Source: Planctomycetota bacterium
Lineage (GTDB): Bacteria > Planctomycetota > Phycisphaerae > WQYP01
Length of the DNA: 64,000 bases
Assembly: GCA_021831565.1 (NCBI GenBank)
Contig: JAKBMM010000011.1
Span: 1-64,000, forward strand
Direction: 5' to 3'
The notes below the pieces were generated by a model that did no database searches, was not told the origin of the DNA, and saw only the letters and a list, made by a program, of their open reading frames with translations. A program made the position numbers and the translations under genes. Positions 1-64,000 of the stretch are shown one piece after another; the stretch's first letter is position 1, and every line of letters starts with the position of its first letter.

Positions 1-52
1 CGAGGATCGCAATCCCGCGGCCGTTTTCCGCGCCGCCGTGAACAGTTACTTG
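1..52. repeat. partial MITE-like repeat (right end)
   Basis: The first bases match the right half of the inverted-repeat element at 137-282 and end in GTGAACAGTTAC. The match continues with the promoter unit that follows, so about 1-110 and 234-345 form a tandem duplication of element plus promoter. Confidence 0.75.
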
Positions 53-66
53 ACCGGCGCGGTGGC

Positions 67-95
67 TTGACTTATGGATCGGGCCGCCTTATAAG
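67..95 (+). promoter_or_regulatory. sigma70-like promoter, distal copy, autotransporter 1
   Basis: TTGACT at 67-72 and TATAAG at 90-95 are separated by exactly 17 nt. The same hexamers and spacer recur at 300-328, 9777-9805 and 9856-9884, always upstream of an autotransporter gene. Confidence 0.65.
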
Positions 96-136
96 ACGCG
101 GCAATCGTTCGGGAGCAAGTGGGCAAAAAAACCGGC

Positions 137-282
137 GTAACCGTTCACGCACCGAGGCATGATGGTTTGCGGTTACGGACGGCCGTGGATTTCCATCCAC
201 GGCTGCGGGGGGGGGGCGACCATGGGGCAGCCGCGAGGATCGCAATCCCGCGGCCGTTTTCCGCGCCGCCGTGAACAGTTAC
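137..282. repeat. MITE-like element with 12-bp terminal inverted repeats
   Basis: It starts with GTAACCGTTCAC (137-148) and ends with GTGAACAGTTAC (271-282), near-perfect inverted repeats. It separates the two promoter units. An internal hairpin around 180-205 pairs GCCGTGGAT with ATCCACGGC. No coding capacity is apparent. Confidence 0.75.
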
Positions 283-299
283 TTGACCGGCGCGGTGGC

Positions 300-328
300 T
301 TGACTTATGGATCGGGCCGCCTTATAAG
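300..328 (+). promoter_or_regulatory. sigma70-like promoter, proximal copy, autotransporter 1
   Basis: TTGACT (300-305), 17-nt spacer and TATAAG (323-328) lie about 90 nt upstream of the ATG at 419. The leader contains a small hairpin, AAGGCG (359-364) with CGCCTT (372-377), that is conserved before the second autotransporter. Confidence 0.7.
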
Positions 329-418
329 ACGCGGCAGTTAATCGTTCGGGGGTATATGAAGGCGCACAATTCGCCTTGGTTCTGAACTTGGGTTTTCTTA
401 CAACACAGGGGTATTCTC

Positions 419-3400
419 ATGAACCGCACCAATCGTAAGAACAAAACCGTATCGACATCCCAATCATCCACATCGCGCGACAAGTCGCGCTGGAATCAGC
501 TTGCCGGGCGAACCCTTATCCTCGCCGCGGCGGGTTTGGCCGTCGCCGGCACGCTGGCCATGCCGCAGAAGGCGCGGGCCGTAACGGCTACTTGGTCGGG
601 TGCCACCAACAACGACTGGAATACCAATACCAACTGGAGTACCAGCCTCGTGCCGGTCGCATCCGACACCGCTCTGTTCAACAGCACGCAGGCAAATATT
701 TTGCCCAATCTCAGCACCAGCAGCAGCATCGGCAACATTATTTTCGATACATCCAACGCCGCGAGCTACACCATCAGCAGCGCCAGCACACTCGTTAACC
801 TGACTCTCAGCAACAGTGGGACTGTGCAGATCACCAGCGCCGTGGTCAACGCCCAGACCATATCCGCTCCGATCATCCTGGGCACTGGTGCCGCCGCCTT
901 CACCTTCAGCAACGACGCCGTGAGCAGTTCCACGACGTTGAACGTTAGCGGCTCCATTACCGGCAGCGCGGCTGCTGCGGGCAGCGATACCCTTACGCTG
1001 GCGGGGACAAACACCGGCGCCAATACTCTCAGTGGCGTCATCGGTGACGGCGCTAGCGGCGGCAACGTGGCGCTTGCGGTGTCCGGTGGCGGTTGGACGC
1101 TCACCAACGCCAACACCTACACCGGTGCGACCAACATTACTTCCGGCACGTTGGCGCTTTCCGGCGCTGGGAGCATTGCGACTTCGAGCGGCGCTACTTT
1201 GAGCAGCGGAGCGACCCTTGATATTTCACAGACCACCACGGGCGCAACTCTCTCTGGACTGGGCGGTGCAAGCGGTACAGTGGCGCTGGGATCAAAAGCG
1301 TTGACGGTGGATGTCGCCACCGGAACCGACACTTTTGGCGGGGTGATTCAGGACGGCGGTATAGGCGGTGGGGCGGGCGGCAGCCTGACCAAGTCCGGCG
1401 CCGGTACCCTGACGCTCTCCGGCGCCAATACCTACACCGGCGCGACAACAATCTCCGCCGGCACGCTGAAACTCGCCGGCGATACTTCAGGCCTGACCGG
1501 CGCAGTGACGGATAGCTCGGCGTTGGTCTTTGCCCAGACAGCCAACAGCAGTCTATCGGGCGTGATTTCCGGCCTGGGTAGCGTTACGGAGAATGGAGCA
1601 GCCGGAACCACGCTGACACTTGCCGGCGCCAACACTTACACCGGTGGCACCACGGTTACCAGCGGTACGCTGAACCTGACCGGTTCACTGGCCACCACCG
1701 GCAATCTGACGGTTAATGGCGGAACATTTCAAGTCAACAATGGCACGGGTCAGACCATAGCCGCCTTGGGCGGAACGGGTGGAACAATTAACCTGACCGC
1801 GGCCGCGGACAATCTGACAGTTAACAGCGGCGGCAGTTTCGCGGGCGCTATCAGCGGCGCCGGCGGTCTGAATCTCGCCGGCGGGACGTTGACGCTTTCC
1901 GGCGCCAACACCTATACCGGTGGAACCACTCTCACCACCGGTACGTTGGACCTTACCGGTTCACTGGCTGGCACCGGCAATCTGACGGTTAACGGCGGAA
2001 CATTTAAGCTCGACGGCGGTGCCGCGCAGACGGTCGCCGCCCTGAATAGTACTTCGACAGGCGCGATTGATCTGGTTGCCACTACAGATGTTCTGACCGC
2101 CACCGGGGGCGGTACGGTCGCGGGCGTTGTTAGCGGCCTGGGCGGCCTGACCGTCAATGGCGGTACGCTGACGCTTTCCGCCGCCAATACTTACACCGGT
2201 GGCACCACGGTTACCAGCGGTACGTTGGACCTTACCGGTTCACTGGCCAGCACCGGCAATCTGACGGTTAACGGCGGAACATTTCAAGTCAACAATGGCG
2301 CAGGACAGACCATAGCCGCCTTGGGCGGAACGGGTGGAACAATTAATTTGACCGCGGCCGCGGACAATCTGACAGTTAACAGCGGCGGCAGTTTCGCGGG
2401 CGTTATCAGCGGCGCCGGCGGTCTGAATCTCGCCGGCGGGACGTTGACGCTTTCCGGCGCCAACACCTATACCGGTGGAACCACTCTCACCACCGGTACG
2501 TTGGACCTTACCGGTTCACTGGCTGGCACCGGCAATCTGACGGTTAACGGCGGAACATTTAAGCTCGACGGCGGTGCCGCGCAGACGGTCGCCGCCCTGA
2601 ATAGTACGTCGACAGGCGCGATTGATCTGGTTACGGCTGCGGATGTTCTGACCGCCACCGGGGGCGGTACGGTCGCGGGCGTTGTTAGCGGCTTGGGCGG
2701 CCTGACCGTCAATGGCGGTACGTTGACGCTTTCCGCCGCCAATACTTACACCGGTGGCACCACGGTTACAAGCGGTACGTTGGACCTTACCGGTTCACTG
2801 GCTGGCACCGGCAATCTGACGGTTAACGGCGGAACATTTAAGCTCGACGGCGGTGCCGCGCAGACGGTCGCCGCCCTGGATAGTACGTCGACAGGCGCGA
2901 TTGATCTGGTTACGGCTGCGGATGTTCTGACCGCCACCGGGGGCGGTACGGTCGCGGGCGTTGTTAGCGGCTTGGGCGGTCTGACCGTCAATGGCGGCAC
3001 GTTGACGCTTTCCGCCGCTAATACTTACACCGGTGGCACCACGGTTACCAGCGGTACGTTGGACCTTACCGGTTCACTGGCTAGCACCGGCAATCTGACG
3101 GTTAACGGCGGAACATTTAAGCTCGACGGCGGTGCCGCGCAGACGGTCGCCGCCCTGAATAGTACGTCGACAGGCGCGATTGATCTGGTTACGGCTGCGG
3201 ATGTTCTGACCGCCAACGGGGGCGGTACGGTCGCGGGCGTTGTTAGCGGCTTGGGCGGTCTGACCGTCAATGGCGGCACGTTGACGCTTTCCGCCGCCAA
3301 TACTTACACCGGTGGCACCACGGTTACCAGCGGTACGTTGGACCTTACCGGTTCACTGGCCAGCACCGGCAATCTGACGGTTAATGGCGGAACATTCCAA

Positions 3401-6400
3401 GTCAACAATGGCGCAGGACAGACCATAGCCGCCTTGGGCGGAACGGGTGGAACTATCAATCTGCTTGCGGCTGCGGATAATCTGACCGTCGATAGCGGCG
3501 GCAGCTTTGCGGGCGTTATCAGCGGTCTCGGCGGCCTGAATCTCGCCGGCGGTACGCTGACTCTTGCCGGCGCCAACACCTACAGCGGTACGACCACCAT
3601 CACCAGCGGGACGCTGAACCTCACCGGCAGCACTGCGGGGCTGACCGGCAATGTGACGGATAACTCGGCGTTGGTCTTTGCCCAGACAGCCAGCAGCAGC
3701 CTGACCGGTGTGATTTCCGGTACCGGCGGCGTAACCGAGAATGGAGCAGCCGGGACTACACTGACCCTCTCCGGCGCCAACACCTACGGCGGTACAACCA
3801 CCATCACCAGCGGGACGCTGAACCTCACCGGCAGCACGGCGGGTCTGACCGGCAATGTGACGGATAATTCGGCGTTGGTCTTTGCCCAGACAGCCAGCAG
3901 CAGTCTGTCCGGCGCTATCTCCGGAACCGGCAGCGTAACCGAGGCCGGAACCGCCGGAACCATCCTGACTCTTTCCGGCGCCAGCACTTACACCGGTGGC
4001 ACCACGGTTACCAGCGGTACGCTGAACCTGACCGGTTCGCTCGCCAGCACCGGCAATCTGACGGTTAATGGCGGAACATTCCAAGTCAACAATGGCACGG
4101 GTCAGACCATAGCCGCTCTGAACGGAACGGGTGGAACTATCAACCTGGTTGCGTCCGCGGACGATCTAACTGTTGATAGCGGCGGCAGTTTTGCGGGCGT
4201 TATCGGCGGTCTCGGCGGTCTAAATCTCGCCGGTGGCACGCTGACTCTTTCCGGTACGAACACCTACACCGGCGGAACCACGATTACCAACGGAACTCTG
4301 GACGTAACCGGCTCCATCGGCGGCACGGTCAATGTCAACGGTGGGACGTTTGAAGTGAATAATGCCGCCGGTTTCACCATCGGCGACCTCAACGGCCAAG
4401 CCGGCAGTACGCTGAACCTCGCCCTCGGTACGCTCACCGTAACTCCCACCACCACGGACACCTTCACCGGCGCGGTTACCGGCGCGGGTGGCTTGACTCT
4501 CAACGGCGGCCAACTGACCCTCAATGGCAGCCTGACGGGTTATACAGGCCTGAGCACCATTGAGAATAGCGGAAAATTGCTCGTCAGCCTCACCGGCGGC
4601 CTGCCGTCAACAAATGCCTTTACCTTCACCAACAGCGGCACGCTGGACTTTATCAATGGTTCCGGCGCCGCGCAAACCATCGGCGCGGTTGACATCACGG
4701 ATACCACCGGCAACACCACCAATATCATCGACGCCGGCGGGGCGACCAACACCATTACGCTTGGCGGCGCAATTACCAGCAATAACACCGGTGTGGGCAC
4801 CAAGAACACGCTGGTGCTTCAGGACGGTACTTTTGTGCTGGGTTCGACCAGCAATAGCACCACGTTCACTGGGAACGGCAATCTTCAAATCGGCAACGGC
4901 AGTGCCCAGACAACGGTCACGTTTGGCGCTTCGACTAATCTTCCAAGTTCCGGCGTCGGCATCACTCTGGGTGACGGTACGCTGGCTTATACCGGCGCCG
5001 GGGCTGCAACCGTTGGCAACAACATCGCCGTCGTCGGTGCCACCGGCAACATCATTAACGGCGGCGGCCTGAGCCTGCCCAATGCTCTCGCCTTCACCGG
5101 CAATATGAGTTCAAACGCCAATTCGGTGCTGGAATTTACGAATGGCGTGATCGCGTTGGATCCTTCCACGGGAAATAACAATACCGGCTTCATCGGGACA
5201 ATGGATCTGAATTCTCAGCACGGCGCCAAGCCCGTGAATCTGTTTATCGACTCCGCCGCCGCTCTGCCGGCTACAACCGCCGTCTTCGAATTCGACGGCG
5301 GCACGCTTAGCAACGGTACCGCTGCCGGAACCGGTTTGGCCATCGCCAACAACATGCTTGTCAATTCCTCCGGTGGTACGTTCAGTGATCTAGGTAGCGG
5401 AACTTCCACCACCCCAACCGCTCTAAACGGCAACATCACCGGTCCGGGAACGCTTACCATCTTGGGAAACGGCCAGACAAGCGATTTTGTTTCGCTTACC
5501 GGGACCAACGGCCCCGGCTCGGCCAGCACGCCCGGCTTTGTGTTTGAGAATGTGACGGTGGAAGCGTCTTCGGCCGCGAATCTCGGCCCGAACCAGATCA
5601 ATTTGAACAACGGCGCCCTTCTGGGAACCGCCGCCTTTACCTCTTCCAATAACATGCAGCTTCAGGGAACCAGTGACACACTGGAAGTAGGCGGCGCATT
5701 TACCGACGTGTTCCAGGGCGCCATCGGCGGTTCCGGGGCGCTGGTGCTCACCACCACCTCCGCCGGTACCGGCGTGATTGGTCTTACCAACGCCTCCAAC
5801 AGCTACGGCTCCCCCACCTTGGGAACCACTGTGGAAAATGGCGTAACCGCGGAATTTAACACATCCAGTTCATTCGGCGGAAATCCCATCCAACTGGGCG
5901 CCACGGGGGCTGTCGGCGGCGAGCTGGCGCCGACGGTTTCAGGCCTGGTTTTGACCAACAATATTATCCTCCATGACGCAGTGACCTCCACGGTGGCGAC
6001 ATCCGATGTGTATGACACCAACGGAACCACAACCTCGCTTAATGGAATTATCAGTGGTACCGGAGGTATGCTGGTCAACAACGGCGGCAGTGTCGTAGGT
6101 ACCGTCACGCTCAACGGCGTGAACACCTATTCCGGTGGGACCATTATCGACGCCCCGACCATTGTTATTTTCACCAATGCCAGCAGCCTGGGCAGCGGCA
6201 CGGTTACGCTGGGAATAGGCGGCGGCGAGTTGGAGGCCGGCCATACGGGTATAACCCTGGCCAATAACATCGTTCTGAGCGACACTCTTACCGGCGGCAC
6301 ACCGGACATTTACAGCACCGGTTTGGCCAGTTACACCGATACGCTTTCCGGCATTATTTCCGACGCCACCGGCGTTAGCGGCGGCTTGGCGATCACCGGT

Positions 6401-9265
6401 GGCGGAACGGTGAATCTCAACGGTGTGAATACCTATTCCGGCGGCACGTTGATTCAGGACCAGACCACCGTCGGCTTTAATAACGCCGCCAGCTTCGGTA
6501 CCGCCGGTATCACCATCGCCAACAATGGCTTTGTCAATAATGGCACAATCCAGGCCGAAACCGGAAATGGCGCACTTACATTGACCAACAACCTGACCCT
6601 TACCGGCAACGGTACGTTCGATACCAACGCCGCCACGACCACGCTCAGCGGGTTGGTTTCCGGCGCCGGTTCGTTGATCGTGACCGATTCGTCCGGCACG
6701 CATTCCGGCGTGCTGATCCTGACGAATTCCAACACTTATGGCGGTACCGTAGGCACGGAGATTGAAAATGGCGCGACGGTGCAATTTAATACCGCCACCG
6801 CACTGGGTTCCAACCTGATCCTCATGGGTGGTTCCGGCGCTCCCGGTGCAACGCTCCAAGCGGGTGTAACCGGTCTGACTTTAACCAACAACATCCAGCT
6901 TAATGACACGATCACGTCGCTTACCAATTCCGATGTGTTCAACACCAATGCCTTTAGCACCACGCTCACCGGAACCATCAGCGGCTCCGGCGGATTGGTG
7001 GTTGATGGCGGCGGCACGCTTACGCTGGCCCCCATCAGTCTTGCCAACACTTACAGCAACGGCACCACTATCGAAGGCGCCGCAACGCTGGATGTAAGCA
7101 CCGATGCCGATCTGGGTAATTTCACGCCATCCACCGGCGGCATCTCCTTCAATAATGGCACGCTTGACCTTACCGGCACAACTTTTTCCACTTCGCGCAG
7201 CGTTGGTTTACAGAGCGGCGGTGGAACCATCACCACCGCCGGTACGGCTGATTTCCTCGGTTCCGTCAGCGGCTCAGGGGCTTTGACCCTGACCGGCGGC
7301 GGAACCATTCTGCTCAACGCCGCCAACAGTTATTCCGGTGGAACCGCCGCCGGCACCACCGCCAGCGGCGTAACCGCTGTGGCCGGAGATAAAACTTCCT
7401 TCGGCACGGGTACGCTCACCATCGGAACAACAACCGGACCTGGCTCCACGCTGGAAACCAGCAACGAGTTGAGCTTTGCCAACGGTGGGGCGATTGGAAC
7501 CGGTATCCAGATGGATATCGGCAATAATTTCACCATGAATGGCGGAACCTCTCCCTCCACTCTTGTATTGACGTTGTCGGGTCGTCCGTCCACACTCGGC
7601 TCACCGTCAACCGGAAACTACGATTCGGTCAACCTGACCAATGCCGCCGCCAACACCGCGGCGTTCACCGGTGCTGATACGCTTACTCTCCGCTCCAATT
7701 CCGGATTTAAACCGGGCGATTTTGATCGCTATATCGTGGTCGGAACCGCGGGAACCGTCAGTGCCGCGGCTAATGCCACCGGCCAGAAGATTCCATTTAC
7801 TCCCGATCCCACTTTTACGACCACCGCCGGTTCGTTGGCGGTGCGGTTGCCCAGCACCACGGATCCGAACTTCTCCACCGATCATCTGTATTATTTTGAA
7901 AGCGTGGTTCCCGGTACTGGCGTGGTGGTAACAACTCAAACTCTTTTCGCACCGTTCGCCACAACCCCCAACGAAACGGCTGTGGCCAATTATCTTGATA
8001 CCTACGCCAACCCATCGGTCAATGTGCCGTTGAATCTTCAAAGTCTGCTCTCGCAATTGAGCCTGTTGGCGCCCACTTCGACCAATCCGGCCAACGAAAT
8101 CGGCCCGGCACTGGATCAGCTCACGCCGCAGAACGAACAGGCCCTGGGCAACATCGGAATTCAGAACGGCATATTTGAAAGCCAGAGTGTCTTCTCCCAG
8201 ATATCCAACCAGTTTAACGGCATGACCGGCTTCAACGCCGCCGGCTTGTCCATGCTTGATACGCCCAACGCCGATCCGTTCACCACCGCGCTGGACTCGG
8301 CCATGCAGTCGGTCGCCCAGGCGAATAATCAGAATACGACCAGCTCAATGGACGTATTCAACGGCGAGCCGTCGCAGGGCGGGGCCGTGCCGGTTCCCGG
8401 GCGGGAATCGCAACGGAATACGCTCTCCGGCTTTGTCAGCGGCAATGTGATTTTGGCTGATCTGCCCGGTACGGCGGCTGGCCAGACCGGAAACTTCACC
8501 ACCGGCGGCGTGATCACCGGTGTGGATTACAACATGGCCTCGCATCTGGCCATCGGACTGTTGTTCTCCTACGCGAATACCAGCGCCACGCTCGACAGCC
8601 ACGGCAGTTCATTAAATGACCAGAGTTATTCGCCGGGCATTTACCTTGGCTTCCGCAAGAGCCACTTCTACGTGGACGCTTTGGGCAGCTATACCTACAA
8701 CGGTTACAAAATGCACCGGAACATTACCTTCACCAACCCCCAGTCCGTCGCCAGCAGCACGCCGCACGCCAACCAGTTCGACCTCAACGCCATGCTGGGT
8801 TACAACTTCCACCTGCGGCATGGCTTGAAGCTCGGCCCGGCGGTGGGCGTGGGCTATACCCACATGAATATTTCCGGGTATACCGAAACCGGCAGCCCGG
8901 CGGACCTGACCGTCTCCCCGATGTCGGTTGATTCACTGCGTTCACTTGTGGGCGGCCGCATTGAATATGCCTGGCATCCGGCTGGCTTGTCCTTGCCGGT
9001 GGACTTCAGTGCCAACGCCTTCTGGCAGCATGAATTTCTCAACGGCAGCCGGGGTATCACCGCCAGCTTCACCGAGCTGGGCACGGGATCGTTTGTGATC
9101 GATACCGCCGGCCCGGCACGTGATTCGGCTCTGCTGGGCGCCGGAGTCAGCGGCAACGTGACCAAAAATATCACCCTGTTCGTGAATTACGAGTCGGATA
9201 TCAGCGCCGGCCAGGGCGGACTAGCCCAGAGCGTGATGGCCGGTGTGGCGATCGCGCTGCGGTAA
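419..9265 (+). CDS. giant autotransporter adhesin-like protein with passenger-associated repeats
   Basis: A 2948-residue type V secretion protein predicted to export its passenger through a C-terminal beta-barrel to the cell surface. The N-terminus is basic, with an extended signal peptide (about residues 1-54) that ends near an ARA motif. The passenger is a long series of Gly/Thr/Ser/Asn-rich beta-helix repeats with the recurrent motif GANTYTGGTT, as in the passenger-associated-transport-repeat family. From about 1440 to 4270 the DNA consists of interchangeable modules of about 279 and 204 bp, some almost identical. The last 280 or so residues form the autotransporter beta-domain. The last residue is Arg, not the usual aromatic. 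The gene is preceded by two copies of one promoter and an AGGGGT ribosome-binding site. The ligand or function of the passenger cannot be read from the sequence. Confidence 0.9.
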   Translation: MNRTNRKNKTVSTSQSSTSRDKSRWNQLAGRTLILAAAGLAVAGTLAMPQKARAVTATWSGATNNDWNTNTNWSTSLVPVASDTALFNSTQANILPNLSTSSSIGNIIFDTSNAASYTISSASTLVNLTLSNSGTVQITSAVVNAQTISAPIILGTGAAAFTFSNDAVSSSTTLNVSGSITGSAAAAGSDTLTLAGTNTGANTLSGVIGDGASGGNVALAVSGGGWTLTNANTYTGATNITSGTLALSGAGSIATSSGATLSSGATLDISQTTTGATLSGLGGASGTVALGSKALTVDVATGTDTFGGVIQDGGIGGGAGGSLTKSGAGTLTLSGANTYTGATTISAGTLKLAGDTSGLTGAVTDSSALVFAQTANSSLSGVISGLGSVTENGAAGTTLTLAGANTYTGGTTVTSGTLNLTGSLATTGNLTVNGGTFQVNNGTGQTIAALGGTGGTINLTAAADNLTVNSGGSFAGAISGAGGLNLAGGTLTLSGANTYTGGTTLTTGTLDLTGSLAGTGNLTVNGGTFKLDGGAAQTVAALNSTSTGAIDLVATTDVLTATGGGTVAGVVSGLGGLTVNGGTLTLSAANTYTGGTTVTSGTLDLTGSLASTGNLTVNGGTFQVNNGAGQTIAALGGTGGTINLTAAADNLTVNSGGSFAGVISGAGGLNLAGGTLTLSGANTYTGGTTLTTGTLDLTGSLAGTGNLTVNGGTFKLDGGAAQTVAALNSTSTGAIDLVTAADVLTATGGGTVAGVVSGLGGLTVNGGTLTLSAANTYTGGTTVTSGTLDLTGSLAGTGNLTVNGGTFKLDGGAAQTVAALDSTSTGAIDLVTAADVLTATGGGTVAGVVSGLGGLTVNGGTLTLSAANTYTGGTTVTSGTLDLTGSLASTGNLTVNGGTFKLDGGAAQTVAALNSTSTGAIDLVTAADVLTANGGGTVAGVVSGLGGLTVNGGTLTLSAANTYTGGTTVTSGTLDLTGSLASTGNLTVNGGTFQVNNGAGQTIAALGGTGGTINLLAAADNLTVDSGGSFAGVISGLGGLNLAGGTLTLAGANTYSGTTTITSGTLNLTGSTAGLTGNVTDNSALVFAQTASSSLTGVISGTGGVTENGAAGTTLTLSGANTYGGTTTITSGTLNLTGSTAGLTGNVTDNSALVFAQTASSSLSGAISGTGSVTEAGTAGTILTLSGASTYTGGTTVTSGTLNLTGSLASTGNLTVNGGTFQVNNGTGQTIAALNGTGGTINLVASADDLTVDSGGSFAGVIGGLGGLNLAGGTLTLSGTNTYTGGTTITNGTLDVTGSIGGTVNVNGGTFEVNNAAGFTIGDLNGQAGSTLNLALGTLTVTPTTTDTFTGAVTGAGGLTLNGGQLTLNGSLTGYTGLSTIENSGKLLVSLTGGLPSTNAFTFTNSGTLDFINGSGAAQTIGAVDITDTTGNTTNIIDAGGATNTITLGGAITSNNTGVGTKNTLVLQDGTFVLGSTSNSTTFTGNGNLQIGNGSAQTTVTFGASTNLPSSGVGITLGDGTLAYTGAGAATVGNNIAVVGATGNIINGGGLSLPNALAFTGNMSSNANSVLEFTNGVIALDPSTGNNNTGFIGTMDLNSQHGAKPVNLFIDSAAALPATTAVFEFDGGTLSNGTAAGTGLAIANNMLVNSSGGTFSDLGSGTSTTPTALNGNITGPGTLTILGNGQTSDFVSLTGTNGPGSASTPGFVFENVTVEASSAANLGPNQINLNNGALLGTAAFTSSNNMQLQGTSDTLEVGGAFTDVFQGAIGGSGALVLTTTSAGTGVIGLTNASNSYGSPTLGTTVENGVTAEFNTSSSFGGNPIQLGATGAVGGELAPTVSGLVLTNNIILHDAVTSTVATSDVYDTNGTTTSLNGIISGTGGMLVNNGGSVVGTVTLNGVNTYSGGTIIDAPTIVIFTNASSLGSGTVTLGIGGGELEAGHTGITLANNIVLSDTLTGGTPDIYSTGLASYTDTLSGIISDATGVSGGLAITGGGTVNLNGVNTYSGGTLIQDQTTVGFNNAASFGTAGITIANNGFVNNGTIQAETGNGALTLTNNLTLTGNGTFDTNAATTTLSGLVSGAGSLIVTDSSGTHSGVLILTNSNTYGGTVGTEIENGATVQFNTATALGSNLILMGGSGAPGATLQAGVTGLTLTNNIQLNDTITSLTNSDVFNTNAFSTTLTGTISGSGGLVVDGGGTLTLAPISLANTYSNGTTIEGAATLDVSTDADLGNFTPSTGGISFNNGTLDLTGTTFSTSRSVGLQSGGGTITTAGTADFLGSVSGSGALTLTGGGTILLNAANSYSGGTAAGTTASGVTAVAGDKTSFGTGTLTIGTTTGPGSTLETSNELSFANGGAIGTGIQMDIGNNFTMNGGTSPSTLVLTLSGRPSTLGSPSTGNYDSVNLTNAAANTAAFTGADTLTLRSNSGFKPGDFDRYIVVGTAGTVSAAANATGQKIPFTPDPTFTTTAGSLAVRLPSTTDPNFSTDHLYYFESVVPGTGVVVTTQTLFAPFATTPNETAVANYLDTYANPSVNVPLNLQSLLSQLSLLAPTSTNPANEIGPALDQLTPQNEQALGNIGIQNGIFESQSVFSQISNQFNGMTGFNAAGLSMLDTPNADPFTTALDSAMQSVAQANNQNTTSSMDVFNGEPSQGGAVPVPGRESQRNTLSGFVSGNVILADLPGTAAGQTGNFTTGGVITGVDYNMASHLAIGLLFSYANTSATLDSHGSSLNDQSYSPGIYLGFRKSHFYVDALGSYTYNGYKMHRNITFTNPQSVASSTPHANQFDLNAMLGYNFHLRHGLKLGPAVGVGYTHMNISGYTETGSPADLTVSPMSVDSLRSLVGGRIEYAWHPAGLSLPVDFSANAFWQHEFLNGSRGITASFTELGTGSFVIDTAGPARDSALLGAGVSGNVTKNITLFVNYESDISAGQGGLAQSVMAGVAIALR
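1440..4270 (+). repeat. modular intragenic repeat array in autotransporter passenger
   Basis: Three module types recur. A has FQVNN and GGTINL cores (about 279 bp), B has FKLDGG and STGAIDL cores (about 279 bp), and C has STAGLTGNVTDNSALVF-type cores (about 204 bp). The order reads roughly C-A-B-A-B-B-B-A-C-C-A. The three consecutive B copies (about 2488-3325) differ by only a few bases. One A and one B copy recur in the second autotransporter at about 10660-11220. Confidence 0.85.
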
Positions 9266-9430
9266 AAAGTGGCCTCTACCGTGCTCTGCGCCTGCTCCGC
9301 GCTGCAAAATCCGATTCAACGGATGTCATTTACCGCAGGGGCCGCAGAGGACCGCAGAGGTTTATAGCTTCTTGACCAGCCGCTTCTACCCTCCGCGTTC
9401 CTCTGATTCCTCCGCGGTGTAAAATCCGGG

Positions 9431-9616
9431 CTAATCACGAACCACCTGGAAGGCAAACGACGTATTGGCGATCCGTCCCACCGCTTGTTCGTCGTGGGCG
9501 TCGAAGCCTTTGCTGCATGTCTGGTTGAACGCATAGCCGTCGCCCACCTCCACCGCCAGGTGCTGGCGGATGTCCTCACCCGCCCGAATCAGGAAAAATC
9601 CCTCGAAGCTGATGAA
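9431..9616 (-). pseudogene. C-terminal fragment of an unrecognised gene
   Basis: An open stretch of about 61 codons has protein-like composition (for example HLAVEVGDGYAFNQTCSKGF) and ends in a stop codon at 9431-9433. There is no plausible start and an in-frame TGA lies just upstream, so it looks like the 3' remnant of a lost gene. Its stop abuts the same repeat that abuts the stop of the glycosyltransferase gene at 14713. Family not recognised. Confidence 0.4.
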
Positions 9617-9665
9617 TCAGCCTCATTTTTACAGTGATTTTTTCCCCACCTGGAAAAATTGCCAC
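9588..9665. repeat. dispersed repeat shared with 59067-59147
   Basis: About 80 bases align with 59067-59147, with common blocks GAATCAGGAAAA, CCTCATTTTTAC and GGAAAAATTGCC. The element type is unknown. Confidence 0.6.
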
Positions 9666-9776
9666 ACCGGACTATTTCTGAAGTGAAGCTTCGGCTTGGC
9701 ATCGGGATCGGGCCAGATGATAAGCCGCACCAAATCATCTGGGGAGTATGCGAGCAGAAGATACCGGCGCGGTGGC

Positions 9777-9805
9777 TTGACTTATGGATCAGGCCGTCTT
9801 ATAAG
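9777..9805 (+). promoter_or_regulatory. sigma70-like promoter, distal copy, autotransporter 2
   Basis: TTGACT (9777-9782), 17-nt spacer with two substitutions, TATAAG (9800-9805). It belongs to a tandem unit of about 80 bp. Confidence 0.6.
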
Positions 9806-9855
9806 ACGCGGCAATCGGTTGGGGAGCAAACGAGAAAAAAAACCGGCGCGGTGGC

Positions 9856-9884
9856 TTGACTTATGGATCGGGCCACCTTATAAG
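9856..9884 (+). promoter_or_regulatory. sigma70-like promoter, proximal copy, autotransporter 2
   Basis: TTGACT (9856-9861), 17-nt spacer, TATAAG (9879-9884). The leader hairpin AAGGCG (9922-9927) with CGCCTT (9935-9940) and the AGGGGT ribosome-binding site are the same as before autotransporter 1. Confidence 0.7.
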
Positions 9885-9982
9885 ACGCGGCAGTTAGCAG
9901 TTAATCGTTCGGGGGTATATGAAGGCGCACAATATCGCCTTGGTTATGAACTTGGTTTTTCTTACAACACAGGGGTATTCTC

Positions 9983-12900
9983 ATGAATCGCACCAATCGT
10001 AAGAACAAAACCGTAGCCACGTCCGCATTGCTCAACAAACCGCGCTGGAATCAGCTTGCCGGGCGAACCCTTATCCTCGCCGCGGCGGGTTTGGCCGTCG
10101 CCGGCACGCTGGCCCTGCCGCGGGCGGCGCGGGCCGCGACCGATACCTGGGCCGGCACGGGCTCCACCACCTTTACCAACAACTGGAATCTCGGCACCAA
10201 TTGGAGTTCCAACCCCTCCGTACCGGGTGCAGCCGATACCGCCCTGTTCAACAGCGCGCCCACGAATACCGCGCCCACTCTCAGCGCCAGCAGCTTCATT
10301 GGCAACATCACTTTTGATACCTCCACCGCCGCGGCCTACAACATCGGCGGTGGCGGGTTTAACCTGACGCTCAGCAACAGCGGGACTGTGCAGATCACCG
10401 GCACCGTGGTCAACGCCCAGACTATCTCCGCCCCGCTTATCCTGGGTGGTAATGGCACCTTCAACAATCTTGCCACCAGCAGTTCCGCGACGTTGAACGT
10501 AAGCGGCTCCATCACCGGCAGCGCGGCTACGGGCAGCGATACCCTTACGCTGGCGGGTACAAACACCGGCGCCAATACTCTCAGTGGTGTCATCGGTGAC
10601 GGCACTTTCGGCGGCAACGTGGCGCTTGCGGTGTCCGGTGGCAGTTGGACGCTTTCCGCCGCCAACACTTACACCGGTGGCACCACGGTTACCAGCGGTA
10701 CGTTGGACCTTACCGGTTCACTGGCTAGCACCGGCAATCTGACGGTTAATGGCGGAACATTTCAAGTCAACAATGGCGCGGGGCAGACCATAGCCGCCTT
10801 GGGCGGAACGGGTGGAACAATTAATTTGGCCGCGACTACGGACAATCTGACAGTTAACAGCGGCGGCAGTTTCGCGGGCGCTATCAGCGGCGCCGGCGGT
10901 CTGAATCTCGCCGGCGGCACGTTGACGCTCTCCGGCGCCAACACCTATACCGGTGGAACCACTCTCACCAGCGGTACGTTGGACCTTACCGGTTCACTGG
11001 CTAGCACCGGCAATCTGACGGTTAACGGCGGAACATTTAAGCTCGACGGCGGTGCCGCGCAGACGGTCGCCGCCTTGAATAGTACGTCGACAGGCGCGAT
11101 TGATCTGGTTGCCACTACGGATGTTCTGACCGCCACCGGGGGCGGTACGGTCGCGGGCGTTGTTAGCGGCCTGGGCGGTCTGACCGTCAATGGCGGCACG
11201 CTGACCCTTTCCAATGCCAACACCTATACCGGTGGAACGACTCTCACCAGCGGCACTTTAAGTATCAGCGCCGCCAATAACTTGGGAACCGGAGGCATTA
11301 CTCTCAATGGTGGCACATTGTTGACCACGGCGGGGATAACCGACAGCGCTACGGTTGGCCTTGGCGTCGGCGGCGGCACGATCAGCGATGGTGGCAACAG
11401 TGATACGTTCTCCGGCGTGTTTTCGGGCGGCGCCGGCACCGGCGTTTTGACCCTCACCGGCGGCGGCACGCTGACGCTTTCCGGCGTTAACACCTATTCC
11501 GGCGGGACCATTATTGACGCCCCAACCATTGTTATTTTCACCAATTCCAGCAGCTTGGGCAGCGGCTCGGTAACGCTGGGACCAGGCGGCGGTGAGCTGG
11601 AGGCTGGCGCCACAGGTATCACCCTGGGCAACAATATCGTTCTGAGCGACACCCTTGCCAGCGGTACACCGGATATTTACAGCACCGGTTCGGCCAGTTT
11701 CACCGATACCCTTTCCGGCATTATTTCCGACGCCGCCGGCGTTAACGGCGGTTTGGAGATTACCGGCGGCGGTACGCTGATTCTCAATCCGACTTCCGGC
11801 GGTTTGTCTGTCAATAACACCTATTCCGGTGGCACAACCGTCAACGGCGCAACCTTGGTCATCGATTCATCCAACGCTCTTGGTTCCACGCTCGTGGCGA
11901 ATGAACTCACAAACAATGTGAACCTCACCAATGCCGCCACGCTTGAAACCAACAACGGTTTGGGGGCTATTGGTACCGGCATCACCATCAATGTCGGTGG
12001 CAATTACACGCAAAGCGCCAACTCCACATTGCTCCTGACATTCTCTGGAACGGCGGCCAGTGGCAACTATGACTTCGTGAAGCTGGTTAATAACCAGTCC
12101 GCGGCTCTGAATGGCGGCACTCTCAAAGCCGAGTTCGCGCCGGGTTTCACGCCGAAGGACTTTGATGTATATACCGTTGTGAAAACTACGGGCTCAGTGG
12201 CCAGTAATTTCTCCACGCCGCTGGATATTACGCCGAATAATGCCAACCATAGTGAAGACCATGTGCTGGCCCTCTTCGCGGGCCACAATGCCACCGGCGA
12301 GACCATGACCGTCCAGACCGACTTTCTCTCCTTCCCCAGCGTTTTGACGCCCAACGAGCGGTCCGTGGCGACTTATCTGAATACCTACGCCACGCCGGCC
12401 AACACGCCGCCAAACCTGCAAACTCTGCTCTCCCAGTTGAGCCAATTGCCTGCGGTTCAATTCGGACCAGCGTTGGATCAGCTCACGCCCCAGGCCGAGC
12501 AGGCCATGGGCAACCTCGGAATTGAAAACGGCATTTTTGAAAGCCAGACGGTATTTTCCCAGATATCCAACCAGTTTAACGGCATGACCGGCTTCAATGC
12601 CGCCGGCTTGTCCATGCTTGATACGCCCAACGCCGATCCGTTCACCACCGCGCTGGACTCGGCCATGCAGTCGGTCGCCCAGGCGAATAATCAGAATGCG
12701 ACCAGCTCGATGGACGTATTCAACGGCGAGCCGTCACAGGGTGGGGCCGTGCCGGTTCCCGGGCGGGAATCGCAACGGAATACGCTCTCCGGCTTTGTCA
12801 GCGGCAATATTATTCTGGCTAATCTGCCCGGCACGGCCATTGGCCATGCCAACTTCACCACCGGCGGCGTGATCACCGGCGTGGATTACAACATGGCTTC

Positions 12901-13621
12901 GCACTTGGTGATCGGGGCGCTGTTCTCCTACGCCTATACCGGCGCTAAATTAGACAACGCCGGCAGCGCCCTGCAGGACAACAGTTATTCACCGGGTATT
13001 TATCTGGGCTTCCGCAAGCACGGCTTCTATGTCGACGCCTTGGGCAGCTATACCTACAACGCCTACACCATGCACCGGAACATCACGTTTACCGCTCCCG
13101 AGTCCGTCGCCAGCAGTTCACCGCATTCCAACCAGTTCGATCTCAACGCCATGGCGGGTTACAACTTCCACCTGCGGCATGGCTTGAAGCTCGGCCCAGC
13201 GGTGGGCGTGGGCTATACCCACATGAATATTTCCGGGTATACCGAAACCGGCAGCGCGGCGGACCTGACCGTCTCCCCGATGTCGGTTGATTCACTGCGT
13301 TCACTTGTGGGCGGCCGCATTGAATATGCCTGGCATCCGGCCGGTTTGTCCGTGCCGGTGGACTTTAGCGCCAACGCCTTCTGGCAGCATGAATTTCTCA
13401 ACGGCAGCCGGGGTATCACCGCCAGCTTCACCGAGCTGGGCACGGGATCGTTTGTGATTGACACCGCTGGCCCCGAGCGTGATTCGGCCCTGCTGGGCGC
13501 CGGCGTCAGCGGCAACCTGACTCGGAATATTACCCTGTTCGTGAATTACGAGTCGCAGCTCGGCCCCCGGAGCATGTTCGCGCAGAGTGTGTTGGCCGGT
13601 GTGGCGATCGCGCTGCGGTAA
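9983..13621 (+). CDS. autotransporter adhesin-like protein, paralogue of the upstream gene
   Basis: A 1212-residue type V secretion protein. The signal peptide (about 1-50) is nearly identical to that of the 2948-residue neighbour. The passenger is much shorter and has only one A and one B repeat module, followed by unique beta-helix repeats and a segment close to the neighbour around the IDAPTIVIFTN motif. The beta-domain (about 930-1212) is nearly identical to the neighbour's, including SMLDTPNADPFTTALDSAMQ before the barrel, and it too ends in Arg. Leader and promoters are duplicated along with the gene. A tandem duplication followed by gain or loss of modules is the simplest reading. Substrate unknown. 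Confidence 0.9.
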   Translation: MNRTNRKNKTVATSALLNKPRWNQLAGRTLILAAAGLAVAGTLALPRAARAATDTWAGTGSTTFTNNWNLGTNWSSNPSVPGAADTALFNSAPTNTAPTLSASSFIGNITFDTSTAAAYNIGGGGFNLTLSNSGTVQITGTVVNAQTISAPLILGGNGTFNNLATSSSATLNVSGSITGSAATGSDTLTLAGTNTGANTLSGVIGDGTFGGNVALAVSGGSWTLSAANTYTGGTTVTSGTLDLTGSLASTGNLTVNGGTFQVNNGAGQTIAALGGTGGTINLAATTDNLTVNSGGSFAGAISGAGGLNLAGGTLTLSGANTYTGGTTLTSGTLDLTGSLASTGNLTVNGGTFKLDGGAAQTVAALNSTSTGAIDLVATTDVLTATGGGTVAGVVSGLGGLTVNGGTLTLSNANTYTGGTTLTSGTLSISAANNLGTGGITLNGGTLLTTAGITDSATVGLGVGGGTISDGGNSDTFSGVFSGGAGTGVLTLTGGGTLTLSGVNTYSGGTIIDAPTIVIFTNSSSLGSGSVTLGPGGGELEAGATGITLGNNIVLSDTLASGTPDIYSTGSASFTDTLSGIISDAAGVNGGLEITGGGTLILNPTSGGLSVNNTYSGGTTVNGATLVIDSSNALGSTLVANELTNNVNLTNAATLETNNGLGAIGTGITINVGGNYTQSANSTLLLTFSGTAASGNYDFVKLVNNQSAALNGGTLKAEFAPGFTPKDFDVYTVVKTTGSVASNFSTPLDITPNNANHSEDHVLALFAGHNATGETMTVQTDFLSFPSVLTPNERSVATYLNTYATPANTPPNLQTLLSQLSQLPAVQFGPALDQLTPQAEQAMGNLGIENGIFESQTVFSQISNQFNGMTGFNAAGLSMLDTPNADPFTTALDSAMQSVAQANNQNATSSMDVFNGEPSQGGAVPVPGRESQRNTLSGFVSGNIILANLPGTAIGHANFTTGGVITGVDYNMASHLVIGALFSYAYTGAKLDNAGSALQDNSYSPGIYLGFRKHGFYVDALGSYTYNAYTMHRNITFTAPESVASSSPHSNQFDLNAMAGYNFHLRHGLKLGPAVGVGYTHMNISGYTETGSAADLTVSPMSVDSLRSLVGGRIEYAWHPAGLSVPVDFSANAFWQHEFLNGSRGITASFTELGTGSFVIDTAGPERDSALLGAGVSGNLTRNITLFVNYESQLGPRSMFAQSVLAGVAIALR

Positions 13622-13743
13622 ATGAAAATTGGGAGCGCGGCTGCTCGCAGCCGCCAAAGAAAATGTATTTGATGCGGTTGAGGACATCTGCGCCCCAACG
13701 GCCCGTTTCGGCAGTCTGCGCTAAAACATCGGCGTTTAGAGCA

Positions 13744-14112
13744 TCAAGGTCCGGGATCGGGGTCGGGCGGCGGCTTTGGTACAAGTCCTTGTAAAGACGA
13801 CACCAACGCGGGCAGATGAATTTGCAGAACGCGCCAGATAATTTCGTCCTGTATGTCGGCGTAATCGTGCGCCAATTTATGGCGTTGCCGGACGATCTTG
13901 TCCCAGGGAATTTCCGTGTGTGCGGCCTTGAAGTCCGCAGAGACACAGCGCGCCGCTTCCCCGATAATTTCGATCTCGCGCTCCACGGCGCGACGTGTGC
14001 GCCGATCGCCGGCGTACCGTTCAAATTCCAAACCGTTGACCATATTCAAGGCGGATTGGGCCGATTCAAGCATGTCCCAGAGAAATGCCGCATCGCCGCG
14101 CTCATGCCGCAT
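13744..14112 (-). CDS. hepT: HepT-like ribonuclease toxin (DUF86)
   Basis: A 122-residue HepT/DUF86 protein with the family RX4HXY motif in RHKLAHDY. In studied HepT/MntA systems the toxin is an RNase and the tyrosine of this motif is AMPylated by the partner. Helical N-terminus with ESAQSAL. Its start overlaps the end of the upstream MntA-like gene by 11 bp, so the two are translationally coupled, antitoxin first. The C-terminus ends in a Pro/Asp-rich tail that may be a local extension. Family assignment is strong; activity is inferred. Confidence 0.85.
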   Translation of the reverse strand: MRHERGDAAFLWDMLESAQSALNMVNGLEFERYAGDRRTRRAVEREIEIIGEAARCVSADFKAAHTEIPWDKIVRQRHKLAHDYADIQDEIIWRVLQIHLPALVSSLQGLVPKPPPDPDPGP

Positions 14113-14407
14113 AAATCACCCGCCGCGTGGTCAGTATCTCGTGTCGTCGGAAGGGATTGCGAAGTCCACCTTTGGTGACCAAATCCACCGGGCGATGGAA
14201 CATCGCGGATAATTCATCCTGCATATCCAGCAGGTCAAAAAGACTCCACGGATGGCCCGGTTGAAAACTCACCAGGACATCCACATCGCTGTCCAGTCGG
14301 AAATCATCACGAAGAACCGAGCCGAATAATGAGAACTCCCGAACCATCCATTTCCGGCAGAACCGTTCGATCTGCTCTGCGGGCAAAACAATGGGCAGCG
14401 TGTGCAT
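14102..14407 (-). CDS. mntA: MntA-like minimal nucleotidyltransferase antitoxin
   Basis: A 101-residue MNT-fold nucleotidyltransferase. The GSX10DXD signature is intact (GSVLRDDFRLDSDVD), as in antitoxins that AMPylate HepT. I start at the ATG at 14407 because GGGGAG precedes it; a longer frame to 14602 is open but runs through a palindrome and repeat DNA. C-terminal residues RPVDLVTKGGL fit the usual third-strand region. It forms an operon with the overlapping HepT gene. Confidence 0.85.
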   Translation of the reverse strand: MHTLPIVLPAEQIERFCRKWMVREFSLFGSVLRDDFRLDSDVDVLVSFQPGHPWSLFDLLDMQDELSAMFHRPVDLVTKGGLRNPFRRHEILTTRRVIYAA

Positions 14408-14428
14408 AGAGGCTCCCCTTATAAAATA

Positions 14429-14448
14429 CCTCGGCAACGTTGCCGAGG
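14429..14448. promoter_or_regulatory. perfect palindrome, candidate operator of the mntA-hepT operon
   Basis: CCTCGGCAACGTTGCCGAGG is a perfect 20-bp palindrome 22 nt upstream of the mntA start. The position suits an autoregulatory operator or a leader hairpin; which of the two is not decided by sequence. Confidence 0.5.
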
Positions 14449-14579
14449 CGCCCGCTATCTTAACATACGCGGCGTTGCGCAGAACGCGGACGGCACGGCT
14501 ACGGTCTATTTTCACCGGCTCCACTTTTTCGCGGTGCAGCCGCGTTCGGGGGTCGGGCGTCCTGCCAGACATCGTGTAT

Positions 14580-14712
14580 CCGCGGTGCAAAATCCGATTC
14601 ACCGGACGTTATTTACCGCGGACGCGGAGGGCCGCAGAGGTTTATAGCCTTTTTTGACCAGCCGCTTCTACCCTCCGCGTTCCTCTGATTCCTCCGCGGT
14701 GCAAAATCCGGG
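14580..14712. repeat. degenerate CGGAGG/GCAGAGG intergenic repeat
   Basis: The block with CCGCGGACGCGGAGG and CCTCCGCGGTGCAAAATCC matches 9330-9440 and 43290-43400. It starts directly at the stop codon of the glycosyltransferase gene. Confidence 0.7.
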
Positions 14713-17700
14713 CTAATCACGGCGCAATACCCGGGCCAGGCTTTCGGGCGCGATGCCCAGGCTATGCCCCATGAGAATGAGTTGATGTCGGAGCGTAGTG
14801 GTCCAAAATCCGTCCACGAGCCAGCGGCGGGCGGAAGTGATTACCGCTGCTGGGATAACCACGACGCGTCCTGCGCGTGCGGCCTTCTTCACGAAGGCCA
14901 GGTCTTCCAGGATCGGCCATTCGGGAAATCCACCTAAACGGTAATACATCGTGGCTTGTAAAAAGAAGGCTTGATCGCCATAGGGCCGATGCCAATATCT
15001 CGATCGCCAGTACACCATTTTCTCCATAATTCGAAAACGAAGACCTGCCGGAGCAACGCGAAGGGAAAATGCCCCGATTGACACACGCGGTTGCGCGAGT
15101 GCGGAACATACCCGTTGCGGATAATTGGGCGGGAGTAAGGTATCGGCGTGCAGGAACAGCAGAATGCCGCCCCGGGCGGCGGCGGCGCCCGCGTTCATCT
15201 GGCGACTGCGCCCGGGAGGACTATTAATAATTGCGGCTCCGGCGCCGCGGGCGCGGGCTACGGTTTGGTCCGTGCTGCCGCCGTCCACGATCAGCACTTC
15301 CACACCAGGCGCCGTGGCCGCTGCAATCGTGGCGGCAATATTCGATTCTTCATTCAAGGTGGGAATGATGACCGAAACCATCGGATCTGATGGTGTGGTT
15401 CCGGCGCCAATGGCATCCCAGATAGGCAGATCGCAGGGACGATCGACATCCCCCAGAGGTCTAAGCAAATGGACCGATAAACCGGCGAGTTCCGCGGCCT
15501 TAAGTGTTTGGGAGAGAACGGACCGTCTTCCCCATGAGATATTGGTAAATAGTTCCTCACAGGGGCGGCCCAGGCCGATAAGGTAATAGCCTCCATCCCT
15601 GGCGGGTCCCAGCACGAGATCGTGAGTTTTCAGGGCGGCGAAAGCCTCATGCAATATTTCCGGTGTGATGCCCGGCGAATCGGTGCCGATGATCAGAACG
15701 CATCCAGCGCCGTCCTGGAAAGCGTCGCGCATGGCGCGCCGCATCCGGCGCCCCAGGTCGCCGGCGCCTTGCGGGTTATATATCCAGGTTTCTCCGTACC
15801 GCTGCGCCATGGCCGGCGCGCCGCCATCGGTCCCGGTGAAGCGAACTTCGATGCGCTCGGCCCGGGCGACGTTCCAAGCCGCGGCTTGCGCCAGCGTATG
15901 GCGGGTCATCGCATCCTGCAGCGCCGCGGCGCCTTGGGCGCCGAGATGTCCAATCAGTCGCGTTTTCGTCCGGCCCGGCGTCGGATAGCGTGCGAAAACG
16001 ATCAGGTGTCGGTGCGCCGAGCCGGACGGATGCGCCGCCGGCCGCCAGCGCATTTCGGTAAGGATGGAGGAAAGGATTCTGGCGCCGGCGCCAAAAACGC
16101 CGCGCCATGTTCCGGATATTTTAGATATACCGATGCGCCGCCGATAACGCACGGGAACTTCCGCGACCTCCAGCCCCAGCCGGGCGGCGCGCAGTTGCAT
16201 TTGAATCGTCCAGCCGTAGCCGCGGGCGTCCAGCTGCAGCCGGCGCAGGGCACAGAGCCGGATCGCGCGGAACGGACCGAGATCGGTGTAACGCACGCCC
16301 CAGAAAAGGCGCATCAACCAACAGGCCAGGGCGTTGCCCCAACGCTGCGGGAGGCGCAACGCTCCGGCTTCGGGCCGGCCGAGTACACGCGAACCTATGA
16401 CCATATCTACATCACCACGTGCTATCGGCCCGACCAGGCGGTCCATCCGCCGTGGATCATCGCTCCCATCCGCATCCAGGAATACGACCACATCGGGATT
16501 TTGCAACGCCGCCATACCCGCCAGGCACGCCGCCCCGTAGCCCCGCCGGGGTTCAAAAACAACCTGTGCGCCACCGGCTTGGGCTATCGGCACCGTGCGA
16601 TCCGTTGAGCCGTTATCCACCACGATGATTTGCTTGACCCATGGCGGCACGGCCGCGAGAACTCCCGCGATGGACCTTTCTTCATTCAGAGCGGGGATCA
16701 CCACGGCCACCTGCGCCGCGCCGCCGCCGGCCGCCGCGGCATCCGCGGTTAATCGCTGGATTACACAGCGGTGGCGACACCCCATGGCCGTGCGAGCGTC
16801 CCACGCCAGAAGAGCCAGAACCGGCAGATGTTCCAGCCAGATATCATGGTAATAATACAAGGGTAAAAGCATGGTATAGAGCAGCAGCGCGCGTTGCGGA
16901 CGAAGCGCCAAAAGTGGAACCAGCCAGAGGTAGTACCAGGGGAACTCGGTGGGGCTTAATAGAAATGCCGCGGCAACAATGAAAAGCGCGGCGGTCAACA
17001 ACTGGGCGGCTTTCGGAAGCGGGCGCCGTGTGAGATAAAAAATCCACGCGGCAAGCAATAACAGAGCCGTTGCGCGGGCCAGCAGGGGCGCCATCCAGCC
17101 GGTAAATATGCTCCATATAGCCTGCTGGATGCGAAACAGGCAGTCGTTGTCTCCCCACCGCAGGGCGTAGGCTACCGCTCCGGAATGGGAATGAAGGGTC
17201 GCCAGGGTATATGGCAGCAGGATCATTACCGAAAGAAACGCGAAAAGCAGCAATGGACCGATGCGCTTGCCGCGTCTTTTCGCCTGCCAGCAGACCGGCA
17301 GCAGAACCACCGGCCAAAGTTTGGCGCCGGCGGCCATGGCCAGCCAGAACATGCTGCGCCATGGCGCGCCGCGCAGCGCATAGAGCAATGCCGCCAGAAC
17401 CAGCGGCGCGACGATCACGTCCAGATGAGCGCCCACGTATGTCATCTGAATCAATAATGGATTCCACCAGTAAAGAAGCACCGCACAGCGTGGCCGCGCC
17501 ACTTCGGCGAGCAATCGCGCCAGCAGAAAAAACGCCGCCAGATCACACGCCAGCAGCACCACCCGCCACGCCGTAACGCTAAAAGGACCAAGCCCGTACG
17601 CCACGGCAAAGGCTCCCTGCGCCACCGGTGGATAAATCGTGGTCAATTGCGGATAAATGACATGGCGGAGCGTTTTAGCCCCCCGGGGTTCATCCGCCAG

Positions 17701-18129
17701 CCGCCGGAGTTTTGCGGGAATGGATACTTGGCCCTGGCGGATCGCCTGTGGACTGTAGGCGTAAGGGTTCACGCCATGTGCGGTCACGGCTCCGTCCCAC
17801 AGGTAACGATAATAATCCACTTCCAGCAGCGGCCGCGAGGGGATGAGCACCAGCCGCGCTGCCAGTCCAACGGCAAAGATGAGATAGAACAGTCGTTGTG
17901 AATCCCGCACGTGGCCAACGGCCCATACGGCGCCAAGGTACAGTGCGCCCAGCAATATACTTGCGGCGACATAGACGGCTAACGCCGGCGGTTGATGCAA
18001 CACCGTGGCAAGTTGGTTGGACCACAGCGCTACCACGCCCGCGCCCGCCAGAATGGAGCCGCCGGCCGCCGCCAGGCATATCCTTGCGATTCGTGTCGCT
18101 GGCGCGACGGCGGGTTCTCCTGACGACAT
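14713..18129 (-). CDS. four-domain glycosyltransferase fusion (GT87-like membrane part, GT2, TIGR04282-like, TIGR04283-like)
   Basis: An 1138-residue protein combining what are normally separate enzymes. Residues 1-445: multispanning membrane glycosyltransferase of GT87/DUF2029 style with an acidic EVDYYRYLWDG motif after the first helices. About 475-700: GT2 domain like dolichyl-phosphate mannose synthases (VIPALNEE, VDNGSTD, DADGSDDP). About 705-905: nucleotidyltransferase-like DUF2064/TIGR04282 domain (FARYPTPGRTKTRL, IGTDSPG, GPARDGGYYLIG). About 915-1138: second GT2 domain of the TIGR04283 type (VIPTLNEE, DGGSTDQT, GRSRQMNAGA, HADT). The last two families are known companions of ArsS-type radical SAM genes, and one is encoded in this operon. 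It is the last gene of the operon, 9 bp after the flavoprotein. Likely role: making and transferring a sugar in an ArsS-linked pathway; product unknown. Confidence 0.85.
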   Translation of the reverse strand: MSSGEPAVAPATRIARICLAAAGGSILAGAGVVALWSNQLATVLHQPPALAVYVAASILLGALYLGAVWAVGHVRDSQRLFYLIFAVGLAARLVLIPSRPLLEVDYYRYLWDGAVTAHGVNPYAYSPQAIRQGQVSIPAKLRRLADEPRGAKTLRHVIYPQLTTIYPPVAQGAFAVAYGLGPFSVTAWRVVLLACDLAAFFLLARLLAEVARPRCAVLLYWWNPLLIQMTYVGAHLDVIVAPLVLAALLYALRGAPWRSMFWLAMAAGAKLWPVVLLPVCWQAKRRGKRIGPLLLFAFLSVMILLPYTLATLHSHSGAVAYALRWGDNDCLFRIQQAIWSIFTGWMAPLLARATALLLLAAWIFYLTRRPLPKAAQLLTAALFIVAAAFLLSPTEFPWYYLWLVPLLALRPQRALLLYTMLLPLYYYHDIWLEHLPVLALLAWDARTAMGCRHRCVIQRLTADAAAAGGGAAQVAVVIPALNEERSIAGVLAAVPPWVKQIIVVDNGSTDRTVPIAQAGGAQVVFEPRRGYGAACLAGMAALQNPDVVVFLDADGSDDPRRMDRLVGPIARGDVDMVIGSRVLGRPEAGALRLPQRWGNALACWLMRLFWGVRYTDLGPFRAIRLCALRRLQLDARGYGWTIQMQLRAARLGLEVAEVPVRYRRRIGISKISGTWRGVFGAGARILSSILTEMRWRPAAHPSGSAHRHLIVFARYPTPGRTKTRLIGHLGAQGAAALQDAMTRHTLAQAAAWNVARAERIEVRFTGTDGGAPAMAQRYGETWIYNPQGAGDLGRRMRRAMRDAFQDGAGCVLIIGTDSPGITPEILHEAFAALKTHDLVLGPARDGGYYLIGLGRPCEELFTNISWGRRSVLSQTLKAAELAGLSVHLLRPLGDVDRPCDLPIWDAIGAGTTPSDPMVSVIIPTLNEESNIAATIAAATAPGVEVLIVDGGSTDQTVARARGAGAAIINSPPGRSRQMNAGAAAARGGILLFLHADTLLPPNYPQRVCSALAQPRVSIGAFSLRVAPAGLRFRIMEKMVYWRSRYWHRPYGDQAFFLQATMYYRLGGFPEWPILEDLAFVKKAARAGRVVVIPAAVITSARRWLVDGFWTTTLRHQLILMGHSLGIAPESLARVLRRD

Positions 18130-18138
18130 AAAATCCTC

Positions 18139-19674
18139 TTAGCGCCGCCACGCCAGAACCTGCCGGCAGAGTCGTTTCAGGAGGGGCGTAAGGCGGGCGC
18201 GATTATAGGCGTCCGCGGCCTTTTTTATGACTTCCGCCTGCGTGGGATAAGGATGAATGGCGTTGGCGATTTTGGCCAGACCCACACCGGCGGTCATGGC
18301 CAGGGAGAGTTCACCGATGATGTCACCCGCATGTCGAGCCACGATTGTTGCGCCAAAAATCCGATCGGTTCCCTTGCGAATGTGTATCTTCAGAAAGCCT
18401 TCCTCCTCGCCATCGAGTATGGCGCGATCCACCTCTTTCATTTCGATGGTGAAACTTGTCACGGGAATTTTCGCTTCCAGCGCATCTTGCTCGTACCCAC
18501 CAACATGGGCGATTTCGGGATCGGTGTAGGTGCACCAGGGAATCGTCAGGGCGCTGGCTTTGGCGCGGCCCAGAAAAAGCGCATTCCGGATCACCATCCG
18601 CGCCATGGCATCGGCGGCGTGGGTGAACTTGTACCGGGAGCAGATATCTCCGGCGGCGTAGATATGCGGATTGGTGGTTCGCAGGCGATCGTCCACCAGA
18701 ACGCCCGCACGCGGGTCGTACGCCACACCCGCCGTTTCGAGATTCAAACCTTCGACATTGGGCTTGCGGCCGACGCCGACAAGTATGGCGTCAACGGCAA
18801 ACTCATGCTTTTCTCCGTGGCAATCGAGATGGAATACCTTTTCATTTCCGTTCCGGACGATTTGGGTCGTTTTTCCGCCGCAGATGATCTTTACCCCGTC
18901 GCGTTCCAACGCCGCTTCGATGCGGCGGGCGGCATCATCGTCCTCGCGGATTAGAATCCGTTGGTCGGACTCAATCAGCGTCACTTGCGAACCAAAGCGG
19001 GCAAAGGCCTGAGCCAGTTCACAGCCGATCGGGCCGGCGCCAAGGACCGCCAGACGCAACGGCAAGCGGGTCAGGGTGAATATCGTCTCGTTCGTGTAAT
19101 ATTCGGCTTCCGCCAGACCTTGGATAAATGGGGTTGACGCCCGCGCGCCGGCGGCAATGACCGCCCGTGCGAACCGCAGCATCTTTCCGCCCGCTTCGAT
19201 GGTGTTCGAATCAGTAAATCGCCCCTGGCCCAGAAATACATCCACACCCAATTGTTTGAACCGCTGGACTGAATCATGTGGACTGATATGCGAGCGTAAA
19301 TGGCGCATGCGCTCCATGACGGCGGGGAAATCCACGGTGATGGGACCGCCAACCCGTACGCCGAAGCGCGATCCGTCCCGCGCTTCGAACGCAGCGCGAG
19401 CGCAGCGAAGTAGAGCTTTCGACGGCACACAACCTGTATTCAGACAGTCGCCACCCATCCGATCTTTTTCGATTAAGGCCACCGTCGCTCCAAGCCCCGC
19501 CGCCCCCGCGGCGGTGACCAGACCCGCGGGCCCGGCGCCTATCACCACGAGATCATAGCGTGGTTTCGGTATCGGATTGGTCCAACCGGGCGGGTGAACA
19601 TTTCGCATCCATTCCTGGTTACATGAGTCCAGAGGCTCCATCGCCGGTGGCGTAAAATTAACTGCGTTGGTCAT
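18139..19674 (-). CDS. mercuric-reductase-like FAD/NAD(P) disulfide oxidoreductase
   Basis: A 511-residue class I pyridine nucleotide-disulfide oxidoreductase. FAD-binding VVIGAGPAG near residue 45, the redox-active disulfide in GGDCLNTGCVPSKA, an NAD(P) site around LGAGPIGCELAQ, and the dimerisation domain with HPYPTQAEV. It has no N-terminal heavy-metal-associated domain, and near its end only a single Cys is seen (LLKRLCRQ) instead of the vicinal Cys pair of true MerA, so mercuric reduction is doubtful. Its ATG overlaps the stop of the VTT-DUF547 gene (ATGA), showing translational coupling. Such proteins often accompany ArsS-type radical SAM genes. Confidence 0.85.
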   Translation of the reverse strand: MTNAVNFTPPAMEPLDSCNQEWMRNVHPPGWTNPIPKPRYDLVVIGAGPAGLVTAAGAAGLGATVALIEKDRMGGDCLNTGCVPSKALLRCARAAFEARDGSRFGVRVGGPITVDFPAVMERMRHLRSHISPHDSVQRFKQLGVDVFLGQGRFTDSNTIEAGGKMLRFARAVIAAGARASTPFIQGLAEAEYYTNETIFTLTRLPLRLAVLGAGPIGCELAQAFARFGSQVTLIESDQRILIREDDDAARRIEAALERDGVKIICGGKTTQIVRNGNEKVFHLDCHGEKHEFAVDAILVGVGRKPNVEGLNLETAGVAYDPRAGVLVDDRLRTTNPHIYAAGDICSRYKFTHAADAMARMVIRNALFLGRAKASALTIPWCTYTDPEIAHVGGYEQDALEAKIPVTSFTIEMKEVDRAILDGEEEGFLKIHIRKGTDRIFGATIVARHAGDIIGELSLAMTAGVGLAKIANAIHPYPTQAEVIKKAADAYNRARLTPLLKRLCRQVLAWRR

Positions 19675-21308
19675 GGATGCCTCCCATGGCGGGCCTGGTT
19701 TTTCACGCTGTTGAGATTCCAGTTGTAATTCATGAATTCCACCCGCGGCGGCCTGCCCGCGGCGAGTTCGGCGGCCAATGGCTTGTTGTAGCGGGCGACA
19801 AATTTCAGGACGGATCCCGCCGCCTGGCGAAAATCGCCGGCATACCAGTCGTAAAGCATGGTCAGATGAAGCACGCGGCCATGATTGCTAAAACGTACCC
19901 AGCGCGGATCATTGTTTAACAAAATCTCCTGTTGGTGCAGTTGGCTGTTGACCTTGGCGGCTTCGTAGGCTTCCCGGCTCAACGGCGGGCAACCGATGGA
20001 AGCGCAGACGATGGCTGAATGAATCCGCGGATCGGCGAAATCAGAGCGGAGCATCCATTCGATACGGTCGAGGCTGTATATCTTGCCGCCGATGTTCCAG
20101 CGTTTGTCTTCCCAACGTTTGGCTGCGGGAATATCTTCAATGGACTTGATATGCGGATAATAGTCCAGAATCAGCCGCAGCGTACAGGCGTTGTAGGCGT
20201 TGAGCAGAAGGGCCAGCTTCTGGTTGCGGCCAAGCCGGGCGAACGGAGCTTGCGCCAGCGATTGGATATAAGCATCAAGCTTTTGCGGGTGCGCGGCCAG
20301 TGCGGCGTAATTCACCCAACCGCCGGGATGAACCACTTTCTTCACCACCATATTGAAAAGAGAATGATTGAACTTTGGGCCATGAGGGTGATGGTGGAAC
20401 TTGTTGACCATTTTCACCGGCGGTGGGCCGAAAAGTCCGGCCCACGTGTTGTGCTGCCACCAGATGCCGGCGGTGAGAACCACCATCACCAGGGCGCTCA
20501 GCGCCCAGACCGTGGTTCTGTGTGATTTTGGCGGATCGTCATTGTTGCTGTATTGCTGTGCGGGAGCATCCATGGACGCCTCCGTTTGCCGCGCCAAGGC
20601 GCGTTTGGCAAGAAGTGTGATGTAAGCGGTCACGCCAATCGTGGCCAGAAGTCCGATGATTGTGAACACCAGTTGCAGCCGGCCGCCTGCGAATAGGCCG
20701 CCGAGCCCGCTTCCCACCCCCTGAATCACCTGGCCGGCGGTATAACCGAGATAGGCATAAAGAAATCCTCCGGGAATCATGGTGAGCCAGGTTGTCAGGG
20801 CATAAGGGAAGAATCCGATGGGCGTTAAGCCGAACAGATAATTAACCAGAATAAAGGGAAACACCGGGGCTAACCGCACCAGGGCGACAATTTTCCAGCC
20901 GCCTTGGCCGATCGCCCGATCTATGGCGGCGAAGCGTGGATATTGGCGGGCGCGTATTTCCACTTTCCGCCGCAGGGCGTAGCGGGCGATCAGATAGGCC
21001 AGACACGCTCCCACCGTGGCCCCCGTTGATGCCAGCAGCGTTCCCCAGAACAGGCCGTAAATGGCTCCCGCGGCCAGCGTCAAAGCCGAACCGGGAATCA
21101 ATAGAACTGTGGCCAATATATAAATACCGATAAAAGCCACCCGGCCATATATGCCCCAGCCAAGCAGTTTACCTTGCAGCAGATTCACGCCTCTGCCTAT
21201 CGGTAGAAAATGGATGATTGCCGGCAGGCAGGCCGCAATAACGGCAATGGAAACCATCCGCACCACCCGGGCCGCGCGATGTAAAGTTGGCGCATTCTTT
21301 GGCGGCAT
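19671..21308 (-). CDS. VTT-domain (TVP38/DedA-like) membrane protein fused to DUF547
   Basis: A 545-residue fusion. Residues 1-235: VTT/SNARE-associated membrane domain with about six helices and the typical PGSALTLAAGAIYG and FPFILVNYLFGLT segments. A linker helix near 265-285 follows. About 300-540: DUF547 domain (ALLLNAYNACTLRLI, ASIGCPPLS) predicted outside the membrane. Both families occur as separate genes near ArsS-type radical SAM genes in other bacteria; here they are one chain. It starts 6 bp after the radical SAM gene. A transport or membrane role is inferred only. Confidence 0.85.
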   Translation of the reverse strand: MPPKNAPTLHRAARVVRMVSIAVIAACLPAIIHFLPIGRGVNLLQGKLLGWGIYGRVAFIGIYILATVLLIPGSALTLAAGAIYGLFWGTLLASTGATVGACLAYLIARYALRRKVEIRARQYPRFAAIDRAIGQGGWKIVALVRLAPVFPFILVNYLFGLTPIGFFPYALTTWLTMIPGGFLYAYLGYTAGQVIQGVGSGLGGLFAGGRLQLVFTIIGLLATIGVTAYITLLAKRALARQTEASMDAPAQQYSNNDDPPKSHRTTVWALSALVMVVLTAGIWWQHNTWAGLFGPPPVKMVNKFHHHPHGPKFNHSLFNMVVKKVVHPGGWVNYAALAAHPQKLDAYIQSLAQAPFARLGRNQKLALLLNAYNACTLRLILDYYPHIKSIEDIPAAKRWEDKRWNIGGKIYSLDRIEWMLRSDFADPRIHSAIVCASIGCPPLSREAYEAAKVNSQLHQQEILLNNDPRWVRFSNHGRVLHLTMLYDWYAGDFRQAAGSVLKFVARYNKPLAAELAAGRPPRVEFMNYNWNLNSVKNQARHGRHP

Positions 21309-21314
21309 AATTAT

Positions 21315-22340
21315 TTATCCCGCCTCCGCCGCGCGCATCGCACCGGCCGTGTAGTCCTTGGTCACCAGGCTGCCGCCGCAGGATGAGCCACAGCCGGCCG
21401 TGCAGCCGAAGCAGTGCGGGCCGGTGACGATGCGGCGGGCCAGAAATTCCGCCGGATCAAAATCGCGAATGTGGCTTATCGCGCCTCTCACCGGTAGTTT
21501 CTGAGCATAATTAAAATCGCAATCATACAGGGCGCCGTCCCAACCGACATGCAGTTGGTGGCGGCACATCAACTGCGATATTGTGGATGGATTGAAAGTC
21601 CTCTCCAGCAGATCCTGATATTTCCCGGCGTACCCCTGCCGGTGCAGATCCTGCTTAAATCGACCAATCGGTATATTTGTAATTGTATATAAATGCGTGA
21701 AATGAATGCCGAAACGCGCGGAAAGTTCCCGTCGATACGCCGCCTCCAGCACCCCCTGTTCCGGCGGCAGGGTGGGACCGCCGGGGTTGTACACCAGGTC
21801 CAGCGGCAATTCGCTTTTGACGCCGTAACCCTTGGCGTTGAGCCGCTGGAGCGCCTCTATGCTCTCCCGGTACACATGTTTGCCGCGCTGCCTGTCCACG
21901 TTGGTGGGGAGGTAGCAGGGCAGGGACGCGATCAGATGCACTTGCTCGGCGGCGAAAAATTCCGGTAAATCCTGATAATTCCCGTCCAGCATAATGGTCA
22001 GATTGGTGCGGACCATCACTTCCCATCCAGCGCGACGGCCCGCCCGCACAAAGCGCCGGAAATGCGGGTGCATTTCCGGCGCTCCACCGGTGATGTCGAT
22101 GGTTGCGGCGCCGGCCTTTTTCGCCGCCGCCAGAACCAGTTCCATCGTTTCCCACGTCATTTCCTCCGTGCGTTTCGGGGATGATTCCACATGGCAGTGA
22201 CGGCAGGCCAGATTGCACTTGAGGCCGATGTTCACCTGCACCGTGCGGATGCTTAATCCATTGAATTGCCCGGTATCCGCATTGCGCAGGCGCTGATCAA
22301 AACGGTTCGGGCTGGGAGAGTTTAGAATTGATAACTTCAC
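21315..22340 (-). CDS. arsS: ArsS-type radical SAM protein with Cys-rich C-terminal domain
   Basis: A 341-residue radical SAM enzyme. The cluster motif CNLACRHC (CX3CX2C) lies near residue 41. The family-typical segments VYNPGGPTLPPEQ and FTHLYTITNIPIGRF and a C-terminal Cys-rich DUF3641 domain (CFGCTAGCGSSCGG) follow. Characterised family members act in arsenosugar biosynthesis; many homologues are selenoproteins, but no in-frame TGA is present here. I read a GTG start at 22340 with an AGGA-type site upstream. No arsM methyltransferase is present in the window, so the substrate may not be arsenical. Confidence 0.88.
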   Translation of the reverse strand: MKLSILNSPSPNRFDQRLRNADTGQFNGLSIRTVQVNIGLKCNLACRHCHVESSPKRTEEMTWETMELVLAAAKKAGAATIDITGGAPEMHPHFRRFVRAGRRAGWEVMVRTNLTIMLDGNYQDLPEFFAAEQVHLIASLPCYLPTNVDRQRGKHVYRESIEALQRLNAKGYGVKSELPLDLVYNPGGPTLPPEQGVLEAAYRRELSARFGIHFTHLYTITNIPIGRFKQDLHRQGYAGKYQDLLERTFNPSTISQLMCRHQLHVGWDGALYDCDFNYAQKLPVRGAISHIRDFDPAEFLARRIVTGPHCFGCTAGCGSSCGGSLVTKDYTAGAMRAAEAG

Positions 22341-22403
22341 GGTAAATTCCTTTCCTTACAAGAAAGCCGGGATTTTTCAGTATTTGCCCGAAGTAAACCG
22401 GAA

Positions 22404-23006
22404 TTACCGCGGTTGCGCGGGCAGGCGACAGAACCCCTGCGCGGGTATGTCCAGAGCGGAGTTAAATTTTGCGGACAGGTTCTGAAATGCGATCAGTCCG
22501 GTCAATTCTACCAGCGCGTCGCCATCCCATTGCCGCTGCAATCGTTGCCGCAGGTTGTCATCGACTTTGTTCAAAGTCACCGCTTCGGCGTATTCCAGGG
22601 CCAGGCGTTCCTGGGGTGTAAACAATGGGCTGTTTTGCCAATCGCGCAAGGCGTGAATCTTATCCATGGGCACGGCATGTTTCACCAGGGTCGCCGAGTT
22701 GATATCCACGCAGAAAGCACAATGGTTGATCTGTGAAACTTTCACGGCTATGAGAGATCGAAGCACGGGATCGATCGGGGAGGACCGACGGTCCAGCGCG
22801 CCATAAAGCAAGGCTACCGCCGCGAACACCCATGGCGATCGCCCCCAAAGCAAACCTGGGTCCAGTACACGCCCGTACTTTCGTTTTTGCTTCCAGAAAA
22901 ACAGCCGAATCATCCACGGGTAATCGGAAATATTCCTGGCGCCGACGGTTCGCATCCGGGCGGAGGACGTTAACCACTTTGGCTCTGCGGCGGTAACTTT
23001 GACCAT
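22404..23006 (-). CDS. carboxymuconolactone decarboxylase/AhpD-like peroxidase-like protein
   Basis: A 200-residue CMD-family protein with the CxxC motif in NHCAFCVDIN and the following helical core (LALEYAEAVT). I start at the ATG at 23006, preceded by TTGGAGAAAG; the frame is open further upstream but there it only translates the repeat element at 23030-23183. Peroxidase-like CMD proteins are known partners of ArsS-type radical SAM genes, and this is the first gene of the five-gene operon. It may handle peroxide or thiol redox during the pathway. Confidence 0.8.
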   Translation of the reverse strand: MVKVTAAEPKWLTSSARMRTVGARNISDYPWMIRLFFWKQKRKYGRVLDPGLLWGRSPWVFAAVALLYGALDRRSSPIDPVLRSLIAVKVSQINHCAFCVDINSATLVKHAVPMDKIHALRDWQNSPLFTPQERLALEYAEAVTLNKVDDNLRQRLQRQWDGDALVELTGLIAFQNLSAKFNSALDIPAQGFCRLPAQPR

Positions 23007-23029
23007 ACTTTCTCCAACCAGGGCGAATC

Positions 23030-23183
23030 GCAACCATCCACGCACCGGATGTTTTCCGCGTACGTCCCGGCGGGCACGGGTTTTCTCGGTGTACCGGGAC
23101 CGCCAATCACCGCGCCGCCCCAGACACGCAGCCGCGTGGATCGCAATCCCGCGGCCGTTTTCCGCGCCGCCGTGAACGGTCAC
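23030..23183. repeat. 154-bp MITE-like element
   Basis: It runs from the decayed end GCAACCATCCAC (23030-23041) to GTGAACGGTCAC (23172-23183). Its interior matches the copies at 36972-37125 and 58834-58987. It lies between the SHOCT gene and the CMD gene, possibly carrying or separating the promoter of the radical SAM operon. Confidence 0.8.
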
Positions 23184-23191
23184 GGCGAATC

Positions 23192-23428
23192 TTATTGGAT
23201 TTCCTTTCTCATTCGCTGGTACTCCTCCTGATTGATCTCGCCTCGGGCATAGCGCCGATCAAGGATGTCCCGCGCGCTGTCTTCCTTCGGATATGTCCTA
23301 TGGCCTCCGCACATCGGACCGCCGCCCCGGAGCATCCATACCAGCAGCGCCGCCAGACACATCAGAAAAATAAAAGGAAATATCAACATCCACGGAAACC
23401 AATTCTCCGTTCCATACATCCACATCAT
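23192..23428 (-). CDS. small membrane protein with SHOCT domain
   Basis: A 78-residue protein with one hydrophobic helix (WMLIFPFIFLMCLAALLVWM) and a C-terminal SHOCT motif (DILDRRYARGEINQEEYQRM). I start at the ATG at 23428, 8 nt after GGAG; the longer frame reaches 23461. It lies downstream of the DsbD-like gene on the same strand. SHOCT proteins are small and of unknown function. Confidence 0.8.
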   Translation of the reverse strand: MMWMYGTENWFPWMLIFPFIFLMCLAALLVWMLRGGGPMCGGHRTYPKEDSARDILDRRYARGEINQEEYQRMRKEIQ

Positions 23429-23557
23429 CGGGTTGTCTCCTCGGCTCTCGCGGATTTCCATCTACTACTCGGCTCCAGCCGATTATAGGCAACGAGCCTG
23501 CAATCGGACCCCGTCGCCCCTCGCCGCGTCTGAGCTTTCCGTCGTTCCGCGGCGATC

Positions 23558-25555
23558 TCAACGCGCCGCCGCATGAATATCCCGAATGACCTCGCGCTGG
23601 GTGTAGAGATCCCGAAGAATTTCCGGCGACAACGGCCGGTGCGGAGATAAAATCGCCAGGTAGGGCACAGCCCGCCCGCCGAATTTGAGCCATAACGCCT
23701 TGGGAACCGGCTGGTCAATGTCCGCGCTTAGCAGCACCGCGCCGGTCTGGGCGTAAACCTTGCGCACCGCCGGAGCATCCAATACCGTGGTCTTGATAAA
23801 CTTGCAGTTGATGCACCACGGAGCGCCAAAATCGATCAGCACCGGATGCCCGGCCGCCAGCGCCGCATCCATTCGCCCCAGCGTGACGGTCTGCCACCGG
23901 TTCACCTGAAATGTGCGCGAATACAGATCGCCCACGCCGGCCGCCGGGGAGGAGATTTCCCCACCCTGGATTCCCCCCATCCATCCAATAAATAAGGCCC
24001 CGGCGATAATTCCCGCTCCCACAAACCCGCCGCGGATCATCCATATTTGTCGGCCGCCCATGTTCCCATCGGGCCAGCGCCCCCAACCCCAGCAGACCAT
24101 CGCCAGAATCACCGCCAGCCCGAAGCCCACGACAATCTGCGAACGATCTTGAGTGCTCAATAGCAGATAGACCGCTACCCCCACCATTACCAGCCCCAAT
24201 GCTTCTTTGAGCAATTCCGACCATCGACCGGCGTGGGGAATTCGATCCAGCAGGGCTGGAAACGCCGCCAGCAGAACATAAGGCCACGCCATGCCGATTC
24301 CAATCAGCGCAAAAAACAGGGCCACGATCCACGTGGGTTGGAGCAAAGCCCAGGCCAGCATGACACCAAGAAATGGCGCGCTGCATGAGGAGGCCAATAG
24401 GGTCGCCAGCAAACCGGTTCCAAAGGCGCCGGCCAGGCCGCCGCCGGATGTATTGATCGCGTAAAGCGAGCGCGGCGGCTGGATGGTCCACACGCCCAGC
24501 ATCGACAACGCCAACGCCAGCACCACCAGCGCAATGGCGATCAGAAACCAGGGGTGTTCAAACTGCATCCCGTAAGTCAGCGTCTGGCCGGTCGCCGCGC
24601 GATAGATGCCCATCGCTATCGCCAGTATCAGAAAAAGCGACACGATGCCGGCTGCAAACACCAGCGCGTGCCGCACCGCGCGCGGACGCGATCCGTGCGC
24701 TTGTTGCACCATCGCCAGAACTTTCAGCGGAATCACCGGTAAGACACACGGCATGACGTTGAGGATCAGCCCGCCCAGCAATGCAAACAGAATCAGCAGC
24801 CACACCGGCTCATGCATCTGGGATACCTGATAGGGCCGGGCGTTGATTTTTTGAATCTCCCTGGCGACGGCAGCGCCGCCGTTGCGGGTGTGTGCCGGCC
24901 CGGCGCCGCCTTTGGCCAAGTGAGTTACCGCAACAGCCCAGGGCTTTTTACTCGGCGATGTTGCAAGCGGTATCCCCTGTGCGGGAGTGATTCGTAGAAG
25001 CGTACGGAGATGCACACTCCGCGGCATCAGGCAGGATTGGTCGTTGCAGGCCTGGAATGTGAGTTGCGCGGTAATTTCCCGCCGGCCCACAGTGGCCGTA
25101 TCCAGCGCCTTGAACGGAACCGTAATGTTGAACCGCCCCTCATAGACCGAGAGCTTTCCTTGCCTGGTAATTTGCCTGGACACGGGGATGATCACCGCCG
25201 CCGGGTAATGCGCCGCACCAAAAATAATACCCGTCGACGGCAGGAGTTTTACAGATGCCGGAATAAGAAAATTCTCCAGTGGATGATGGCTCTGGATGTG
25301 GTAGCCCGCGGCCACGGCGAGATGAATCACAATAACGCCGTGGCCCGACACCGCAACATTACCCGGTACAGCGCGAATATGAGCTTTTACGACATGCCGC
25401 GGCGTCAATCCGACTCCCGCCGCTCGGACCCCGGCGCGGGGGTTGGGCGGCGGTATCCCAACCATTTCAGTAATTATGCATACGGCGACCAGCAGAGCCA
25501 GAGCCGTGGCTCTGGCGCCAAAACGTGATGTTAAATCTCCCACCCTGTGCGGCAT
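23558..25555 (-). CDS. dsbD: DsbD-like thiol:disulfide interchange protein
   Basis: A 665-residue inner-membrane protein that would pass electrons from the cytoplasm to periplasmic thiols. Order: signal-anchor (about 15-32), DsbD N-terminal-like periplasmic domain with its Cys pair in ACNDQSC (about 190), eight or so transmembrane helices beginning with LILFALLGGLILNVMPCVLP (the membrane-embedded Cys lies in NVMPCVLP; second in ASSCSAP), and a C-terminal thioredoxin-like domain with APWCINCKF. All three redox Cys pairs seem present. Next to sulfur and ArsS-type genes; cytochrome c or envelope thiol maintenance is the likely role. Confidence 0.88.
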   Translation of the reverse strand: MPHRVGDLTSRFGARATALALLVAVCIITEMVGIPPPNPRAGVRAAGVGLTPRHVVKAHIRAVPGNVAVSGHGVIVIHLAVAAGYHIQSHHPLENFLIPASVKLLPSTGIIFGAAHYPAAVIIPVSRQITRQGKLSVYEGRFNITVPFKALDTATVGRREITAQLTFQACNDQSCLMPRSVHLRTLLRITPAQGIPLATSPSKKPWAVAVTHLAKGGAGPAHTRNGGAAVAREIQKINARPYQVSQMHEPVWLLILFALLGGLILNVMPCVLPVIPLKVLAMVQQAHGSRPRAVRHALVFAAGIVSLFLILAIAMGIYRAATGQTLTYGMQFEHPWFLIAIALVVLALALSMLGVWTIQPPRSLYAINTSGGGLAGAFGTGLLATLLASSCSAPFLGVMLAWALLQPTWIVALFFALIGIGMAWPYVLLAAFPALLDRIPHAGRWSELLKEALGLVMVGVAVYLLLSTQDRSQIVVGFGLAVILAMVCWGWGRWPDGNMGGRQIWMIRGGFVGAGIIAGALFIGWMGGIQGGEISSPAAGVGDLYSRTFQVNRWQTVTLGRMDAALAAGHPVLIDFGAPWCINCKFIKTTVLDAPAVRKVYAQTGAVLLSADIDQPVPKALWLKFGGRAVPYLAILSPHRPLSPEILRDLYTQREVIRDIHAAAR

Positions 25556-25648
25556 AACACTTTTTCCTTTCTTATCTGGCCGGAAGAACCGAATTTATTT
25601 TATTCGCGGAATTTCATTCTAAACAGTGACCCTGTATGTCCATACGAA

Positions 25649-25720
25649 CCGGCGGGGAAGAGGTGCGGAAAAATCAGCCATGGCTGGGCGGAAAGTCCGC
25701 ACCGGTCGCTTTGCCGCCGG
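25649..25720. ncRNA. candidate structured RNA or cis-regulatory element
   Basis: Nested perfect complementarities: CCGGCGG (25649-25655) with CCGCCGG (25714-25720); inside it GGTGCGGA (25662-25669) with TCCGCACC (25696-25703); inside that the palindrome CAGCCATGGCTG (25675-25686). A further GTATG/CATAC pair flanks at 25634-25645. On the minus strand it would sit in the dsbD leader. No known riboswitch class was recognised. Confidence 0.35.
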
Positions 25721-25815
25721 ATGTGGGATGTCGGACGGGTCCGGGCCTCGGTAACATCGAACATGATTGTATTATGCGGCGTCATCCCCCCGATGGCACA
25801 GTGTGAAATTAACGA

Positions 25816-25844
25816 CTTGACCGCGGATGGTGGTTATTATACAA
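25816..25844 (+). promoter_or_regulatory. sigma70-like promoter of the SQR-ArsR-DsrE genes
   Basis: TTGACC (25816-25821), 17-nt spacer, TACAAT (25839-25844), about 70 nt upstream of the SQR-like start. An ArsR-family regulator encoded downstream could act here. Confidence 0.65.
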
Positions 25845-25912
25845 TTGATTGATTGAGTAGTTGAGCAGAGCCGGGCGTGCCTGCGAACGAATGTTTTTTC
25901 AGATGGATCATC

Positions 25913-27130
25913 ATGGTTCAACGCCAGCGCATCGTGATTGTCGGCGGATCCTTCGGCGGGATCAACGCCGCCTGGGAACTCCGCAGACAACTCGGCCGGC
26001 AGGCGGACATTACGCTCATCTCCAGAGAATCAACATTCACTTTCACACCGTCCTTGCCTTGGCTGGTGATGGGCTGGCGGAAGCCGCAATCGCTCCAGGC
26101 GCCTCTCGCCCAACCGCTTAAACGACGGGGAATTCGTTTCGTGCATGGCAACGTGGACGCCCTGGATCCGGAAAAATGTCTTATCAGCGCCGGGGCGGAA
26201 AGATTTCCTTACGATGTGCTGCTGTTGGCGACGGGAGCGGAGCTCGACTACGCTGCGGTTCCGGGGCTTGGACCGCAAGCGGGCCACACACAGTCCATCT
26301 TTAGTGTCGCGGAGGCCGGCAAAGCTCATACCGCCCTTGCCGAGGTATTGGGGCGCGACCAAGGGCGTATTGTTATTGGTGCGGCGCCCGGAGCCAGTTG
26401 CATCGGGCCGGCTTATGAACTGGTCATGATGATAGACACCCTGCTCAAGCGGGCGAGGAAGCGCCACCGGTTTGCGCTTACCTACCTCACGCCGGAGCCA
26501 TTTATCGGGCATTTCGGCATTGGCGGCGTCGGTAATTCACCACGAATAGTTCAGGATGAGTTTGCCGCACGGAGCATTGAAACCGTTGCCAATGCCCGAA
26601 TCGTTCAAGCGGATACCAACCGTCTGATTCTTGCGGATGGTCGGGAGTATGGATTTGATTTCTCCTTGGTGATTCCCGCGTTCCTGGGGAGCGGCTTTGT
26701 GCGTGCGGTCAGTGGGCTGGCGAATCCCAAGGGCTTTATTCCCGTTACGCCGAATCTTGCCAGCGCCAAATATCCAAATATTTATGCGGTGGGCGTGGCG
26801 GTGGCGATACCATCCCCTTTTCCGACAACGGTTCCCGTGGGCGTGCCGAAAACAGGTCACATGACTGAACTGATGGCCCGTGCCGCCGCCCACAATATCG
26901 CCGCGGAATTTCGGGGACGCCCAATGATCGACGGCCTGTCGCTCCCATCGCTCTGCATAGCTGATGCGGGAGACACCGCGTTCTACATGTCGGCGGATCC
27001 GTTTCTCCCGCCGCGCAACAAGACCGTTATCAAACGCGGGAAATGGGCCAGATACTTGAAGTTGATCTTCGAGCGCTACTATCTGGCGCGAATCCGATAC
27101 CGTTTGCCCGCCCTTCATTTTGGCTGGTAA
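25913..27130 (+). CDS. sulfide:quinone oxidoreductase-like FAD-dependent oxidoreductase
   Basis: A 405-residue two-dinucleotide-binding flavoprotein of the SQR/FCSD family. N-terminal FAD motif IVIVGGSFGGINAA, then LLLATGAELDY, and a late FAD motif around PNIYAVGVAVAI. C-terminal basic amphipathic tail that could bind the membrane. I start at the ATG at 25913 so that the FAD motif lies at the usual distance from the N-terminus; a start at 25877 adds 12 residues. Few Cys residues are visible at the usual active-site positions, so sulfide oxidation is plausible but not assured. Likely co-transcribed with the ArsR-rhodanese gene. Confidence 0.8.
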   Translation: MVQRQRIVIVGGSFGGINAAWELRRQLGRQADITLISRESTFTFTPSLPWLVMGWRKPQSLQAPLAQPLKRRGIRFVHGNVDALDPEKCLISAGAERFPYDVLLLATGAELDYAAVPGLGPQAGHTQSIFSVAEAGKAHTALAEVLGRDQGRIVIGAAPGASCIGPAYELVMMIDTLLKRARKRHRFALTYLTPEPFIGHFGIGGVGNSPRIVQDEFAARSIETVANARIVQADTNRLILADGREYGFDFSLVIPAFLGSGFVRAVSGLANPKGFIPVTPNLASAKYPNIYAVGVAVAIPSPFPTTVPVGVPKTGHMTELMARAAAHNIAAEFRGRPMIDGLSLPSLCIADAGDTAFYMSADPFLPPRNKTVIKRGKWARYLKLIFERYYLARIRYRLPALHFGW

Positions 27131-27139
27131 GGGGCCACC

Positions 27140-27811
27140 ATGGACACGGACCGGCAGTTCAAAGATCGCATTTATGAGCAGTTTGCGCGCATTGGAAAGG
27201 CTCTTTGCAGCCCCAAGCGGCTGGAACTCCTTGAATTGCTCTGCCAGGCGCCCAAGAACGTGGAGGTTCTCGCCCGGCAGGCCAACCTTACGCTCGCCAA
27301 CACATCCCGGCACTTGCAGGTGCTGCGTGGCGCCGGGCTGGTGGAAGGAAGAAAGGATGGCTTGCACGTGGTCTACCGCATCACGGATGGGGCGGTCTGC
27401 GTTTTTCTCATGGAATTGCGGGGCTTGGCCGAGCGCCAACTTGCGGAGATTGACCGCATCAGAAAAGCCTTTCTGGCGGGGCGTACCGGCCTGGAGCCGG
27501 TAAACCGGGAGGAATTGCTGGCGCGCGTGCGGAGCGGCAAGGCGATGGTCATCGATGTGCGGCCCAGCGATGAATTTAATGCCGGGCATATCGCCGGAGC
27601 GGTTTCGATTCCGCTTACGCAATTGGAAGCGCGGCTGTCCGAATTGCCCAGGGGAAAACACATAGTGGCCTATTGCCGCGGACCCTATTGCGTCTTGTCC
27701 ATCAAGGCCGTGGAGTGGCTAAGTGCCAGGGGATATCGGGCCTTTCGGCTCGAAGACGGCGTAAACGATTGGCAGGCCCATGGCTTTCCCGTGACACGGG
27801 CGGCGGGATAA
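27140..27811 (+). CDS. ArsR-family regulator fused to a rhodanese domain
   Basis: A 223-residue fusion. Residues 10-95: winged helix-turn-helix of the ArsR/SmtB type (LCSPKRLELLELL, NTSRHLQVLRGAGLV). Residues 125-220: rhodanese with the active loop YCRGPYCV. Such fusions are typically sulfur or persulfide-responsive. It begins 9 bp after the SQR-like gene, so it probably senses a sulfur species and controls this operon through the promoter at 25816. Confidence 0.88.
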   Translation: MDTDRQFKDRIYEQFARIGKALCSPKRLELLELLCQAPKNVEVLARQANLTLANTSRHLQVLRGAGLVEGRKDGLHVVYRITDGAVCVFLMELRGLAERQLAEIDRIRKAFLAGRTGLEPVNREELLARVRSGKAMVIDVRPSDEFNAGHIAGAVSIPLTQLEARLSELPRGKHIVAYCRGPYCVLSIKAVEWLSARGYRAFRLEDGVNDWQAHGFPVTRAAG

Positions 27812-27936
27812 CGCCGTCCGCCCGCCGGCGCTGATTTTATTTCGCCGGCCGCGTTGGCCTCCGTGGTCGTGCGGTGCGGTCGAAGGGCTCACTGGAAGCA
27901 AACCGGATTGAATTGTTTTTCTAAAAGGTTCGTTTT

Positions 27937-28296
27937 ATGTCACAGGTGATTTTAATAATTCTCGGCCACACCCCCTACGACGGTTCTGATGCGGCGTGGA
28001 ATGCGCTGCGTCTGGTTGGCCAGTTACACAAGGATGGCGCCGTGGTGCGCCTGTTTTTGATGAACGACGCGGTAGATCTGGCCCGTGAAAGCGTCAAACC
28101 GCCGGAGGGCTATTTTGATCTGGTGCGGATGGTCAAAGAGTTGATTGCCGCCGGGGTACTGGTGCGTGTGTGCGGCACCTGCCAGGGGCGCTGCGGTGTG
28201 GCGAAAGGCGAGCCGTACTACCCGGGCGCCGACAAGTCGTCGATGACTGAATTATCTCAATGGGTACGCACCAGCAACCATATTCTGACGTTTTGA
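27937..28296 (+). CDS. DsrE/DsrF-like sulfur carrier protein
   Basis: A 119-residue DsrE-family protein with the N-terminal strand VILIILGHTPYDGSDAAWNA and a conserved Cys in VCGTCQGRCG that can carry persulfide. It is downstream of the rhodanese regulator on the same strand with a 125-nt gap, and fits a small sulfane-sulfur handling unit with the SQR-like protein. Confidence 0.8.
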   Translation: MSQVILIILGHTPYDGSDAAWNALRLVGQLHKDGAVVRLFLMNDAVDLARESVKPPEGYFDLVRMVKELIAAGVLVRVCGTCQGRCGVAKGEPYYPGADKSSMTELSQWVRTSNHILTF

Positions 28297-28307
28297 TTTG
28301 AACCGGA

Positions 28308-29567
28308 TCATCCCCCGTTGGCGGACGGTTCTTCCTGGCCGAAAAATCTGAAGTACAGGTAGATATTCGCCGCCATGACGGCGGCGTAGATGAAAAACGG
28401 CGCTTCCATGGCGGACAGGTCAAAGAGATAACCCGTGCACAGAACCGCCCCCGATGCCGCCGAAAGCCGCGCCACCTGATTGATCGCCAAGGCCCGGCCT
28501 ATATCATCGGAATGAACACGGCTGGTCAGGGCGGTTTGCTGCGCCGGCAAAGCCGCGATGCGCAGGGCCGGCGTCAACACATAAATGGCCAGCGCCGGCC
28601 ACAAATGGTGCCACAGGGCCAGCACCAGCAAAAGCGCCGTCCCCAGCGCTCGTGTAAAAGTAACGCTGCGCACAAAACCCAGTCTTTTTTCCAGCGTGGG
28701 AGCGGTCAGCAGCGCAACGGCGCCCACAATGGTCGCGGCGGCGGTATAGACCGCCATATAGGATTTGCTTACGTGATAGACGATAACAAAAAAAGGTATC
28801 AGAAATGGCGTAATCAATCCCTGGCTCAACCCATTGAGCGCGCCGGTGATGCTGAAATGACCGATGACTTTACGCGAGCGAGTCCCGCGCCGCGCCGCCG
28901 GCCGGCGCCGCGGTGCGCGCAGCGGCGGCAGTAAAAATACTCCGAGCGCCGAAATGATTCCCGCCGCCAGAAAAGTGTTTGGAATCGAAAAGAATCGGAC
29001 CAGCAGCGCGCCTCCGGCGCCGGCCATGCCGCTCAGGAACGCCAGCGTGGAATAGTAAAACGTGCGATTCCCCGGTGTGGTCAAGTCGGCAATCATGGCG
29101 CTTTGTACCGGCTGTGCCGCGCCGCCCATGCCGCCGCCGATCAGCGAGCCTGTCGCGGCGAAGCCTCCGATAACCGACGCCACGTACAGCAACGGTAAAA
29201 CGGGAAACGCGAATACCAGAAAAGCGCTGATCGGAACCATCAGGGCGGTGATCATCAGCATTCCCTTGCGGCTCCAGGTATCGGACAGATGACCCACCGC
29301 CAGTCCCAGCAGGGCGGTGGCCACAATCCCCGTCGTATACAATGAGCCAAGCACCAGACTTCCATATCCCAGAGTTTTCAGAACCAGATAGGGCAGGGCC
29401 ACCGCCATCATGCCGCTGGCCACGCCGCGGCTGATGCGAAACAAAACCAGCAACAGCAAGCTCTTGCGATCCATTCGGAGGGCTGCGCCGGGTGGAGGAT
29501 TGTCCGCCGAAACGTCTGTGGCGGTGGGGGGCGATGAATCTCGCTGGATAGACTTCATTGGCTGCAT
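28308..29567 (-). CDS. MFS family transporter
   Basis: A 419-residue integral membrane protein with about 12 helices. The loop after helix 2 reads GHLSDTWSRKGM, the signature of major facilitator proteins, and a basic central loop (RRRPAARRGTRSRK) separates the two halves. It converges with the dsrE gene, with 11 bp between stops. Substrate unknown; a drug or metabolite exporter is likely given the neighbouring efflux operon. No clear ribosome-binding site precedes the ATG at 29567; 29558 is an alternative. Confidence 0.85.
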   Translation of the reverse strand: MQPMKSIQRDSSPPTATDVSADNPPPGAALRMDRKSLLLLVLFRISRGVASGMMAVALPYLVLKTLGYGSLVLGSLYTTGIVATALLGLAVGHLSDTWSRKGMLMITALMVPISAFLVFAFPVLPLLYVASVIGGFAATGSLIGGGMGGAAQPVQSAMIADLTTPGNRTFYYSTLAFLSGMAGAGGALLVRFFSIPNTFLAAGIISALGVFLLPPLRAPRRRPAARRGTRSRKVIGHFSITGALNGLSQGLITPFLIPFFVIVYHVSKSYMAVYTAAATIVGAVALLTAPTLEKRLGFVRSVTFTRALGTALLLVLALWHHLWPALAIYVLTPALRIAALPAQQTALTSRVHSDDIGRALAINQVARLSAASGAVLCTGYLFDLSAMEAPFFIYAAVMAANIYLYFRFFGQEEPSANGG

Positions 29568-29774
29568 TGTAGCACGAACTTGGGGAAAATTTAATTAGAT
29601 AATGCAACTAAATACAGTGGTCGGCGTAATACCCTGTATGTGGTCTAATGATTCTTCCGATGTGGGCCTGGTTGTGCAAACAGTGGATAATAAACCTGTA
29701 TGGACGTATGATCGATATGTTATGCCGAGCGGGAAGAAGAATATTTCCTGATTGCGAAATTATAAAGTGCTTCC

Positions 29775-30281
29775 ATGTTGAAACAAAATAAAAGCCTCGC
29801 GTCGTTGCTTGCGGATTCCGGCCGGGTCGCCGGCCCCCTGGCGGTTGATGCGGATATGCTCGCCGGCGCCTTCCTTTCGCTGATTCCGCAAATGATGGGA
29901 ACGCTGCGGCGGCATATCAAAGCGATCGGGGGGCGGGAACTTCGCGTGGGACAGTTTCGCATGATGCTGGCCATTTACATGCGGAAAGAGATTTCGATTT
30001 CCCAGACGGCGCAATGTATGGGTTTGACGTTGCCGTCCGCATCCAAAATGGCGGATGATCTGGAGCGGCAGAAACTCATTCGGCGCCAAGCCGACAAAAA
30101 AGATCGCCGGCGGGCGCTGCTCTCGCTCACGCCGCGGGGCGGGGAAGTGCTCCGGAATGTGATGCTCTCCGCCCAAAAACATCTGGCGAAAATATTTGGA
30201 TCGCTCACGCCCATGGAACGGGCCTTTTTATTTTGCGCGGCCCAAACGTTGCGCCCGCTGTTCGAGCCGACCCCAAGATAA
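29775..30281 (+). CDS. MarR-family transcriptional regulator
   Basis: A 168-residue winged-helix regulator with the MarR wing motif KDRRRALLSLTPRGGEVL and the preceding recognition helix TLPSASKMADDLERQKLI. Located immediately upstream of the efflux operon, 24 bp before the membrane fusion gene, so it probably regulates it in response to a small molecule. Confidence 0.88.
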   Translation: MLKQNKSLASLLADSGRVAGPLAVDADMLAGAFLSLIPQMMGTLRRHIKAIGGRELRVGQFRMMLAIYMRKEISISQTAQCMGLTLPSASKMADDLERQKLIRRQADKKDRRRALLSLTPRGGEVLRNVMLSAQKHLAKIFGSLTPMERAFLFCAAQTLRPLFEPTPR

Positions 30282-30305
30282 GGGGCCGTCAATAAATGGG
30301 ATGAC

Positions 30306-31628
30306 ATGATGAAAACCGCAATAAAAGTAATTCTGATCGTTGTGGCGGCGGCTCTGGTGGTTGATTGGGGCTGGACCTGGTGGGCGGGTCGCGCCCCCAC
30401 GCCTGTCGCTTTCAAGACCGCGCCCGTCACGGTGGGAACTCTTCGCGCCACCGTCAGCGCCACCGGCACGCTCGAACCGCGGGACGTGGTGGACGTCGGC
30501 GCGCAAGTCAGCGGAAGGATTGCGTCTTTCGGTTTGGACGCCAGGGGCCATGAGGTTGATTATGACTCACCCGTGAACAAAGGAACCGTTCTGGCGCGGA
30601 TCGACCCGTCGCTTTATGCCGCCGATGTGGTCTCGGCCGGGGCCGCACTGGCCCAGGCGCAGGCCAACGTGGAGGCCGCTAAAGCTAATTTGGAAAAAGA
30701 TCGGGCGCAATATATTGACGCCCGGGCCGATTGGGAGCGGGCCAAGCGGCTGGGGCGAAAATCCGTGGCGCTTTCCGCCAGCCAGTATGACGCCTATCAA
30801 TCAACCTACGATCAGTCCCGGGCCAATGTGGACGTGGGCAAGGCGTCCGTGGACCAGGCCCGCATGGCGGTGCGGGCGGCGGCTGCCGCCCTGGCCCGCG
30901 CCCGGATAACGCTCGGCTACTGCACGATCGCCTCGCCGGTCAAGGGTGTGGTGATTGATAGACGCGTGGAAATAGGCCAGACCGTCGCTTCGAGCTTCAA
31001 TACGCCCAGTCTGTTTCTGATCGCCGAGGACCTGAGTAAAATTCAAGTATGGTTATCTGTTAATGAAGCCGACATCGGCCGCGTGCATGTGGGCGATCCG
31101 GTGACGTTCACGGTTGATACGTTCCCCAACCGGATGTTTCGCGGCGTGGTGTCGCAGGTTCGCCTCAACGCCACCATGGTGCAGAACGTGGTCACGTACA
31201 CGGTGGTGGTGGATACCAATAATCCGGGCGGAAAACTGCTGCCTTATCTGACCGCCCAGGCGGATATCCTGGTGGCCCGGCGCCGGCATGTCATGATGGT
31301 TCCCACCGCGGCCCTGCGCTGGGTGCCGCGCACGGACGAAATTCTTCCCGCGGTTCGGACGGCTCGTCCCCGCGGCGCAACCGCTACCGGTCCCGCGGCC
31401 GGGACGCAACCGCTCCATCGGAACGGAACCGTCTGGTTGCCGGCAAATGGTTACGTTCGCCCGCTCACTGTGACGGTTGGCCTGGCTAACAACTATCAAA
31501 CCGAAATTATTTCCAAAACGCTTAAACCCCCCATGCGCGTGGTGGTCGGAGAACAGAAAAGTCGCACGGCGGGTGCGGCGGGCGGCAATCCATTTATTCC
31601 GCAGCCGTTTGCCCATCATCATAAATAA
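30306..31628 (+). CDS. macA: MacA-like periplasmic adaptor (HlyD/RND membrane fusion protein)
   Basis: A 440-residue adaptor linking an inner-membrane ABC pump to an outer-membrane channel. N-terminal membrane anchor (residues 4-25), biotinyl-lipoyl half-motifs (VDVGAQVSGRI, TIASPVKGVVI), a coiled-coil hairpin (about 110-200, rich in Ala and Gln), then the beta-barrel domain (VHVGDPVTFTVD). The Ala/Thr/Pro-rich segment near 350-375 is longer than usual. Followed by the MacB ATPase. Confidence 0.88.
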   Translation: MMKTAIKVILIVVAAALVVDWGWTWWAGRAPTPVAFKTAPVTVGTLRATVSATGTLEPRDVVDVGAQVSGRIASFGLDARGHEVDYDSPVNKGTVLARIDPSLYAADVVSAGAALAQAQANVEAAKANLEKDRAQYIDARADWERAKRLGRKSVALSASQYDAYQSTYDQSRANVDVGKASVDQARMAVRAAAAALARARITLGYCTIASPVKGVVIDRRVEIGQTVASSFNTPSLFLIAEDLSKIQVWLSVNEADIGRVHVGDPVTFTVDTFPNRMFRGVVSQVRLNATMVQNVVTYTVVVDTNNPGGKLLPYLTAQADILVARRRHVMMVPTAALRWVPRTDEILPAVRTARPRGATATGPAAGTQPLHRNGTVWLPANGYVRPLTVTVGLANNYQTEIISKTLKPPMRVVVGEQKSRTAGAAGGNPFIPQPFAHHHK

Positions 31629-31668
31629 GGGCAAATGTTGATGGGACCGCAGGTTCTGAGAATTGAAC

Positions 31669-32397
31669 ATGGATCTGATTCGCACCGAAAATTTGTATAA
31701 AACCTACCGCCTGGGCGGGGGCGATCTGTCCGTGCTCAAGGGCGTTTCCATGGCTCTTAAGCCCGGCGAACTGGTGGCGTTGATGGGCGTTTCGGGGTCC
31801 GGAAAAACCACGCTGATGAACATCCTGGGCTGCTTGGACCGGCCCACTTCCGGCCGGTACTTTTTTGATGGCGATGAAATTTCGCGCCTCTCGCCCAACC
31901 AGCGGGCGGTGGTGCGCAACAGCAAAATCGGATTCGTTTTCCAGAACTTTAACTTGTTGCCGCGCACTTCAGCGCTGGAGAACGTCCTGTTGCCGACCGC
32001 TTATGCTGACAGCGGCCTGACCACCAGGGATCTTCGCCGGCGCGCCGTGGAGATTCTCCAACGCGTGGGCCTGGGCGATCGGCTGGATCATGAACCGTCG
32101 CAGCTTTCCGGCGGTCAGCAGCAACGCGTGGCCCTCGCCCGGGCGCTGGTGAACAACCCGCGGCTGGTGCTGGCGGATGAACCGACGGGAAATCTGGACT
32201 CGCATACCAGCGAAGAGGTGCTCCAGATGTTTCAGCAGCTCAATTCCGAGCAGGGAATCACTATTCTTCTGGTCACCCACGACGCCAATGTGGCCGCCCA
32301 CGCCCAGCGGGTGATTCATATTCGTGATGGATTGATCGAGGCCGGCTCTGTTGCATCGGCGGCGGGTCACGGGACTCTCGCCACAGGTGACGCATGA
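31669..32397 (+). CDS. MacB-type ABC transporter ATP-binding protein
   Basis: A 242-residue ATPase with Walker A GVSGSGKTT, Q-loop FQNFNLLP, signature LSGGQQQRVALARAL and Walker B LVLADEPTGNLD. Belongs to the LolD/MacB group. I prefer the ATG at 31669 over the TTG at 31663. In E. coli MacB the ATPase and permease are one chain; here they are two genes overlapping by 4 bp. Confidence 0.92.
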   Translation: MDLIRTENLYKTYRLGGGDLSVLKGVSMALKPGELVALMGVSGSGKTTLMNILGCLDRPTSGRYFFDGDEISRLSPNQRAVVRNSKIGFVFQNFNLLPRTSALENVLLPTAYADSGLTTRDLRRRAVEILQRVGLGDRLDHEPSQLSGGQQQRVALARALVNNPRLVLADEPTGNLDSHTSEEVLQMFQQLNSEQGITILLVTHDANVAAHAQRVIHIRDGLIEAGSVASAAGHGTLATGDA

Positions 32398-33758
32398 TAA
32401 AGATCACCACGACACTGAAAACTTCTTTTCGCGCTCTGCGCCGCAATCCGATGCGCTCGGCTCTGACCACACTGGGCATCATTATCGGTATCGCGTCGGT
32501 TATTGCGATGGTGCAGATCGGCGAAGGTTCGTCCGCGGCCATCAAACAGACCATCGCCAACATGGGCGCCAACACGCTGATTGTATTTCCCGGCGCCGCC
32601 GCCAGCGGCGGGGTCACCTTCGGTGGCGGCAGCGCGGTGACGCTGACCTCGCAGGATGCCACGGCCATCGCCCGCGATTGCCCGTCGGTTCAAGCCGCGG
32701 CGCCCCAGGTTCATGCGCGGTTGCAACTAGTTCGCGGAAACCAGAACTGGGTTCCTCAGTTTATCTACGGAACCACGCCGGCGTACCTGAAAATTCGTGA
32801 TTGGCCGATCGCCCAGGGCCGGGCGTTCACCAATGGGGATGTCTTGGGCGCCAACGAGGTTTGCCTGCTGGGCCAGACCGATGTGAAAGAGCTTTTCCCC
32901 AGCGGTAAGGCCGTGGGAAAGACCATCCTGGTTCAGAACGTACCGCTGCGAGTCATCGGCGTGCTGGCCAGAAAAGGCGCCAACATGATGGGAATGGATC
33001 AGGATGACGTGCTGATTTTACCCTGGACCACGTTGAAATATCGTATTTCAGGCACCGCCCTGCAAAATCAGAATCAAAACACTTCGTCTTCCTCGTCCAC
33101 CATTTCGACGAATCAGTTGTATCCGGAGACTTCCCAGAATCTTTATCCGACACCCTCGGCCGTTGAACAGCAGGATCTGCCGCAGCCGGTAAGTTTTCCC
33201 AACGTAAATGCGATCTTTGTGGCGGTTCCAACCGCATCGCAGATTCCCCAGGCCATCAAGGAAATAACCGTGCTGCTGCGGCAGAGGCATCATTTGCAAC
33301 CCGGCCAGCCCAATGATTTTAACATTCGCAACATGGCGGAAATCTCCAACGCCCTCGGATCGACTTCGAAGATGATGACCAATCTACTCACGGGCGTGGC
33401 GCTGATATCGCTGCTGGTCGGTGGCGTGGGCATTATGAACATTATGCTCGTGTCGGTGACGGAGCGTACGCGGGAAATCGGCCTGCGCATGGCGGTGGGC
33501 GCCAAGCCGCGCGACATTTTAAGCCAGTTTATTCTGGAGGCCATCGTGCTGTGTCTTTGCGGTGGTGTCTTGGGCATTCTGGTCGGCCAGGGGCTTTCCA
33601 GCGCGGTCAAAAACCTGCTCGGTTGGCCCATCGCCCTTTCCGTGCCGGCTGTAGTCGCTTCCGTGGCGGTGTCCGCCGGCGTGGGACTTATCTTCGGCTA
33701 TTACCCGGCGTGGAAGGCGTCGCGCCTGGATCCCATTGAGGCGCTGCGATATGAATAA
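32394..33758 (+). CDS. MacB/FtsX-type ABC transporter permease
   Basis: A 454-residue permease: helix near residues 22-43 (ALTTLGIIIGIASVIAM), large periplasmic MacB_PCD domain, then three C-terminal helices with the FtsX signature (LLVGGVGIMNIMLVSVTERT). A Ser/Asn/Gln-rich insertion lies around residues 220-260. The start overlaps the ATPase by ATGA; the 3' end overlaps the TolC-like gene. Confidence 0.9.
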   Translation: MIKITTTLKTSFRALRRNPMRSALTTLGIIIGIASVIAMVQIGEGSSAAIKQTIANMGANTLIVFPGAAASGGVTFGGGSAVTLTSQDATAIARDCPSVQAAAPQVHARLQLVRGNQNWVPQFIYGTTPAYLKIRDWPIAQGRAFTNGDVLGANEVCLLGQTDVKELFPSGKAVGKTILVQNVPLRVIGVLARKGANMMGMDQDDVLILPWTTLKYRISGTALQNQNQNTSSSSSTISTNQLYPETSQNLYPTPSAVEQQDLPQPVSFPNVNAIFVAVPTASQIPQAIKEITVLLRQRHHLQPGQPNDFNIRNMAEISNALGSTSKMMTNLLTGVALISLLVGGVGIMNIMLVSVTERTREIGLRMAVGAKPRDILSQFILEAIVLCLCGGVLGILVGQGLSSAVKNLLGWPIALSVPAVVASVAVSAGVGLIFGYYPAWKASRLDPIEALRYE

Positions 33759-35244
33759 ATCTATTTTGATCCTGGCTCTGCTCTTCGGCGGCTGTTTGCT
33801 CTTCGGCGGCTGCATGGTCGGCCCCAACTATCACCGGCCGAAAATAGCCATGCCGGCGAAGTGGTCCGGTGCGGCGGTGGAAAAAAAGACCGCCGGTCCC
33901 GCGCCGCTGAGCGTTGTGGTCACGCAACCGGCGAATCTGGATACCTGGTGGCGGCGGTTGAAAGATCCCCAACTCACGTCATTGATTCACCGCGCCTTGG
34001 CCGGCAATCTCAATCTGCAACTGGCCGCGGCGCGCGTCCGCCAGGCCCGGGCGGCCATGCAAATCGTCGCGGCGAATCTGGGGCCTTTTGTCACCGCTGG
34101 CGCTTCTTACCAACGCAGCCAGGCCAGCGCGGATCTGACCCGGCCCGGACAAAGCGCGCCACCGCGGGATAATTACACTACGGGTCTCAACGGCACGTGG
34201 AACCTGGACCTGTTCGGCGGCGTGCGGCGCAGCGTACAAGCCGCCCAGGACAGCATCGAAGCGGCCATCGACAATCAGCACAATACCCGCGTGGCGCTGG
34301 TGGGCGAGGTTGCCGCCGATTACATCACCCTGCGCGGCGTGCAGCAGGAAATCCAGCTCGTGCGTCAAACCATCCGCACGCAGCGGCGGACCGTGGACCT
34401 GGCTCGGCTGCAGGTGGGCGCTGGTTTTTCAACCCAGCTCAACATCGCCAACGCCAGAGCTTTGCTGGCCAGTGTGCAGTCCCAGATGCCCCCGTTGCAA
34501 ATCCAGCAGCATCAGCTCATCTACGCCCTGAGCGTATTGCTGGGCAGGTCGCCGGGAGCCTTGGTGCGCCAACTATCTGCGCCGCACGCCATTCCCCCTG
34601 TGCCGCCGCGTGTGCCCATCGGTCTGCCGGCCCAATTGCTGTTGCGCCGGCCCGACGTGCGAAGTGCCGAGCGACAACTGGCCGCCGCCACAGCCCAGAT
34701 CGGCGCGGCCCAAGCGGACCTGTTCCCCCAGATCACCATCAACGGTAATCTGGATTTTGCCGCGCAGAATGCCGCCGACTGGTTCGATTCCCACAGCATT
34801 GCCTGGGGTGTCGGGCCGAGCGTTTCTTGGGCCATTTTCAGTTCCGGGCAAATTCAGGCCAACATCCGCCAGCAGGAATTCTTGCGCGATCAAGCTTACC
34901 TTACGTACCGCCAGACGGTTTTGGACGCGCTCCAGCAGGTGGAAAACGCCTTGGTCGCCTACCGCCAGGAGCAGTTGCACCGCCGCGCCCTGGAAAAGGC
35001 GGTGGTTGAAAATCGTATCGCGGTAAGACTTTCACAAGAGTTGTTCCGCAACGGGCTGACGGATTTCACCAATGTTCTTCTGGCCCAGAACGCGCTATTG
35101 AACTCGCACAGCGCCCTGGTTCAGAGCGACCTGACTTTGTCCAACGACTTGGTGTCGCTGTACGTGGCCCTCGGTGGCGGCTGGAATGCCCCCGTTGCCG
35201 GCGCCCCGGCGACGCGCCCGGCGACCATAACCAAAAATCGGTAA
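33751..35244 (+). CDS. TolC-like outer-membrane efflux lipoprotein (NodT family)
   Basis: A 497-residue outer-membrane factor. Lipoprotein signal with a lipobox at LFGGC (Cys near residue 20), then MVGPNYHRP and NLQLAAARVRQARA typical of NodT. Two repeated coiled-coil halves. I start at the ATG at 33751, which overlaps the permease by 8 bp. Completes a tripartite MacAB-TolC pump. Confidence 0.9.
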   Translation: MNKSILILALLFGGCLLFGGCMVGPNYHRPKIAMPAKWSGAAVEKKTAGPAPLSVVVTQPANLDTWWRRLKDPQLTSLIHRALAGNLNLQLAAARVRQARAAMQIVAANLGPFVTAGASYQRSQASADLTRPGQSAPPRDNYTTGLNGTWNLDLFGGVRRSVQAAQDSIEAAIDNQHNTRVALVGEVAADYITLRGVQQEIQLVRQTIRTQRRTVDLARLQVGAGFSTQLNIANARALLASVQSQMPPLQIQQHQLIYALSVLLGRSPGALVRQLSAPHAIPPVPPRVPIGLPAQLLLRRPDVRSAERQLAAATAQIGAAQADLFPQITINGNLDFAAQNAADWFDSHSIAWGVGPSVSWAIFSSGQIQANIRQQEFLRDQAYLTYRQTVLDALQQVENALVAYRQEQLHRRALEKAVVENRIAVRLSQELFRNGLTDFTNVLLAQNALLNSHSALVQSDLTLSNDLVSLYVALGGGWNAPVAGAPATRPATITKNR

Positions 35245-35548
35245 AACGGGAAAAACTCTAGCCCGAACATTTCACCGCCGAGACGCCGAGATCGCAGAGG
35301 TTGTTGAAATGAAAGACCTTATAAAGTTTTTTTCCACAACACCGCCGCTACAGACTCTCTGCCATCTCATCATTCCTATCTCTTTACTCCTGCGTGGTCT
35401 CGGCGCACTCTGCGCCTCCGCGGTGCAAAATCCGGTGCAAAATCCAGGCCTAGCCGGCCCACGGTCCTTTGGAGTATCATCCTCTCCTAAAGCCCATCTT
35501 CAAAGATGGCTCTCTCGATGGCGTCGCATACACGCAATGAGTTGAGTT
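35245..35548. repeat. degenerate GCAGAGG-type repeat block
   Basis: CATTTCACCGCCGAGACG at about 35269 and the downstream GAAATGAAAGACC block recur at 46176-46325, with lesser similarity at 43200, 44770 and 49470. No gene was seen. Confidence 0.65.
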
Positions 35549-35822
35549 CTAGTGCTCTGTCAGCCGTGTAATGATGGATTGACGGCGGGCCAGAGGGCCG
35601 TGGGCGCGAAGCGAGGAGGATGGCGTATGCAAACATACGTTGACGACGAGCGACAAAGCCCACGGCCCTCTGGCCCCCGCCCGCAGGGTTGGCCGGAAAC
35701 GGGCCATCTGCGGCGTCGCGGCGGCTCAAGGGGTCTACGGCCCCGGTTTTCGCCGCTGGCTCCTTGCATCTGGCCCATTTCCGGCCAATCAATCCATCAT
35801 TACACGGCTGACAGAGCACTAG
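35549..35822. mobile_element. 274-bp non-autonomous element with 34-bp perfect inverted ends
   Basis: Left end CTAGTGCTCTGTCAGCCGTG and onward (35549-35582) is the exact reverse complement of 35789-35822. Inside are two more long inverted pairs (about 35584-35605 with 35658-35681; about 35691-35707 with 35769-35786) and a GTATG/CATAC hairpin. No transposase. A 66-bp version with the same ends lies at 55288-55353. It stops 24 bp before the DUF202 gene. Confidence 0.7.
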
Positions 35823-35846
35823 GCGTTCACGTGGAGAAAAAACACC

Positions 35847-36251
35847 ATGCCGGAAACTTCAGGGGGCAACGGCGAAATACGCCGTGATCCCATGACCGAA
35901 ATGGCCGCCGAACGCACCATGCTGGCCTGGATTCGCACCGGCCTGGCGCTGATGGGATTTGGGTTTGTGGTGGCCAAATTCGGACTGTTTTTACGAAAAC
36001 TCTCGGAATTGCGCGGCCTGCATATCCAGGTTCCCAAGAATCAATCAATGTCGTTATGGAGCGGCGTGGCCCTGGTGCTGCTGGGCGTGGCGGTGAATGT
36101 AACCGCGGCGATACGCTTTGCGCGCCTGATCCGGCGGCTGGGGCGGGGACTGCGGCCCGCCGCCGCCAACTGGAAAGCGGCGGTGATTGTGGCCGTTGTC
36201 ATGGCGGGCATCGGCGTGGCGATCGCCGCGTACCTGGTGCGATTGGGGTAA
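35847..36251 (+). CDS. DUF202 (YidH-like) membrane protein
   Basis: A 134-residue protein with the DUF202 N-terminal pattern AAERTMLAWIRTGLALMGFG, and three hydrophobic helices in all. Function unknown in general. GGAG lies about 10 nt before the ATG. The adjacent metallo-hydrolase begins 2 bp after its stop, so the two are probably one transcript. Confidence 0.85.
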   Translation: MPETSGGNGEIRRDPMTEMAAERTMLAWIRTGLALMGFGFVVAKFGLFLRKLSELRGLHIQVPKNQSMSLWSGVALVLLGVAVNVTAAIRFARLIRRLGRGLRPAAANWKAAVIVAVVMAGIGVAIAAYLVRLG

Positions 36252-36253
36252 GT

Positions 36254-36910
36254 ATGAAAATTTATATGAACACGGGTGGACTGGCGGCGACCAACGGCTA
36301 CCTGGTTGCCAATGAGACCGCCGCCCAGGCGATCATCATTGACGCGCCACACAAAACCGTCGCGCCTCTTCTGGACATCGCCCGGCGCAACCAGTGGCGA
36401 ATCATTTACCTGATTCTTACGCACGGCCACTGGGATCATATCGGCGATCATCAGGTGGTTACCGATGCCTTTCCGGAGGCAAAAGTTCTGATCCATCGCC
36501 TGGACGAACCCCGGCTGATGAAACCCGAGAGCATGTTCTTTCCGCTGCCGTATCGGATTCCCGCGCGCCGTGCCGATGCCTGCCTGGAAGATGGGCAAAC
36601 CATCGCTCTGGGCGATTTGACCTTCTCTCTGATGCACACGCCCGGTCATTCGCCGGGACACGTGGTGTTGCATTGCGCGGGTGAATCGCTTCTGCTGGCC
36701 GGCGATTTGCTTTTCGCCCGGTCGATCGGGCGGACCGATCTTCCCGATTCCAATTCCGCCGATATGCGCCGCTCGCTCCAGCGTGTCCTGGCGTTGCCGG
36801 AGAACACGGTGGTTCGCCCGGGTCATGGTCCGGCTACCAGCATCGGTGCGGAGAAGAACTCCAATCCGTTTTTGGCGCAGCTCGACTCCTCCACCCATTT
36901 CCAAAAGTAA
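36254..36910 (+). CDS. metallo-beta-lactamase-fold hydrolase (glyoxalase II-like)
   Basis: A 218-residue MBL hydrolase. Metal ligands in THGHWDHIGDH, a second His in HTPGHSPGHVV, the bridging Asp in LLAGDLLFARSIGRTDL and the last His in RPGHGP. This pattern fits the YcbL/glyoxalase II-like branch. I start at the ATG at 36254; an upstream frame overlaps the DUF202 gene only by chance. Confidence 0.88.
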   Translation: MKIYMNTGGLAATNGYLVANETAAQAIIIDAPHKTVAPLLDIARRNQWRIIYLILTHGHWDHIGDHQVVTDAFPEAKVLIHRLDEPRLMKPESMFFPLPYRIPARRADACLEDGQTIALGDLTFSLMHTPGHSPGHVVLHCAGESLLLAGDLLFARSIGRTDLPDSNSADMRRSLQRVLALPENTVVRPGHGPATSIGAEKNSNPFLAQLDSSTHFQK

Positions 36911-36971
36911 TTTCCGCCGTGCCAGAGCGCTAGGATGGCGCCGGGAGAATGCCCCGTGCATATCTTTTTCC

Positions 36972-37125
36972 GTAACCGTTCACGCCCCGGATGTTTTTCG
37001 CGTACATCCCGGCGGGCACGGGTTTTCCCGGTGTGCCGGGACCGCCAATCACCGCGCCGCCCCAGCCACGCAGCCGCGTGGATCGCAATCCCGCGGCCGT
37101 TTTCCGCGCCGCCGTGAACGGTTAC
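36972..37125. repeat. 154-bp MITE-like element
   Basis: GTAACCGTTCAC (36972-36983) and GTGAACGGTTAC (37114-37125) are perfect 12-bp terminal inverted repeats. It lies 30 bp upstream of the packaging cassette, on its left border. Confidence 0.85.
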
Positions 37126-37155
37126 CTTTTCCCCGCTCCGCCTATATCTGGAGCA

Positions 37156-37695
37156 ATGGATGAAAAACCGCCGGTGATTCTCAGCGTCCCGCTCTCCTCG
37201 GTTCAGCCCGACCCGGCCAATGTGCGGCGTCATGGCGCGCGGAACCTCGCGGCGATCCAGGCGAGCCTGCGCCGCTTCGGCCAGCAGAAGCCGATCGTGG
37301 TGGACGAGCGGGGCGTGATCCGGGCCGGCAACGGAACTTATGAGGCGGCCCGGCAACTTGGCTGGACGCATATCCATATCATTCGCACGCCATTAACCGG
37401 TCCGGACGCCATCGCGTACGCCATCGCCGACAATCGCACGGGCGAGTTGGCGCAATGGGATGAGGAGGCGTTAAACCGCCAGATCGCCGCCCTGGATGGC
37501 GATCTCCTCAGCGCCGCCGGTTTTAACCAGGCCGAACTGGCCAAACTGATGGAAACCGGCCGGAACGAACCCGTGGAGAAAATGCCGCCGGTGATTTATG
37601 AGCTCGCGGTTGGTTGCGCCAACGAGGCGGACCAGAAGCAATTGTTCGAGCGGCTTACCGGCGAGGGACGAACATGCCGGGTGCTGACAATATGA
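37156..37695 (+). CDS. ParB-like nuclease-domain protein
   Basis: A 179-residue protein with a ParB/sulfiredoxin fold N-terminus (PDPANVRRHGARNLAAIQAS, AGNGTYEAARQLGW, AIADNRTGELAQWD). These proteins often accompany phage packaging genes or DNA methyltransferases and need not be partition proteins. ATG at 37156 with GGAG 4 nt upstream. First gene of a four-gene overlapping cassette. Confidence 0.82.
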   Translation: MDEKPPVILSVPLSSVQPDPANVRRHGARNLAAIQASLRRFGQQKPIVVDERGVIRAGNGTYEAARQLGWTHIHIIRTPLTGPDAIAYAIADNRTGELAQWDEEALNRQIAALDGDLLSAAGFNQAELAKLMETGRNEPVEKMPPVIYELAVGCANEADQKQLFERLTGEGRTCRVLTI

Positions 37696-38768
37696 AGATC
37701 GAAGCGGAAGTTTCATGTCCAATCGTGGATTCATTCCGGGTTCGCCAGATCGCGGGGATGTTTGATCTGCCGGTAAATGGCGTAAGTTCTCAGCGGTTCT
37801 CCGTTGAAGTTCCGGGTCTGGATGAGCCTTGGCAAATCGGGCTGATTGTCGGCCCTTCCGGCAGCGGAAAAACCACGATCGCCCGCCAGGCGTTTGGAGC
37901 GGCGCTGCGGGACCCCCCGCCCTGGCCGGCGGACCGGGCGGTGATTGATTGTCTGGGAGACACGGATATCCGCCAAACCACGCGGGTTCTGGCGGCGGTT
38001 GGCTTTTCCAGCCCGCCGGCGTGGCTGCGGCCCTGGCACGTACTTTCCAATGGCGAGAAATTCCGCTGCGACCTGGCCCGGTTGCTGTTGGGAGAAGGGG
38101 GAGAATCAAAAGACAAATTGGCTCTCATGGACGAATTCACCAGTGTGGTGGATCGTACCGTCGCGCGGATTGGTTCGGCGGCTCTGGCCGGGGCGATCCG
38201 CGGTGGAGCCGTCGCCAGGCGTTTTGTGGCGGTCTCTTGTCATTACGACATTGTTCCCTGGCTATGCCCGGATTGGGTGGTGGATATGGCCACGCAATCG
38301 CTGGCAAGGGGGAAGCTTCCGCGACCGTCCATCCGCCTGGAAATCCGGACCTGCGATAAAGGCCTTTGGGCCATGTTCCAGCGTCATCATTATCTGAACG
38401 GCCATCTTCCGTCCTGCGTGCGCTGCCGCGTGGGTTTGGTGGAAAATGAACCGGTGGCGTTCGCGGCGATCGCTCCGGTGGCGGGTTACCGGGGCTATCA
38501 ACGTTTCAGCCGGGTGGTGGTGCTGCCGGATTATCAGGGCATTGGCATCGGCGGAAAATTTCGCGACGCGGTGGCGGCTTTGGAAGCCCCGCGTTGCCGG
38601 CGTTTGAGCCTTGTGACGAGCCATCCGGCGATGATTCGCTCGCTGGCGCACAGCGGGCGATGGCGATTGCGGTCGGTCGGCTTTTCGCACCCGGACGCCG
38701 CCGGACTTAAGGCCAAGCCGGTCGGTTGCCGGAGCCGGCGGGTGTGTTCTTTCGTATGGAAAAACTAA
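37674..38768 (+). CDS. ABC-type ATPase fused to GNAT acetyltransferase
   Basis: A 364-residue two-domain protein. Residues about 40-225: ABC ATPase with Walker A GPSGSGKT (60-67), signature LSNGEKFR (124-131) and Walker B LALMDEFTS (149-157). Residues about 230-360: GNAT fold with the acetyl-CoA loop DYQGIGIGGKF. No membrane segments, so it is not a transporter. GAGGG before 37674 supports that start, which overlaps ParB by 22 bp; 37692 with an ATGA overlap is the alternative. Comparable fusions are seen next to phage terminases; substrate of the acetylation unknown. Confidence 0.82.
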   Translation: MPGADNMKIEAEVSCPIVDSFRVRQIAGMFDLPVNGVSSQRFSVEVPGLDEPWQIGLIVGPSGSGKTTIARQAFGAALRDPPPWPADRAVIDCLGDTDIRQTTRVLAAVGFSSPPAWLRPWHVLSNGEKFRCDLARLLLGEGGESKDKLALMDEFTSVVDRTVARIGSAALAGAIRGGAVARRFVAVSCHYDIVPWLCPDWVVDMATQSLARGKLPRPSIRLEIRTCDKGLWAMFQRHHYLNGHLPSCVRCRVGLVENEPVAFAAIAPVAGYRGYQRFSRVVVLPDYQGIGIGGKFRDAVAALEAPRCRRLSLVTSHPAMIRSLAHSGRWRLRSVGFSHPDAAGLKAKPVGCRSRRVCSFVWKN

Positions 38769-39121
38769 TGAAATCAGCGGAGAGAATAGAATCGCCCGGC
38801 GGCTTAACAACCGCCGTTACTCAAGCGGATGTGGAAAAGCTCGCCGCCGGCGGGGCGCCGGATGAGGACATCGCCGACCTGCTGGACATCAGCCGCTCCC
38901 AGCTCAGGAAACGCTTTGGCCGGGCGCTGCGCCGCGGCCGGGCGTCGCTGCGCGTCAATCTGCGCCGCGGTCAGCTTGTCCTGGCCCTGGGCCGGGCGCC
39001 CGACGTGCGCATGCTGCTGTGGCTGGGGCGGCAATATCTGGGCCAGAAGGATGACTCGGCCCCGCCCGGCGCGCCGCCATTGGAAAAGACATATCTCAAC
39101 GTGGACACAGACAAGGTATGA
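38768..39121 (+). CDS. small-terminase-like helix-turn-helix protein
   Basis: A 117-residue protein with an HTH segment (DEDIADLLDISRSQLRKRFG) like DNA-binding small terminase subunits, followed by an amphipathic region (ALGRAPDVRMLLWLGRQYLG). The last part, LEKTYLNVDTDKV, is acidic and short. Starts in TAATG overlap with the ATPase stop and ends in ATGA overlap with the large terminase, the position expected of TerS. Confidence 0.72.
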   Translation: MKSAERIESPGGLTTAVTQADVEKLAAGGAPDEDIADLLDISRSQLRKRFGRALRRGRASLRVNLRRGQLVLALGRAPDVRMLLWLGRQYLGQKDDSAPPGAPPLEKTYLNVDTDKV

Positions 39122-40548
39122 AAAGCTCCCGGCGATCCCGCCGACACCCGGAACCGGATGCGGCCGCGGAAAAAACACCGGACCGGCTTGATCCCGCACG
39201 CCGGCCCTATCGTCCGTGGGGGGCGGCGGAAAAATTATGTTACGCCCGGGACCGCGAAATTCTTCTGGCGGGACCGGCGGGTACGGGTAAAACCCGCGCC
39301 GCCCTGGAAAAAATCTTCCTGTGCCTCCAGAAATATCCCGCCATGCGCGCCTTGCTGGTCCGAAAAACGCGGGCCAGCCTCACCCAGTCCGTCCTGGTCA
39401 CCCTGGAGGAAAAAGTTTTTCCTCGGGGGCATCCGGCGCTGGGCGGTCCCGGCCGCGGCTACCGGCACGGTTACCGATTGGAAAACGGCGCCGAGTTGGT
39501 GCTCGGCGGGCTGGACAACCCCGATCGGATCATGTCCAGCGAATACGACATGGTGCTGGCCTGCGAAGCCACCGAATTGACCATCGAAGACTGGGAAAAA
39601 CTTCTCACCCGCCTGCGAAACGCCGTGCTGCCCTACCAACAGGCCATCGCCGAATGCAACCCGGCCCATCCCGGCCACTGGCTTAACGCCCGGGCGGACG
39701 CCGGCTTGATGCTGCGTCTCGTGAGCCGGCATCAGGATAATCCGACGCTTTTCGATCGCTCCACCGGACGCTGGACCGGCGCCGGCGAGAACTATTTGCA
39801 TACGTTGCGGCGGCTTTCCGGAGTGCGGCGCAAACGGCTGCTCGACGGCCTCTGGGCGGCGCCGCAGGGGCTGGTTTATGAAATGCTGCCCGATCACGTG
39901 ATTTCCATTCCGCCGCCGCAAGGCCGAACGCTTCGCTGTTACGCCGGCATCGACTGGGGTTGGCGTGATCCCACCGCGGTAGTGGTCGGCCTGTTGTGCC
40001 GGGATTCGTGCCTGTACGTGGTGGACGAGCTTTATGAAAGCCGCCTGCCGCTGGAGGAATTGGCCCGCCGGCTCGACGCGTTGGTGCGGCGATGGGATAT
40101 CGAGATATTTTTTGCCGACCGCTCGCGGCCGGAATTGATAGACCATCTCCGCCGGCGCGACATTGCCTGCCGGCCCGTCCCGGCGCACGGCATTGAATCC
40201 GGTATTGCCATGGTCGAATCGCGCCTGCTGGCGGGGGGGTTGAAGATTTCCGCCCGCTGCCGCCGGCTCATCGACGAAGCGAGCCAATACCAATATGCGG
40301 CCGATGCTCCAACCACGGGCAACTCCCTTCCCATACCCCTTAACGATCACGCCATGGATGCCCTGCGTTACCTGGTGGCGGCGATGGATATGGGCCGCTC
40401 CGATCCCGCCGCGTTCGAGCCGGTTTCTTCCGTCGCCTCCCTCCCGTCGTCCGCGCCGAAAAGTGCCGCAGGAGATTTGCCAAACGCCGCTATGGAGAAT
40501 ACCCGTTCGCACGAGCGATTGAATTTCAACCAAATATGGGGAGAATAA
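39118..40548 (+). CDS. phage-type terminase large subunit
   Basis: A 476-residue terminase. ATPase: Walker A GPAGTGKTR (about 52-60), Walker B around YDMVLACEATE, and ECNPAHP. Nuclease of RNase H fold: GIDWGWRDPTAV, FFADRSRPELID and PLNDHAMDALRYLV supply the three acidic positions. All key residues appear intact, so the motor is likely functional. No portal, protease, capsid or tail gene follows; the next gene is truD after two palindromic repeats. Prophage remnant, gene transfer agent part or domesticated module are all possible. Confidence 0.88.
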   Translation: MKSSRRSRRHPEPDAAAEKTPDRLDPARRPYRPWGAAEKLCYARDREILLAGPAGTGKTRAALEKIFLCLQKYPAMRALLVRKTRASLTQSVLVTLEEKVFPRGHPALGGPGRGYRHGYRLENGAELVLGGLDNPDRIMSSEYDMVLACEATELTIEDWEKLLTRLRNAVLPYQQAIAECNPAHPGHWLNARADAGLMLRLVSRHQDNPTLFDRSTGRWTGAGENYLHTLRRLSGVRRKRLLDGLWAAPQGLVYEMLPDHVISIPPPQGRTLRCYAGIDWGWRDPTAVVVGLLCRDSCLYVVDELYESRLPLEELARRLDALVRRWDIEIFFADRSRPELIDHLRRRDIACRPVPAHGIESGIAMVESRLLAGGLKISARCRRLIDEASQYQYAADAPTTGNSLPIPLNDHAMDALRYLVAAMDMGRSDPAAFEPVSSVASLPSSAPKSAAGDLPNAAMENTRSHERLNFNQIWGE

Positions 40549-40583
40549 AGGTGAATGTAGAGCAAGGAAAACGGTGTTTAACG

Positions 40584-40643
40584 GGTCAGCCTGCTGACCG
40601 TGTCACCAAGGAAAACGGTGTTTAACGGGTCAGCCTGCTGACC
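40584..40643. repeat. two GGTCAGC-N2-GCTGACC palindromes, direct tandem
   Basis: GGTCAGCCTGCTGACC at 40584-40599 and 40628-40643 inside two copies of a 44-bp unit (AAGGAAAACGGTGTTTAACG and onward). The second lies 30 nt upstream of the truD start. The same unit occurs at 52480-52660 in this orientation and inverted in the PEP-CTERM island. Confidence 0.8.
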
Positions 40644-40673
40644 GTGTCACCAATAAAACTCGGCGGTATAGGT

Positions 40674-41969
40674 ATGCCCCATTCCTATTTAACGGCTGAC
40701 CTGCCCGGCGTGGGCGGGCTTATCAAGGCTCAGCCGGACGATTTTCTCGTGGAAGAGTTGCCGCTCTATCCGCCCGCCGGCCAGGGCGCCCACTGTTATT
40801 TTGTCATTGAAAAGCGTGGAATTTCCACGCTGCACGCCGCGAACCTGCTGGCCCGGGCGCTGGGACGCCGGGCGATCGACATCGGCTACGCCGGCCTGAA
40901 AGATGCACAAGCCGTGGCCCGCCAGACATTCTCGATTGAACTGGAAACCGAAGATCGAATCCGCTCTCTGAGCCTGCCCCAAGTGCGCATCCTGGAGGTT
41001 TCCCGCCATCGCAACAAGCTTAAAATCGGCCACCTGGCGGGCAATCGCTTCACCGTTAAAATCCGCAACGACGACTGGGCCAAACCCGGCGGTTCGGTGG
41101 AAGAGGCCCGCCTCCGGGCGCGGGCGACGCTGGATTCTCTGGGTCGTAGCGGCGTGCCGAATTTTTTCGGTCCGCAGCGCTTCGGTATGCGCGGCGATAA
41201 TCATTGGTTGGGCGCGGCGCTGTTGCGCGGCCAAAGTGAAGAATTTCTGCGGCGCTGGCTGGGCGAACCGGACCCGCGGGTGGATCATGGCCCGGTGCTC
41301 CAGGCGCGCCGCCACTTTGCCCATGGCCGGATGGACCTTGCCTTGGCCGACTGGCCCGGTCATTTGTCCATGGAACGCCGGGCGTTGGCTATCCTCGCCC
41401 GCAATCCCGCCCACGGCGCGCGGGCCATGCGGTCGGTTGACGTGCGTCTCAAACGCCTGCTGGTCAGCGCGCTCCAGGCGCATCTGTTCAATGAAACCCT
41501 GCTTCGCCGGCTCAAGCGGCTGGATCGAATTCTCCCCGGCGACCTGGCTTGGAAGCACGACAACGGCGCGGTGTTTGAGGTGGGAATGTCACAGCTCCAC
41601 GCCGCCGCCGAACAGCCGCGTTGCGACGCCCATGAAATTTCTCCCTCCGGTCCCATGTTCGGCTACCGCATGACGCCGGCGCAGGGCGAGCCGGGACAAA
41701 TGGAGGACGAAGTCCTCGCCGCCCACGAGCTTACGCCGCGGAGTTTTCATCAACCACGATTTGCCGCCGGCGGGAGCGGCGCTGCGGGGGGGGCGGAAAA
41801 ATCCAAAGGCTCCCGGCGGGCAATGCGTTTTTTCCCGACCGAACTGGACCTCGCCTCCGGCGCGGACCAGCGCGGGCCGTTCCTGCAGCTTCGTTTTGTG
41901 CTGCCGCCGGGGTGTTTCGCCACCGTTCTGCTCGGCGAGATCATGAAAACCGACCTGGCGGTGGATTAG
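40674..41969 (+). CDS. truD: tRNA pseudouridine(13) synthase TruD
   Basis: A 431-residue TruD, which makes pseudouridine 13 in tRNA(Glu). The catalytic Asp lies in GYAGLKDAQAVARQ; the family signatures KAQPDDFLVEE and PNFFGPQRFG are present, and a TRUD insertion domain follows. I start at the ATG at 40674; an open GTG at 40644 lies within a repeat. A low-complexity Gly/Ala insertion lies near residue 365. Confidence 0.92.
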   Translation: MPHSYLTADLPGVGGLIKAQPDDFLVEELPLYPPAGQGAHCYFVIEKRGISTLHAANLLARALGRRAIDIGYAGLKDAQAVARQTFSIELETEDRIRSLSLPQVRILEVSRHRNKLKIGHLAGNRFTVKIRNDDWAKPGGSVEEARLRARATLDSLGRSGVPNFFGPQRFGMRGDNHWLGAALLRGQSEEFLRRWLGEPDPRVDHGPVLQARRHFAHGRMDLALADWPGHLSMERRALAILARNPAHGARAMRSVDVRLKRLLVSALQAHLFNETLLRRLKRLDRILPGDLAWKHDNGAVFEVGMSQLHAAAEQPRCDAHEISPSGPMFGYRMTPAQGEPGQMEDEVLAAHELTPRSFHQPRFAAGGSGAAGGAEKSKGSRRAMRFFPTELDLASGADQRGPFLQLRFVLPPGCFATVLLGEIMKTDLAVD

Positions 41970-42074
41970 CGGCGCCGCCGCAGCTCTACTGTCAACTGTT
42001 CACCTGCTCTACTTTCTCGCGGCGCAGCCGCGGGGGACGCAGAGGTCGCAGAGGTTTATTTTTATTGGTGACAC

Positions 42075-42090
42075 GGTCAGCAGGCTGACC
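42075..42090. repeat. GGTCAGC-N2-GCTGACC palindrome
   Basis: GGTCAGCAGGCTGACC between the convergent truD and first PEP-CTERM genes, within the longer repeat unit in inverted orientation. Confidence 0.8.
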
Positions 42091-42115
42091 CGTTAAACAC
42101 CGTTTTCCTTGTGCT

Positions 42116-42946
42116 CTATTGTCTACTTTCAACTGTTCTACTTTCTCGCGGCCTTGCCGCGTGCTCTACTATCTTTCTCCGCCGCGTCAGCAATCCCAAC
42201 CCGCCCACCGCCAGCAAGGCCGCCGTAGCCGGTTCGGGGATCGTTTCCGTCGGGAACTCGGTCTTCGTGGTTCCAGTGTATTTCTGCACGTTCGCCTTGG
42301 GCGATAGCGTAAAGTCCACCACATTCGTGAGCGAATAAGCCAACTGCGTTTTGTTGAGCGTTACCAGCGGCGGTGGGGCAAGCGTGAAAGTCTCGGAGTT
42401 GCCGGAGTATGACTCGGAACTTATCCCTGTTGCGGCGACGCCCGTTCCGGATGTCGTGTTCTGTCCGTTATACGGATCGGCGAAGCTCTGCATGGTCATG
42501 GCGAGAGTGCCTTTGGCGAATTCCCCGTCGCCGCTTTGAGCAAGAATCAGGGTGAAGGAGGAATTGGCGCCGGGACCCGTCAGGCCGGTATCTCCCAGGA
42601 GCAGCTCCAGGCTGGCTGTCGATGAGGTATTATTATTGGTCAAGTTGCGCGTGGCGAAGGTGATATAAGACGATGAGGACGTGGCGATGATCGTCGCGTC
42701 TACGGCGCCCGAAAAGTCGCCGAATGAAAAGGTCCCGGAGCTTGGATAGTTAAAAAACGTGGAAGTGGTGTCCACGACGTTCACCAGTGCGCCCCCGTTG
42801 ACGCTGGATTCGGACAGATCAAGTTCAAAATCAGCTTTGGCGCTTGTCGATGGGAGTAATGCGGCACCCGCCGCCAGAGACAGGAAAACGATTCCCGGAA
42901 CCAAAGTTCCCTTAAGGATCAGCCGGAACCTTGCCGCCGTGGTCAT
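42116..42946 (-). CDS. PEP-CTERM sorting-domain protein
   Basis: A 276-residue secreted protein. Signal peptide (1-38) with FLSLAAGAALL, a Ser/Thr/Asn-rich beta passenger, then PEP, a hydrophobic helix and RRRK (IPEPATAALLAVGGLGLLTR). Such tails are recognised by an exosortase, which is not encoded in this window. It is a paralogue of the gene at 47192 (shared SLTNVVD, LLLGDTG and MTMQSFADP). Unlike its siblings it continues 19 residues past RRRK by reading through repeat DNA. Confidence 0.85.
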   Translation of the reverse strand: MTTAARFRLILKGTLVPGIVFLSLAAGAALLPSTSAKADFELDLSESSVNGGALVNVVDTTSTFFNYPSSGTFSFGDFSGAVDATIIATSSSSYITFATRNLTNNNTSSTASLELLLGDTGLTGPGANSSFTLILAQSGDGEFAKGTLAMTMQSFADPYNGQNTTSGTGVAATGISSESYSGNSETFTLAPPPLVTLNKTQLAYSLTNVVDFTLSPKANVQKYTGTTKTEFPTETIPEPATAALLAVGGLGLLTRRRKIVEHAARPRESRTVESRQ

Positions 42947-43439
42947 GATGTGTCTCCTTGTATGGAGAGTGGCGGTATCCCCGCCCGCGGCGCCGCCGCC
43001 GCTCTGCGCTCAACTTTCTACTCTCCCGCTGCTCTACTTTCAACTATATACTTTCTTCCGCGGCGACGCATTAGCAGCCTGTCGGACTTAGGACATGCTT
43101 GCCAGCAATGCTAACGTAGGAGGCATGAGTACGACACGAATGGTAAATGTAGATCGGAACACACCAATGCTGTTGCCCCCGGATCTGCGTGACTTATCCC
43201 GAACATTTCACCGCCGAGACGCAGAGATCGCAGAGGTTTATTTTTATTGGTGACACGGTCAGCAGGCTGACCCTTTAAACATTATCCGCTTCCACCCTCC
43301 GCGTTCCTCTGTTTCCTCCGCGGTGCAAACTCGATTTACCGGACGTTATTTACCGCGGACGCGGAGTACCGCAGAGGTTTATAGCTTGTTAACCATCCGC
43401 GCGGTCTTGGCGTCTTGGCGGTTAATTCCGTGTGAACAC
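42947..43439. other. intergenic region with IS remnant and repeats
   Basis: It contains an IS1182-like transposase start (43072-43198), a GCAGAGG-type repeat (about 43200-43256), the palindrome GGTCAGCAGGCTGACC (43257-43272) and a CCGCGG-type repeat (about 43290-43400). Confidence 0.7.
43072..43198 (+). pseudogene. 5' remnant of an IS1182-like transposase with IS end
   Basis: GTAGGAGGC precedes an ATG at 43125 and the peptide MSTTRMVNVDRNTPMLLPPD resembles the N-terminus of IS1182-family transposases. After about 24 codons the frame runs into repeat DNA and stops at 43251. The upstream GCAGCCTGTCGGACTTAGG is a plausible IS terminal repeat. No other part of the IS was found. Confidence 0.5.
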
Positions 43440-44672
43440 TTACCAACTTTCCACTCTCTTCCGCCTTCGCGCCAGCAGTCCCATTCCGCCCACGGCCAGC
43501 AAAGCCAGCGTGGCCGGTTCGGGTGTGGATAGGCTGAAGATCGTGCCGTAATCGCTGCTTCCGCCATGGAGGGTCATTCCATACAAGGTCGAGCCGGATT
43601 GGATCAGCGAGCCGTAGGGCCATGCGCCATCCGCGGCCCCGCCGGTAAATGAATGCAGGACCTGAAAGCCGGTTCCAATGTCGGCGATGGAAAAGATCGT
43701 GCCATCACCGCCTCCGCCATTGGAGGTCATTCCATACAGGGTCGAACCGGATTGGATCAGCGAGCCGAGGGGACCTGCGCCATCCGCGCCGGTAAATGAA
43801 TGCAGAAGCGTAATAGGTCCCCCGGCGGCAGGGATGGAAAAGATCGTGCCGAAATTGCCGCTTCCGCCGGCGTAGGTCATTCCATACAAAGTCGAGCCGG
43901 ATTGAATCAGCGAGCCCCAGAGGGGATATGCGCCATCCGTGGCCCCGCCGGTAAATGAATGCAGAAGCGTAACGGTTCCCCCGGTGTAAGGTATGGAAAA
44001 GATCGTGCCGAAATTGCTACTTCCGCCGGCGGAGGTCATCCCATACAAGGTCGAGCCGGATTGGATCAGCGAGCCTTGGGGATATTTGCCATACGTGAAT
44101 GAATGCAGAAGAGAATCGGCTCCACCGGTGTCAGGTATGGAAAAGATCGTGCCGGTAGCAGCGCTCCCGCCACTGGTGGTCATCCCATACAAAGTCGAGC
44201 CGAATTGGATCAGCGAGCCGTAGGGATTTTCGCCGTCCGCGGACCCGCCGGTAAATGAATGCACAAGCGTAGGGTTCCCACCACTGGTGCTCTCGGAAAA
44301 GATCGTGCCATAATTGCCGCTTCCGCCAAAGAGGGTCATTCCATACAAGGTCGTACCCGATTGGATCAGCGAGTCCCAGGGATTTGCGCCATCCGCGGTC
44401 CCGCCGGTAAAGGAATGCAGAAGCGTAAAACTATTTCCAGTGTCCGCGATGGAAAAGATCGTGCCTTTATTATTGCCGCTTCCGCCATCGGAGGTCATTC
44501 CATACAAGGTCGAGCCGGATTGGATCAGCGCGCCTCTGGGATATGCGCCATCCGCGGTCCCGCCGGTAAATGAATGCAGCACCTGAAAATTGCTGGCTTG
44601 GGCATAACCGACCCCCGCCGCCAACGCGCCGCATAATCCGGTTGCCAGCATTGCCTTTTGAATCGTTTTCAT
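43440..44672 (-). CDS. PEP-CTERM protein with GSTLYGMT (TIGR03803-type) repeats
   Basis: A 410-residue secreted protein. Signal peptide (1-27), then seven repeats of about 45-50 residues with the pattern LHSFTGG, GSLIQSGSTLYGMT and GTIFSI, probably a beta-propeller. Ends in TPEPATLALLAVGGMGLLAR plus basic tail. I start at the ATG at 44672 with GGGAG upstream; the longer frame starts at 44723. Its last residues (RVESW) are encoded by an intergenic repeat. Confidence 0.87.
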   Translation of the reverse strand: MKTIQKAMLATGLCGALAAGVGYAQASNFQVLHSFTGGTADGAYPRGALIQSGSTLYGMTSDGGSGNNKGTIFSIADTGNSFTLLHSFTGGTADGANPWDSLIQSGTTLYGMTLFGGSGNYGTIFSESTSGGNPTLVHSFTGGSADGENPYGSLIQFGSTLYGMTTSGGSAATGTIFSIPDTGGADSLLHSFTYGKYPQGSLIQSGSTLYGMTSAGGSSNFGTIFSIPYTGGTVTLLHSFTGGATDGAYPLWGSLIQSGSTLYGMTYAGGSGNFGTIFSIPAAGGPITLLHSFTGADGAGPLGSLIQSGSTLYGMTSNGGGGDGTIFSIADIGTGFQVLHSFTGGAADGAWPYGSLIQSGSTLYGMTLHGGSSDYGTIFSLSTPEPATLALLAVGGMGLLARRRKRVESW

Positions 44673-44698
44673 GGTTTTCTCCCTAATGTCCATAGACG

Positions 44699-44712
44699 AC
44701 CAGCAGGCTGGC
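44699..44712 (-). promoter_or_regulatory. leader palindrome before PEP-CTERM gene 43440-44672
   Basis: CCAGCAGGCTGG, part of a slightly decayed copy of the GGCCAGC-N2-GCTGGCC palindrome, 27 nt upstream of the ATG. Confidence 0.6.
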
Positions 44713-44828
44713 CGGTTAACCAAATTTACTTTCCGACTCGCACCGCTCGCGGCTTTGCCGGCGCATTATCCCGAACATTTCACCGCCGAGACGCAGAGGT
44801 CGCAGAGGTTTATTTTTATTGGTGACAC

Positions 44829-44844
44829 GGTCAGCAGGCTGACC
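44829..44844. repeat. GGTCAGC-N2-GCTGACC palindrome
   Basis: GGTCAGCAGGCTGACC within the longer inverted repeat unit, between two PEP-CTERM genes. Confidence 0.8.
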
Positions 44845-44887
44845 CGTTAAACACAGTTTTCCTTGTGCTCTACTTTCTTTCGCCGCA

Positions 44888-44916
44888 GCCCGGCCCGTGC
44901 ATGCCACGGGCCGGGC
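44888..44916 (-). terminator. GC-rich terminator-like hairpin
   Basis: GCCCGGCCCGTG (44888-44899) and CACGGGCCGGGC (44905-44916) form a perfect 12-bp stem with a 5-nt loop just after the gene at 44942. No U-tract, so termination activity is uncertain. Confidence 0.55.
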
Positions 44917-44941
44917 CAAGTTGAATAGCTTGAATAGCCGT

Positions 44942-45949
44942 TCAAGCTATTGCCTTCCGCCTGCGCTTAAGCAGCAATCCCAACCCGCCCACGGCCAGCA
45001 AAGCCAGCGTGGCCGGTTCGGGGACAGTGCCAAGCTGCGCTGACACGTTGTCAATTGCCAGGTTGTTGCCGGCAAAATTAGTTTGCCAGTTGGTGGGCCA
45101 GAGGTAATTGGTGCCACCGAGAGTGGAACTTGGCGCTCCGTTCGGAAAATTAAGTGCCGCGGTAGTCAGAAGACCACCTGTGAGCCCTAGTTGATTGCCT
45201 GAATTATCGTAAACCGCAAAAGCAACACCGGCGGGATCGGTAGTACCATTACCTGTTTTGCTATATGCCAGAGTAAAGGTATACCAGCCGTTCTTGGTGA
45301 TTGTGACAAAAGGCGTGTTTGGCGTGGTGCCGCCGTTTGCATTCACATCTACAGTTCCCGCAGTTGGCACGGTGAATTGAAAATCGGACTCCGTCGCCCA
45401 GTTCGGGGCGCCAGTGGTATCACTTGCGGTTTCGTCGATCTCGAAAGCAGTACCACCACCAGTAGGCGGCGCCCACGCCCCGGTCCCGGTAACAGGCACA
45501 TAAACACTCACAGATTGAGTAAATGCACCGGGATAAGTAGCCATCATGCCGGCGTATGCAGGGGTATCAGTGGAAGTGCCGAATAGGCTGTAACCCGCGT
45601 CGCCTCCATTGTGAATGTTGCCATTGATATTATTTCCAAGCACCGCATAGGAGGAGCTACCGCCGGCGCCGCCAATCAAACCAAGTGGTGATGTGCCATT
45701 ACCACTACCCGGTCCATATCGGGTGATGGAATAAGTGCCGGTACTTGTTGCCACACTTTGGCTCTGACCTATGCCTGTGGCTGTGCCGCTAAACCACCAA
45801 CCGCTTACACCATTGGCTGAATTTTCATATCCTCTGGAATAAGGAACATCCGCCTTGATGATTCCGGCGGACAACAGGGCTATTCCCGCCGCCGCCGCAG
45901 CGCCTAAGCCGAGCATGGTTTTGGTTGAGGATGATTTGTTCTTAAACAT
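44942..45949 (-). CDS. PEP-CTERM protein with MFKNKSSS leader
   Basis: A 335-residue secreted protein. Leader MFKNKSSSTKTMLGLGAAAA shared with the genes at 49618 and 50638; aromatic- and Gly-rich passenger (possible jelly-roll or carbohydrate-binding fold) and C-terminal VPEPATLALLAVGGLGLL with KRRRKAIA. AAGGAG precedes the ATG. Function unknown; predicted surface or matrix protein. Confidence 0.87.
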   Translation of the reverse strand: MFKNKSSSTKTMLGLGAAAAAGIALLSAGIIKADVPYSRGYENSANGVSGWWFSGTATGIGQSQSVATSTGTYSITRYGPGSGNGTSPLGLIGGAGGSSSYAVLGNNINGNIHNGGDAGYSLFGTSTDTPAYAGMMATYPGAFTQSVSVYVPVTGTGAWAPPTGGGTAFEIDETASDTTGAPNWATESDFQFTVPTAGTVDVNANGGTTPNTPFVTITKNGWYTFTLAYSKTGNGTTDPAGVAFAVYDNSGNQLGLTGGLLTTAALNFPNGAPSSTLGGTNYLWPTNWQTNFAGNNLAIDNVSAQLGTVPEPATLALLAVGGLGLLLKRRRKAIA

Positions 45950-46356
45950 GGTTTACTCCTTAATGTCCATAGATGGCCAGCAGGCTGGCCGGTTTACCAA
46001 ACCGACTCGCAACACGCGGGTCGGAACTTTCCTGTGGCAGGCTTTCTCGCCTGCGTTTGTTTTCGCGGGCACTCGCGCCCGCCTATCCCATAGCCGCTCC
46101 GCTGTGCCTCCTTTCGCGGCTTTGCCGCCGCTCTACTTTCAACTTTCTACTCTCTTTCGCCGGCGCATTAGCCCCAACATTTCACCGCCGAGGTTGTTGA
46201 AATGAAAGACCATATAGAGATTCTTTCCCACAACACCTCAGATACAGACTCTTTGCCATCTCATCATTTCTATCCATTTACTCCACCGTGGCCTCAGCGC
46301 ACTCTGCGCCTCTGCGGTGCAAACTCCGGGTTAGCGGCTTTGCCGCCGCTCTACTT
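45950..46356. other. intergenic repeats upstream of the gene at 44942
   Basis: It contains the leader palindrome (45975-45990), a GCGGCTTTGCCGC hairpin repeat (about 46112-46124), the block shared with 35266-35440 (46176-46325) and a second GCGGCTTTGCCGC copy (about 46334). No gene was seen. Confidence 0.65.
45975..45990 (-). promoter_or_regulatory. leader palindrome before PEP-CTERM gene 44942-45949
   Basis: GGCCAGCAGGCTGGCC, 26 nt upstream of the ATG and about 10 nt upstream of the ribosome-binding site. Confidence 0.65.
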
Positions 46357-47070
46357 TCAACTCTCTACTCTCTTCCGCCGCCGCATTAGCAATCCGAGTC
46401 CGCCCAGAGCCAGCAGCGCCAGCGTGGCCGGTTCGGGGGCGGTGGTTGTATAGCTGAGGGTGACATTCGATCCGCCCGCCAGGCTCAGTTCCAGGGTATT
46501 ACCCATGGAAAAGGGATTGCTTCCATTGGGACTGAACCCAGCCGTTTGCTGAACCAGTGTCTGCGTTTGGGGAAAACCGCCGCTTGAATAGGTCACGGTG
46601 TATGAAGGCGTCTGCACCGGCGGCGGCGTGGTCAGAGAGAATTGGCCGTCGGCCGAGTCGGCGCCGCTGACATAAGTGGCGGAGTCGCCGCTGGTGGCGG
46701 CATTGAACGTCACGCTGCCGGAACCGGCCAGGGTCATGGAGGAGCCGACCGGCGAGAAACCGGTATCCCATAAATTGATCGCCAATATATCGGGCCCCAC
46801 TGTCGTGTCAGTATTCTTTACGCCCACACTAATGGCACTGATCTGCGGCGTATTCGAAGAGCCGGAATTGGATGTGGCGTCGTAGATGGTGATGTCAAAT
46901 GTGCCGACCGTAACATTCGACTGATTAATAACGCCGCCACTGCCCGTGAAACTGGTAATTGGGCCGCCGTTGGCTTCGAACTGCGCCACAAAGCTCGCCT
47001 GGGCCGCCGAGGCGGCCAAACTCATCGCTGCCGCGGCGAGCACCATAGATCCGAAAATCTTGAATTGCAT
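46357..47070 (-). CDS. PEP-CTERM sorting-domain protein
   Basis: A 237-residue secreted protein: signal peptide (1-25, ending ASAAQA), beta-rich passenger with a TVGPDILAINLWDTG segment, and APEPATLALLALGGLGLLMR plus RRKRVES. I start at the ATG at 47070 preceded by AGGGAG; 47094 is an alternative. The end VES comes from a shared repeat. Confidence 0.85.
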   Translation of the reverse strand: MQFKIFGSMVLAAAAMSLAASAAQASFVAQFEANGGPITSFTGSGGVINQSNVTVGTFDITIYDATSNSGSSNTPQISAISVGVKNTDTTVGPDILAINLWDTGFSPVGSSMTLAGSGSVTFNAATSGDSATYVSGADSADGQFSLTTPPPVQTPSYTVTYSSGGFPQTQTLVQQTAGFSPNGSNPFSMGNTLELSLAGGSNVTLSYTTTAPEPATLALLALGGLGLLMRRRKRVES

Positions 47071-47116
47071 AAAAAACTCCCTTGTAAAAAGCATTGTTAT
47101 TTTTTCTTGGTGACAC

Positions 47117-47132
47117 GGTCAGCAGGCTGACC
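47117..47132. repeat. GGTCAGC-N2-GCTGACC palindrome
   Basis: GGTCAGCAGGCTGACC, 47 nt upstream of the gene at 46357 and downstream of the gene at 47192. Confidence 0.8.
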
Positions 47133-47191
47133 CGTTAAACATCGTTTTCCTTGTGCTCTACTTTCTCGCGGCTTTGCCGCGTGCTCTACTT

Positions 47192-47971
47192 TCAACTCTC
47201 TACTCTCTTTCTCCGCCGCGCCAGCAATCCGAGTCCGCCCACAGCCAGCAACGCCAGTGATGCCGGTTCGGGGATTGTTCCCGACGGGTTCTCGGTCAGC
47301 GTGGTCCCGTTGTAGTTGAGCTGGCTTACATTTATGTTTGCCCCGGATGATAGCGTGATGTCCACCACATTCGTGAGCGAATAGTCCAACTGTGTTTTGG
47401 TCAGCGTCGCCGTGGTCGGATTCGATAAAAGCGTGAAAGATACGGGGCTGGTGGTGTTGTTTGTCAATGATAACACCGAGCTTACCGGTGTCGCGGCGAC
47501 GCCCGATCCGGATGTCGTGTTCTGGCCGTTATGCGGATCGGCGAAGCTCTGCATGGTCATGGTGAGAGTGCCGTTGGTGAGTTCACCGCCGCCGCTTTGG
47601 GCGAGTTCTAGAGTGCCGGTATTTGTGGGGCCGGGTCCCGTAAAACCTGTATCTCCCAGGAGCAGTTCTATGGTGGCTGGGTTTGGGCCCGTGTTATTAT
47701 TGGTCAGGTTGATCGTGGCGAAGGTGATGTAACCCGACGACGCGCCGGCGGCGGGATCATTGGTTGCCGCGCTTACGGATCCCGAAAAACCGCCGAATCC
47801 ACCGGTGGGGGTGGAATAGGACAAAGAGGTGGACGGAGTACTTGCTACGTTCACCAGTGTGCCCCCGCTGGGCACGGCCAGATCAAGTTCAAAAGCAGCT
47901 TTCGCGCTGTTCGGCAGAAGCAACGCCGCGCCCGCCGCCAGGCATAAAATTTTCACTGTGATGTTTGGCAT
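47192..47971 (-). CDS. PEP-CTERM sorting-domain protein
   Basis: A 259-residue secreted protein with signal peptide (1-25), Asn/Thr-rich passenger and IPEPASLALLAVGGLGLLAR with RRKRVES. Paralogue of the gene at 42116 through most of its length. AAGGAG precedes the ATG. Function unknown. Confidence 0.87.
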   Translation of the reverse strand: MPNITVKILCLAAGAALLLPNSAKAAFELDLAVPSGGTLVNVASTPSTSLSYSTPTGGFGGFSGSVSAATNDPAAGASSGYITFATINLTNNNTGPNPATIELLLGDTGFTGPGPTNTGTLELAQSGGGELTNGTLTMTMQSFADPHNGQNTTSGSGVAATPVSSVLSLTNNTTSPVSFTLLSNPTTATLTKTQLDYSLTNVVDITLSSGANINVSQLNYNGTTLTENPSGTIPEPASLALLAVGGLGLLARRRKRVES

Positions 47972-48233
47972 GTTAAGACTCCTTAAGATTCCTTACATAG
48001 TTGTCAGCTACCTCGTGGTAGCCGCGGCATTCCGCCGCGTCGCGTAATGCAGGCTTCCAGCCTGCTTATTCCGGCGGGCGAGACGCCCGCTCCACAATTC
48101 CACAATTCCATTCTCCAGGCTTTTCATGTCTCGGCGGTGAAAGCCCCGAAAACCTTACGCGGCCGTTCCACAAAACCCGGCGGAGCGGGAGAGTAACGCC
48201 CCGCCGGGTCAGAGTGGATATTGGCCGGGCCGT

Positions 48234-48392
48234 TCAAGTGCGATGCCGGCGAATGTCCGGCCACCAGTCGCATTGAACCATCATCCAGATCAACCACCCC
48301 AGAACCGGCGCCGCCGCCGCCAGTGGCAGGGAAACGATTCGCCGGGCCAAGGGTTGATTCACGCTCATGGAAAACCGTGCCGTGGTAGTCAT
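48234..48392 (-). pseudogene. truncated PEP-CTERM-like gene or small membrane protein
   Basis: A 52-codon frame with a strong AAAGGAG site. Its start, MTTTARFSMSVNQPLARRIV, resembles the signal peptide of the gene at 42116 (MTTAARFRLILKG), but the passenger and PEP tail are absent and the end is WWPDIRRHRT. In another frame the DNA continues with VVDLDDGSMRLVAGHSPASH, so a frameshift is possible. Either a decayed paralogue or a genuine small protein. Confidence 0.4.
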
Positions 48393-48425
48393 GACAGTTT
48401 TCTCCTTTACGTTTTCCGGGCCCCA

Positions 48426-48457
48426 GCCCGGCCCGTGTCTCAAAACACGGACCGGGC
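48426..48457 (-). terminator. GC-rich terminator-like hairpin
   Basis: GCCCGGCCCGTGT (48426-48438) pairs with ACACGGACCGGGC (48445-48457), with a G-U wobble on the minus strand. It lies between the gene at 48562 and the small frame at 48392. Confidence 0.5.
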
Positions 48458-48561
48458 CATTCTCCCGGCTCGCTGGGGACCTGATCCGTACGCGCCGGAA
48501 TTGAGCCGTTTCTTCGCGGGCGGGGCCTTTTTAAGAGGTTGGCCCACGAAGTCATCAAACT

Positions 48562-49206
48562 TCAAGCCAGGCTTTTATGGCGACGCCGGACCAGCAATCC
48601 CAAGCCGCCCAGGCTTAGCAAACCGAGCGTGGCTGGTTCGGGGGTGGCATACTGGACTCCCTGCGGGCCTACTGTCCCTGTGTCTATGCCGTCAATGGAA
48701 GGTGGTGTCCAGCCGGGGACGCTCGCGTCATTGCTGTTAAGCCAGTTCAACACGAGATCCTGGTTGTTCGCCGAGGTGTCGTAGATATCGCCCAGATCAT
48801 AAACATTTGGAAATGGCGAGGCGCTGGCATTACTGCTGTTTAGGATAACATACGGGGGCGTCGAACCAGCTGTTGAAAAACTCGACAGATTGCCTTCGGC
48901 AACATACGAAGATGTCGATGTGAGCACGCCCCAGCCGCCGGCGGCGTCATACTTCGTCAACGGCTCTTGGTAATTAGCAACGAGAAATTGATTAGCGGTG
49001 GAAGTTCCGTCAGCAGTCGTAGTGACACCATAACCACCAAATTCGACATTGTTACCCACAAAGAGGGTATCGCCCGTGACGGTGTTGACCCAGAGGGTCA
49101 TCTGTCCGGATGGCGGCGGCGCGAAGCTGTTGCCGGCAAAAGCAGCGCCGGTGGAAAGCATGCATCCCGCGGCCAGCGAGGCCATAAATGGAAGTTTACG
49201 TGACAT
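48562..49206 (-). CDS. PEP-CTERM sorting-domain protein
   Basis: A 214-residue secreted protein. Signal peptide (1-25, ending GAAFAG), a Thr/Asn-rich passenger with a DLVLNWLNSND segment, and TPEPATLGLLSLGGLGLLVR plus RRHKSLA. I start at the ATG at 49206 with AAGGAG upstream; the longer open frame consists of translated repeats. Confidence 0.87.
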   Translation of the reverse strand: MSRKLPFMASLAAGCMLSTGAAFAGNSFAPPPSGQMTLWVNTVTGDTLFVGNNVEFGGYGVTTTADGTSTANQFLVANYQEPLTKYDAAGGWGVLTSTSSYVAEGNLSSFSTAGSTPPYVILNSSNASASPFPNVYDLGDIYDTSANNQDLVLNWLNSNDASVPGWTPPSIDGIDTGTVGPQGVQYATPEPATLGLLSLGGLGLLVRRRHKSLA

Positions 49207-49231
49207 GATTTTCTCCTTATTGTCCATAGAC

Positions 49232-49247
49232 GGCCAGCAGGCTGGCC
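49232..49247 (-). promoter_or_regulatory. leader palindrome before PEP-CTERM gene 48562-49206
   Basis: GGCCAGCAGGCTGGCC, 26 nt upstream of the ATG; a second copy follows at 49283-49298. Confidence 0.65.
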
Positions 49248-49574
49248 GGTTTACCCCCGGCTCGCAACACACGAGCCGGGACGGCCAGCAGGCTGGCCGG
49301 TTAACCAACCCGACTCGCAACACGCGGGTCGGAACTTTACTGTGGCAGGCTCTCTCGCCTGCGTTTGTTTTCGCGGGCGCTATCACCCGCCTATCCCATA
49401 TCCGCTCCGATGTACCTCCTTTCGCGGCGCTGCCGCCGCTCTACTTTCTTCCGCGCCGCCGCATTAGCCCGAACATTTCACCGCCGAGACGCAGAGAGCG
49501 CAGAGGTTTATTGGTGACATGGTCAGCAGGCTGACCCGTTAAACACAGTTTTCCTTGTGCTCTACTTTCGCCCC

Positions 49575-49605
49575 AGCCCGGTCCGTGCATGCCACGGGCC
49601 GGGCT
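49575..49605 (-). terminator. GC-rich terminator-like hairpin
   Basis: AGCCCGGTCCGTG (49575-49587) and CACGGGCCGGGCT (49593-49605) with a 5-nt loop, just after the gene at 49618. Confidence 0.5.
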
Positions 49606-49617
49606 GTGAATAGACTT

Positions 49618-50532
49618 TTAGGCTATTGCCTTGCGTCTGCGTTTGAGCAACAATCCCAATCCGCCCACGGCCAGCAAAGCCAGCGTGGCCGGTTCGGGGA
49701 CTACTGCAATGCTGTCCGGGTAATCCAACCCCGTGACCAGTGAGGCATTCACCGTACCGCCGGCAGTGGTATATTCTCCAATCGTGTTGTTGGCCGTATT
49801 CAGCTCAAACAGGTCTGATCCCGAAACGGCAATGCCGTTCGGTTCTCCCAACCCCGTGACCAGAGAGGCGTTCACCGTGCCGCCCGAGGTGGTATATTCG
49901 CCGATCGTGTTGTTGCCTTCATTTGTGACAAACAGGTCTGATCCCGACACGGCAATGCCGGACGGGCCATTCAACCCCGTGACCAGCGAGGCATTCACTG
50001 TGCCGCCCGTGATGGTATATTCGCCGATCGTGTTGTTGCCATAATTCGAGACAAACAGGTCTGAGCCCGAAACGGCAATGTCGGTCGGGCTATTCAACCC
50101 CGTGACCAGTGAGGCATTCACCGTGCCGCCCGTGATGGTATATTCGCCGATCGTGCTGTTGCCATAATTCGAGACAAACAGGTCTGAGCCCGAAACGGCA
50201 ATGCCGGACGGGCCATTCAACCCCGTGACCAGAGAGGCATTCACCGTGCCGCCCGTGATGGTATATTCGCCCATCGTGCTGTTGCCATAATTCGCGACAA
50301 ACAGGTCTGATCCCGAAACGGCAATGCCGTTCGGTTCATCCAACCTCGTGACCAGAGAGGCATTCACCGTACCGCCGGCATTGGTATATTCGCCGATCGT
50401 GTTATTGGAAAAATTCGTGACAAAGATGTTTCCGCGCGCGCTCGCAGGCATGAGCGCCGAACCCGTCGCTAACGCCGCCGCGGCGCCTAAGCCGAGCATG
50501 ATTTTGGTTGAGGATGATTTGTTCTTAAACAT
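49618..50532 (-). CDS. PEP-CTERM beta-propeller-like protein with NHL-type repeats
   Basis: A 304-residue secreted protein with the MFKNKSSSTK leader, six repeats of about 41 residues (GEYT, GGTVNASLVTGL, GIAVSGSDLFV and NNTI) that suggest a six-bladed beta-propeller, and VPEPATLALLAVGGLGLL with KRRRKAIA. AAGGAG precedes the ATG. The DNA repeats are nearly identical, so copy number may change by recombination. Confidence 0.88.
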   Translation of the reverse strand: MFKNKSSSTKIMLGLGAAAALATGSALMPASARGNIFVTNFSNNTIGEYTNAGGTVNASLVTRLDEPNGIAVSGSDLFVANYGNSTMGEYTITGGTVNASLVTGLNGPSGIAVSGSDLFVSNYGNSTIGEYTITGGTVNASLVTGLNSPTDIAVSGSDLFVSNYGNNTIGEYTITGGTVNASLVTGLNGPSGIAVSGSDLFVTNEGNNTIGEYTTSGGTVNASLVTGLGEPNGIAVSGSDLFELNTANNTIGEYTTAGGTVNASLVTGLDYPDSIAVVPEPATLALLAVGGLGLLLKRRRKAIA

Positions 50533-50557
50533 GGTTTACTCCTTAATGTCCATAGAT

Positions 50558-50573
50558 GGCCAGCAGGCTGGCC
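50558..50573 (-). promoter_or_regulatory. leader palindrome before PEP-CTERM gene 49618-50532
   Basis: GGCCAGCAGGCTGGCC, 26 nt upstream of the ATG. Confidence 0.65.
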
Positions 50574-50591
50574 GGTTTACTTGTTTGTGCC

Positions 50592-50623
50592 GGCCCGGCC
50601 CGTGCAAAAACACGGGCCGGGCC
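50592..50623 (-). terminator. GC-rich terminator-like hairpin
   Basis: GGCCCGGCCCGTG (50592-50604) and CACGGGCCGGGCC (50611-50623), a perfect 13-bp stem with a 6-nt loop, 14 nt after the gene at 50638. Confidence 0.55.
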
Positions 50624-50637
50624 AACTTAATAGCCGT

Positions 50638-51366
50638 TTAAGCTATTGCCTTGCGTCTGCGTTTGAGCAGCAATCCCAGGCCGCCCACGGCCAGCAAAGC
50701 CAGTGTGGCCGGTTCGGGAGTGGAGGTGATACTCATTGAACTAATATAGGCGGTTGCATTATTGCCACTTGAGCCATATGCGCCAATAGAGGCCCACGCG
50801 GCATTTACCATCATATCGCCATAATCAATCCCATTATATGGAGTATCATAAATGCTTGACAACTGCACGTTCTGCTCTGCCCACGTATAGGTCTTGGTAT
50901 TCCATACCCCTACTGTTGATGAGCCGTCCAGTGTATAGGCGTTGGTGTTGCTTCCAAAGTTAATGATATCAAAATTGTCTCCATTGACATCACTGACGCC
51001 AAAAAGGGTATACGGCTGGCCAGGTCCCGTAGTACTAGGCACAGTAATAGACATACTGTCATATCTTAGAGCACCTAGATTACCATTGTATGCGGGAGGT
51101 GTTCCAACCCATGCTTCCGTCCAATAAGCACTATTGGTAATAGTCATAAGAGCGGATCCACCATAACTGCTAGAATAACCGGCACTATATGAATCGGTGC
51201 CGCCCGTAGTCTTATAACCACCATATGACACGATATTATTTGTCGGAACCCAACCGGTGCCGCTAATTGTCGTTGTATTCGCAAACAATGACCCGGCTGA
51301 CAAAAAAGCCGCCGCGGCGCCTAATCCGAGCATGAGTTTGGTTGAGGATGATTTGTTCTTAAACAT
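50638..51366 (-). CDS. PEP-CTERM protein with MFKNKSSS leader
   Basis: A 242-residue secreted protein. Leader MFKNKSSSTKLMLGLGAAAA, Tyr/Gly/Ser-rich passenger with SYGGSALMTITNSAYW and PLDN-free beta-rich core, ending TPEPATLALLAVGGLGLL with KRRRKAIA. The same leader as in two neighbours points to duplication or to selection on the export signal. Confidence 0.86.
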   Translation of the reverse strand: MFKNKSSSTKLMLGLGAAAAFLSAGSLFANTTTISGTGWVPTNNIVSYGGYKTTGGTDSYSAGYSSSYGGSALMTITNSAYWTEAWVGTPPAYNGNLGALRYDSMSITVPSTTGPGQPYTLFGVSDVNGDNFDIINFGSNTNAYTLDGSSTVGVWNTKTYTWAEQNVQLSSIYDTPYNGIDYGDMMVNAAWASIGAYGSSGNNATAYISSMSITSTPEPATLALLAVGGLGLLLKRRRKAIA

Positions 51367-51394
51367 GGTTTACTCCTTAATAATGTCTATAAAC

Positions 51395-51410
51395 GGCCAG
51401 CAGGCTGGCC
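51395..51410 (-). promoter_or_regulatory. leader palindrome before PEP-CTERM gene 50638-51366
   Basis: GGCCAGCAGGCTGGCC, 29 nt upstream of the ATG; another copy lies at 51456-51471. Confidence 0.65.
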
Positions 51411-51654
51411 GGTTAACCAGGTATCCTCACCGACCCGCAACACACGGGCCGGGACGGCCAGCAGGCTGGCCGGTTTACCGGGTCGGCGGCCTGGAAGGCC
51501 GCCTCCCATACAGGGGCCGTTCGCATGTCTCTGGCGGGGGGCCGCGTGGGGCGGGGGGAGGAAAGAGGGGTGTGAGTGTGAGTGTCAGTCAGTGTAAGCG
51601 CCCCGAGTGAGCGGCCGCGCGTCAGAGACACGCGAACTATTCAGCGAGCCATAT

Positions 51655-52164
51655 TCAATTGTTTGCTTTTGCCAGTTTCGTCCCCTTTCGACGCCGCGAG
51701 GCGTCCATCCGTTGTGAATAATCGGGTGCGGGCGCCCGCGGTCGCGGTCGGCCGGCGGCAACGGACTCAGTCGCCTGTTCCACAGCGGCGCCCGCTTTGT
51801 TAAGGTCCAGCAGCCCGGCCACCACGGCCGGCGCCTGCTCGCAATCGTTCAGGTAGCAGGTGGCGCCGGCGGCCAGGACGGCCCGCTCCAACGCGGGCCG
51901 ATCCGGCCGGCCGATGGCGACGCACCAAGTGGGTCGCCAGAGCCTTCGCAATCCCCGGATCAAGGTCAGATCGCCGGCGCCGGCAAGTTCCAGCACGACG
52001 ACCCGCACCCGGCAACGCGCCACACGGCGAATCAAGGCCTCGATGGCGTCGGTCGGGCCGGGGGTTGCAATCATCCATCGCCAGTGGGCGGCCAAGGAGC
52101 GCAGCTCGCGGCATTGGCCGCGGCTGATCACCAGCACGCTACTGCGAGCCATATCGCCCATCAT
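51655..52164 (-). CDS. response-regulator receiver-like protein, unassigned
   Basis: A 169-residue protein. The pattern of hydrophobic strands (SVLVISRG, VRVVVLEL, TWCVAIGR, GATCYLND) resembles a CheY-like receiver fold, but the acidic pocket and phospho-accepting Asp are not recognisable. The C-terminus is basic (RRRKGTKLAKANN). GGAG precedes the ATG at 52164. Possibly a pseudo-receiver; function unknown. Confidence 0.55.
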   Translation of the reverse strand: MMGDMARSSVLVISRGQCRELRSLAAHWRWMIATPGPTDAIEALIRRVARCRVRVVVLELAGAGDLTLIRGLRRLWRPTWCVAIGRPDRPALERAVLAAGATCYLNDCEQAPAVVAGLLDLNKAGAAVEQATESVAAGRPRPRAPAPDYSQRMDASRRRKGTKLAKANN

Positions 52165-52368
52165 TGCCCGTCTCCATATCGCGCCGCGGCCACCGTCCCT
52201 CCGGCGGTTACGAGCCGCATTGAATAATCAGTTGTATGAGCAACAGACGTGCCACAGGCCGCCGGCGAATGGGCCATTAGAGCGCAAGTGCTTATATAGC
52301 ACTATGTTATAAATATATTGATGATGAATTCGTGTATTTTAGAGCGGGGACCGTCCGCGCCCGGTCCA

Positions 52369-52471
52369 GTACCATTTTGGTACACGCATGGTGCGAATTA
52401 TGCGGCCGATAAACACGCAAGGCGGTTTTTGGGAGTCAGTACCATTTTGACGGTCAGTACCATAATGGTAC
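52369..52471. promoter_or_regulatory. pair of GTACC-N5-GGTAC palindromes
   Basis: GTACCATTTTGGTAC (52369-52383) and GTACCATAATGGTAC (52457-52471), with a half-site CAGTACCATTTTGAC between them (about 52438). The repetition suggests a protein-binding site; the regulator is unknown. Confidence 0.35.
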
Positions 52472-52499
52472 ATGCGGTCAAGGAAAACGGTGTTTAACG

Positions 52500-52652
52500 G
52501 GTCAGCCTGCTGACCGTGTCACCAAGTGAACAGTTGACAGGAGAGCTCCAGGAAACGGTGTTTAACGGGTCAGCCTGCTGACCGTGTCACCAAGTGAACA
52601 GGTGACAGGAGAGCACAAGGGAACCGGTGTTTAACGGGTCAGCCTGCTGACC
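52500..52652. repeat. three tandem GGTCAGC-N2-GCTGACC units
   Basis: The palindrome GGTCAGCCTGCTGACC occurs at 52500-52515, 52568-52583 and 52637-52652, each after ACGGTGTTTAAC or CCGGTGTTTAAC, spaced 68-69 bp. Confidence 0.8.
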
Positions 52653-52734
52653 GTGACACCAACAAAATAAACCTCTGCGGCCCCCTGCGTCCCCCGCGGT
52701 AAATAACGCGGTGAGCAGGGCACATGGAAATTGA

Positions 52735-52764
52735 TTTACTTTGGGTAGCCGAAATCGCTACAAT
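52735..52764 (+). promoter_or_regulatory. candidate tatA promoter
   Basis: TTTACT (52735-52740), 18-nt spacer, TACAAT (52759-52764), about 85 nt before the ATG at 52848. Confidence 0.45.
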
Positions 52765-52847
52765 AAGGGCGACTGGAGATTCGGGCGCCAAAAGACCAGG
52801 GCGTAACTCCGGGTGGAAAGATTTGCTTTACCGCGAGGTATTCGACC

Positions 52848-53144
52848 ATGATCGGGCCAATCCATGTCATGACGCTTGGTTTGTTTCAGAACTTTTTCGA
52901 CGGCCCGGACATTCTGATTGTGGCGCTGGTCGCCCTGCTGTTGTTCGGCAAAAGGCTGCCGGATATCGCCCGCAGCCTGGGACGAACCATTGTTGAATTC
53001 AAAAAGGGTCTTAACCAGACTTCCGATGAAATCAACCGGGCTTCGCAGGAAGATACGCCGCCGGAAAAGCCGACCATTGCCGCGCCCACCTCGGCGAACC
53101 CCCGCCAGATCAAGCAGGTCACCAACGTCAGCGAAGAACCGTGA
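52848..53144 (+). CDS. tatA: twin-arginine translocase subunit TatA/TatE family
   Basis: A 98-residue protein with the TatA membrane helix (ILIVALVALLLFGKRLPDIA), the glycine hinge FGKRLPD and an amphipathic helix (SLGRTIVEFKKGL), followed by an acidic, Pro-rich tail. Forms the pore for folded proteins. No tatB or tatC is adjacent. GAGGT precedes the ATG. Confidence 0.9.
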   Translation: MIGPIHVMTLGLFQNFFDGPDILIVALVALLLFGKRLPDIARSLGRTIVEFKKGLNQTSDEINRASQEDTPPEKPTIAAPTSANPRQIKQVTNVSEEP

Positions 53145-53185
53145 ACACCCGCGCCAACCCCGGCGGAGGCGGATATCAAAAGTTG

Positions 53186-53350
53186 CTAACCGTTCACGGC
53201 GGCGCACAAAACGGCCGCGGGATTGCGATCCTCGCGGCTGCCCCATGGTCGCCATCCCCCGCAGCCGTGGATGGAAATCCACGGCCGTCCTTAACCGCAA
53301 ACCATCATGCCTCGTAATCCAACCACCGCTCGATTACCATCCACGAGCGT
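53186..53350. repeat. MITE-like element variant, left end intact
   Basis: It begins TAACCGTTCAC (53187-53197) and then matches 137-282 in reverse with an internal hairpin, but its right end is replaced by a block also present at 55500-55550 (CCACCGCTCGATTACC). Confidence 0.6.
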
Positions 53351-53359
53351 GACCGGAAG

Positions 53360-55183
53360 TTATTTTTCAGAATTGTTATACGTGCTCGAAGAGCATACTT
53401 CGGTGGGTTCCTCCGGCCGGCCGGCGGCGGCGGGATGGAGCGCGCGCTCAATTCCCGGCAGTACATAGTCGCGGGCGACCACTTCCCAGCTCATCCGGTC
53501 CGCCAGTTCGTAGCCGTTTTCCAGAAGGTTCGCAAACTGTTGTTCCGTTCGTGGCAACCGGCGATAAATCTCCGCGGCGGCCTGGGCGGCAACCGCGGCC
53601 TCCATCTTATCGCGAGTCTTGCGATCCACGGCCAGGCAATCGTGGATGTCGTTGAATGTCCAGCCGGGCGCGGCGGTATAATCCAGTTCCAGAACGTTTT
53701 GAGTTCCACGGCCCGCCGTGGCATGGCGCACGAAACCGGCGCAACCACACAACGCGGTGCATACACACAGGCCGCCGAAAGAGAGCGTTTCGAGCTGGGC
53801 AATGCCGAAAGGTTCATAAACCGACTGTCCGAACTCCACGTCGGAACCGTGCCGGATATCCATGAACTCCATATCCACGGGCGCGCGGTCGCCGCAGGCG
53901 CGGCGATCGAATCCGAACTGGTTGATATAGACAATTTTGGCGTTGCGGGCGCGGGCATTGAATTCCTGTACGCCGGCGTAGAAGGCGGCCTCGCCGCCCG
54001 TCAGGTCGGGATAGCCCTCGCGATGCGCCACCGGCCACTTGTAGCCGGCTTCCATGCTGCGGACGTCGTCGCCGCGCCGCGCCGCGGTCTCGGTGGAAAG
54101 AACGAAGAGCACCGCCGATTGGTTGTCCGCCCGGAGCAGCTTTTCCAGGTGTTCCATCATGGTGATGTCGCGCCAAAGTCCTTTGGAAAGCACCATCCGG
54201 GTGACGTGGGTGAAAATGAAATCAGGCTGGTAACCGAGCAAATGAACGCAGTATTGCCGCAGGCGGCGGCGGGCGGAGAACTTTTCCTCCAGGGGCAGGC
54301 GGAAGGCGGGCACGCCGTTGTACGCCAGGTCGATGGGGCGGTTCTCGAAGGCGCGGTCCAGGAATCGCAATTCATCCAGCACGTAATCGCCGACGGCGAA
54401 AATGTTGTCGCAGAATCGCGCCGCGTCCACGAGCGGGTATTTATAGAAGAATTTCTGGGAGCCGAACACGTCGTTGACGGAAAGATTCCGCTGCGCGGCC
54501 AGGCGCAGCGCGTTGTAAAAGGTTACGTCGTGACCGGGATGGGACTCGACCAGCCGGCGCATCGGCGCGACCTCGTGTGCGTAGAAAATGGTGCGAAAAT
54601 GCCGGGGGGCGTTGAGCTGGGCGGCCAGGACGGTGGGCATGCCCATGTATTCGTGCGCGAGGATAAGGGCCGGCTCCGCTCCGCCGGCGGCGCCCAGGGC
54701 CTCGAGGACTTCGACGGCCGGCTCCGCCAGGCGGCAATATTGCTCGTAATCCCAAATCCATTCATATTGATTTGATTGTATGCCGAAGCGTTCGAAAAGC
54801 CGCCATTTGAAGTTGTCGATGCGGGATGGATCGTAATGGTTCACGTTGATCAGCACCGCCTCGGGATGCGCGGTGATGCCCGTGAACCGGTCGTGAAAAA
54901 CTTTTCGCCCGTAGACGATGTCCACGTGGTACTTGCGCTCCACCGCCGCCAGCGCCGCGGCCAGCGGATGGCGCACCAACCCGTCCCGCGAGCTGTAAAG
55001 CACCTCTCCGCCCTCGCCGAGGCGCGACTCCAGCGCGCCATCGGTGCTGAAAAGCGGGCCGATGAGAACATCCCGGTCGATCGCCTCGCCATAGGTGCGG
55101 GAGGTCAGCAACCCATGCAGCACCGCGCCGATTCCGCCTATTTTCTGGACAATTTCATGGGTGACGTGAACAACGGTTCTCAT
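53360..55183 (-). CDS. starch/glycogen-synthase-like glycosyltransferase
   Basis: A 607-residue GT-B enzyme. The N-terminus MRTVVHVTHEIVQKIGGIGA has the KxGG motif of GT5-type synthases that binds the ADP-glucose phosphates, and the C-terminal nucleotide-binding half ends with YEPFGIAQLETLSFGG. Longer than typical GlgA (about 480). I start at the ATG at 55183; the frame extends to 55255. Glucan synthesis is the likely role, but donor and acceptor are uncertain. Confidence 0.78.
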   Translation of the reverse strand: MRTVVHVTHEIVQKIGGIGAVLHGLLTSRTYGEAIDRDVLIGPLFSTDGALESRLGEGGEVLYSSRDGLVRHPLAAALAAVERKYHVDIVYGRKVFHDRFTGITAHPEAVLINVNHYDPSRIDNFKWRLFERFGIQSNQYEWIWDYEQYCRLAEPAVEVLEALGAAGGAEPALILAHEYMGMPTVLAAQLNAPRHFRTIFYAHEVAPMRRLVESHPGHDVTFYNALRLAAQRNLSVNDVFGSQKFFYKYPLVDAARFCDNIFAVGDYVLDELRFLDRAFENRPIDLAYNGVPAFRLPLEEKFSARRRLRQYCVHLLGYQPDFIFTHVTRMVLSKGLWRDITMMEHLEKLLRADNQSAVLFVLSTETAARRGDDVRSMEAGYKWPVAHREGYPDLTGGEAAFYAGVQEFNARARNAKIVYINQFGFDRRACGDRAPVDMEFMDIRHGSDVEFGQSVYEPFGIAQLETLSFGGLCVCTALCGCAGFVRHATAGRGTQNVLELDYTAAPGWTFNDIHDCLAVDRKTRDKMEAAVAAQAAAEIYRRLPRTEQQFANLLENGYELADRMSWEVVARDYVLPGIERALHPAAAGRPEEPTEVCSSSTYNNSEK

Positions 55184-55287
55184 AATGGTGAAAATCCTTT
55201 GAGAAATTTCGACGGCTCCTGGCCCTGGCGATTCAGGTCCTTTATACATCGGCAATTGGCGCGGCGAGCGTCAATCTTATTGCCCCC

Positions 55288-55353
55288 AGTGCTCTGTCAG
55301 CCGTGTAATGCTGGCCCGCCGTCAATCCATCATTACACGGCTGACAGAGCACT
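55288..55353. mobile_element. 66-bp derivative of the 274-bp inverted-repeat element
   Basis: AGTGCTCTGTCAGCCGTGTA and onward pairs with TACACGGCTGACAGAGCACT at the other end around an 18-nt centre. It has the same terminal sequence as 35549-35822, with the interior deleted. Confidence 0.7.
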
Positions 55354-55382
55354 GCCCGGAACAGAGTCCCAAAAAGCCGGAC

Positions 55383-55700
55383 GTAACCGTTCACGGCGGC
55401 GCGGAAAACGGCCGCGGGATTGCGATCCTCGCGGCTGCCCAATGGTCGCCCCCCCCGCAGCCGTGGATGGAAATCCACGGCCGTCCGTAACCGCAAACCA
55501 TCATGCCTCGTAATCCAACCACCGCTCGATTACCAACCACGAGCGTGAAAAGCCGCCCGGAGGTGGACGCAAAACGACCGCGGGATTCCACCACGCAGAT
55601 GCATAACCGGGGCGGCGCGGTGATTGGCGGTCCCGGCACACCGGGAAAACCCATGCCCGCCGGGACGTGCGCCAAAAACATCCGGTGCGTGAACGGTTAC
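55383..55700. repeat. compound MITE-like repeat
   Basis: It starts GTAACCGTTCAC (55383-55394) and ends GTGAACGGTTAC (55689-55700). The first half matches 53186-53350, the second half matches the inverse of 36972-37125. Probably two merged copies. Confidence 0.7.
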
Positions 55701-55904
55701 TGCCGGACAAGCGCGGCTCCCCGGGTAAATAAAAGCGCGGCAAAAAATGCCGGGCAGTGTTATCCTGATGGGCGGATGGAAGGGTGGGCCGGACGCGGAA
55801 AAAGCGGCCCGGGGATGGATCGGTCGCCGATCGCCCCCCGGAACCGGGCGGGACGCGGGCCGGATTGAATTCGCCGCGCCGGCGGCTGGTCTTGTGGAGG
55901 AATT

Positions 55905-57032
55905 ATGCAGGCGGGTTTTGCCAATCAACCCCCGGAGCGGCATTCGCCATGGCGGACGGCTCCGCCGGCGTATTACTCCATGGTGGTCCCCATGTATAAC
56001 GAGCGGGATTCCGTCGCGCCGCTGCACGCGGGTTTGACGCGCAACCTCGCCCGCCTGGATAAACCTTATGAAATTATCTATATTGATGATGGAAGCCGGG
56101 ACGATACCTACGCACGCCTCTGCGACGTGGCGCGGGACGATCCCCGCGTGCTGGTGATCAAGCTGCGCCGCAATTTCGGCCAGACCCCGGCCCTGGCCGC
56201 GGGCTTCGACCATGCACGCGGCGAAATCATTCTGGCCATGGACGGAGACTTGCAGCACGATCCGGATGAAATTTCCAAATTTATCGAAAAAATTGAGGAA
56301 GGCTACGATGTGGTGTCCGGCTGGCGGCAGCGGCGCGCGGACGGGTTTCTGCTGCGGCGCCTGCCCAGCACGACCGCCAACTGGCTGATCCGCAAAATAT
56401 CCGGCGTGGAAATTCACGATTTCGGCACCACGTTCAAAGCGTACCGCCGCGACGTAATCGAGCACTTGAATCTCTACGGCGATTCGCACCGCTTCATTCC
56501 CGCCCTGGCCGCCATGGCCGGCGCGACCATTACCGAAGTACCCATCCGGAACATCAAGGCCCCGTACCGACCGTCGAATTACGGCATCGGCCGCACCGGG
56601 CGCGTGCTGCTGGACCTGCTGACGATCAAATTTCTCAGCAGCTACCTTACGCGGCCGCTGCACCTTTTCGGCAAGGTGGGCCTGGTGAATCTGGCCGGGG
56701 CGGTCCTGATCGGCGCCTATCTGGCGTACGAAAAAATCCGCGGCAGGGAGATTCTTCGCGCCCATGGCCCACTGCTGATTCTAGGCGTCATGCTGATGAT
56801 GATGTCGCTGATGTTTTTTTCCACGGGTTTGCTGGCCGAAATGATCTCGCGCGTATATTTTGAGACGCAGCGCAAAGCCGTTTACACGGTGCGCGAAATT
56901 AGACGTGGAACGCGGGTGTGGCCGGGGCGGCCCGGCCGGCCGCAGTTGATTCCCTGCCCGCCGGCCGTAACAACGAATCATGAACTTTCGCAAACGGACG
57001 ACGAGAAACGATTCGAACAGGACGCGCCCTGA
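55905..57032 (+). CDS. GT2 family glycosyltransferase with membrane anchor (ArnC/DPMS-like)
   Basis: A 375-residue enzyme that would load a sugar on undecaprenyl phosphate. GT2 domain: MVVPMYNERDSV, YIDDGSRDDTY, MDGDLQHDP, and GFDHARGEII; two C-terminal membrane helices (about 270-335). A GGAGG site precedes the ATG. The stop overlaps the possible CTG start of the GT39 gene, suggesting a two-step lipid-carrier glycosylation pair. Confidence 0.88.
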   Translation: MQAGFANQPPERHSPWRTAPPAYYSMVVPMYNERDSVAPLHAGLTRNLARLDKPYEIIYIDDGSRDDTYARLCDVARDDPRVLVIKLRRNFGQTPALAAGFDHARGEIILAMDGDLQHDPDEISKFIEKIEEGYDVVSGWRQRRADGFLLRRLPSTTANWLIRKISGVEIHDFGTTFKAYRRDVIEHLNLYGDSHRFIPALAAMAGATITEVPIRNIKAPYRPSNYGIGRTGRVLLDLLTIKFLSSYLTRPLHLFGKVGLVNLAGAVLIGAYLAYEKIRGREILRAHGPLLILGVMLMMMSLMFFSTGLLAEMISRVYFETQRKAVYTVREIRRGTRVWPGRPGRPQLIPCPPAVTTNHELSQTDDEKRFEQDAP

Positions 57033-57118
57033 AAACCGAACCTTCCATATCCGCCAACAACACACGGCAGGATGGCCATTGCCGCGCCGCTTGGAACCCG
57101 TCGCACGGTTGGGCGCTG

Positions 57119-58837
57119 TTGTTGATCGCGCTTTATGCGCTGCCCCTCTTTCTGATATGTCTCGGTACGGGCGCCGCCCGCGACATGATGGAACTATTCA
57201 ACCTGATTCCAGTACGCGAGGCTTTCCGCGACGGGCACTGGCTTATACCAACGCTGGGCGGTCTGCCCCGCCTGGTAAAGCCGCCGCTGCCGGTGTGGAT
57301 TCCCGCGGGACTCGCGGCGCTGTTTCATAGCGACAACCTCTGGATTCTGCGGATACCCTCGGTGCTGCTGGGTCTGGCCACCTGCTGGGGAACGTACGCC
57401 ATCGGCTGCGTTACCTCCCGTGACCGCCGTCTGGGCCTGTTCGCCGCATTGGCACTGGCCTCCATGGTGGTGTTCATCCGCCAGTCCCGTCTGGCGTCTT
57501 ACGATATTTACGCCACCGCCTTTACCACGCTGGGACTCCTGGCCCTGCTGGTTGCCGCCGAACGCCCGCAACGCTGGTGGCTCTGGTCATCCGCGGCGGG
57601 CGTGGCGCTGGGGCTTTCCGTTTTAAGCAAGGGGCCGGTTCCGCCGATGTACGTGTTGCTTCCCTACGGAATATGGCTTTTGCGCTATCATGTTCGCGAA
57701 GTCCGGGTATGGTGGGGACTGGGGTTGGCCCTGCTCGTGTCGGTGGCGGTATTTCTTCCCTGGCTGGTGGCGGTGAACCAGCAGTACCACGCCCAGTACG
57801 GGGGCAACGCCTGGGCGATCTGGACGCGGCAATTCGTACGCTATGTCGCTGCGCCCGGCCGCCAGTACGAACAGACACGCTGGTATTACCTGGCCATGGT
57901 GGGCTGGGTGTTTCCCTGGACACCGGCGATTATCGCGGGGCTGGCCATGCCCTTTTTTCCGACCCGATCCGATCCGGCGCCGACCAGTCAAGAACGCCGC
58001 GGCCGTTGGCTTTTCTGGTTGATCCTGGTGCTGGGACTGGCGCTGCTGACAATTCCCCATCAGAAAAAGCAGCGCTACGCCCTGCAACAGTTTCCCTTCG
58101 CGGCGCTGCTGATCGGGGCGGTATGGCAGGAATTTGCCCGCCTGCGCAAAGAATCGCCGCTGGAAGCGCCGGCGAAAATTTTGTTGGCCGCCCAGGCGAT
58201 TTTGATGGCCGGCATCGGTATTGGAATCGCGGTGCTGATTCCCTTGATCTTGTTTGCCCATCGCGCCTCGTCTTTCCAGACAAGCCCTTGGACACTTATG
58301 CAAACGCTGGCCGTACTCAGGCCGGGGCTGGCCGTGCTCGGGCCGGTTGGCTGGGGACTCCTGGCCATGCTGCTGATGGCCCTGGGCGTGGGGGTATGGC
58401 GGTGGCAGTTTCAGCGGCGGTTTAATCGGGCTTTTCTGGCTTATGCCGCCGCCGGCTGGCTGTTCATGTTCGGTTGTTACTGGGCGTACGCCGCCGGAAA
58501 GGGTTATCAAGTCAGCCGTTACCGTAAGCCCACAAAACAAATGGTGCAACTCGCCGGCGGCCATACCATATATACATTGACCGGCGATGAGCCGTGGCTG
58601 GGAGTGTTATATTACGCCAACGAAATTTTGCCGCAGGTAACGCCCGCCGAGTTGCGGGCGATTGCCGCCAAAAATCCGCAGCAGCCGATTTTTGTGCTCA
58701 CACGCGACAAGCCGCCATTCAAGGCGGACATCGCCGGTGTTCGCCGGGCGACGCGCCGCCATGGCCGCGTGCTCGATAGGATCAACGACGGCCATTATCG
58801 ACAAACGCTCTTTGAGCTGTTGCCGGCCGGTTCGTAA
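57119..58837 (+). CDS. ArnT-like GT39 family membrane glycosyltransferase
   Basis: About 572 residues with about 11 hydrophobic helices and the ArnT/PMT-like first loop (RDMMELFNLIPVREAF, PRLVKPPLPVW), expected to transfer a sugar from a polyprenyl carrier. The first usual start in this frame is TTG at 57119, but no ribosome-binding site precedes it; CTG at 57029, overlapping the upstream TGA and preceded by AGGA, would add 30 residues before the first helix. The stop codon TAA (58835-58837) is supplied by the first bases of a MITE-like repeat. Confidence 0.82.
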   Translation: MLIALYALPLFLICLGTGAARDMMELFNLIPVREAFRDGHWLIPTLGGLPRLVKPPLPVWIPAGLAALFHSDNLWILRIPSVLLGLATCWGTYAIGCVTSRDRRLGLFAALALASMVVFIRQSRLASYDIYATAFTTLGLLALLVAAERPQRWWLWSSAAGVALGLSVLSKGPVPPMYVLLPYGIWLLRYHVREVRVWWGLGLALLVSVAVFLPWLVAVNQQYHAQYGGNAWAIWTRQFVRYVAAPGRQYEQTRWYYLAMVGWVFPWTPAIIAGLAMPFFPTRSDPAPTSQERRGRWLFWLILVLGLALLTIPHQKKQRYALQQFPFAALLIGAVWQEFARLRKESPLEAPAKILLAAQAILMAGIGIGIAVLIPLILFAHRASSFQTSPWTLMQTLAVLRPGLAVLGPVGWGLLAMLLMALGVGVWRWQFQRRFNRAFLAYAAAGWLFMFGCYWAYAAGKGYQVSRYRKPTKQMVQLAGGHTIYTLTGDEPWLGVLYYANEILPQVTPAELRAIAAKNPQQPIFVLTRDKPPFKADIAGVRRATRRHGRVLDRINDGHYRQTLFELLPAGS

Positions 58838-58987
58838 CCGTTCACGCACCGGATGTTTTTGGCGCACGTCCCGGCGGGCACGGGTTTTCCCGGTGTGCCG
58901 GGACCGCCAATCACCGCGCCGCCCCAGCCACGCAGCCGCGAGGATCGCAATCCCGCGGCCGTTTTCCGCGCCGCCGTGAACGGTTAC
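58834..58987. repeat. 154-bp MITE-like element
   Basis: GTAACCGTTCAC (58834-58845) and GTGAACGGTTAC (58976-58987) are perfect 12-bp terminal inverted repeats. The left end provides the stop codon of the GT39 gene. Confidence 0.85.
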
Positions 58988-59066
58988 GCCGGTTCCGACG
59001 CTGGGCGTAATCATTGAAACTTCGGGATCGTTCGTCAAAGAGGGAGCGCGGGTGTCCCCACCCGAC

Positions 59067-59147
59067 CGAATCAGGAAAAGGCCATCGAAGATGCTCAAGC
59101 CGCCTCATTTTTACGGTGATTTTCGCCCCACCCGGAAAAATTGCCGC
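59067..59147. repeat. dispersed repeat shared with 9588-9665
   Basis: See 9588-9665; it lies between the GT39 and ComEC-like genes together with unassigned sequence. Confidence 0.6.
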
Positions 59148-59171
59148 GCCGTTTTGTTGGCGGCGGCGTCT

Positions 59172-61838
59172 TCAATTTGCGCCGCGCCGGTAGGAAGCGA
59201 TGATGAGCCGCCGATGGTAAATCGCCACATGCACCGCGCCGGTGCGGCGCGTTTGAATGAAACGTCCGCCCAGAGCCGCCAGTTGTTGGCGATCATGCCG
59301 GCAGGCGGCTCTGGTTTCGCCACAGGCGATGACATACCGGGGGTGGGCGCGCAAAAGCCAACCTGCCAGTGCCGGTTTGAGATTTCCCGGACCGGTTAAT
59401 ATCACGGCGGCGATTGCCGGAGGAAAGACAACATGGTTCAGAACGCTCCGCACCCCCTGCGTGCGACCGATGATCAGCACGTTTTCCCGGCCATATTTTA
59501 CCAAGAGGATGCAGCCGCGCCATTTCCAGGGAATCTTGCCACTCGCCGGCGGCCAGAGAATACGAATCCGCAGATGATCCGGGGTAACCAGGGTCCGGCC
59601 GGCTTCCAGCGGCTTGAATGCCAGCCCCACCCCGGACGCGGCGGAAAAAAATCGTTCCAGAGGCCGTCGGCGGCGCCGGTCGTTGATATCGCGCCAATCA
59701 CAAAAACCGATTATCCCCGGATGGCGGACGCCCAGCGCGGGCAGGGCGCTGGCATGGTTGGAATCAATCTGATCGGTGATGGCCGCGCTGATTTGCCAAA
59801 GCCCCTCGCGGCGGAGCAGGGTGTTGACCGATGCGGCCAGTCGCTGGGGCGAGCCCAGCGAACCGGCGTTGATCAGCAGCACGCGGCCGGTGGGCGATTG
59901 TACTGCCAGAGCATCGCCGCCGCCGGCATCCATCACCCACACATGAACCGCCTGATATCGCTCGGTCAATGCGTACCAACCCGTGAGAATGGTCGCCCAA
60001 GCCACAAACGCCACCATCATACTGGCCCGGCTGGCGCGCAGACGCCGCCGCAACACCCATAGCAGAACCAGCAGATAAAAACCCGCGATCAACCATCCCG
60101 GCGGGGCGCGCACCACAATGTTGCTGATCGGCAATTGCGCCATCCGTTCCACCAGCCAGGAGAGTAGATTCGCCACCGGTGCGCCGATCATGGCGGCCGC
60201 GCGGCCCAGCCCCGGCGCCAGCAATCCCGCACTCATTTGAATAAGTCCCGCCACCAGCGCCGCGCTCACCAGCGGCAGGAGAATCAGTCCGTTGATTACC
60301 GCCAGGGGGTTAATCTGGTTGTAGTGATAGGCCACCAATGGAAAGGCCAGCAGCGAGCCAATCAGGTTGGCGATGAAAGCCGCGGCGATAAATTGCTTGA
60401 TCCGCAGGGTCAGGAATGTCCACCAGCGGTCTTTCGCCCGCGCGATCTCGCCCTGCCGTCTGCTCCACTTGCCCAGCAGGGCTTCGTAAACCCGCGGTCC
60501 CAGCGTAATCAAGCCCAGCGTGATCAGAAAACTCAATTGAAACGGCGCCTCAAATACTTCGGCCGGGGTCCCTGACACCACGATGATCGCCGTGATCGCC
60601 AGGATGTTGAGGATCCGCGGAGGCCGGCCCCGCAGCAACATGAACAGTACCAGAGCCGTGCCGACGGCCGCCCGCACCACCGGCGGGCCGCAGGGAGTAA
60701 GCAGCATGTAGCCCAGCAGCAGCAGCATGGTCAGAATGGCGCGCGGGGTGGGGCGGCTGATGAACAATCGCAGCAGAAACCATATAGCCGCGGCGATGAT
60801 TACGACGTGCAGGCCGGAAAGGGCCAGCAGGTGGGCGGCGCCGGCCAGGGAAAACGCCCGCGCCACCGATCGCATCGACGGATCGCGATATCCCAGTAAA
60901 AGCGCCACCAGCGCATGGCCCGCGGGCCTGTTCCCGCGCGACTGTTCGTACAGCAACCGGTGCCGCAGCGTTCGCCGCCACGCATCCAGCCAGCCGGTCA
61001 ATGGAAACCATCGCCGGTGGCGGTTTATCAGCCGAATTTGCTCCGGATACCTTGCGGTGATGGACCCGAAAATGCGGTATTTGTCCAGGTATCGCCGATA
61101 GTTGAAGGCCCCGGGATTGAACGCGGCCGCCGGACGGCCCAGCCATCCTTCAATTCGCACGGTTTGGTTATTTTTCAGTCCCGGCAGATAACCCGCCGCG
61201 CGTACCGCCACCTTCCCCGTTACGTTCCGCCAACGGCCCTGGACGCGGCTTTGCAGCACTCGGGCGAAGAAAGTGGTGCTGGGCGCGACGGCGCTGTAGA
61301 GGACGGTTTTACGAGAGGTCTGGTGAAATTGCGGAGCCGAAATAATCAACAGTCGCGCGGCGATCAGCGTCCGCGCTCCGGGCCGTGCCGGCACGGCCCG
61401 GGCAATGTTGTTTGACGCGATCCGCCGCTGGTTGACCTGCCAGAGCAGTACGCCGGTAAAACCGATCGACCCGGCCAGAAAAATCTGACCGATGATGTTG
61501 ATCCAATGGTTTTGGCCGGTCGCGACCGCTGCATCTTTGCGTGTGGACGCGCCTCTCTGGGCGCCAAGCACAGGCAGGCGCAGGCCGATCGAGAACAGCC
61601 AGAGCAGCCAACAGGCCAGCGCCGCCGCCAGGGCGATGGTCGCGGGCGGTGACCAGACGCGGCCGAGAAGCACGCCGGAAATCAGCAGCGCCGCGGCGGG
61701 AAGCATGGGATCGGTCGCCGGCCCAGGCCCTTGGCGGGCGTGATCCGCGTGTCCCGCCTGTATCGCCGCCGCCGCTTCCAATAAACCCCCAACGCCACGA
61801 ATCGTGTAACGGCAAAAATCTCCCGATCCAAGCCGCAT
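59172..61838 (-). CDS. comEC: ComEC/Rec2-like DNA uptake protein with degenerate lactamase domain
   Basis: An 888-residue membrane protein: N-terminal DUF4131 region, ComEC competence domain (HALVALLLGYRDPSM, LLALSGLHVVIIAAA, NLIGSLLAFPLVAYHY) with about ten helices, and a C-terminal metallo-beta-lactamase-like region. The last region has lost the usual ligands: the HxHxDH site reads TDQIDSNHAS and the LTGD and HHGS motifs read LIIGRT and VILTGPG. ComEC translocates single-stranded DNA in transformation. No other competence gene is near. Confidence 0.85.
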   Translation of the reverse strand: MRLGSGDFCRYTIRGVGGLLEAAAAIQAGHADHARQGPGPATDPMLPAAALLISGVLLGRVWSPPATIALAAALACWLLWLFSIGLRLPVLGAQRGASTRKDAAVATGQNHWINIIGQIFLAGSIGFTGVLLWQVNQRRIASNNIARAVPARPGARTLIAARLLIISAPQFHQTSRKTVLYSAVAPSTTFFARVLQSRVQGRWRNVTGKVAVRAAGYLPGLKNNQTVRIEGWLGRPAAAFNPGAFNYRRYLDKYRIFGSITARYPEQIRLINRHRRWFPLTGWLDAWRRTLRHRLLYEQSRGNRPAGHALVALLLGYRDPSMRSVARAFSLAGAAHLLALSGLHVVIIAAAIWFLLRLFISRPTPRAILTMLLLLGYMLLTPCGPPVVRAAVGTALVLFMLLRGRPPRILNILAITAIIVVSGTPAEVFEAPFQLSFLITLGLITLGPRVYEALLGKWSRRQGEIARAKDRWWTFLTLRIKQFIAAAFIANLIGSLLAFPLVAYHYNQINPLAVINGLILLPLVSAALVAGLIQMSAGLLAPGLGRAAAMIGAPVANLLSWLVERMAQLPISNIVVRAPPGWLIAGFYLLVLLWVLRRRLRASRASMMVAFVAWATILTGWYALTERYQAVHVWVMDAGGGDALAVQSPTGRVLLINAGSLGSPQRLAASVNTLLRREGLWQISAAITDQIDSNHASALPALGVRHPGIIGFCDWRDINDRRRRRPLERFFSAASGVGLAFKPLEAGRTLVTPDHLRIRILWPPASGKIPWKWRGCILLVKYGRENVLIIGRTQGVRSVLNHVVFPPAIAAVILTGPGNLKPALAGWLLRAHPRYVIACGETRAACRHDRQQLAALGGRFIQTRRTGAVHVAIYHRRLIIASYRRGAN

Positions 61839-62089
61839 GATCCAGCCGGATTGCTTACGCTGTCAAGGGCGTGGCAATTTTTTCGCAAGCAGGCGGAGAA
61901 TCTCGATAGTGATCGGAATCGCCGGCCGGCAGCTATCGGGATTCCCTCTTCCACCATGGCGCAACGGTCCATTCTTACCACAAGGTGACACGAAGAAATG
62001 AATGGCATTAGAATAAAATGGAATATTCAGTTCCGTTTTGGCCGGGAGATGGTGGGAGGGCGTTGCGGGTGGTTTGGGGTGATAGCGGC

Positions 62090-64000
62090 ATGTTTGTAAG
62101 AGCCATCCAGAGCGACGCCACAGTGCAATCCGGCGTTCGGGCGTTGGAGGCGCCCCTGCAGTTCGCCACGGGCGTCGGCCCGCAGCGAGCCCGGTTGTTC
62201 GCCAAACTGGGCGTTGCGACTTGCGGCGATATGCTGAATTATTATCCGCGTGATTATGTTCAGTTCCAGGGCCATATCCGCGTGTCGGAGCTTCGCCCCG
62301 GCCAGCACGCCACCGTTCAGGGACGGATTATTCAAACCCGCCTCATCCGCCGGAGGCCCATGCGTTTCGAGGCGCTGCTGGAGGAAGAATCAGGCCGCTG
62401 TGCTCTGATCTGGTTCAACCGGCGCGACCTTTCCGAGAAAATTACGCTCGGAATTTCTCTTCGTGCCACGGGAGCAGTGAATATTTATAACGGCCGGCCG
62501 CAATTGCTCCAGCCCCGTTTTGAACCTGTGGATCGCGATTCCGCGGCCGATGCTGCTCCATGCCTGGAACCGTTGTACGGCGCCATCGCCGATCTGCCTT
62601 CCGGAACGATCCATCGCATTATTGCCGGGAATCTGGATCGGCTTTTGGCGCATGTGGCGGAATGGTTTGAACCAGCGTTTCTCGCCGAACGCAATCTTTT
62701 TACACTTCGGCGCGCGCTGCAGCAAATTCATTGCCCTTTGGATTTCATCGCCGTCGGCCAGGCCCGCCGCACGCTGGCCTACCACGAATTTTTTCTGTAC
62801 CAACTGGTTGTCGGCATCAAGCGCTACCATCAGAGGAACCTTGTTGGCGCCATGCCGCTTCGCACCGACGATGTCGTGGACGCGCGCATCCGCGCGTTGC
62901 TTGATTTTACTCTTACGGCCGCCCAGGACCGCGTGATTGCTCAATTCCGCCGCGATTTGGCCCAAAACCGCCCCATGAACCGGCTTTTGCAGGGTGACGT
63001 CGGCAGCGGTAAAACGGTCGTCGCTCTCTACGCCATGCTTTTGGCCGTGGCCTCCGGCGGTCAAGCCGCCATGCTCGCTCCCACCGAGGTTCTTGCCGAG
63101 CAGCACCTTCTTACCCTGGAGCGTTACCTTTCTCGCAGCCGGGTGAAAATAGGCCTGTTGACCGCCGGAGTCACCTCGGCCGAGCGCCGCGCCACCCTGG
63201 CCGGTCTGGCCGATGGCGCATTGGGTATCCTGATCGGTACGCACGCACTTCTCCAGGATGACATCCGTTTTAAAAAATTGGCCTTGCTGGTGGTGGATGA
63301 GCAGCATAAGTTCGGCGTGCGCCAACGCGCCGTGATCCGCGACCGCTACGCCGGCGTTCATACCCTGATCATGACCGCCACTCCCATTCCACGCACCCTG
63401 GCCATGACGCTTTTCGGCGATCTGGACGTATCCACCATCGACGAGCTGCCGCCGGGGCGTCGTCCCGTGGCCACGCGCGCCGTCGCTGCGACGCGCCGCG
63501 CGGAAGTTTACGAATTCGTCCGCGGCCGGTTGGCGCAGGGGCGGCAGGCGTATGTCGTGGCGCCGGCCGTAGATGAAAACACTCATGAACTTCAGAACGT
63601 GGTGCAACTGCACCGGGAGTTGCAGTCCCTCTGGTTGAAGGATTACCGCGTCGGCCTTTTGCATGGCCGGATGCCCGGCGCCCAGCGCCGCCAGGTGATG
63701 GATGATTTTCGTAGCGGCCGGATCCACGCGCTGGTGTGCACCACGGTCATTGAAGTGGGTGTGGACGTGCCCAACGCCACCCTGATGATCGTCGAACATG
63801 CCGACCATTTCGGCCTGGCGCAGCTCCACCAGTTGCGCGGTCGTATCGGGCGGGGAGAGCACCAATCGCTGTGCGTTCTGCTTTCCGATCAGCCTGCGGA
63901 CCAGTCGCTTTCCCGCCTGGACGCGATGGTAAAATACGCCGGTGGTTTCAAAATTGCCGAGGAGGATCTCAAGCTGCGCGGCATGGGCGAATTGATCGGA
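62090..64000 (+). CDS. recG: ATP-dependent DNA helicase RecG, 3' end outside window
   Basis: A 637-residue partial helicase that rescues stalled forks. Wedge domain with LQFATGVGPQRARLFAKLGV and YYPRDYVQF; motif I GDVGSGKTVVA, Ia APTEVLAEQH, II VVDEQHKFGV, III MTATPIPRT, V/VI VGVDVPNATLMIVEHADHFG and QLRGRIGRG. The helicase box II reads DEQH, as in RecG. I start at the ATG at 62090 after GGGGTGAT; a GTG at 62069 after GGGAGGG is possible. The final residues at the window end are MGELIG. Confidence 0.95.
   Translation, partial: MFVRAIQSDATVQSGVRALEAPLQFATGVGPQRARLFAKLGVATCGDMLNYYPRDYVQFQGHIRVSELRPGQHATVQGRIIQTRLIRRRPMRFEALLEEESGRCALIWFNRRDLSEKITLGISLRATGAVNIYNGRPQLLQPRFEPVDRDSAADAAPCLEPLYGAIADLPSGTIHRIIAGNLDRLLAHVAEWFEPAFLAERNLFTLRRALQQIHCPLDFIAVGQARRTLAYHEFFLYQLVVGIKRYHQRNLVGAMPLRTDDVVDARIRALLDFTLTAAQDRVIAQFRRDLAQNRPMNRLLQGDVGSGKTVVALYAMLLAVASGGQAAMLAPTEVLAEQHLLTLERYLSRSRVKIGLLTAGVTSAERRATLAGLADGALGILIGTHALLQDDIRFKKLALLVVDEQHKFGVRQRAVIRDRYAGVHTLIMTATPIPRTLAMTLFGDLDVSTIDELPPGRRPVATRAVAATRRAEVYEFVRGRLAQGRQAYVVAPAVDENTHELQNVVQLHRELQSLWLKDYRVGLLHGRMPGAQRRQVMDDFRSGRIHALVCTTVIEVGVDVPNATLMIVEHADHFGLAQLHQLRGRIGRGEHQSLCVLLSDQPADQSLSRLDAMVKYAGGFKIAEEDLKLRGMGELIG

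What the first reader, a model, noticed from the sequence alone, without database searches (positions are those of the whole stretch)
37156..40548. Orphan packaging cassette: ParB-like, ABC ATPase-GNAT fusion, small-terminase-like and intact large terminase without phage structural genes
Seen: four genes overlap by 22 bp, TAATG and ATGA, so they form one translational unit. The terminase keeps Walker A, Walker B and three nuclease acidic motifs. No portal, capsid, protease, tail or integrase follows; the next gene is truD. A MITE-like repeat (36972-37125) and REP-like palindromes (40584-40643) border the cassette. Known: terminases normally need a portal and capsid to package. Inference: either the rest of a gene-transfer-agent-like system lies elsewhere, or this is a domesticated DNA-translocating and acetylating defence or mobilisation module.
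Basis: partly seen in the sequence, partly recalled or inferred. Interest (0 to 1): 0.78.

Follow-up and report, generated by a model that had tools for sequence, protein, structure and literature searches.

The report
Scattered gene transfer agent in Planctomycetota
The four "orphan" phage DNA-packaging genes are not orphans: the same bacterium keeps matching portal, capsid and connector genes elsewhere on its chromosome, and the whole scattered set has been inherited and kept intact across most of a bacterial family, which is what a gene transfer agent (a tamed virus that ships host DNA between cells) looks like in the genome.

Summary
At 37156-40548 four overlapping genes encode a ParB-like protein, an ABC-ATPase/GNAT fusion (PHROG 11143), a TerS-like protein and an intact TerL.

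"Without phage structural genes" holds only for the window. Elsewhere the genome carries one portal+protease module, one HK97 capsid module, one head-tail connector module and one tail-type gene. The cassette plus these modules occur, essentially single copy, in nearly every genome of 8 of the 11 sampled genera of the host family (Phycisphaerae). They are missing together from a three-genus sister clade.

The ten-gene tree shares 13 of 16 splits with RpoB (random trees: mean 0.2, maximum 3). Every gene is under purifying selection (dN/dS 0.04-0.35). The portal lies 3-10 kb from rpsB in three genera. No integrase was seen beside the modules; related contiguous prophages are outgroups.

Best explanation: a vertically inherited, broken-up gene transfer agent (GTA) whose packaging motor is the window cassette. 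I found no GTA reported in Planctomycetota. DNA transfer itself is untested.

Unexplained: over 100 of 198 sampled Phycisphaerae genomes carry a second, distant TerL locus (ParB/ABC/GNAT/TerS/TerL), with no HK97-type portal detected in 17 of 20 tested carriers. Within the host family it occurs only in the genomes lacking the GTA set.

The parts
37156..37695 (+). ParB-like protein (ParB_N domain), 179 aa, first gene of packaging module A
   Evidence: phrog_620 3.2e-37, PF02195 3.6e-4; 55-62% identical orthologues directly upstream of ABC-GNAT in ten or more family genomes
37674..38768 (+). ABC-type ATPase fused to a GNAT acetyltransferase domain (364 aa from ATG 37674; 358 aa from ATG 37692)
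   Evidence: phrog_11143 1.5e-88; GPSGSGKT P-loop, LSNGEK signature, LALMDE Walker B read from the sequence; orthologues in most family genomes; phage homologues upstream of terminase genes
38768..39121 (+). TerS-like HTH protein (117 aa from ATG 38768)
   Evidence: phrog_309 terminase small subunit 9.5e-6, HTH_23 1.3e-3; conserved position between ABC-GNAT and TerL in the family
39118..40548 (+). Large terminase subunit TerL, 476 aa, ATPase and RNase H-like nuclease motifs intact
   Evidence: PF04466 4.1e-9, phrog_2 6.7e-33, TIGR01547 1.1e-12; invariant catalytic residues; only TerL match in this genome; dN/dS 0.07-0.22 in relatives
36972..37125 (.). 154-bp MITE-like repeat with 13-bp terminal inverted repeats, 30 bp upstream of the ParB start
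   Evidence: about 50 copies, whole or partial, genome-wide; one copy also lies about 190 bp upstream of the portal gene (C58:31699-31848)
40563..40650 (.). tandem pair of a 44-bp REP-like palindromic repeat after TerL
   Evidence: core found 10 times in the window

Best explanation
The cassette is the DNA-packaging module of a gene-transfer-agent-like system whose genes have been broken into about five small operons scattered between host genes. In this genome (G000) they are: A ParB/ABC-GNAT/TerS/TerL (window); B portal + S78 prohead protease (contig C58:29168-31508); C HK97 capsid + small genes + glycosyltransferase (C58:12148-20169); D head-tail adaptor, head completion, tail terminator-like and putative tail tube (C36:23435-25601); E a tail-type gene (C58:53111-end of contig). 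Shown: all these parts present, single copy, catalytic motifs intact, co-inherited with the host across seven genera, purifying selection, no integrase seen beside the modules examined. Inferred: when induced, the modules are expressed together, HK97-type heads assemble on the portal, TerS/TerL fill them with pieces of host chromosome, and tailed particles deliver that DNA to relatives. ParB-like and ABC-GNAT probably help recruit or prepare DNA for packaging, since phages carry them directly upstream of the terminase; their exact role is a guess.
For: G000 has one portal (PF04860 5.9e-37, C58) and one capsid (PF05065 2.7e-42, C58), protease (PF04586 1.7e-7), head-tail adaptor on C36 and E1 on C58, and D2, D3, D4, C2, C3, C4 and GT by tblastn. 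Family-wide: HTA in 23/28 genomes, E1 in 24/28; both, and the window-type TerL, are absent in G008, G010 and G011, which form one clade. RpoB, capsid, TerL, portal, HTA and GT trees each recover every genus as monophyletic. The ten-gene tree shares 13 of 16 splits with RpoB; 2000 random trees share mean 0.2, maximum 3. dN/dS is 0.04-0.35 for every gene. The portal lies 3-10 kb from rpsB in six genomes of three genera. In G013, G018 and G012, modules A and B are neighbours; in G018, A, B and D lie within about 13 kb. Contiguous phage or prophage relatives keep the ordinary order (L257, L259, L028), and L259 is followed by a weak integrase-like gene (SAM-like domain 0.0073), while none was seen among the annotated genes around the scattered modules. 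TerL of this lineage was found only in this family plus one more distant contiguous prophage-like contig (49%, L368) among the genomes scanned.
Against: No tape-measure, baseplate, lysis or dedicated regulatory gene was found; the prophage tape measure has no relative elsewhere in the family. D4 as tail tube rests on position and look, because its fold model failed (pLDDT 36); E1's model also failed (pLDDT 40). Genomes are MAGs; in some, module A lies across contigs, or ABC-GNAT and TerL lie apart (G012, G020). Rank correlation with RpoB distances is weak for module A genes alone. No experiment shows particles or DNA transfer. Particles could serve another purpose.
Confidence: 0.8

Rival explanations
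1. Decaying prophage remnants: independent prophages of one phage group integrated in each lineage and are being shuffled and lost.
For: The genes are of phage type with contiguous phage and prophage relatives; integrases and lysogeny genes were not seen, as in remnants; modules differ in neighbours between genera.
Against: Gene trees follow the host tree at genus and within-genus level; essentially one copy per genome; dN/dS 0.04-0.35; rows with internal stops are very rare; the portal stays near rpsB in three genera; the rare prophage-type copies (G018:C66, G020:C147) fall outside in most trees.
Confidence: 0.07
2. A domesticated particle with another job, such as DNA-carrying or DNA-free particles for killing, signalling or nutrient storage, rather than gene transfer.
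For: Sequence cannot tell what the heads are filled with; a conserved glycosyltransferase and a 678-aa putative tailspike in the host genus could serve surface interaction.
Against: Terminase, portal and capsid are all kept under selection, which argues for DNA packaging; tailocins lose exactly these genes.
Confidence: 0.1
3. The four genes are a stand-alone DNA-translocating or acetylating defence or mobilisation module, independent of the capsid genes.
For: A second, distant ParB/ABC/GNAT/TerS/TerL locus is widespread in Phycisphaerae, and in 17 of 20 such genomes tested no HK97-type portal was detected, so such a gene set may be able to work without one.
Against: In the host family the window-type cassette and the virion genes are present or absent together, allowing for incomplete MAGs; phages place the same genes directly before portal and capsid; PADLOC matches are weak and generic.
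Confidence: 0.03

Closest known systems
RcGTA-type alphaproteobacterial gene transfer agents (Rhodogtaviriformidae)
   Same: HK97-type head genes, portal, prohead protease and TerL; vertical inheritance with the host; purifying selection; more than one locus (criteria in PMC9662315)
   Different: RcGTA keeps its head-tail genes in one cluster and has a Terminase_6-type TerL (both own knowledge); here the sub-assemblies are separate operons, TerL is PBSX/Terminase_3 type, ParB and ABC-GNAT belong to the packaging operon, and the host is a planctomycete
BhGTA / VSH-1 of Brachyspira (Brachygtaviriformidae)
   Same: divided genome; single-copy terL outside the structural cluster; co-diversifies with the host genus (PMC9662315)
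   Different: BhGTA has one 16.3-kb structural cluster with almost no recognisable phage homologues; here there are about five loci, with clear phage homologues and contiguous prophage outgroups
FpGTA of Faecalibacterium
   Same: more than one operon: two, about 125 kb apart (PMC12946183)
   Different: two operons against about five here; gut Firmicutes, podovirus-like morphology, particle DNA sequenced; none of that is available here
Caudoviricete phages with ParB / ABC-GNAT / TerS / TerL / portal order (IMG/VR L023, L028; Gordonia phage Jace for ParB/ABC-GNAT)
   Same: homologous genes, ABC-GNAT about 37-59% identical to viral copies
   Different: contiguous phage genomes; here the set is scattered and inherited with the chromosome

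Membership tests
Gene transfer agent (criteria listed in PMC9662315) | particle proteins derived from a caudoviricete ancestor | tested here: met
   portal, S78 protease, HK97 capsid, TerL, phrog_442-type head-tail adaptor
Gene transfer agent (criteria listed in PMC9662315) | genome endogenised in the host, often across multiple loci | tested here: met
   five modules on contigs C36, C50 and C58 among host genes such as rpsB, floA and an MFS gene
Gene transfer agent (criteria listed in PMC9662315) | mostly vertical inheritance and co-diversification with hosts | tested here: met
   13/16 splits shared with RpoB; all genera monophyletic
Gene transfer agent (criteria listed in PMC9662315) | GTA genome cannot be fully packaged in one particle | tested here: inconclusive
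   modules C to E alone span about 41 kb of C58 and A and D lie on other contigs, but head size is unknown
Gene transfer agent (criteria listed in PMC9662315) | particles contain mostly random host DNA | not testable with these tools
   needs a culture or virome reads
Gene transfer agent (criteria listed in PMC9662315) | packaged DNA is delivered to other cells | not testable with these tools
   needs a transfer assay
Active temperate prophage | contiguous element with integrase and lysogeny genes | tested here: not met
   modules separated by host genes; no integrase seen among annotated genes near the modules, though not every neighbouring gene was searched
Tailocin | tail genes kept, capsid and terminase lost | tested here: not met
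   capsid, portal and terminase retained under purifying selection
Known anti-phage defence system | strong match to defence proteins in PADLOC | tested here: not met
   only weak ATPase and ParB-domain matches, best 1.6e-13 to a methyltransferase model

The most novel reading that the evidence does not exclude
Phycisphaerae domesticated a ParB/ABC/GNAT/TerS/TerL packaging cassette twice. The older one is widespread in the class, sits next to an S24 repressor and an antiterminator- or sigma-like gene, and either works without an HK97-type portal and capsid or uses particle genes not yet recognised. In one clade of the host family it was displaced by the phage-derived, scattered GTA whose packaging module is the window cassette.
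Probability: 0.3. Interest if true: 0.85.

Novelty: new variant of a known kind. Interest (0 to 1): 0.72.

Why it matters
GTAs are firmly known from few lineages, and a review says new ones cannot yet be located definitively by homology or synteny (PMC11841831). This would be the first I could find in Planctomycetota, and its head, portal, connector and packaging genes sit in separate operons, so standard prophage finders would report fragments or "orphan terminases". It gives a concrete recipe (single copy, host-congruent trees, purifying selection, module by module) for finding scattered GTAs. The reciprocal pattern with the second, widespread cassette poses a testable question about how DNA-packaging machinery is replaced.

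Tried and rejected
Stand-alone defence module (PADLOC weak). Contiguous prophage at the locus (none). MITE and REP repeats as cassette borders (general genome repeats). Tape-measure search with the prophage protein (only itself). Fold models of D4 and E1 (pLDDT 36 and 40, not used). A 560-595 aa ORF after TerL in one genus as tape measure (it ends in a PEP-CTERM-like tail). The second cassette's viral relatives gave no structural partner to search with, and phrog_12 portal was absent from 17 of 20 tested genomes, with G008, G010 and G105 as exceptions.

Full report
1. What is in the window. Four co-directional, overlapping genes (37156-40548) encode a ParB-like protein, an ABC-ATPase/GNAT fusion, a TerS-like protein and TerL. 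TerL has intact ATPase and nuclease motifs that are invariant or nearly so in a 14-sequence family alignment (51-62% identity to it). The gene after it is truD. The flanking repeats are real but genome-wide: a 154-bp MITE-like element with about 50 whole or partial copies and a REP-like 44-bp repeat.

2. The cassette is a phage packaging operon by origin. The ABC-GNAT protein matches PHROG 11143 (1.5e-88) and has viral homologues at up to 59% identity. In IMG/VR contigs L023 and L028 it lies between a ParB-like gene and TerL, followed by portal (both) and capsid, head-tail adaptor and E1 (L028).

3. The rest of the set is elsewhere in the same genome. Searching the family showed one portal and one capsid in G000, both on contig C58, a head-tail adaptor on C36 and a tail-type gene E1 at the end of C58. 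Reading the neighbourhoods gave the protease next to the portal; small genes and a glycosyltransferase behind the capsid; and head completion, tail-terminator-like and putative tail-tube genes behind the adaptor. Between modules lie host or unrelated genes: rpsB, floA, an MFS transporter, a sensor kinase and a type III restriction-modification pair.

4. Distribution. The host family holds 28 genomes in 11 genera in this collection; named members are Planctomycetota/Phycisphaerae MAGs. The adaptor is in 23 of 28 and E1 in 24 of 28. Most other gaps are incomplete MAGs. G008, G010 and G011 lack the window-type TerL, adaptor and E1 and form one clade; the portals and capsids found in G008 and G010 score very differently from the family set, as ordinary prophages would. 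A pattern scan of one genome for each of 84,980 species found relatives of this TerL only in MAGs of this kind plus one more distant contiguous TerL-portal-capsid locus (L368).

5. Inheritance and selection. RpoB, capsid, TerL, portal, adaptor and glycosyltransferase trees recover each genus; g1 and g9 are sisters in the RpoB, portal, adaptor and glycosyltransferase trees; prophage copies fall outside, except that one (L259) falls inside the glycosyltransferase tree and the long L258 branch is unplaced in the capsid tree. The concatenate of ten proteins (3342 columns) shares 13 of 16 splits with RpoB; random trees share 0.2 on average, 3 at most. Rank correlation with RpoB distance is weak for module A genes (0.04-0.47) and stronger for the others (0.44-0.96); Pearson values are 0.69 or more for all but E1, where some rows were probably mis-picked. 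dN/dS is 0.04-0.35 for all components. The portal stays 3-10 kb from rpsB in six genomes of three genera.

6. Contrast. G018:C66 and G020:C147 carry contiguous prophage-like copies in ordinary order (TerL in the first, then portal, protease, capsid, glycosyltransferase, adaptor, completion, a tape-measure-sized gene, E1, E2). The G020 copy is followed by a gene with a weak integrase-like domain (0.0073) and then host genes. No such gene was seen beside the scattered modules.

7. Interpretation. Of the six GTA attributes in PMC9662315, three are met, one is inconclusive and two (packaging of random host DNA, delivery) need experiments. I therefore call it GTA-like with 0.8 confidence in the system as described, not a proven GTA. 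Reviews note that GTAs tend to be multi-locus (PMC11841831); FpGTA has two operons (PMC12946183) and BhGTA a divided genome. About five sub-assembly operons is the most extreme case I found. Literature searches found no GTA described in Planctomycetota; the library is open-access only.

8. Open end. A second, distant cassette with the same kinds of gene (S24 repressor, antiterminator or sigma-like gene, ABC ATPase, GNAT, ParB-like, TerS-like, Terminase_6-type TerL) was pieced together from several genomes. Its TerL is found in more than 100 of 198 sampled Phycisphaerae genomes (my count of strong matches; the 132 at the loose cut-off include window-type TerLs). HK97-type portals were not detected in 17 of 20 tested carriers. 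Within the host family it occurs exactly in G008, G010 and G011. I have no explanation that I trust.

Noticed in passing
L193, L196, L219, L227, L232 (e.g. L196:4374-10337): Second packaging-type locus widespread in Phycisphaerae: S24 repressor, antiterminator/sigma-like gene, ABC ATPase, GNAT, ParB-like, TerS-like, Terminase_6-type TerL with a conserved Cys motif; HK97-type portal not detected in 17 of 20 tested carriers; reciprocal to the window cassette within the host family.
   Followed up: partly
L424-L450, L474 (e.g. L425:4264-4833 and 6919-7821): IMG/VR contigs in which the TerL nuclease domain (~170-190 aa) and ATPase domain (~300 aa) are separate genes, nuclease gene first: a split, order-swapped terminase.
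   Followed up: partly
window:36972-37125 and G000:C58:31699-31848: MITE-like repeat copies lie just upstream of both the packaging module and the portal module; under uniform placement two of five modules with a copy within 250 bp is about 5e-4, a rough estimate that ignores intergenic preference.
   Followed up: partly
G000:C58 22159-28031 (L238:2159-8031): Type III restriction-modification pair (N6_N4_Mtase and ResIII genes) with an FRG-domain gene, inserted between the capsid and portal modules.
   Followed up: no
G000:C58:15285-17321 (L237): 678-aa protein between small capsid-module genes and the glycosyltransferase, only in the host genus among loci read; weak phrog_16653 hydrolase match, looks like a beta-helical tailspike.
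   Followed up: no
window:42116-47971: Several PEP-CTERM-type surface or secreted proteins in a row with REP-like repeats between them.
   Followed up: no
window:29775-35244: MarR regulator, MacA/MacB-like and outer-membrane efflux genes form a tripartite efflux operon upstream of the cassette, conserved in G001.
   Followed up: no
L257 (G018:C66), L259/L400 (G020:C147), L368: Contiguous prophage-type relatives of the scattered set; useful outgroups.
   Followed up: yes
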